This document shows positions 1 to 33,804 of a stretch of DNA of 33,804 nucleotides, piece after piece. A program made the position numbers and the translations under genes. Origin of the DNA: Ectocarpus siliculosus. Lineage: Eukaryota; Sar; Phaeophyceae; Ectocarpales; Ectocarpaceae. The notes below the pieces were generated by a model. It ran no database searches, was not told the origin of the DNA, and saw only the letters and a program-made list of their open reading frames with translations. Numbering within the stretch: position 1 is the first letter of the stretch; the number at the start of each line of letters is the position of its first letter. The DNA lies in contig FN648644.1 of NCBI GenBank assembly GCA_000310025.1, positions 62,941-96,744 of the forward strand. Direction: 5' to 3'.

Positions 1-2799
1 TACGGTACTTCGAAACTCTGCTAAATTTTGGCTGGGCATCGGGATCGCCGATAAGCGATGAAAGCTTGAGGGTCATGTTATGGAATTTGGAGGTAGACAT
101 ATGATCGTAGTTGATCATGGTTATTTGGCGCCGTCTGATGCTAAGACGTGACGTCATGCTAGATTAGGGCTTTATGCCGAGACATGTGCCCTTCTGTCAG
201 TGTGTGCGGGCAGGCGATCCATGATCGATCGTATGTGCGTGGGATATTGTGAGTTGGCTTGGAAAGCGTTAATCAAGAGAAAGAGAACAACGGAAAGCAA
301 CAACAACCTGCTACTGTGGTCGGACAAGAGAGTTCCACACAGCTTAAAGGTGATTGACTCTGAAGGAAGGGGTCCAATACCATTACAGTCACCTCTACGC
401 ACGCATAAATATGAAGAGATCTGTCTCACTCGTGTTGAGCTGGGTGCGTCGTATGCAGTGCATACTTCTACGTCAGTGATTGTCGATGTATCTGCATGTT
501 CCAGGCAAAAAATAAAAACGACCATGCGAAAAACACAGTACAATAGTCCCCTCTCCCCGGGCGGGATTTTTAACCAATCTCCAACCGCACCGGCTGGAAA
601 AATGCTTGGGGTTCTTGGAACCTGTGCACGCTCCTACTTGTGACCGGGTTGCACGACTCTATCGAGGACGAATATCAGCTCAGCCTAAATCTCGATGGTT
701 GTGGCCAACCTGTCTATTTCTGTCATGTCATGCCTTCGGGAGTAGACCCGGGTTTATGTGAGAATGGTTTGGGCTACCCCGCTGCATTACTCTGCGTGGA
801 TTCAGAGTTGATCTGCTTCAAATATAGGCATGCATGGGCGACTTTGGCATGCCGACCACGCCCGCCCGTCGAACGCGGTTTCTAATCGTGGCAACCATTT
901 GGAAGCCCCATTGCCGTAAGAGAGGCGGCGAGATGGCACCCTCGCACGAGCGATTTTCAATGCCCAATTGCTCCATAACCAAGTTTATTGTACAAACACC
1001 AAAAGTTGTGGTTTTGGAAACATCTCGTAGATGACTTTCCGTAGACGTGTCGGACTCTTTCCGCACCCACTTGGTTGTGGAGCAATCGAGTTTTGAAAGT
1101 CGATCTAGGGGGGGGCGTCATGGTGTCATATCTCCACCCCTTTCGATAGCTTTCTTATATCTGCCGCATGGCTCCTAGCGATCTGGGTAACTTTACGAGG
1201 GCAGCAGAACACTGCTGCAACACTTGTCTCAACTTGCTCTGGAGCAACACCTACCTTGCCTGCACATGCACTCTCAGCATTTGCTTCTACCGTGCGCGCC
1301 ACAGCGTAAGAACTTGACACTATTTATAAATAAATACATTCAGCGTAAAATATGCTTCTATCCGAGTACGTTATCTTGCCCTAACAACAGGTGCGTGCCC
1401 AGTTCGAGGTTCAGAACAAGAAGTGGGTGTACCACTGCGTCTACAGATAGGAACGGAGACCCGAAGCCGCAACGCATGCAAGATTGAACGTGGCGTTTGG
1501 GAGGAGGGAGGGAAGCGTGATCCCTACGAAAGCTACAGTTAGATCGGGGGGGGCGGGGGGCTTCCGCGTAGCCCCATTCATGTAACGAAGGTTAAGCCGA
1601 AGACTAAGGTTGCTGGGGCCGGTTGACGCTAGGGAGCAACTGGATAAATGTTTTGGGCATTCTGACAAACCTTAGTCAGTGGGGCAGCGACGCGTTGACA
1701 GCGTCTGACCGCCGTGTGATAATCACTCAATGGGTGGGGGGGGGTAACCATAGAAATTGTCGACAGTCACTAGCGTTGTTGTACCAGTTTCGCCTTTCTT
1801 TTCGACGTACTTGTGTACGGCGGTGATCTTTCTCGGCGGGGGTTGCGGTCCTTCTCCATCACATGCGTCCCACGACCGCAACGACAGCTTGGTCTGCTGA
1901 AAGGCGAAGACGACAGCATGGAGGCGGACGGACGGTGAGATGGACAGCGTTAGAGGGTCTGGTACAGTTGTCGCGAGCGTCTAGACTACACCCGCTGCTC
2001 TAGACAGACATTGCGTTCCTCCCTGTGGTTAACTACCGTTAGGCGGGGCAGGGGGTGCTTTGGTGAGTTCATTACTCGGCAGTCTCAGAAGTGCACCCGC
2101 CACCGTAACGGCGGCCTGAAGCTGCTGTTTGAATAGTACAGCAGCTGAGACCCGGATGCTGTGGTAGACTCGTGGGTTTTGCATAGGGGAGTACGGCAGA
2201 GCAGGTGGCGGGTGCACGTCGGACAGTAGGACAGCACTAGTTGCAACGAACGGGGAGGACACTAACGCCTAATGTCACCCTTGTGCCCTTGTGGATCAAG
2301 AAGGTTGAGGGTTATCCGTGTGTCTGTGTGTATTGCCTTTCTTTGCACCATGCATTGGTGCGTTAAACTTGTACCTACTACATTGACCGCGAAGCCGCTT
2401 TTTATCCAGGAAGCCTGTCGCCTTCTCTACGGCCTCATGATGTTTGAGAGGTCTCTATTGAGAACGCATGCGGTGAATAAAAACTCGAGTGATATTTATT
2501 GGGAAACCATTGTGTTCCTGGTGGCAATCGACATGCATGTGTGTTCTACAAACGCGTTCAACATGAGAGGTCTTACCAAGGGCTGTAGGCCCCCAAAGAA
2601 AATATAACGCTGCCCGCCCTGCATGGGCAGTCGTGTACATATTCGAAGGAGGAACCCCGGGCACGTTCAGCGGGAAAATCCTGGCCCTAAATGGAATCGG
2701 CAAACAAGAACACCACGTGCTCGGATAAAGGGGGCCAATTAGGCGCGAGCCTAGCACAAAATAACAAAAGAACTGGCAGTGCGAAAGATGGGACTCTAG
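1..2799. other. Region with no recognisable gene
   Basis: Both strands contain only short open frames (under about 150 codons) that overlap each other in several frames and show no motif, exon-like conservation or clear splice context that I can recognise. Several G-runs occur, near 1110, 1540 and 1735. Nothing here can be assigned to a gene, RNA or known repeat from the sequence alone. An unrecognised exon of a lineage-specific gene cannot be excluded. Confidence 0.5.
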
Positions 2800-2985
2800 G
2801 GGGGTTTACTCATAGTCATAGTCATAGTCGTGCATGCGGTAGTCGTTAGACCATTGACCTCGCACCCCTGCAAAAACCGGGACGGAGCGAAGCACAGTGA
2901 GGTATTCGGCGAGTTGTATGGAGGGTGCGCTGAATCCTGCGAAGGGTGTTCGGTATCTTGTGCTTCCTTCCTTGCATGCAAACAA
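2800..2985 (-). repeat. C-tailed interspersed repeat, copy A (internally deleted)
   Basis: Read on the minus strand this segment matches the repeats at 3664-3895 and 28800-29038. The shared blocks are the AGGAAG-AAGCACAAGAT block, the block CAGCGCACCCTCCAT, then CTCGCCGAATACCTCAC, and finally GCGAGGTCAATGGTCTAACGAC followed by a C-rich tail. Relative to the other copies, about 40 bases in the middle are missing (the part with GGTGATGTGAGAGCCTGG). The 3' tail carries three copies of the hexamer GACTAT before the C-run. No open frame or pol III promoter box is evident. It could be a SINE or a short 5'-truncated LINE 3' end. Confidence 0.75.
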
Positions 2986-3289
2986 ATTACGGCTGCGAAA
3001 TGATTATATTGTTTTCTGTGATTTCACCTCCGTAGTCAGTTATAAGCACTGTGTAACTGCCTCGAGGGTGCTTGACCAATTTAGCGCCACACGGTGCGAT
3101 CATCCCCTTTGCGCGGAGTGAGGGTTCTCGACCCCGCACAACATGATCTACTCGACCACCATCATCATGGTTACCGAGAAATAATCAACGGCGAAAAAGC
3201 GGCAACTAACCTGGTTGTCGAGACCACGTAGCGATCAGCGTGTTACACAGGGTCGTAGCCAAGCGACGAAAATCCACCGGGGACTCTAT

Positions 3290-3385
3290 GGGAGGGGGGG
3301 GGTACTCGTGTAAGTGCATGCCGTCGTCGTTAGACAATTGACCTCGCACCCCTACATGCATGCCAGGACGGGGCGCCATGGACTC
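3290..3385 (-). repeat. C-tailed interspersed repeat, copy B (3' fragment)
   Basis: Only the 3' part of the family is present. On the minus strand it holds the block GCGAGGTCAATTGTCTAACGAC, then GGCATGCAC and a terminal C-run. Like copy A, it continues past the C-run into TAGAGTCCC-like sequence, so the two neighbouring copies may share flanking sequence through local duplication. The roughly 300 bases separating it from copy A contain no gene that I can see. Confidence 0.65.
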
Positions 3386-3663
3386 CGGGCGGGGGGAGTT
3401 TTAAAGAATACCTGTCTGCAAGGAAGGCCCACAAAACCACCAACGAAAGTGCATGCATGATTCACTGCCCCTTTGCCTAAGCCAAAACGAACAGCAGCAT
3501 CGGCCAACAACGCACTCCACAGTCAGGTTCCAGCATGCTTCAATGAGCAAGTCGTGTATCTTGATGATAATTGCTCTTCTTTTGAATTTTTGCGCACTCC
3601 CCCCTTTTAGAAATAGAGCTTACAACTGTCTCTGGAAGCGGAAGCACCAGAAACTAAATTCAG

Positions 3664-3895
3664 TCATGCGCAGCTGTGTCATCCGTTGCAAGGAAGTAAG
3701 CACAGGATGTCGCACACCCTTAACAGGATGCAGCGCACCCTCCATGCGACTCGCCGAATACCTCACGGCGCTTCGCGCTTGGTGATGTGAGAGCCTGGTC
3801 CGGTGAGAACCCGGCGTGCTCCGTCTCGGCTTTGTGGGGATGCGAGGTCAATGGGGCTACGGCATGCACGACTATGAGTACACACACACATACCC
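3664..3895 (+). repeat. C-tailed interspersed repeat, copy C (full-length-like)
   Basis: By eye this copy is highly similar (well over 80 percent) to the copy at 28800-29038 over about 230 bases. The match runs from the shared CGCAGCTGT block, through AAGGAAGTAAGCACA, CGCCGAATACCTCACGGCGC and GGTGATGTGAGAGCCTGG, to GCGAGGTCAATGG. The tail here is a short CA repeat where other copies have a C-run. It lies in the opposite orientation to copies A and B only 0.3-0.9 kb away, giving an inverted-repeat arrangement. Confidence 0.8.
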
Positions 3896-5284
3896 TTGTC
3901 GAAATGGTGGAATGGCGGGGAGTAATTCAGATCTCCATTTGACCTTTTCCCATTTGACTTTTCACAAGAGCGCTGTTGCGGTGTTTCTGGAACGGGCATG
4001 GTTCTGGCGCGCAAACAACCCTCTCACGCGGGATTGATTGATGCAGCCGCCGTGCACCCCTGCGGGAACGGCAACCAGGTCATGTTGTGGCTAGATGTGT
4101 AACGCCGTACATCATCTATCAGTTGTTGTTGCGGTTGTGCCTTCCTCACGTTCGTTCTGGGAAAGAAACAAGGCACTCCGTGAATGCTTGCGTGAGGTTG
4201 GGGAGTGGTTCAGACGTTGTGTCAGCATGGCACGAGGAGGTTGTGGTTACTTGCGCAACAACGTTCTCATTTACGTTGTCTGACGTTGCAAGCCAATAAG
4301 TAAGTTGTTTCGAAGGAAAGCGTGTGGCGGGAAAGGCCCTTGCAGAGGGAGAAGGTTGGGTTCAAGTCGGGTCCAAATGGATATTGCTCACTATCTGAGA
4401 AACGTTGATGTTCCTTTGGCGAGTTTCCGAACAATATATCTGGAGTTTTCTCAATCGGAAAACCACCAGTAAGTAAGCTTCTACTGTAGGAGTTAACAGT
4501 TAGTTGTGGATACAAGCTCTGCTGCGGTCGTGAAATCAATGGGGAAACGCACACACAACGTTGAAACGATATTTAGTAGATAGATGTGAAAACCGCACGG
4601 AGAACCGCGCCAAACACCCCCACTTATTCCTTGCACACCACCACCTCCCCTCTTGCACACTCGCTGATGATGCATGAAAATGTCTGCTCTCATCATCCTT
4701 GCTGGACTGACTCGCTCGCGCATTGCCAGATAGCATAGTATAGTGTGAACGGTTTCATGTCGCAGAGAAAGCCATCACCTCTCGGTCCGGTGGACTATGC
4801 CTTGTAGTATAACAACCGTCTCGTCGCCCTGGCCGGCACTCGCGCGAGGAATGCTGTCCCTTCCCAAAACGTCGTCGTGTGTATAGTGTGTACTGGTGTT
4901 GCTGGTATTGTTTGTTCACTGCTGTAGAAGTACACAGAGAAGGCAGGGACTATGTACAAAAAAATAAGGCCGTTTTACCACAGTCGTGACACACCATGCC
5001 CAGCTGTGTAGCTCAGGATCATATACCAATCCGCATCTCACGGATCCGAATCAACAGGTAGGGAGGCTGGATGTCGACAGACAGACAGACAGACAGACAG
5101 ACAAAGACAGGGATCGACAGAAACAGGAAGAGCACATGAGAGATTTGAAAGGGCGGGGGTGGGCGTGTTCGTCAATGTAAAACGCCTCCGTACATTTTAG
5201 AACACCCTTTGAGCGCATCGTGTGTTGCGTTGTTCCATTTGGTTGAGTGCTGTATCCTTGCCTTGCGAAGACAGACGAGTTGAC
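3896..5284. other. Intergenic region upstream of ALG6
   Basis: No coding feature recognised. The stretch should contain the ALG6 promoter and 5' untranslated region, but I see no convincing TATA box or initiator. It includes a GACA microsatellite. The open frame that runs through that microsatellite is low-complexity and has no support as a gene. Confidence 0.5.
5076..5103 (+). repeat. (GACA)7 microsatellite
   Basis: Seven perfect GACA units, followed by an imperfect continuation (AAGACAGGGATCGACAG). It lies about 180 bases upstream of the ALG6 start codon, so length polymorphism here could sit in the promoter or 5' untranslated region. Confidence 0.95.
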
Positions 5285-8200
5285 ATGGACGGACCCGCTA
5301 CCGATTTACCATCCCTGACAAAGTGGCAGCCAGGCCCTTTGGTTGTAGTGTGGTTTGCTCTGCTGCTGCGATGCATGGTCTCGCTGTGGCCGTACTCTGG
5401 GCAAGGAGAGCGGCCCATGTACGGTGACTACGAAGCACAGAGACACTGGATGGAGATCACCAACGCCCTGCCGCTTCATCAATGGTACAGGTAGGCAAAC
5501 GTGATTGCACCGGTGAAGGTTTGCCTGATGAGGGGCTCATGGTATACTCCTTCACTCTCCGGGATGCCCCCATCCAAAGCCGGCTGCAGCGCGCTGCAGC
5601 GTGTGTATTTCCTCCGCGTTTTCGCGTTTTCGAAAATTCGGCCACAGCCCGCCATGTTGTGCACCTGCTCACTGCAGCTTGCTGCGCCGTCTACGTACCC
5701 ACGATCCCTAAGTCCGCCCAGGGAGGCTTATGATACAGCGGCGCTCTCGCGGATTAACAGCAGTCCAACGCCCTCTCAAGAGTTGAATCCCGCTTACTGT
5801 CCGAGATGGAGGTACACAGCACAACCAGATGAGGTGCAAAGCAACGGGTGCTAGCGGTACGCGTCCACCATAGTCTTACCACACCCCCTGGACCGATTTT
5901 CACAGATCGGTTGCTCCACGACGAAGAGGATGCCGATATCAAATGAGTCGTCTTCGGAAAGCTTTCCACAAGACGGTTCCATCGCCGCCATTTTCTGCAC
6001 CGTTATTACTGGTTTACTTTCGGGTAACCGGGCTTCGAAAATCGGTCCAGGGGGGCGGGGTGATATCTTGTGTCATGTCACCTACTGTGTACGACAAGCG
6101 TAGGAAGACGACGCTGGCTGAGTTTTGGAGGCGATTTAGGCTGATGGGGTGTATCGGCTTGCTCGCCCAATTCACCTCTCACCCCTTCCACGCCGTTTTC
6201 TTGTTTTCTCCTGTTTTCTCCGATGCGTCACGCTGCTGTGTGTGGTGTGTACATCTCCAGATTCGATCTGGAGTATTGGGGGCTGGACTATCCTCCTCTG
6301 ACAGCCTATGTCTCGTGGGCCTGTGGTCAGCTGTCGAGGGTTGTGGAGCCCGCATCTATGGCCCTCGGTCTATCTCGTGGCTACGAGACTCAGAGCCACA
6401 AGGTAGGGACCAAGAAGGTCACTAATCTACTGTACATGCGGTATACTGCTGCCGTACTGCAGTAGGCTGACATCCGGGGTTCGAGTGTCCCCTCTTGAGC
6501 ATGTTATCCTCGAGGATTTTATTTGCCCCTGAAATAAGCGGAACAAAAAGCCTGAAGAACAACAGTAGGCTTTCCGAAATGAGGCGATGACCTGCTTTTA
6601 CCGATCTGGCGAGCACCGCGTTGATCACAGGGATGGCAACCCTGGGGGGACGTGTTCGTGGCTTGAAAGAAAGCTTGGCGGACTCGGGCACTAGATTTTG
6701 TTGAGAGGCACGATGACCACTAGACCACCAGTTTACGCTGATTGGTGGTCTCATCGTGATTCTCAGCAACGGACATGCTGGTCTTGACTGGTACTGCTGA
6801 CTGCGGTGTGTACGACAGGGCAGATTTCTGTAGTACCATTTGTTATGAAGCACGATGACCACTAGGCACTAGACCACTAGTCAGCGCTACCTAGTGGTCT
6901 CCTGGTCAGCGCTTCTTAATACCACCAATCACTGGACATTCCTACTTCTGTGTTGTGACGTACGACAACCTTGTCGACGGGTGGCGACGAAATACTCGAG
7001 CCTCGACCCCAATCTGACGATGCTTTGTTGCGGGGCCGTTCTGTGTGTTTTTTGGAGGCTGGCCAGCAGTTCGTACCGCTAAGAAGTTTTGTTCCAAAGG
7101 CGGCGATTGGTGCCTAGCATCGCCTGGTTTGTTACACACGAGCACACAAGACAAGCAGGTGCACCGCGGATGAGACTTTCCCTGTACAACTCTTACAGCA
7201 GTAGCACCTACCACGCTCCGCGGAATTCACAGGGTAGGAGCCACCGATGATACCTCACGTGATTCCGCCCACCCACGTCTTTGGTGTGGTCATTCTGTAA
7301 CGTATTGTTTGCTGAATGCGCGGTATTTTTTCTTTTCTCAGGCCGGAAGCACCACCGCCATGTGGCACCCATCATTTTGGCTTGCCTGTTTGCGATATGC
7401 TTGCTTTGTGGACTTGTGTGTCCGCTGCTGGGCGCACTGCTGGGCGTGCTGAACTGCTGTTTTGTCGCGTGCAACCTATTAGTAATCCTAACCCTACCCC
7501 TTGAACGGCAGGCCTTCATGCGGATGACGGTCTTGTTGTTGGATCTCGCCATCTTCTTCCCCGCCGCAGCAGCACTCACGAGCAGGTGCCTGTCACGTTC
7601 GTTTTCCTTATGTACTGCCACAGCAGTTGTACAGTCAGCCGTGACGAAGCCTGTACATCAATAGAGGTTGTCGGGTGTACAAGCCTTAGCCTTCTCTGTA
7701 GGAGGGGAGGACGGGAGAGGCAGGCAGCCTTGCTGAAATGCATTGCTATTGTAGCATGGTGGTGTTGCGTCTCCGTTACTCTTGGTGCCCTGTTGTTGCC
7801 GAGCGAGACACCTTGTGTGGCGTGGAAATTGCTGCACGTCGCATGACGCCCAAACACCGGGTACGCGCTGCTGCGCTCTATCGTTCATGCTTGCCATGCT
7901 GGTGCACGAACGATGCACGTCCAAGAATGAAATGACGAATTACGCACTGGAGTTGTCATCAAGAAGGTCCCAAACCCGTGAAGATGAAGTACGGCGGTGG
8001 CTCAGACAAGGGACTGGCTCAACACATGAGCACGGCCAAAGACTAAACTGCGCTTGCTCTCTCTCTCTGCATCACAGCCGGAACACTGTTGGATGGGATT
8101 TTTCTTACTCTTGACGCGAACAACGATGCGTCCCCGTCAACATCGCCTGGGCCACCGCCTACATTGCCTCTGCTGATCCGTCCACTGTAGACTGTAGACA

Positions 8201-11200
8201 CTCCACACCTTAATCGCTGTGCAGAGGTGTGACTGATGTACCTACTTCGTCTGCAGCGTTGATTTGATTGCTTGCGCACGCCATGCTTCCCCAGGTTAGC
8301 TATTGACAGGACGGTGCGGAGGGGAAGAGGGGTGCCCCTCCTAGAGCATTGGGATCATCCTGCGGCGACGAGGGCTCTGTGCATGGTGCTCCTTTCGCCG
8401 TCCCTGGTGCTCGTCGATCACGGACACTTCCAGTACAACTGCGTGTGCCTCGGGCTGGCCGTGGCGGCCGCTGCTGCGGTGGCTAGCGGAAAACGTGGCG
8501 GAGGTGACTGGTTGGTATTACCATGGGATTAACATGATATGCATTGGTACTATCGTATATAGGTGGACGAGACAAGACACAGGATTGATTGTCGGGATGC
8601 TTTCTTGTTCGTCGTAGAATAGCATCTCAGAGTTTTGCTGTACAACTATGGTATGCTACGACCACGTCTACGACATCTACGAAATCGGGGTCCACAGGTT
8701 TTCTCTGCATATGACTTCCGGCTGTTGATTCTCGGAGAGACATGGAAGCTCGTTGAGACGCGATGCGTTCCGCGCGTGTGGGTATGTAGTAGATGGTCTA
8801 GATAGACAGGGCTCCTTTCTTTTCGTTGCCGCTGAAACCCTCTCACCCTCTTGCTGCTGCCATGATTTTTCGTGGCCTTGCCGTTTTGTGTGGCAGAACT
8901 TGTCGGCAGCGCTCTCTTCTCCTTGTCTCTCAACTTCAAGCAGATGGCTCTGTACTATGCTCCAGCTTTCTTCTTCTACCTGCTGGCCTCTTGTGTGTGG
9001 AGTAACCCGGCGGGCACGAAGGCGATTGGTGAGTCAGTCGATCCTTCGGCACGTCGATGTGTACATGTTTCAATTTTTGGCTATTTAGTACAGCGTGGGT
9101 GTTTTGTGTGCATGGAGGTAAAAGGCTCACCTTAAAAACACGAGTGTCTAAGGTCGCGACATGGGCTTTGTATTTTGAGAAGGCATCCAGGGTTGAGAGT
9201 AAACGCCACTACAATGCCAAGATTGCCAAGATTGTTTTCTATGTACATGTACTGGTATACCATACAGCAATCACAGGCAGTTAGTTGCCTACGGCAGCAG
9301 TTAGTTTTATGCAAGGCCGACCGGCACTCATCTCCTTCCTACCCCCCAGCCAAGCACCGCACACACGCCACGACCGCTTCTACCATGCCGTCTTGAAAAT
9401 CGAAACATCAGATGTGTTGGACCAACCAAACGGCGTTGCCCCCTACAGGAAGCCATGCGGATGGCACAGCGACGTCGTTGAACCGTTTGTCGGGGGTGTT
9501 GCGGCGGGTGCTCGGCCTCGGGTCTGTGGTGATTATCACTTTCATGGTCTTGTGGGCACCGTTCTGCCTTTTGCGGGACGATGATTCTGAGGATGGTTCC
9601 GACGCGCAAAGCGGATGCCTGTCTGCGATGGGCCAGGTGAGCTAGCTGGGCCCGCTGCTCCGCTTGTTTGCTGCCTTGTTGCGTCGTTGCCCTTTGGAAC
9701 CAGCAGGGTCTGCCGCAGGGGCTGACAAAGTTGGGGATTTGTCCCGTGTATGTGTTTAATTGAGCAAGTCTATTCATCCACGGAACCCCTGTCACACGCG
9801 TAGAATGCCACCATGACAACGGCCCCCTTAAGGATTGGATAATGCCAAGGGGTTTCCGGGCTACACCTCTTTTTGGTAGGGACGTGAAGACGTGAAGGTG
9901 GATGCTTGGGTGGTGTCGGGAAGAATCAGGATCGCCGGACGACGGTTGGCATTGGGTGGTGGCTAGACCCACAGCTGCAGCTATTTGATATCAGTACAGT
10001 AGCGAGAATGGCCCCTGTCGACCGCTTTTCTGTGTCCTTGCTTTGCAAATGGTGTGAGAGGCCACATGACGGATGCCTTGGCATGAAGATGAAGCTGCAG
10101 TCGTGATCAATCCCGGGCCATTGTCGGCCCCCTCCCGTCTCTGTGAAGGTTCCGATAAGAGCATACTGTATGGTAAGGGGAACGGGGGGGGATATGCTGC
10201 TGTGCCTGATGCATGGATGTTTCGTTGACGCTACTCCAATCTGCGCCTTTGCCCTCTCGCGATTGACGGATGTCCCGTGGGTTTTCTCCTGCCGAACGGA
10301 CGGGATGCCCCAGCACATACCTTGCACGGGCGAGAACGGGTCTGTGTTTTTTTCAAAGACAGCACCAACGTTTTCAAAACTTATGATACTACTGGAACGG
10401 CAACAAACACAGGTGTCAGTGAGGTTGTTCCCCTTCTCTCGGGGACTGTTCGAGGACAAGGTCGCCAACCTCTGGTTCTGCCTCGACGTCGTATTCAAGC
10501 TGAGGAGGAGGCTGCCGGTGCCGCAACTCGCGAAGCTGGCTCTCGCGTCGACGCTGAGGTGGGTTGGTTGGTTGCGATGTGCCGCGTATGAAGATGCAGG
10601 GATGAGGTTATGAATATTGAATGGGACAGCGTAGCCGATGAGCCACCACATGTTGCGGTGCCGGGGAAAGAATGCTATGTATGGTGACAGGGACATATTC
10701 TGGCTATTATTTGGGTGGTTCGAGGGTGAAGCGAAGAGAGGAGGGCGCAGGCGAGATACCTCGTGGTTGCGATCTCCCTAGCCTAAGGCGGCATCATCCA
10801 TCATCCATGATGCACACTTTGGCACACAATAATGTACAGGAAGGTGTTCTCCACCGACGTACCCGCTAGAGTACCGCAGTGCAGAACGGTACAGCATGTA
10901 CCAGCAGTGCAGCAGGTACAGCAGAGCAGTCCACGAGGCGATTCCTTACAGCAGATGTTGGCTGGCATGTTGGAATATTGTCATACTGATACGATCACCA
11001 ACACCAACATCAACGTCAACATTTTTTTCCTTCAAAGACTGCAGCACAGCACCCAGTCGGACGTTTTACCCCTAGCCGGCGGTACCCTCAATCATGATAC
11101 TAGAATAGATTGTTTGTTCGCCCGGTGTCATGGTCGGAGTAGTTTACGCGGCCAGGCAAGGCTGTTGGTCGGAAAAGCTCCTTGCTTGTTTTTTTTAGCG

Positions 11201-14200
11201 TAATGTGTCGCCCTTGTGTGTTCATGAAAATATCTGAATTTTGTGTGCATAACGTCGAACGCCTGCCAGTACACCTCAGGCTCGACGAGAGTAAATGAGC
11301 AAGAACCGTTCGTAGCACCGTTCGTAGATGCAGCTTCCGTCGCTACGGCGTGAACCATCGAATCATCATGACATGTCATGGCATGGGTGGGTATCGATTT
11401 GAGCTAGGAGTGAGTGTTTCGTCTCCCAGTCTTCGAGGCGTGACTGCTTCTGCTACTGCTGCTACTTCTGCTGCTGCTACTGCCGCTAGAGTATCGGCAT
11501 TGTCCGTCTACCTTTCGCACCCCGCGGCAGTGGCATCAGTGGCACACCTTGTTCGCCCCCCTTTGGGAAGGACAACGTCCTAGGTATGCATACGGTACCA
11601 GCAACGATGTACGGCGAAATGTGAATTGTGCGTCACCCCCACTAATACCGTACGTCTCTTTCGTCGTGCTGATTTGTGCGTCACCCCGACTCTCGTTCGT
11701 GTGTCGGTACAGCCTCTTGGTGCCGGTGGGAGCGGAGCTGTTGAGGCCGGGCCGATCGCCGACGGCAAGGAGGCTGGTGCTGGCCCTCTTCAACAGCTCC
11801 ATGGCCTTCTTCTTGTGTTCTTTTCAGGTGAGGTGAGGAGGCGAACAAGCGAGCGAGGTTCCAGCCACTGCTGTGCCGTGCTATCCCTAGACCTCTGTAG
11901 TCAATATTGGCCTAGCTGGCTGGCCAATACCTGATACCCTTTCTTTTCCGGCTTGGTGTGGTGCAAGAATCTATGGTTTGTTGAGCGCGGCAAGCGAAGG
12001 CCTTGCATGGAGAGTAGCAACTGGGTTTGAAGCTTGACGTAAGGAAAAGGCAGCCGATACATTGTCGACAATCTGGACAATCTCGACAACGGGGGAGCGT
12101 TGTTCGGCGCCTGCATCGTAGCTTCCCGAACAGCGAACCTGTCCGTGCCCAAAGAAACATGCTGACCGCTAGTGAAAACCGGGGAGTCAAGGGCGGAATT
12201 GTTTGGTGTTCCCTCATTCCCTCGACATAATGATATTTTGTAATCTGGTGGCCACGGAAAGAGAAGGAGATGCCTTTCGAAACGGAACAATAGAGGTGTC
12301 GCCTACATTCGCGCGCTCTCTGCTCTAGTCTTCGTAGGAAGAAGGGGGTACCGGGGCGGGGGGAGGGGGTGGGCTTCGACCTCTACGGCACGGGTAGTAC
12401 CGCTTTATGTTACGGGTACCGCTTGATGTTGTTGTTTGTTGTTTGAGGCATCAAGACGGTTAGGATCAAGTGTACGAGGAGGAGGAGGAGGACTTGGCGT
12501 GTCATGTCATGCTACATGTTCTCATGGGTGACGGCCGATACTCATTGGTACAACCGTGGCCTCCTTTGGCCAATATGCCGAGTAGTTATCTTCCTGTTAT
12601 CTTCAGTGTTTTTTGTCCCGCCTTTTCTCGTGGTGGGTCCGTGCGATGAGTCCACCTATCCCTCCTTCGCGTGTGTGTGTGTGATGTGTGTGAGAGACCT
12701 CGGGCGACGAGCACTGACAAGCCCTGCGCTGTGCTCTACTACTGATGTGCCCGTCTGCGCTACTACATAGGTGCACGAAAAAAGCCTGCTGCTGCCACTC
12801 TGCCCACTGGCGTTTCTCTGGAGAGACGCGCCCCTGTTCACGACGTGGCTACAGGTACATCCAAAGCGGTGTCTGGATGTCTGCAGTAATCTTTAAAACA
12901 TAGTCACCGTTCGTTTAGTGTGTGGGTGGACCAACATGCTGCTGTGACGATTTTGCCGCCCCCGCAATGCGCAATCCACCAAGAAGGAAATTGTCACGGA
13001 ACTCGCTACAAATACACAGCTGGATTTTGTGTTCCTGCGTGGACACCCCGGTTCTTTTGAGGGGGCAAGTGATTTTACTGGACGCGGTGTTTTGGTTATT
13101 ACAATATTACAATAGCCTTGTGACTACGGAAGACATGTGCGTAAGTTGGACCATTGCTAGTGAGTGTATTTGGGAGGTACTTACAATAGCAGAGATTGGC
13201 GCTGTTTTTTATGTGAATACAATAATAACAATATTGTAACAATAGCATCAGCAGTATGAACATGGCGTCATCTCTTGTTGGCCTCGTCACCCTGTCGTAA
13301 CCAATCCCTGCTCGTGCTCCTGTGCTGCTGTCACATCTATCGTGACCAGGTTATCGGCGTTTTCAGCATGAAGCCGTTGCTCGCTCGGGAAGGGCTGCTC
13401 GTGCCTTGTGTGGTGTGCACCTTGCTCTACGTCGCCGCCTCGGTGGTAAGTCACACCCATCGCCCATCACCCATCACCCATCACCCATCACTCACCACTC
13501 ATCCACTTTAGTGATCATCCATCAGCATCAGTCTGCGTGTATGCTGAGATAGATGCGATCGTTGTTTTGGGCCTTTCACACAGAGGCAAGAAGACCGACG
13601 CTCCAAAACAACAGCAGCAGGCACAGCAGCGGGAACGAACGTAGCTACAGTACCTACCGAAAGACCCGCGAGGACTCCGAGCTTTGAATTGAACTGTTCA
13701 ACACTGTAGTAGTATCACCCGCGGTGACACCCACGGAGAAGGCACGGCTTATCTATCGGCGAAGAAGCCTCGCACAAATGGAGCAGCACAGGGTAGGTTT
13801 GGCCGAATGCTTTTTGTAGCCTGAGTTGATCTTAGTATGGAAATTTCGGAGAATCTTATCTTACTGCTTTTCTCGGGATATCGCTGACTGTAACCCCCAA
13901 CTTGCAATTGGGCGAAGAGGCCATGGGGTGGCGCTTGTATGCAGTGTGCGGAGGCACCGAAAGGAGCTACGATTGTAGAGCAGACTCTTGTTGGTGCCAT
14001 ATGACACGATGAGACGCCACCGGAAAAAAAAGTTGATGTTCGGGGGGGGGGGGGGGGTCGCTGCGGTCCTCGGGCGTCATCAGATCGATCGCAAACCCTT
14101 GAGGGAAAAGTTGTGGACCCTTTTTTCAAAGGAATCGATGCTTGCTTATATGGTGTAGGTTTGTGCTTTTAACAAGCACGATGACCACTAAATAGACCAC

Positions 14201-16260
14201 TAGTCAGCGCTGACTAGTCGTCTAGTGGTCATCGTGCTTGTCAAAAAAAGTTAATGCCCGAGTCCGTCAAGCTTTCTTTCAAGCCACGAACACGCCCCCC
14301 GAGGTTTGATCAGCTCTGTCTTGCCCGGAGACTTCCTTCGGTACAAGAGGTTCATCGGCTCACTTTGCCAAGCCTCGTCAGACGTTTCACTCCCATGTAT
14401 ATATCGGGCGCAACTAAAATTCTCGAAGGATAAACTGTTCAAGGGGAGATTCGAACCCCGGACATGAGCTTTTGTTCAGAAACAAGATGACCACAGACTA
14501 CTAGTCTGCATACCGTAAGGTTGCGAGTCAGCGCACAGGGTTGCGATCGATTTTTAAAGCGTAATTTCCCCACAACCAGGAGGGTGCGAGCGCCAACTGA
14601 TACTTCTCAGGAAAGCTCTCGATGAGATATTTCCAAAACCGCCCTCTTCGACAGCAGCAATGGTAAGTAACCTCCTGGTTGTGGAGAAATTTCGCTTTGA
14701 AAATCGTTCGCACCCCTGTGCGCTGACTCGCAACCTTACGGTACCTCACAATCACTCACTCACACCTTGGCTCGTGTTGTATTTGTACCTGCCTTCGTTT
14801 TGGTAGACCGGAACGATGGTCCCAACTCTATATTTCAATGTCTCACCATATTTACGTATACCATGCATAGCACCAACAGAGCTACTTCGGCGCCTCAACA
14901 TGACAAGATGTCAAGTCACTTAAGCGTCTCTTATATGGTATACCATGCATAGCACCAACAGAGCTACTTCGGCGCCTCAACATGACAAGATGTCAAGTCA
15001 CTTGAGCGTCTCTTCAGAAACTGGAAAGCCTGGTACAACAGCAGTAATACTGTGCTGCTAGGACGGGGTACATTTTTTGTTTCATGCAGGCATCGGCAGC
15101 AAACCCATAACGGTGATGGAGCAATAATCTGGAAGGCTGACGAAGGAGGAAGTGACTTCGGGATCGATCGTGTGTCTCACCTTACACCACCTATGTTCCT
15201 TCTTTGCTTTGTGTTGGATTTTGTTGTGTCAGTTTCTGGCACTACCGGAGGGCGACGTGGGCGAGCCAGCCGCTTCTTCTTTTCCATACGGGAGGTAGGT
15301 CAGGCCGCAATGCACGCGTTCCGTAGACTAGCGCCGATGCCACGGGATGTATACATTGATCGTTGAAAATATTCAGAACATCAGCCGGGACATGTCCTTT
15401 CCCACAAAAAGGCGGTCCAGACCGCACGCGACGTGCTCCTCGTACAAATTGAGGAAGATGGCGTATCAACGAGAGTAACAAGTAGAGCAGATAAGATACT
15501 GTCTGTGTGCACGCCCCGGCACCTCTTTGACGACGCCACACGCACAAACCATGTGGGACGTTGAACGGTCAACATATGCCTGACAAAAGAGGCACTCATT
15601 ACAAGGCAAGGAAATTCGGAAATCGGGGTACTGTTGTACCTGGGGGTACGTGACTTCCACAGCGACGCCTCCAGAAACCGAAACCGTCAAGAGCTATGTA
15701 CGCAACGCTACATCACGAATAATATTTTTAGTGACGCGCCAAGCTAAATGCATGCAGAAACCGTCCGGTGGGTGCCTCACCACCCTGCCTGGGTTAGGTA
15801 TCAGATACACTTGCTGCCCACCGCTTTATTATTTACAAAATATTGTTGTCTGTGGTGACCCTGAGTAAGATGTGCGTACGATGGCAGGCCGGTTCGATCT
15901 CTCTCTCTTCTCCCTCCTCTTTCGCCACCTCGCACTATATCACCAAGTACTTCAACAAACTGACTGACGTACTTGCTGCACAGGTGCTTGACTCGCACAC
16001 GCCTTGGAGTGATGGCGGCTCTCTCGCTCGGAGGCATGCTGCTGCTGCTGGGGTTGGAGGCAGCCGTGCCGCCTCCGGCGGCGCTGCCGTACCTGCACCC
16101 CACCTTAAACGCCATGTACTCGTGTGCAAACCTCACGGCGGCCTACGGGATCGGCGTGTGGTGGCAGTGGCGAGAGGGGACGCGTGGCGGCGGGAGCGGG
16201 GTGGGCGAACGGCAAGACCGACTTATGTCGCACGAAACGGGCACAAAGAAGGATCGATAG
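5285..16260 (+). CDS. ALG6: ALG6, ER dolichyl-P-Glc:Man9GlcNAc2-PP-dolichol alpha-1,3-glucosyltransferase (12 exons)
   Basis: A polytopic ER enzyme that adds the first glucose to the lipid-linked N-glycan precursor, using dolichyl-phosphate-glucose in the lumen. Exons: 5285-5490, 6261-6402, 7512-7585, 8295-8503, 8897-9028, 9449-9636, 10413-10558, 11713-11827, 12771-12854, 13350-13445, 15233-15294, 15984-16260. All introns are GT-AG and every phase matches, giving 576 aa (family about 500-550). Family motifs appear in order: [11 protein letters not shown] (45-55; Asp48 corresponds to the proposed catalytic base), [12 protein letters not shown] (74-85), FMRMTVL (118-124), DHGHFQYN (182-189), NFKQM (223-227), GLFEDKVAN (328-336), SFQVHEKS (402-409). 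LDYPPLT and DHGHFQYN favour ALG6 over ALG8. The C-terminus KKDR fits a KKXX ER-retrieval signal. The start ATG at 5285 has G at -3 and +4; the frame is open upstream only to a GTG. Less certain: the exon 3 donor (GTGCCT), the exon 4 acceptor (8295 or 8310) and exon 11, chosen by phase and position. Confidence 0.93.
6440..6757 (+). repeat. tRNA-like repeat with 3' hairpin, copy 1 (ALG6 intron 2)
   Basis: The head carries a pol III B-box-like GGTTCGAGTGTCC (about 6478-6490) inside a T-arm-like context. The distal part (6651-6691) is almost identical to the reverse complement of 14252-14296. The end (about 6707-6754) is an inverted repeat with arms CACGATGA...GACCACCA and TGGTGGTC-TCATCGTG. A second copy lies inverted in intron 10 of the same gene; the centres of the two copies are diverged but alignable. 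No A box could be confirmed, so a SINE assignment is an inference. Confidence 0.7.
6849..6905. repeat. Solitary palindromic hairpin related to the repeat's 3' end
   Basis: The sequence AAGCACGATGACCACTAG is followed by AGACCACTAG, a centre AGCGCT, then CTAGTGGTCT. The inner arms pair for 10 bases around the AGCGCT core. The same words (CACGATGACCACTA, ACTAGTCAGCGCT) form the palindrome at 14172-14241, so this is a stand-alone copy of that hairpin in ALG6 intron 2, about 90 bases beyond the copy-1 repeat. Confidence 0.7.
13451..13503 (+). repeat. CCCATCA minisatellite in ALG6 intron 10
   Basis: Four to five tandem CCCATCA/CCCATCG heptamers followed by degenerate CTCACCA/CTCATCC units, beginning a few bases after the intron 10 donor (GTAAGT at 13446). 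A simple intronic expansion with no sign of function. Confidence 0.85.
14042..14057 (+). repeat. G16 homopolymer in ALG6 intron 10
   Basis: An uninterrupted run of sixteen G. Such runs are prone to sequencing and assembly length error, so the local coordinate may be imprecise. It is intronic. Confidence 0.9.
14171..14470 (-). repeat. tRNA-like repeat with 3' hairpin, copy 2 (ALG6 intron 10)
   Basis: Read on the minus strand it begins with CCGGGGTTCGAATCTCCCC (B-box and T-arm-like), continues through a body alignable with 6490-6650 and a near-identical distal block (14252-14296), and ends in the palindrome 14172-14241. It is the same family as 6440-6757 but inverted relative to it, so the two could pair in the ALG6 pre-mRNA. 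No open frame suggests protein coding. Confidence 0.7.
14172..14241. repeat. 70-bp near-perfect palindrome
   Basis: The outer arms 14172-14190 and 14223-14241 are perfectly complementary (19 bp). The inner arms 14195-14208 and 14209-14222 pair with a single mismatch and meet at an AGCGCT centre with no spacer. The only asymmetry is the four bases AATA at 14191-14194. As RNA or single-stranded DNA this folds into a hairpin of about 33 bp. It terminates copy 2 of the tRNA-like repeat. Confidence 0.92.
14511..14743. mobile_element. MITE-like element with 73-bp terminal inverted repeats
   Basis: The left arm 14511-14583 (starting TACCGTAAGGTTGCGAG) and right arm 14671-14743 (ending CTCGCAACCTTACGGTA) are inverted copies with only a handful of mismatches, separated by 87 unique bases. 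The total is 233 bp and there is no transposase frame. If the outermost TA at each end is a target duplication, the termini are CCGTAAGG/CCTTACGG, which would suit a Tc1/mariner-type MITE. Foldback DNA of another class is equally possible. It lies in ALG6 intron 10, directly after the tRNA-like repeat. Confidence 0.8.
14857..15014 (+). repeat. 82-bp tandem duplication (about two copies)
   Basis: The unit beginning TATACCATGCATAGCACC at 14857 recurs at 14939 and continues to 15014. The only difference visible over the shared part is CTTAAGCG versus CTTGAGCG. Near-identity implies a recent local duplication. It is in ALG6 intron 10 and has no effect on the coding sequence. Confidence 0.95.
15466..15690 (-). 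other. Unassigned Cys-rich open frame inside ALG6 intron 11
   Basis: A 74-codon frame antisense to ALG6. Its cysteines are spaced as [11 protein letters not shown] and CSTC, giving zinc-finger-like pairs. There is no family match that I can name. It starts at a non-ATG codon and sits wholly within an intron. It may be a remnant of a mobile element or chance; it is recorded because the cysteine pairing is unusual for random sequence. Confidence 0.15.
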
Positions 16261-17623
16261 CAACATGATGCAAACGACGGACACGCTGGTGCTCGGTGTT
16301 CTGAGATCTCTTCGATTCTTGTGGCTCGCTCCGGGCAATCGACACTTGGCACGGCAGTAAGCACGTGGGCACGCTTACATCGATGCGCGAGACGTGGGAC
16401 CCTTTCCAACACGCATCCTGCTGCTTGCGGAGTTGTGCGACTTTGTTTCGTTTAGACTGCTAGAAGAGCTCCGAAACCTTGCGCAGTACGATATGGTGGT
16501 GTGTAAATAGACATGCATAGCATCTAGGATTTTTTTTCATGGAAGTAAGAGGGTTATAGGACACTCAAAGGGGGGAAACGGGGAAACGTACCGAGCGCTT
16601 TGTCTGCACTACCTTTCTTGTAGTTGGGCATTTGGTGTAGACGTGTAGACGGAAGTTACGTCCCGGGTGTGCCTGTCGCACATAGAATTAGACTCTTCTC
16701 GGTCCTGTCGAGGATATTTCGGAACTTGAACGACGTCTACATAGAATAACATACGCTACGGGCGAAGCGAGGAGAGGTACTCACCCACAGACCGCACAAA
16801 GAAAAAATAATATGACTGATGTGTTGAAGTCTGAAGTCTTGGGAGTGAGGTTCGTCTTCCGCAAATCACGAAACGGTCCGGGTCACCCATCCCGTCAGCG
16901 AGCTAAACCGGAGATAGGCGCCCCGCCAACCCGTCCCTGGCCATCAAAAAGTGCATGTATGCTAGGCGTGATCCACCATGTATGTGTGCTGCTGTGGGGG
17001 ACACGGACGGTGTAAAAAGGTGTTTTGTTATTTTATCGTTCAACCTTTTCCGATGTACAGCGCATGCGATAGCTTAAGTTAGGCCAAAAAGCCTCGGTGC
17101 GTGTATCTGCGTAGAGCATCAGGCGTGTTGACACTATTCTTGACGCTGGGTATAATTAAAAAAATGCAGTTGTACCCGGAACTAGATGGTGCATTTCGCA
17201 GACACCATGACGGTACCGACGCATGTTACAGGCCATGAAAGACATTACGGCCAAAAACAATTTTCGACTCTGTACATGGATGCATCATGTACAGCAGTGG
17301 ACATAGCAGTATTGAATACCTAGAGTCCGAACTGTACAACTTGGACCCGCAGGATACAGGATACAGATATCCTCAAAGGCCCTGGCCGGTGCGTCCAACA
17401 TACAGCCGTGAGGACAGGGAGACTGGCACTCAAATGGATGGAATGGAACGAAAGATGCTCCTTACATACGTTCAGAGTGCATAGAAATCACTCCGCCAGA
17501 GAGATAAGAGCAGTCGATTGCGTGATGCAAACGAAACGTACAAGCAATTTTCCAATTTTACGGCAGTACACAACTGGGTAGCGACTCCGAACTGGCTGGG
17601 GCTTTTTCTTCAGTGGTTTGGGT
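16261..17623. other. Intergenic region between ALG6 and H2B (convergent ends)
   Basis: It contains the 3' untranslated region of ALG6 at its left and the end of the H2B transcript at its right. No gene is recognised. A 65-codon ATG frame at 17287-17484 is rich in Tyr, Glu and Arg but has no recognisable motif and no supporting splice context. I see no RNA gene and no repeat copy shared with the rest of the window. Confidence 0.5.
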
Positions 17624-17640
17624 GGTGTTAAGTAAACACC
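17624..17640 (-). promoter_or_regulatory. Histone-type 3' stem-loop of H2B mRNA
   Basis: On the minus strand, 90 nt after the H2B stop, lies GGTGTT-TACTT-AACACC: a 6-bp stem with a 5-nt loop, followed immediately by ACCCA. The 15 bases before it (AGGTTGATTTTGCTG as read on plus, 17641-17655) are identical to those before the H2A stem-loop. A purine-rich GAAGAAAAAG lies about 11 nt further downstream, where the histone downstream element sits in animal genes. The canonical animal form has a 4-nt loop. The role in 3'-end processing is inferred. Confidence 0.8.
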
Positions 17641-17729
17641 AGGTTGATTTTGCTGGTTGTAGGAGCCGAAGCGAGGCACCCTACCGACAGACGTGGCCCC
17701 TGAAGAACAGAGCGCACCTCGCTTGCTGA

Positions 17730-18080
17730 TTAGGACGAGGTGAACTTGGTGACGGCCTTGGTGCCCTCGGAAACGGCGTGCTTGGCGAGCTCTCCGGGAA
17801 GCATGAGGCGCACGGCGGTCTGGACCTCGCGGGATGATAGGGTCGCCTTCTTGTTGTAGCGGGTGAGCTTGCCGGACTCGCCGGCCACGCGCTCGAACAC
17901 GTCGTTGATGAACGAGTTCATGATGGACATGCCGCGCTTGGAGATACCTGTGTCGGGGTGGACCTGCTTAAGCACCTTGTAGATGTACGACGAGTACGAC
18001 TCGGTCCTCTTGTTGGTCCTCTTCTTGTCGCCGGCCTTCTTGGGCGCCTTGGCGGACTTCTTGGAGGGGGTCTTGGCCAT
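17730..18080 (-). CDS. H2B: Histone H2B
   Basis: Core nucleosomal histone, 116 aa, pairing with H2A. The Lys/Ala/Pro-rich N-terminal tail (1-26) is followed by the histone fold. Recognisable H2B signatures are [19 protein letters not shown] (27-45), [19 protein letters not shown] (47-65), [16 protein letters not shown] (77-92) and the C-terminal [21 protein letters not shown] region (96-116). The penultimate part holds the AVTK lysine that H2B ubiquitination targets in other eukaryotes. The start is the ATG at 18080, beginning MAKTPSKK. The frame runs further upstream to another ATG at 18176, but that extension lacks H2B character and would be 5' untranslated. Intronless. Divergently transcribed from H2A and expected to be S-phase regulated with it. 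Confidence 0.98.
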
Positions 18081-18469
18081 CTTTATGCTGAGTGGTGTTG
18101 GGTGAGAAGGGTAGAGAGAGAGTTGTGGCAGAGAGCGGGAGAGCCGAGAGAGATCGCTCTCTCTAGAAGATAGCACGCTCGGGAGGCGTTATCGGCGTTG
18201 TTCCTTTTCGTCCACCGCTATTGTCTTCGCCAATCATTGACCTAGACTCAGAATGTGAAGACAACAACAACAACAACAACAAGACTTGCACCAATCACAG
18301 AGCAGAACGGCGCGGCCTGATAGTATTTTTGAAAATGGAGCTCCGCCGCACGAAGGATTCTGCCGTTGCCCGTTGCCTCTTGCCTGTCGAGACTATCCCC
18401 GCCCCACCTCCCACAACTCAAAACATCCCCCCTCTGTCTGTGTACTTCATCACCAACTCAACAACAACC
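18081..18469. promoter_or_regulatory. Bidirectional H2B/H2A promoter region
   Basis: The 389 bases between the two histone start codons must hold both promoters and leaders. Two CCAATCA boxes are visible in the same orientation (18230-18236 and 18291-18297), a motif typical of histone promoters. A (CAA)n stretch lies between them at about 18261-18281. On the H2B side there is a CT/GA-rich leader (18110-18175). I see no convincing TATA box for either gene. Shared control of the two genes is inferred from the arrangement. Confidence 0.75.
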
Positions 18470-18838
18470 ATGTCCGGAAAGGGAAAGGGAGGCCGCGGAA
18501 AGAAGTCGACCACCAGGTCGGCCAAGGCTGGACTGCAGTTCCCTGTGGGCCGCGTTGGCCGGTTCCTCAAGAAGGGCAAGTACGCGTCCCGCGTGGGAGC
18601 TGGAGCTCCGGTGTACCTGGCCGCCGTGCTGGAGTACCTGACCGCCGAGGTGCTTGAGCTGGCCGGCAACGCCGCCCGCGACAACAAGAAGGCCCGCATC
18701 ATCCCCCGCCACATCCAGCTGGCCGTCCGCAACGACGAGGAGCTGAACAAGCTTCTCGGAGAGGTGACGATCGCGTCCGGCGGTGTGCTGCCCAACATCC
18801 ACGCCGTGCTCCTCCCCAAGAAGACCGTGAAGAAGTAA
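18470..18838 (+). CDS. H2A: Histone H2A (canonical)
   Basis: Core nucleosomal histone, 122 aa. The tail [21 protein letters not shown] leads into the signature [17 protein letters not shown] (20-36). The histone fold includes [29 protein letters not shown] (residues about 43-71), and the docking region has [24 protein letters not shown]. It ends in LLPKKTVKK with no SQE/D tail, so it is not H2A.X, and it lacks the distinctive H2A.Z insertions. The start is the ATG at 18470 (ACAACCATGTCC). The frame continues open upstream to 18221, but that stretch is leader and promoter. Intronless. Its stop is 85 nt before the shared stem-loop module. Confidence 0.98.
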
Positions 18839-18923
18839 ACGTCTCCTGCCTGCTGAGCTTCATCCTGCATCTTCAACGTTGTCCGCTTAGTTGTTTCAAC
18901 GAGCGTCACAGCAAAATCAACCT

Positions 18924-18940
18924 GGTGTTTATTCAACACC
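18924..18940 (+). promoter_or_regulatory. Histone-type 3' stem-loop of H2A mRNA
   Basis: GGTGTT-TATTC-AACACC, a 6-bp stem with a 5-nt loop, 85 nt after the H2A stop. It is preceded by CAGCAAAATCAACCT (18909-18923), identical to the H2B module, and followed by ACCCACCAAACAAACGAAAA. The stem is identical to that after H2B and the loops differ at two of five bases. The surrounding order (stem beginning GG and ending CC, then ACCCA) matches the metazoan histone stem-loop context. Recognition by an SLBP-like protein is an inference. Confidence 0.82.
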
Positions 18941-19474
18941 ACCCACCAAACAAACGAAAATTGGCGCTACTGCTTGCTGCTGTACACACATGTTGTACTA
19001 CATGTATGACAAGAGTGTCGAAGTGTAGTCTTCGAACGTCCAACGACGACATTCATTGAAGGCAACGCAGAGGACTCGGAAGAGGTCGCTGCCTCTGCTT
19101 GGTGGATGACAAACTTTCTGTGAGCGAGGGAGGGAGGTACGTTGTGTAGATGTCTTGCCTCTTCGCGCGTTGCAACGAAACTAAATACCACATTCTTTCC
19201 CTTTCAAACACAACGTGAAGTTGTAGGGTGCTTTACAATCCGAGAGGTAGGCAAATCTGGGTCCAATGCTTTAAACCGTACCCAATGGTGCAGTCTACAT
19301 TTTAGATCCTGATCATAGAGCAGCAGCTTAAAATATTAATGTTACCAGCAAGCTGTCTTCGATGCCACAGTTTAGTTAAGGATACTGGGGCTCGTAAGAG
19401 ACGAATCGATGCAAAAGGGTCCAGAATATTACGTTGTTCTGCGTACACAGCAGTTCTCAACCAGCTGAATCTCC

Positions 19475-19496
19475 GACATCACAGCAGTGTGATGTC
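19475..19496. repeat. Perfect 9-bp inverted repeat with GCAG loop
   Basis: GACATCACA-GCAG-TGTGATGTC, perfectly complementary arms. The arms contain TGATGTCA-like words resembling bZIP/CRE half-sites. There is no adjacent gene start that would make this a promoter element, so it is noted only as structure. Confidence 0.6.
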
Positions 19497-20557
19497 ATGA
19501 AGGGCTCAGCAGCATATCTGAGCGTGGCATGAGCTCACCGTCTATGTGGCACTGCTGTGCTGCTGTTGAAGCGTTGAATTTTTGAATTTTTGAATTTTTC
19601 CTTGCGGGACTACGTAAGCCGAAAGGTGTAGCGGTAGAATCGGTTCGTTACCTTCACCATGTTGGACTGCACCGATTTCCTGCCGAAAACGCCACCCCCT
19701 CCGCTCGGAAGTTGCTGGAGTCCCCTGTTGCAACCGTAGGCTCATTGCTACCCCGGGGGGCGTCGCTAACGATCGGCACATCGGCACCTCAACTTGATCT
19801 GCCTCGATGTTTTACCAGAGTTTGTAAGGTTGTCGCAATCCGAAGTTTACGTTACACATCCTGAGTTCTGAGAAACAGGTTTGTCTGGGGGCGACAGCAG
19901 AATCGTTTTTCCATGCCAGCTGCGTCGGGCCGCAACTCCTCCCGTCAAAGCAAACCTCACATCAAACGTGTCCTCTCCAGATTCATCGCGCCCAGCGGGT
20001 GTTGTGAGGTGGGTTCTTGTGGCGACGAAGGCGGTGACCTTAAATAACTGCTGCTGCTGAAGCGCTTCTCCGAACTTACTTGTGGTTTTTTGTTGTCCTT
20101 CGATTGTACCTGTGTGCAGTGTGCAGTGGGCACACCGTACTTGGATGTTTTTTGCCTGCATTGATTTCGCACGCGTGAACATCGACACACGTTTTCACCA
20201 CAGCTTTTACCCCTCGTCGACCTGCCAGTACACGCAAAGCATGTGCCACCCCGCTGTTTGCTTTGCACATGTGATGCTGGTATCGGGGGTCCTGGTTTTA
20301 CTTCCGTGTGTGGCTCTTTCCTCCCATCGACTGGTGTTGTGTTTCGGAGTTGTAGATTCTGTGTGCCATGTAGCGTAGCACGACAGATTTACCAGCTCCG
20401 CTTCCCTGCCCTCTTGCCCGTTCGTGTCTCTCACATCTGTGGAGACCCAAGAAACGAGGTCTGCAATATGTCAACACGTTAACCCGGCAGAAAATAAACG
20501 CCGATTGGAGTAGTGGATATGCTAGCTGGGGGCACTCCAGAGGTTGTGTATGTATTA

Positions 20558-20856
20558 TTATCGGCGAATGGAAGGCTGTTGTTCGTCATCGCTCGAGACT
20601 GGCAACACACGGCAATCACCGACCGACTCCTGGCACTCCGTAGGTCCAAGCTCAGCCTTTTTGCATACAGAGCAGAGTAGGAAAGCGTTGGAGATGATCC
20701 GGAGTTTCCCCCCTGTTCTTGCGGTATGCCGAATCTCATCCCAGCGATCCACGCTACTACGTCGGAGGATGCTGACGGGCGCGATGATCACCGAGAACGA
20801 CGCAAGAATGTACGTCGGCGTCCAGAACGTATGGAAGGGCGCGTGAGCGAAGAGTC
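20558..20856 (-). other. Possible orphan exon or open frame, unassigned
   Basis: A minus-strand frame stays open for about 100 codons from a TGA just upstream of 20856 down to a stop at 20558. The N-terminal part (APFHTFWTPTYILASFSVIIAP) looks like a membrane segment, followed by an amphipathic Arg-rich stretch and a CSVC pair. There is no ATG at a plausible start and no clear acceptor. I do not recognise a family. It may be an exon of an unresolved gene, a decayed gene near the copia insertion, or chance. Confidence 0.2.
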
Positions 20857-20968
20857 ATGCAAGCGTCTTTGCTATTATTAGTACCAGATAGTCCCGGTTG
20901 CAGTACTATTTCGATGGGAAAAGTAGTAAGGTGCAAGCGATAGGTGCCTCAGAGCTGTTTCTCGCTTA

Positions 20969-20973
20969 CATAG
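20969..20973. repeat. Target-site duplication CATAG (left)
   Basis: The five bases immediately outside the left LTR equal the five bases immediately outside the right LTR (26442-26446). Five bp is the usual target duplication length for Ty1/copia integrases. Confidence 0.95.
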
Positions 20974-21211
20974 TGTTGAGGCAACAGCACTGTCACTGCA
21001 GTTGCTGTACAGCTATTCCTTCAGCTGTGGCTACAAAGTAGCTGGCATGTGATGCGAGGTTAGGTAGGCAAACACACAGAGTGATATTATTATCCACACA
21101 GACGCCCAAGCTGTCTTCACCTGACGGTTACAGACTTGGCAACGCCTTCACAATACCGCATAAACCCATGCAGTAGAATAGAGTCGTTCTTGTACCGCAC
21201 TTACTCCAACA
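20974..21211 (-). repeat. 3' LTR of the copia element
   Basis: 238 bp, identical by eye to 26204-26441 and offset by exactly 5230 bases. It has TGTTG...CAACA ends. Its outer side abuts the CATAG duplication. Confidence 0.97.
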
Positions 21212-21223
21212 TGTCCTCTCAAG
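21212..21223 (-). promoter_or_regulatory. Probable polypurine tract
   Basis: The minus-strand sequence just before the 3' LTR is CTTGAGAGGACA, with a purine run GAGAGGA: the position expected for plus-strand priming. The same word TGTCCTCTC (plus) recurs at 21271 and 21294, so the tract may be triplicated. The assignment rests on position and purine content. Confidence 0.5.
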
Positions 21224-21486
21224 AACTACGTCATTCTAGTACCAATGCATCAGATCCAATTCTCTCTCAATGTCCTCTCGAAAACAATATCCATGTCCTC
21301 TCGAAACAATGCTATCTTAAGAACTTCTGACTCAATATCAATTGTTTTGCCTTTCTCAGCTGCGTTGCATCAGCAGCGATTTATTTTCCTTCGACACAAA
21401 TCTCCCGAATTTTCTTCTAACATATACACACACACACACCATCCAACCCTCAAGACATAAAGTCTGATTACGAAGAGGGGAGGTGA
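21224..21486 (-). other. Untranslated region between gag-pol stop and polypurine tract
   Basis: About 260 bases of non-coding retrotransposon sequence between the end of gag-pol (21487) and the 3' LTR. It holds two extra copies of the tract word TGTCCTCTCGAAA (21271 and 21294) and a short (CA)n run near 21425-21440. No env-like or accessory frame is present. Confidence 0.7.
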
Positions 21487-24400
21487 TCAAACTCCTAACA
21501 GCATGCCACGGGCGCGGAGAAACTCCGACGGGTTTAGCCCTTTCGTAAAAATGTCCGCTTTCTGAAGCGACGTCGATATTTGCTTCACGTCTACGACTCC
21601 ATCAGCTACCAGCGACCTTACGTGGTGAAACTTTACGTCAATGTGCTTCGTCCTTGGGGTGATACGGAAGCTGCGAGTTGATTTTAGAGCTCCCGAGTTG
21701 TCCTCCCACACCACGGTTGCTTCTTCCTGAGTCTGATTTATGGTGTCCAGCAGGTGGCGGAAGTACTTGATGATGTTGCACCCCTTCGACAAAGCCACGA
21801 ACTCTGCTTCAACGGAAGAGGTCGCCACCACCGTCTGCTTGGATGATGTCCATTCCACCGGTCCACCAGCGAAGTACAACAAGACTCCCGTGGTGGAGTA
21901 GCCCTTGTCTAGGTCGCCTGCAAAATCTGAGTCGACAAACGCCGTAATGACGTTTCCATCTCCGGCGTCCTCGCCGTAGCGTACACCGATTGATATCGTA
22001 CCTTTCAGGTACCTGAGTACGCGTTTGAGTTTCTGCATCGCCCTCGGACCTGGTTTCGCCATACTCCGCGTCAGAACCATCACGGAGTGTGTAATGTCGG
22101 GCCTTGTGCACCTGCTGAGATATAGAAGCGAGCCTGTGGCGGAGCGGAAATATGTGGTATCCTCCGCTGACAGCACCTCGTCCTCCAAGACGGACACCGG
22201 TCCAGCCTCAGACGGAGATGTCGTCGGACGCGCGTCGGCCATGCCGAACTTGTCCAACACGGCGTTGGTATACGCTTCCTGTTCCAAAAGAATTGTCCCT
22301 GCGGCTCTGTCTCGGTTGATTCCCATACCGAGTAGGAATCTGGCTCCTCCCAGGTCCACCGTTTCGAAACGCTCATTCAGCTGATCGACTATGCTCAGTA
22401 CTTTGTTCTCACCCTCCCCGGTCAGCAGAATGTCATCCACATAAACGAGAAGGAGCACATCTCCGTCGTCCAGGATGTACAAGCACGGCTCAGCGGTGCT
22501 CTCAACAAATCCGATCTTCAGGAGAAAGTCGTGCAGAGTGCCCCACCAGCCTTTTGGGGAAGAACGCAACCCGTAAAGCCATGCTCTGAGCTTCCAGACT
22601 TGCCTGGCTCTCCCGCTGTCGCACGAGAATCCTTCCGGGGGAATGACGTACACTGGTTTCGATCTCGGTTCCATCCTCGCGTGGAGGAACGCCGTCCTGA
22701 TGTCGGCTTGGCGAAGAACAAGTCCATTCTTGGCTGCATGCGCAACTATCAGATGGACGGCTTGGAGAGACGCTACCGGTGCAGCATTGTCGGTTCCGGT
22801 CTCAGCTTCGTAAAATCCTTGCACTACGATTCTCGATTTCTGTCGAACAGCGATGCCGGCCTCGTTGTACTTCCATTTGTAGATGTATTTTGACGGGATG
22901 ATTTGAGCATCGCACGGGGGGTCGACCCACTCATAAACGTCGTGGTCTAGCAAGGAGCGATTCTCCTCCTCCATGCTTTTCATCCATCCAACAGCATCTG
23001 GTCCGTTGACCGCTGCGCGGTAGTTCGGTGGATCGGCGGGCATGTATCCTAGTTGGCCAGGTATCCCTTGACCAAGGTTCCCAATCTCACCTCCGATCAC
23101 CAGCGCGTATTCCGTTTCGAACACCTGCTCCGTCGTAAACAGGTTCAGACGGTCCCGCGGCCTTGTCGTACGACCGCTTTTGCGCACCGCGGGCGGTTCT
23201 TCGTCCGGTCCGTCGTTCGTTTCTGCCAGTTCTGGTTCCTCGTCTTTTGTCTCGGCCCCAGTAGTGATGATGCCGGGCTGGAAAATCTGGCCTTGTTCGG
23301 GAAATGGGTCAGACCCGTGCATGGGGCGAGCGACGTCGCGGGCATCTACCTCGCGGAATGACACTTCAGCAGAGTTTGTAATTTTGAGTGGTTCCGCCGG
23401 GTCCCATAGCCGCCACGTCTTGCTGGTTGTATTGTATCCCACCATGTAATACTTCTTGGCCCTGGCAGAAAACTTATCGTTTCGCGAGCGAGCTTCTACG
23501 TGTTTAAACGCTACAGACCCCCACTCATGCATGTGCTTCAAGCTGCCGAGTGGTTTGTCCTCCCAAACCTCAAGTGGTGCTTTGCCGTCCAGGACGTCAG
23601 TAGGTGTGCGGTTCTTGATGTAAATGGCGGCCTTCGCGGCTTCCGCCCACAGTTGACGCGGTAGGTGCGGAGCTCCAAGCATGAGACTACGTGCTGCACC
23701 GATGACGGTCCCGAAACCGCGTTCGGCGACAGCATTCCCTTGAGGGACGTACGGGGGGCTTGTCTCCACAGCGATCCCGAAGGACCGACACATTGCTAAG
23801 AACCTACCCTTGAAGTCGGCTGCGCCATCGCAATGGATTTTCCCGATGCAGATGCCCTCGGGATCGGCGACTTCTTTAATCAGTGTTTCGAGCGCGTCAG
23901 TCACTTCATCCTTTGTCTTCAGGGGAATGCCCCACCGCATGCGAGATTTATCGTCGGTGAACATTTCGATATGCTGACATCCGCTATACGATGGCACACC
24001 ATGTTTCCCCCACAGGTCGAGATGCATAAGCATCATTCGCGTCAGTGAACGGGCGCGGCCAACCGGGGGGTGACTCGCCTTCTTGCTTTTAGATACATCG
24101 CACACTTCGCAGTCACCTGGTTGAATGTTGGTGATGAACTTGATGCCGGTGCCTTCCTTATCCGAGAGCTGCTTCAGGGCGCGCGCAATGCAATGTCCCA
24201 TCCTCCGGTGCCAGACACCGGCATCGGTATCGGCACGGAAAACCAGCGGAGAACTAGGCAGGTCGAGACTCAGGTCGTCCAGGATGAGATTCACGACGTA
24301 CATTCGAGGCACCTCTGCTGTTGATATGGGGAAAGACAGGTTCCGGCTTCGCAGGGCCGGAGGTGCCGAAAGTAGATCCGTCTTCACCCCTTTCTCATCC

Positions 24401-26145
24401 AACGCTCCGACAGAAAATATGTTTGCTCCAAGGTCCCGCACAAGCAGAACCTCCAATTCTATCGGGACGGGTTGACCTTTGTCATTCTTGAGTTTGAACT
24501 TCAGCGTACCTTTCTTGGTGGCGCTGGATGTGCCGCACGAACCCTTGATGCGGACGTCGCAGTCAACCAAGTCGACTACATGTTGTGAGACTGGGCTCTC
24601 GCCGCTTACCATGTGTCCCGAAGCGGCGGTGTCGATGAACACCCTCGTATTCTCGGCGGGCGCTGTCTTGTCCACTGCACGAAAAACGTTGGTGTACGCG
24701 ACCAGCTCCTCATGCTGTATCGCGGCAGGCGGGTCCTTTTCCTGCTCGTAGGAGGCAGCAGGCTCCTCGGTTTCCTCTGCTGTGGCAGGCGCAATCGGCA
24801 CCTGCAATGGGACAGCACGTTCCAACAATGGTAGCGAAGCTGTGGCAGGCGCAGCCAACACCTGCCCTACATTGACATCGGACGCCTCCTCAGGGGTCGA
24901 TGCAGCAGGCGCAAACGGCACCTGCTCTGGATCGCCTATGGCGATGTCGAACGATTCCAGCGTGAGGTCGACCTCGCGCGCGTGCGTGAGCCACGCCTGT
25001 GTCGTGGCTTCCGCGGTCGTGTTGACCTGCTGCTGCTGCTGCGGTTGCTGTTGTTCACGGTTCGAAAACCGCGTGGCATTGGAGGCGCGAAGCGGGCAGT
25101 TCGTCCAGGTGTGTTCCGTAGAATTGTGACAGTAACTGCATAAGCCGTCCCTGTCGTACTCGCGTCTTTGCTGTGAGTGGTTTGGCCGTCCAGAGGACCG
25201 GTTGTCGGAAGACGCACCACCAGCTCCGTTGCCAGAAGTTGCGCCGCCATGGTTCTGGTCGTTGCTGTTGTTCCCCCTCGACGACCCGTTGTTACGGTTC
25301 GACGAGTTGTTCCAGCTGCCACGTCCGCGTCCACCGCGCTGCGCGCGTCCACGACCATGATGACCGCCGCCCTTACGGAAAGAACGCGCTCCGCCGTGTG
25401 TGACGGTATTCAGCGCACGGCTGCTGCTTCCGGACGTGTTCTTCGAGGCAACTTTACCACGAATGTGCATCGCGTGGAACGAAGTGGCTCGGTCGGCGAC
25501 CTCCTCGAAGGACAAGACGCTCCCAGCAGCCTGGCCGCACAGCAGTCCTGTCTTGAACTCTTTGTAGTGGTCGTCCGGCAGTGCTTTCAGGAAAGCGAAC
25601 GTCTTTCGGTGGTCAGCCACCGTGTCGTTATACACGGCTAGCTCCGTGCAGATCCGGCGCATGTCTTGAATAACTTTGGCCGGATCAAAGTCGTGGTCCG
25701 CAGTAACTGCCAAAGATATGAACTTCTCGTGCAGCTCCTGCGTACGGTATACCCCAGCGGCCTGGTACTTTCGTTCTAGGGCGAGGAATGCTCCACGACC
25801 GTCTCCGTTGTAGGAAGACCCGATAGGCGCGTATGCCTGCACAGTCTGCGAGGCCGCGCTCTGGTAGCCCCCGGTTTCAGATGTGGCGAGCATCAGCCGG
25901 GTAAAGACCTGTCCGTTTTTGTCCTGGTGGTATCCTTCCAGGGCAGTTTGGTATGCCAAAGTCTGGTTTGGCGTAGCGCTTGGTCCAGGATCCGTAGGGG
26001 CTTTCTCCACTCCCAACAGAACCTTGTGCAGCTTGTCCTCCATGAATAAGGAGGTCTGCAGAGTTCGCCAGCCAACGTAGTCGCCTGGGTCGCCACTGAA
26101 CTTGGCGAATCCTCTTCGGATCTCGCCTGACGAGCCGGTAGCCAT
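21487..26145 (-). CDS. Copia gag-pol polyprotein
   Basis: 1552 aa, uninterrupted. Gag (from about residue 10) has the copia gag fold region, an RGG/Asn-rich basic stretch (about 255-315) and one zinc knuckle at C336, C339, H345, C350 with spacing CX2CX5HX4C, one residue longer than the usual CX2CX4HX4C. The protease active site is FIDTAASGH (Asp505). The integrase has an HHCC finger (H646, H651, C679, C682) and catalytic D710, D773, E808. RT has QADIRTAFLHA (Asp1148) and YVDD (Asp1237/1238). RNase H has FVDSDFAGD (Asp1405), a SVEAE acidic site, and WEDN (Asp1482). The start is the first in-frame ATG (26145). The frame is open further upstream into the LTR to a GTG, with no ATG there. Gag and pol share one frame, so the Gag:Pol ratio must be set by other means. 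Confidence 0.97.
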   Translation of the reverse strand: MATGSSGEIRRGFAKFSGDPGDYVGWRTLQTSLFMEDKLHKVLLGVEKAPTDPGPSATPNQTLAYQTALEGYHQDKNGQVFTRLMLATSETGGYQSAASQTVQAYAPIGSSYNGDGRGAFLALERKYQAAGVYRTQELHEKFISLAVTADHDFDPAKVIQDMRRICTELAVYNDTVADHRKTFAFLKALPDDHYKEFKTGLLCGQAAGSVLSFEEVADRATSFHAMHIRGKVASKNTSGSSSRALNTVTHGGARSFRKGGGHHGRGRAQRGGRGRGSWNNSSNRNNGSSRGNNSNDQNHGGATSGNGAGGASSDNRSSGRPNHSQQRREYDRDGLCSYCHNSTEHTWTNCPLRASNATRFSNREQQQPQQQQQVNTTAEATTQAWLTHAREVDLTLESFDIAIGDPEQVPFAPAASTPEEASDVNVGQVLAAPATASLPLLERAVPLQVPIAPATAEETEEPAASYEQEKDPPAAIQHEELVAYTNVFRAVDKTAPAENTRVFIDTAASGHMVSGESPVSQHVVDLVDCDVRIKGSCGTSSATKKGTLKFKLKNDKGQPVPIELEVLLVRDLGANIFSVGALDEKGVKTDLLSAPPALRSRNLSFPISTAEVPRMYVVNLILDDLSLDLPSSPLVFRADTDAGVWHRRMGHCIARALKQLSDKEGTGIKFITNIQPGDCEVCDVSKSKKASHPPVGRARSLTRMMLMHLDLWGKHGVPSYSGCQHIEMFTDDKSRMRWGIPLKTKDEVTDALETLIKEVADPEGICIGKIHCDGAADFKGRFLAMCRSFGIAVETSPPYVPQGNAVAERGFGTVIGAARSLMLGAPHLPRQLWAEAAKAAIYIKNRTPTDVLDGKAPLEVWEDKPLGSLKHMHEWGSVAFKHVEARSRNDKFSARAKKYYMVGYNTTSKTWRLWDPAEPLKITNSAEVSFREVDARDVARPMHGSDPFPEQGQIFQPGIITTGAETKDEEPELAETNDGPDEEPPAVRKSGRTTRPRDRLNLFTTEQVFETEYALVIGGEIGNLGQGIPGQLGYMPADPPNYRAAVNGPDAVGWMKSMEEENRSLLDHDVYEWVDPPCDAQIIPSKYIYKWKYNEAGIAVRQKSRIVVQGFYEAETGTDNAAPVASLQAVHLIVAHAAKNGLVLRQADIRTAFLHARMEPRSKPVYVIPPEGFSCDSGRARQVWKLRAWLYGLRSSPKGWWGTLHDFLLKIGFVESTAEPCLYILDDGDVLLLVYVDDILLTGEGENKVLSIVDQLNERFETVDLGGARFLLGMGINRDRAAGTILLEQEAYTNAVLDKFGMADARPTTSPSEAGPVSVLEDEVLSAEDTTYFRSATGSLLYLSRCTRPDITHSVMVLTRSMAKPGPRAMQKLKRVLRYLKGTISIGVRYGEDAGDGNVITAFVDSDFAGDLDKGYSTTGVLLYFAGGPVEWTSSKQTVVATSSVEAEFVALSKGCNIIKYFRHLLDTINQTQEEATVVWEDNSGALKSTRSFRITPRTKHIDVKFHHVRSLVADGVVDVKQISTSLQKADIFTKGLNPSEFLRARGMLLGV

Positions 26146-26189
26146 GCTTACCGACGCTTGTGACTCTGGTGTGCTAGCTCGAGCAACTC

Positions 26190-26203
26190 GAGGCTCATAA
26201 ACC
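26190..26203 (-). promoter_or_regulatory. Primer-binding site, anticodon-arm (half-tRNA) type
   Basis: Directly inside the 5' LTR the minus strand reads GGTTTATGAGCCTC. Its complement, GGCTCATAAACC, matches the anticodon stem-loop of eukaryotic initiator tRNA-Met (GGCUCAUAACCC in yeast) with one mismatch, CAU being the anticodon. It does not match a tRNA 3' acceptor end (TGGT...). Priming by a tRNA cut in the anticodon loop is known for Drosophila copia and yeast Ty5. The same mechanism is inferred here. Confidence 0.75.
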
Positions 26204-26441
26204 TGTTGAGGCAACAGCACTGTCACTGCAGTTGCTGTACAGCTATTCCTTCAGCTGTGGCTACAAAGTAGCTGGCATGTGATGCGAGGTTAGGTAGGCA
26301 AACACACAGAGTGATATTATTATCCACACAGACGCCCAAGCTGTCTTCACCTGACGGTTACAGACTTGGCAACGCCTTCACAATACCGCATAAACCCATG
26401 CAGTAGAATAGAGTCGTTCTTGTACCGCACTTACTCCAACA
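26204..26441 (-). repeat. 5' LTR of the copia element
   Basis: 238 bp, identical by eye to the other LTR. In the direction of transcription it starts at 26441 (TGTTGGAG) and ends at 26204 (CTCAACA). The gag-pol frame remains open into its last 23 bases but without an ATG. It should contain the element's promoter and polyadenylation signals, which I could not pinpoint. Confidence 0.97.
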
Positions 26442-26446
26442 CATAG
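26442..26446. repeat. Target-site duplication CATAG (right)
   Basis: Equal to 20969-20973 on the other side of the element. Removing the element and one copy restores a continuous host sequence (CTTACATAGGACGTC). Confidence 0.95.
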
Positions 26447-27094
26447 GACGTCGATTCAAGAATACGTTTGTTTGTGACTGACATCTGGGTGCTTTGCGGA
26501 GTGCAGCTGCTGTGTGTCAATGACACTTTTCTTATTGTTCTCGTTGTGATGGGCGACTGGGCTGCTGTTTTTAGCGTTTTAGGGAAAGGTTGGGCGCCCC
26601 AATGTCTTTGTACTGACACGCCCTCGGGGGGGGCAGAAGCTAGCATAGAAATATGTCAGTGCGCGAGTACAAGCACCTTACCGTGCCTCACTTAGCCCTA
26701 TCCTCAGTGCCGGTAGTATCTTGATCCCCACTTTGCGGAAACGAACGGCACGGGTACGGGCGGTTGTGCGTGGCTCAGCTACGTAAATACCCAGAACATG
26801 ACCATCTGTCAAGTGCTCACCAAACCCCTTTCGCCGCATCGTTGACGGATTCGGTTGTTCCGTGGCACCTGTGATCGCGTACGAAACATCGTATAGGACA
26901 TGACGATGAAGCACCTTTCACCCTACGTTGAGGATATGGGTGAGTGAACCTTCGACATGGGCTGTGCTTCGGTCTTGTGGGCTAGTACTGTCGCCCGTCA
27001 TTCCATGTCTCACATAAGATTCTGGACACACTGGATTGATTGAAACGGCCGATAGTTTGGGGAAAGCCCCTAAGAAGCACCCACCAGATTCTAA
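26447..27094. other. Region with no recognisable gene
   Basis: Host sequence right of the copia element. Short open frames occur on both strands but none has a motif or plausible gene structure. No repeat shared with the rest of the window was seen until the LINE fragment begins. Confidence 0.5.
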
Positions 27095-27345
27095 AAGCCA
27101 AGCACGAGATCATGCAGTTGCAGAAAGTCGGGTTTACGAAAAGCAGAGACAAGTCTACATGACTGAGACGCGAATAGGCAGGAGAAGCGGGCTGAAATGC
27201 GGGATGTGATATCGATAGGATGGAAAGGGGAGGAAAACCTATTTGAGCCACCTTTGGTAACGGAGGAAGGAACGACTGGCCATCGGTGATTGGTCCCATG
27301 GGGAAAATTCTCCGTCCTGTAGAGAGCGCGTGGTCGACGGTCAAA
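27095..27345 (+). pseudogene. LINE 3' end fragment (copy 1)
   Basis: A short coding remnant reads ARDHAVAESRVYEKQRQVYMTE, directly comparable with EDRVHVVAESRLYKNGREVCMTE of the copy at 29159-30025. After a deletion of about 100 bases relative to that copy, the shared 3' region follows: GTGATATCGATAGGAT, GAGCCACCTTTGG, AGGAAGGAACGA and GCGTGGTCGACGGTC. The frame ends at TGA shortly after the deletion. It is a dead, truncated non-LTR retrotransposon tail; no RT catalytic domain is present. Confidence 0.7.
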
Positions 27346-28799
27346 CTATTATAATGAGCCGCGGAGCGAGCGAAGCGAGCGACATTTTTTCCCTTCGTTC
27401 CCAGGAGCCCAGGAGGGAAAAAAAGGCTCTATATACCGGCCAAAGTTGCGCCGCGCGATACAGGGCCCCCAAAACTTGATTACCGGGAAGCCTATTTAGC
27501 ACACCTTTGGGACCAGAACGAGATCCATAGGGCACCGATTGACGATCTGTTCGCTTCTGAGGAAGAAGAAAATAGCGCGCTCTTCTCCACACCGGTTTAG
27601 TCGTGCTCCGAGAGCAGATGGCCGTGCTTCACCGGCATATGTAGCCTATATTCGTAGAAGATTTTTCTCCCCAACCCCGGGGTTTCTACGCGAAAAGGCG
27701 TGCACAAAAGCGGAGCTCGCGCGCGCGATTCAAACCAGGACAAGAAACACCGACAGATACGCAAGAACACCACCAACAAACGCATCACCGCTGAGACGCT
27801 GGTCTGAGACCAGCTATGAAAACCAGGAGGGGCCGGGCCTATACGACCTGTGCACCATGGGTATACTGCTGTAGGCATGCGCCATGTGTAACCTGGCGGG
27901 TTTTTATTGATGTTGAGTGAGTCCAACCAACTGTTTCACAAAGAGCAGACCGATGATCACACAAAAAACAAACCTTCCCAAGTCCAGATCACACCTACCA
28001 TCATCGAGAGAATCCGTCGAGGGCGTGAGGGTCTACTACTGCTGCTGCTGTTCGTTATCAGGGTGGTTCCCCGCGGGATCGGTTCAGATGGCGTACTTGC
28101 GCCGCGTTACTGACTGTCTTCGCAAAAAAAAGCCGTGCCCTATGCATGCTGTTGTTGCTGCTGCAGGGCTGTAGCAGGGCTGTAGCAGGGCCTCTCGCAT
28201 CAAAGTCATGACGTCACATGACCATCGACGGCTTTTTGCTGTTTTTGGTTCATGCTGGACTGCTTGCTTTCACTTGGGCGGGAAACTCGGGAAGCTTGAG
28301 ACGAATGTGGCGAGCAAGTGGTAAGCCTGACGCAATATTTGTCATCTGTTGTGTCACAATCCTATGTCTACGCTGATGGTCGTGCTCGTCGACGGTGTGA
28401 TGTGTGATACGCTCGCCGCCAGGGGGATGCCGCATGTGTGCTTCTTCCAGATGCCAGATGTACGTGTTTGCGTTCGCACAGCGGGAAAACTTCACATTTT
28501 GTTCCTTCGTGCATGTACATCGAAACGGAAAGAAACAGCAGCATGTGAAGTGCAAAATTTTGAACGGTGGCCGCACGTACTATCATCGTCGCTCCCGTCG
28601 CACGCCTGCTGTCCCTCTCTCTGTGGTGCACGCGTTGCTGCACCAACGATTCACGCTGGTGTATGTCGGGATTCGTGCACCATCAGCATCGCAGATTAGA
28701 CTACTGCTAGGTATTGAGTCGCACCACGCGGCTCATTACCCCCCCATACCTAGTATGGCATGCGAAACATGAGTAACCCCCTTCCCCCTCGCCACCGGT
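27346..28799. other. Region with no recognisable gene
   Basis: It contains a GAGCGAGCGAAGCGAGCGA run (about 27365-27384) and a short tandem GGGCTGTAGCA repeat near 28165-28190. Overlapping open frames of about 100-120 codons between 28250 and 28770 occupy several frames on both strands without motifs, and I treat them as chance. No RNA gene seen. Confidence 0.45.
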
Positions 28800-29038
28800 C
28801 ATACGCAGCTGTCATCGATACGCAAGGAAGTAAGCACAAGATGCCGAAGACCCTTAGAAGGATGCAGCGCACCCTTCATGCGGCTCGCCGAATACCTCAC
28901 GGCGCTTCGCGATTGGTGATGTGAGAGCCTGGTCCGGTGAGAACCCGGCGTGCTCCGTCCCGGCTTTGTAAGGATGCGAGGTCAATGGTCTATCGACTAC
29001 GGCATGCGCACGACTATAGGTACACCCCCCCCCCCCCT
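28800..29038 (+). repeat. C-tailed interspersed repeat, copy D (with C14-type tail)
   Basis: Highly similar to copy C (3664-3895) from CGCAGCTGT through CGCCGAATACCTCACGGCGC and GTGAGAACCCGGCGTGCTCC to GCGAGGTCAATGGTCTA. It then continues GACTACGGCATGCGCACGAC and ends in a run of C at about 29025-29038. The part from ATTGGTGATG onward resembles the 3' tail of the LINE at 29841-30025. No pol III boxes are recognisable. Confidence 0.8.
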
Positions 29039-29158
29039 CGCCATTTTATCGTGTCATCAGATAAGATTGTGTCACACCCTGGGCTGATTTCAGAGCTCCA
29101 ATACACTTTAGGTAAAGCCCAAATAAACAAATAACCCCCGCCCCCCAGCGCACAAGTA

Positions 29159-29840
29159 ATGCGGCCGTCAGGGAAGAACTGGGGATGGATCCGATCCCTC
29201 CGATCGGGAAGAGACGCAAGGAAGCTGAGATGGCAGTATCGCATGTGCGGTATTGGAGAGGAGATGTTGCCGAGAAAAGATTGGGACGCGGAGTGGGCAA
29301 ATATGAAGAGGGGTAGACAACCCACAGGGTATGTCAAGGTTGTAGATGACGTACGGAAGGGGTTCGAAATTGACGAAGGTGGTACGCTGGAAACGGAGGG
29401 TCTAAAGGGGTTCAAGGAGAAGATATCTGTTGCTTTTGACGAGAGAGAACATAATCTAAGAAAAGAAACCAAGGATAAGGAGGGCCTTATAAGTGTACGG
29501 AATGTTGAAAGAAGGAACAGGGTTCAAGGAGTACCTACATGGACCAATGGATGCAGGGACAAAGAAGGTCAAATTCAGGATCGGGGACGTTGGCCTTCAG
29601 CTTCGAGAACGTAGACGAAGGTATAGGAAGGTATTAGACGATGAAGACGGCAAGTTCTAATGTGATTGCGGCTCCGAGTGCGAAGACCGAGTTCATGTAG
29701 TCGCGGAATCTCGGTTGTACAAGAATGGGAGGGAAGTGTGCATGACCGAGCTGGGGAAAGTAGAAGGAAGGTACTGGGAGATGTTTGAGGTATGGAATAG
29801 CCAGGACAAGACGGTAGCTGTACTGGGGCATAGGAAGTGA
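29159..29840 (+). pseudogene. Decayed C-terminal end of a non-LTR (LINE) retrotransposon ORF (copy 2)
   Basis: The first frame (29159 to about 29500, from RPSGKNWGWIRSLRSGRDARK) has the Trp/Arg-rich character of sequence downstream of a LINE reverse transcriptase. It then shifts to another frame (about 29523, FKEYLHGPMDAG) that runs through LRERRRRYRKVLDDEDGKF to a TAA at 29658, and continues in the same frame with CDCGSECEDRVHVVAES and VAVLGHRK to TGA at 29840. The CCHC-type finger common at LINE C-termini is recognisable (CDCG...H), but the last expected Cys is Ser. One frameshift, one internal stop and a missing 5' part (no RT motifs) make it a pseudogene. Confidence 0.7.
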
Positions 29841-30035
29841 CGGGTTGAAAGGCGGGAAGTGATATCGATAGGATATTATAGACTACATGTAGGGAAGACA
29901 TTTATTTTTGAGCCACCTTTGGCAAAGTAGGAAGGAACGATTGGCCATTGGTGATCGGTACTGTGAGAACAATGCTCCGTCCTCTCGAAGACGCGTGGTC
30001 AATGGTCTAACCGCTAAGGCATGTGCAATGTGCAA
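29841..30035 (+). repeat. 3' untranslated tail of the LINE copy
   Basis: After the last coding remnant comes GTGATATCGATAGGAT, then GAGCCACCTTTGG, AGGAAGGAACGATTGGCCATTGG, GTGAGAACAATGCTCCGTCC and GCGTGGTCAATGGTCTAACC, ending near a short A-run. The same blocks are in the copy at 27200-27345. The last ~90 bases resemble the 3' end of the C-tailed repeats. Confidence 0.7.
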
Positions 30036-30990
30036 AAAAACAGTATCGACAACCCGGACACCATTCATTCTACGTAGCTTTCGAAGTTTGGCATCATCTC
30101 CTTTCTTTATTTATTGTTCTTCGTCCTACACCCGTTTGACCGAACTATACGGCTTCTGACGACGAGCAAAAGGAGGAGATCGTTGTTAACGGGAGGGTAG
30201 AGGCCGGAAGGGGGCACAGAACCAACGGCGGCAACTCCTCCTGTCGATTCCAACGTTGCAACAGATGGAAACTTGTGTTTGGAACTTGGAACTGTATGTA
30301 AAACGTAAAAACTTGACGCGGACGATTTCCGTTGTTGTAACTTACCCAATAAAATGGACCCGAAGAGTCTGCAAAAGTCAATAGAAGAAGTAGAAATCAA
30401 CGACAGGTTGATGATATAGCCTATGTAGACCCTCTTCGCTCGCCTCTGCATCACGGCTGGCTGCGGCAGTAAACAAACGCGAAAAGAGGTACAGTCTAAA
30501 CAACTGAAGTCAACATCATCATCACTGATGGCCAGGTTAGTTACACTCAATCAACCGAATCGTAACATTTTCTTACTTCAAATCAGCGCTCACAGCATTT
30601 GCGCCGCTTTACTCCAACCCGTGGTCACACAAAAGGGTTCTTCTCCTCCATCGCAGCAGCAGAAGGTGGAAGAAACGAGAGAAGAGCAGAGAACAGGAGA
30701 GAGAGCGAGACGGTCCTCTGAAGGGTGATTTCGCGAACAGAAAACAATATCTGGGAAATTTCTTTGGGCCAGAATACGACTGACTGTTCATGGCTCACAA
30801 CTCACAACTCTGCCACACAAAAAGAAGGGGAAAAGAACAAAGGGCCACGACGCCACAACCTGAAGGCCAAAAAAACTTGTCGCATCACGCGGATCATTTG
30901 ACAACACGCTTTCATACGCTCTCCCGAGACCACTCAAACTCCCAACAACCGGCACCCACACCACTAAGCGGCTTTCCTTCATCAAACAAA
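30036..30990. other. Intergenic region, probable promoter of the Pro-rich gene
   Basis: No recognised gene. A minus-strand 147-codon ATG frame (30107-30550) has no motif and poor protein character, so I do not call it. The last part before 30991 (ACTCCCAACAACCGGCACCCACACC...) looks like a 5' untranslated leader. Confidence 0.45.
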
Positions 30991-31743
30991 ATGGTCACCA
31001 TGCAGGTGTGTTGGGCGTGTGTGGGTCGGCATGGCTGTTCTTGTTTTCGTGGTAGGTGCGCGAAATCCGACCGCGCTGATTTTGCCCACGAGATACATCG
31101 TCTGCGCGCGTGGTTGCCGACAAAATAGACACAATGTACTGTAGCGAGAGAGGAAATAAAAGCCTTGGGCGTTCGAGCCTCGCCACAGCATGCGTGAACA
31201 AGAGTGGGGGGCGCAAGCAGTTGGAGGGTCAAGCGCTGAGGAATCGGTCGCCTCCGGATTTGACCTGCGTCCTTTCGGCACTCACGGACCACGCGTCTCT
31301 CACATATGCCGCACGTCCCCCTCAATGCATATGTTATCTGTTTGTAACCTTTTTGGAGTACAGGCAAACTACCCGCAGCAGGCATACATGTGTCGTGGTG
31401 CAACCCAGACACTGCCCTCCTCCACGCGCGCGCGCTCGACTAGTGTATGCACAAGGCTGCATAGCTCGCCGACTCTGTTCTCGATTTTTACATTCTTTGA
31501 AGGTTCTCGGCGCGCTTGAAGCGGGTCATCTGTCGATCCCGCCCACACCACAGCAACAGCCACAACACTCATCCAACCGCTCGTTCACCTCTTTTCTCCG
31601 TCTCTTGTCGGTGGCCCGACTTCGCAACACAGCCACCTCCGGCGTACAGCGGCGGTCAGCAGGCGCCGCCATCATACAGCGGCAATCAGGCGCCACCACC
31701 CCCTACCTACTCGGGCGAGGGAGGAAAAAGGCAGAACCCTCGG
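30991..31743 (+). CDS. Probable small Pro/Tyr-rich protein, first two exons (incomplete model)
   Basis: Exon 1 (30991-31005) encodes MVTMQ with a strong start context (AAAATGG) and ends at CAG/GTGTGT. Exon 2 (31633-31743) follows an acceptor AACACAG and ends at CGG/GTGAGT, in phase 0. It reads as tandem YSG units: PPPAYSGGQQA, PPSYSGNQA, PPPPTYSGEGGKRQNPR. Such P-P-x-Y-like repeats are typical of low-complexity adaptor or membrane-tail regions that bind WW domains or drive condensation; the function here is unknown. A possible third exon (31872-31919, acceptor TACAG, donor GTAAGA) keeps phase, but its protein is not convincing. The remaining exons and the stop are not identified. A 360-codon frame that spans this locus in another frame is treated as chance. 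Confidence 0.5.
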
Positions 31744-32059
31744 GTGAGTTGTACTTGTGCCCATCTGTCATTTGTCCTTTGTGGTCTGCCTGCATGCAGA
31801 ACAAAAAAGAACGTAACTGCTGTTCTTGTATGCATAGACACCGCCAACCGCCAACAACTTTCGTCGTACAGTATGCGTGGGTGGTCATGAGAGCGCTCCT
31901 CCTGCGGGGTGCAGCGTCTGTAAGATATGAGGGAGGTATTTTCATCATCATTACCACATCGCCACCGCCAACTAGTCTATTAGTATATCTTTCTCAAATC
32001 AACAATCAACAAACCGGTCACTCTGTACGCAAGGTGGTATGTTGGTTCCTCGAAAACGT

Positions 32060-32115
32060 GTACTGCTGTACATGTAGTGGCCAGGGTCGGGGTTCGAATC
32101 CCGGCGTAATTTGCG
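32060..32115 (+). repeat. tRNA-like B-box fragment
   Basis: GGGTCGGGGTTCGAATCCCGGCG contains a perfect pol III B box (GGTTCGAATCC) in a T-arm-like stem. The upstream part (GTACTGCTGTACATGTAGTGG) does not form a tRNA D-arm or anticodon arm, and no acceptor stem pairs, so this is not a tRNA gene. The word TACTGCTGTA also occurs near 27870, and a related one near 6443, ahead of the tRNA-like repeat. It is probably a SINE fragment. Confidence 0.45.
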
Positions 32116-32396
32116 AGCTTTTCTTGCACAGCAGTGAGTTTTTATCTCGCTTCCGTTCCTGTACGACACGACCTGCTGCACACTGCTTATAGAGGGGCTA
32201 TTGGCACCCTACCACCGACAACATGGCCATTATTTGTAGCCAGAAGACTCTGCTCGCCGGCAAGCCATAAAACGGACCGGCTCGTTGGGTACTCGAGGAG
32301 AAAATGCCGATCGTGACAAGCGGTGAACGGACTGACGATCAGAACAGGGTTGCGCGGCTTTTTCGGGCTGTTCCGTGTGGGAGGGGGTAGTTGCAA
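32116..32396. other. Region with no recognisable gene
   Basis: No coding or RNA feature recognised between the tRNA-like fragment and the ~208-bp tandem array. Confidence 0.4.
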
Positions 32397-32910
32397 CCTT
32401 TTTTCTCCACACTCACGATACCCCAAGGCATCTAACCTTGTACGAGGCAGATGGTGGGTAAAGCTACCTCCCGTCGCGTGGCATTGCTAATGCTGTTGCT
32501 TCCTCCTTCGAAGAGTTATCGCTGAAAAACTAAACTGTGAGCAGACATTCGGCGCGAACTTGAACTATCCGCTCTCTGACGTGGATTTTTTAGGGTCAAC
32601 CAAAACTTTTTTTCCCTACACGCACGATACTCCACGGTAGCAGACCTTGGGCTTGAAAGATGGAGAAGAGACGTACCTCCTGCCGCGTGGCGTTGCTGTT
32701 GCTGTTGCTTCCTTCTTCGGGAAGCTATTGGTGGATATCACAACCCGTGGCGGCCCAAAACACCCAACTTGAAGTGACCGCTCGCAACCGTTGGCATTTT
32801 TGCTTCAACACAACCTTTTTTTTACGGCGCATTCGGCACCTCACGGCGCCAAACCTTGGCATTGCCGAACAGCCCATGTTTCCAGCTCCTTCCGGATACC
32901 GTTCTTGAGG
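32397..32910 (+). repeat. Diverged tandem repeat, period about 208 bp (2.5 copies)
   Basis: Unit starts at about 32398, 32606 and 32815 each show a T-run, then CACRCACGATACYCC-like sequence (weaker in the third), then ACCTTG. Units 1 and 2 also share ACCTCC-GYCGCGTGGC-TTGCT followed by CTTCCT-CTTCG, and later AACTTGAA-T-CCGCTC. Identity between units is roughly 70-75 percent by eye. The second unit contains an ATG frame with a signal-peptide-like Leu run (from 32660), but the equivalent region of unit 1 is not open, so it is not called as a gene. Confidence 0.65.
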
Positions 32911-32924
32911 CAATTCGTCAAGCT

Positions 32925-33804
32925 TGTGGCGAGATATCGGCTAACACGTGAACATAAGAGCGTAAAACGCACCCTAGAAAAATCACCGCTGCGTTGCTGG
33001 CTCTTCCCCTGGTGCCAGGTCTTTTTGATTTTTTGCCTCATGTCTCCTATCCTCGTTAACCTACACGACCCTCTTTTTTCTGTTTTCCACGATAACGCAT
33101 TTTGATTTTGATTTTGATTTTGCGCCCATTTGGATTTTGATTTTCGGCTCTTCGTTAATACACGCCCTAAGGAGAAGAGAAATGAAAATAAGATGAAAAA
33201 ATGTTCTCCCGTGCCATTTGCAGATTTAACAGCACGAAATTACACAAAAAGGTAAGAAAATGGTGAGACCACGCCTGTGTGTCCGCACATACGCCGAAAT
33301 GTATCCACACATAAAACTACCCAAATACCCGGTACATACGCGTACCACATTGAAAATACGTTTGAAAACTGAGGGAGATTGCATGCCCTACGGCTAAAAG
33401 GGTGCCACACACAAAACACCCGACCAGTACCTAACACATATCATCTGCACCTTCCCAACATAACATATATGAGACACACAAGACAGCTACCAAACTGTCT
33501 TGTTGAGCCTGTTACCCGCAGGGGAGATGTCCCTATATGCTGTCTGGGAAATCGTAGACACACAGGTACTTTTTGACGCTATGAATCCATTGCTAATCTG
33601 TCTCAGACTCTTTTCTATGATAGAGATGGTTTCGTTGTGTCATAATAAGAAAAAAAAAAAAAAGGGCGAGGACAAAGAGGGACCAGGCCGAAAATAACAA
33701 GAAGTATGAGGCAGAACAAGGCACACGGTGGAGAGACCACTAACGAACAAGCAAACACGCAAACATGGCCACCACCCAGCGATACATTGTAATGGTACGA
33801 AATC
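32925..33804. other. Region with no recognisable gene
   Basis: AT-richer than the rest of the window. It contains a (TTTTGA)n microsatellite at about 33101-33144, interrupted once, and an A-run near 33649-33663. Open frames are 60-100 codons without motifs. It continues past the window edge. Confidence 0.5.
33101..33144 (+). repeat. (TTTTGA)n microsatellite
   Basis: About four tandem TTTTGA units, an interruption (GCGCCCATTTGG) and two more units. No associated feature. Confidence 0.85.

Follow-up and report, generated by a model that had tools for sequence, protein, structure and literature searches.

Histone genes of the brown alga Ectocarpus siliculosus share a 3′ module made of a hairpin and a downstream purine element, and the same genome encodes an SLBP domain and a U7-like RNA whose gene combines 5′ complementarity to the purine element with a near-U7 Sm site, a 3′ hairpin and an snRNA-type upstream element. 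We interpret the modules, with a probability of roughly 80%, as signals for the 3′ end processing of replication-dependent histone pre-mRNAs, which would be cut by SLBP and a U7-type snRNP. The RNA is termed U7-like because the cut-offs of the Rfam models RF00032 and RF00066 are not reached, the hairpin loop has 5 nt and position 9 of the Sm site is G. The window, meaning the whole stretch of 33,804 nucleotides that was analysed, covers positions 62,941 to 96,744 of FN648644.1 (assembly GCA_000310025.1), and coordinates are relative to it except where they carry a C-number (Table 1).

Histone 3′ modules in the window and across the genome

The H2B and H2A genes of the window are each followed by a hairpin module; both modules had been placed in a preliminary description of this DNA, and their coordinates were confirmed, as was its reading of two different loops on the same stem, which is taken directly from the sequence. 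The distance from stop to stem is 85 nt for H2A, as had been described, and 89 nt rather than 90 nt for H2B. The stem had been given as 6 bp, and GGTGTT does pair with AACACC, but a T before and an A after it pair as well in the 31 modules found across the genome, so the stem is 7 bp. About 6 nt of what had been called an extended upstream box of 15 nt are common, whereas the full 15-mer belongs to the window pair. The interval proposed for the module, 17611..18960, loses the downstream purine elements wholly or in part, yet these belong to the module; the element had been missed, with U7 mentioned for animals only. The downstream element of the window H2A is off consensus and shifted by about 3 nt.

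Table 1. Positions of the histone 3′ modules, the U7-like RNA gene and the remaining histone-fold matches.
Feature	Position	Strand	Basis or remark
H2B gene, intronless, 116 aa plus stop	17730..18080	-	ORF; PF00125 match C150:80745-81020(-)
H2B stop codon	17730-17732	-	Sequence
H2B hairpin 5′ flank CAGCAAAATCAACCT	17641..17655	-	Sequence
H2B hairpin GGTGTT-TACTT-AACACC	17624..17640	-	7 bp counting T17641 and A17623
ACCCA 3′ of H2B stem, predicted cleavage region	17619..17623	-	Cleavage predicted from animals
H2B HDE-like downstream purine element GAAGAAAAAGCC	17600..17611	-	Predicted duplex with U7-like RNA, -10.4 kcal/mol
H2A gene, intronless, 122 aa plus stop	18470..18838	+	ORF; PF00125 match
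H2A hairpin 5′ flank CAGCAAAATCAACCT	18909..18923	+	Sequence
H2A hairpin GGTGTT-TATTC-AACACC	18924..18940	+	7 bp counting T18923 and A18941
ACCCA 3′ of H2A stem, predicted cleavage region	18941..18945	+	Cleavage predicted from animals
H2A HDE-like downstream element GAAAATTGGC	18956..18965	+	Predicted duplex with U7-like RNA, -8.1 kcal/mol
U7-like snRNA gene (L093), about 70 nt	C2:4921582-4921513	-	Start at +73 of element
snRNA element of L093	C2:4921641-4921655	-	TTGGCGYAGNYCAAA-type site
H2A.Z	C27:139827		PF00125; module-free
Divergent H3-type genes, matched piecewise	C476; C11 (two pieces); C7 (two pieces)		PF00125; module-free
H2A variant, perhaps H2A.N	C11:5168370		PF00125; module-free
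NF-Y-like protein	C105		PF00125
Frameshifted, decayed H2A copy	C241:298492		PF00125; no such hairpin downstream

The genome was scanned over 189.5 Mb in 492 contigs. The full pattern, CTGGTGTTTNNTNAACACCACC, matches exactly at 31 sites and at one further site with one mismatch, versus none for the reversed control at up to one mismatch, and the looser GGTGTTN5AACACC has 81 sites versus 10 in the control. The upstream sequence was read for each of the 31 exact matches, and every one is preceded by a histone stop (H3 5, H4 8, H2B 6, H2A 7, H1 5), at a script-measured stop-to-stem distance of 55 to 157 nt in 28 modules. Three of the genes, C241:297795 (H3), C84 (H2A) and C241:280273 (a frame-broken H3), were typed by their PF00125 matches together with the upstream sequence. 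The five H1 genes are a count and not a fraction, since H1 genes were not tallied by an independent search.

Matches to CTGGTGTTTNNTNAACACCACC alone cannot prove that stem and flank are invariant, because the pattern fixes both, and the independent test is therefore made gene by gene. A PF00125 search of the genome returned 27 matches, 18 of which are module-bearing H3, H2B and H2A genes, while an H4 search returned eight full-length genes, all with the module, and a 26-residue partial match on C3. The exact module thus follows 26 of 26 independently found replication-type core genes (H3 5, H4 8, H2B 6, H2A 7), the frame-broken H3 being counted. This within-genome comparison of core histone 3′ regions had been suggested as a check in the preliminary description, and together with the SLBP domain described below it supports the idea of a lineage with a stem-loop histone 3′ end and a 5-nt loop.

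The remaining nine PF00125 matches represent H2A.Z, three divergent H3-type genes, an H2A variant, an NF-Y-like protein and a frameshifted H2A copy. GGTGTTN5AACACC is absent from the loci of these nine matches save for one site that is owned by a neighbouring H3, and the five variant genes (H2A.Z, the three divergent H3-type genes and the further H2A variant) have none in their loci. A looser scan 3′ of these loci found five GG...CC hairpins at three loci, none with histone-type flanks. The module is accordingly a feature of canonical and not of replacement genes, with the exception of an SQDY-tailed, interrupted H2A on C84 that also carries it. When viral contigs were scanned, the hairpin matched four times, in no case with histone sequence in the 700 nt upstream, and these sites were taken as chance for that reason; H4 and H2B gave 53 and 20 pattern matches against the viral contigs, with no relative among them.

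Each hairpin has a loop of 5 nt (TACTC in 18 genes, TATTC in 6, TCCTC in 4 and three singletons), and the first histone loci, when scanned for loops of 3–6 nt, yielded only this size. The stem is flanked on the 5′ side by CCT in 29 modules, 19 of them with CAACCT, and by ACT in two, and on the 3′ side by ACC in 31/31, which the search pattern itself demands along with the stem, extended to ACCCA in 22. The 7-bp hairpin has a predicted folding energy of -7.4 kcal/mol (ViennaRNA), and because its stem is invariant across modules there is no covariation to support it. At +13 to +21 after the stem lies a purine element with the consensus AAAGAAAAA, in the position of the animal histone downstream element (HDE); G is present at +16 in 25 of 31 modules, though the exact nine letters occur in only three. 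Further downstream, C is found at +26 in 22 modules and at +27 in 18. The Rfam histone model RF00032 scores the H2A hairpin of the window at 15.4 bits (18919-18964), below its gathering cut-off of 34, and does not list the H2B hairpin at E values up to 10.

Functionless modules could also look alike if the histone clusters had recently been duplicated or gene-converted, and in keeping with this C241 contains an inverted duplication with near-identical modules and the two 15-mers of the window are identical. Against it, 28 of the 31 modules, spread over five histone types, are distinct from -25 to +30, the flanks diverge while the stem, ACC and the purine block hold, and the decayed H2A copy on C241 is followed by no such hairpin. 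On the strength of the module diversity we reject this explanation, which we regard as exceedingly improbable.

An SLBP domain and a U7-like RNA gene

The search for an SLBP RNA-binding domain that the preliminary description had proposed found one in the genome. The family PF15247 matches C9:192207-192368(-) with 51.9 bits (cut-off 27), and a second exon matches at C9:191369-191479(-) with 36.5 bits; the gene model has three exons, spliced manually at GT-AG sites, and yields a domain of 70 residues. Compared with PDB chains, the domain aligns with 4tux, which we take to be Drosophila SLBP, at an E value of 3.3e-21 and with the human 4l8r at 1.8e-18. The alignment shows that the algal domain keeps TPNK (human 171-174) and the arginine at human 181. 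In the human stem-loop, G7 is presumably the second G of the stem. Arginine 181 contacts this G7 in the human SLBP complex (PMC10388802, partial text). Eight candidates in public sequence include six further proteins with the SLBP domain, which are 56–71% identical.

The U7-like gene was located through an upstream element common to snRNA genes, read from the U2 and U5 promoters. This element, TTGGCGYAGNYCAAA, has 77 sites in the genome versus two in the control; 65 of them were read in 57 loci, and 11 U2/U5 loci together with one weaker U2 match account for the remaining 12. Rfam RNAs behind the element include U1 (5), U4 (1) and U3 (3), which with six U2 and five U5 make 20, and the RNA starts 72–75 bp from the first base of the element in 18 of the 20 and at 82 in two U2 genes. 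The U7-like gene is present in a single copy. From +73 of its element it reads GGCAAUUUUUCUUUU, followed by AAUUUGUCGAG and next by the hairpin GUGUCCCGCCCCGGUUACCCGGGCGCUGAGGACAC, with GGCAAUUUUU as the predicted 5′ end of the RNA. Its Sm-type site, AAUUUGUCG, agrees with that of U7, AAUUUGUCU, at eight of nine positions, keeping C8 and replacing U9 by G, and so is not a complete U7 site; U at position 9 is almost invariant in U7 (PMC7026596, partial text). The 70-nt RNA folds with a z score of -3.4 relative to shuffles (1/200 equally good), forming a 3′ stem-loop after the Sm site, and the predicted fold also pairs part of the 5′ end with the Sm region.

Rfam-based and pattern-based searches recovered other sequences. 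The U7 model RF00066 has no match to the U7-like RNA at E values up to 10, its gathering score not being reached, and a direct U7 search of the genome, in which 65 of 16,682 candidates were scored, gave four weak matches (best E 0.12) with the U7-like gene not listed. One weak U7 match, L048, was discarded as a U7 gene, since inspection by eye showed no Sm site of the U7 type with a hairpin after it. The pattern TTTCTTTN{0,25}AATTTNTCTNG matched six times versus two in the control, and these matches were rejected as U7 genes because none has the snRNA element within 200 nt upstream. Two of the six have the element core TTGGCG at other distances, and for one of the six, L071, a hairpin can likewise form beyond an Sm-like site.

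The 5′ end of the U7-like RNA is complementary to the downstream element of the histone genes. When its first 15 nt were paired with the +5 to +34 region in each of the 31 genes, the predicted duplexes averaged -9.8 kcal/mol (range -5.0 to -15.2), versus a mean of -5.3 (SD 0.87) for shuffled 5′ ends, none of 200 being as low; shuffled gene regions gave -4.7, the reversed 5′ end -5.7 and the next 30 nt downstream -4.7. With a z score of -6.1 against its own shuffles, this RNA ranks first among the 46 distinct 5′ ends that follow the element, the next reaching -2.4. The GC-rich L136 has a similar raw energy (-9.65), but its pairing positions are scattered (SD 4.9 nt), whereas those of the U7-like RNA vary with an SD of 0.95 nt across the 31 genes. 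The longest contiguous pairing averages 8.8 versus 6.4, no shuffle of 300 exceeding 7.2, and in one H3 gene 14 contiguous bases are paired. The finding depends heavily on where the promoter predicts the RNA to begin, because moving the start two bases later gives a mean of only -5.9, near the shuffles; the C-rich +26/+27 of the genes lie opposite the 5′ GG of the RNA, which fits the predicted start.

An arrangement in which histone ends depend on SLBP and are independent of U7 would have either a protein or the general cleavage factors recognise the purine element, the U7-like RNA then being some other small snRNA with accidental complementarity. A precedent may be C. elegans, where histone mRNAs end 3–6 nt past the hairpin and AATCC occupies the position of the putative U7 site (PMC1924863, partial text), and the failure of the U7-like RNA to match the Rfam U7 model and its G at Sm position 9 would also fit. 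Accidental complementarity is difficult to reconcile with pairing positions that are nearly fixed and contiguous pairing beyond the shuffled range, nor does it account for AAUUUGUC adjoining the pairing region with a hairpin after it, and we consider this alternative unlikely.

Proposed processing mechanism and the H2A variants

In the mechanism that we favour, SLBP would bind the hairpin, with its 7-bp stem and 5-nt loop, and the 5′ end of a U7-type snRNP would pair with the purine element 13–21 nt after the stem. By analogy with animals (PMC7026596, partial text), the two would position CPSF73 for a single cut between the hairpin and the purine element, near ACCCA, and the mRNA would end just after the hairpin with no poly(A). 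Expression of the U7-like RNA, binding, cutting, poly(A)-minus ends, an Lsm10/Lsm11 ring and S-phase coupling would all be expected of such a system. The hairpin might instead be a regulatory element for stability or translation in ordinary polyadenylated histone mRNAs, and some animal replication-dependent histone genes do also yield polyadenylated mRNAs (PMC3661734, partial text). A purine block at a set distance past ACCCA, an SLBP domain and a U7-like RNA nevertheless amount to a whole processing system, which makes a purely regulatory role very unlikely.

The distribution of the processing module bears on the H2A variants of brown algae, in which H2A.E adjoins H2B and H2A.O has SQDY (PMC12459048, partial text). 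By these criteria the window H2A, which has a 15-letter protein signature, adjoins H2B and is without an SQDY tail, is of the H2A.E type. Six H2A genes with the signature adjoin H2B and belong to this type, while the lone H2A on C84, with its SQDY tail and interrupted reading frame, is of the H2A.O type; the module follows every one of the six H2A.E-type genes found, and the H2A.O-type gene as well. This set of H2A types indicates a brown-algal genome or that of a near sister lineage. H2A.O has been grouped with replication-independent variants, and it has been suggested that H2A.E fills the role of replication-coupled H2A (PMC12459048, in the portion available). The module favours replication coupling of H2A.E, with H2A.O as a mixed case. 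Should these mRNAs not be polyadenylated, their counts in poly(A)-selected RNA-seq would be too low, a possibility to examine before H2A.E is described as tissue-specific.

Comparison with known histone processing systems

The main texts of PMC7784034 and PMC12459048 contain "stem-loop", "polyadenyl", "hairpin" and "SLBP" zero times. The ancestral brown-algal histone cluster is described as H4, H1, H3, H2B, H2A (PMC7784034, partial text), and no earlier report of brown-algal histone stem-loops or U7 was found in the largely open-access literature searched, including the available parts of PMC3145265 and PMC4247016. Nor did that largely open-access literature provide a U7-type RNA from outside animals. 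SLBP and stem-loops in protozoa were reportedly covered by a 2008 survey. Histone stem-loops outside animals have been published for "some protozoa" and Perkinsus (PMC6723414, partial text), the accessible part of this source naming no U7 RNA for the protist stem-loops, and the U7 snRNP has been described as metazoan-specific (PMC7026596, partial text).

The algal 3′ end resembles that of metazoan replication-dependent histone genes in its hairpin, which starts with GG after the stop and contains a 6-bp stem followed, in the 22 modules noted above, by ACCCA, in its ACCCA-type flank and downstream purine element, and in the company of intronless clustered genes, an SLBP domain with TPNK and a small snRNA able to base-pair with that purine element. 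It differs in the loop, which in all 31 genes has 5 nt and not the metazoan 4 nt, in using a single stem sequence for all genes and in falling below the Rfam cut-offs. Unlike the human minimal site, where the stem is preceded by two adenines and followed by one (PMC10388802, partial text), the alga has a 7-bp stem closed by U-A. The U7-like RNA shares with animal U7 (PMC7026596, partial text) a 5′ end of about 15 nt complementary to the downstream element, a AAUUUGUC Sm core and a 3′ stem-loop, and differs from it in the G at Sm position 9 and in a 3′ stem sequence unlike that of the Rfam model, the RNA ends being predictions only.

Viewed against these systems, the combination of hairpin and SLBP adds a new member whose loop is unusual, and what surprises is the U7-like RNA. 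The co-occurrence of hairpin, downstream element, SLBP domain and U7-like RNA in one stramenopile-type genome would push the U7 branch toward the eukaryotic root, and exact sequences are now given for testing an older U7 origin. We lean toward the view that U7-guided histone cleavage was not an animal invention and that an element-pairing U7 snRNP was already present in the ancestor shared by animals and stramenopiles, close to the eukaryotic root, having since been lost or gone unseen elsewhere, with RNA models trained on animals blind to it. The comparison suggests that a machinery called animal-only is much older.

The snRNA element and the RNAs behind it

The sequence TTGGCGYAGNYCAAA, found in the whole-genome search, stands 72-75 bp ahead of the starts of the U1, U2, U3, U4 and U5 RNAs in 18 of 20 cases, and looks like the snRNA promoter element of this lineage. 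Downstream of this element there are also unassigned RNAs belonging to two or more multi-copy families, which account for many of the fetched loci L087-L128; the motif ttggctggcac is common to these families, and Rfam returned no match to them at gathering score.

Other hairpin sites and a retrotransposon-like ORF

Apart from the histone modules, the genome holds about 50 more GGTGTTN5AACACC sites, many of them with near-palindromic, repeat-like loops. Within the window, one long minus-strand ORF, judged by eye, reads like a copia-type retrotransposon polyprotein.

Coordinates of the features described (C, contig; L, fetched locus)
Feature	Location	Strand	Length	Source
Retrotransposon-like ORF	window 21487-26226	-	1579 aa	ORF listing of the window
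H3, H1 and H4 cluster	C241:278000-300000
Decayed H2A copy	C241:298492
Hairpin array locus, L065	C179:17500-18820 (hairpins at about 1110-1240 of locus)
H2A.O-type gene, L022	C84:157159-160380

Rearranged and atypical histone loci

The H3, H1 and H4 genes on C241 form an inverted duplication, with the coding sequence of one of the H3 copies divided between frames. The same contig also contains a decayed H2A copy. Four histone-type hairpins, three of them altered, stand in tandem in L065, with an HDE-like block after them. The sequence here is similar to H4 3' ends, matching locus L060 at 93% over 45 nt; L065 showed no reading frame for a histone, and the closest ORF upstream of the array carries ankyrin-like repeats. 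The H2A of L022 is of the H2A.O type, with an SQDY tail and an interrupted frame. It retains both the hairpin and the purine element, with AATAAA immediately upstream of the hairpin, and possibly has two kinds of 3' end.
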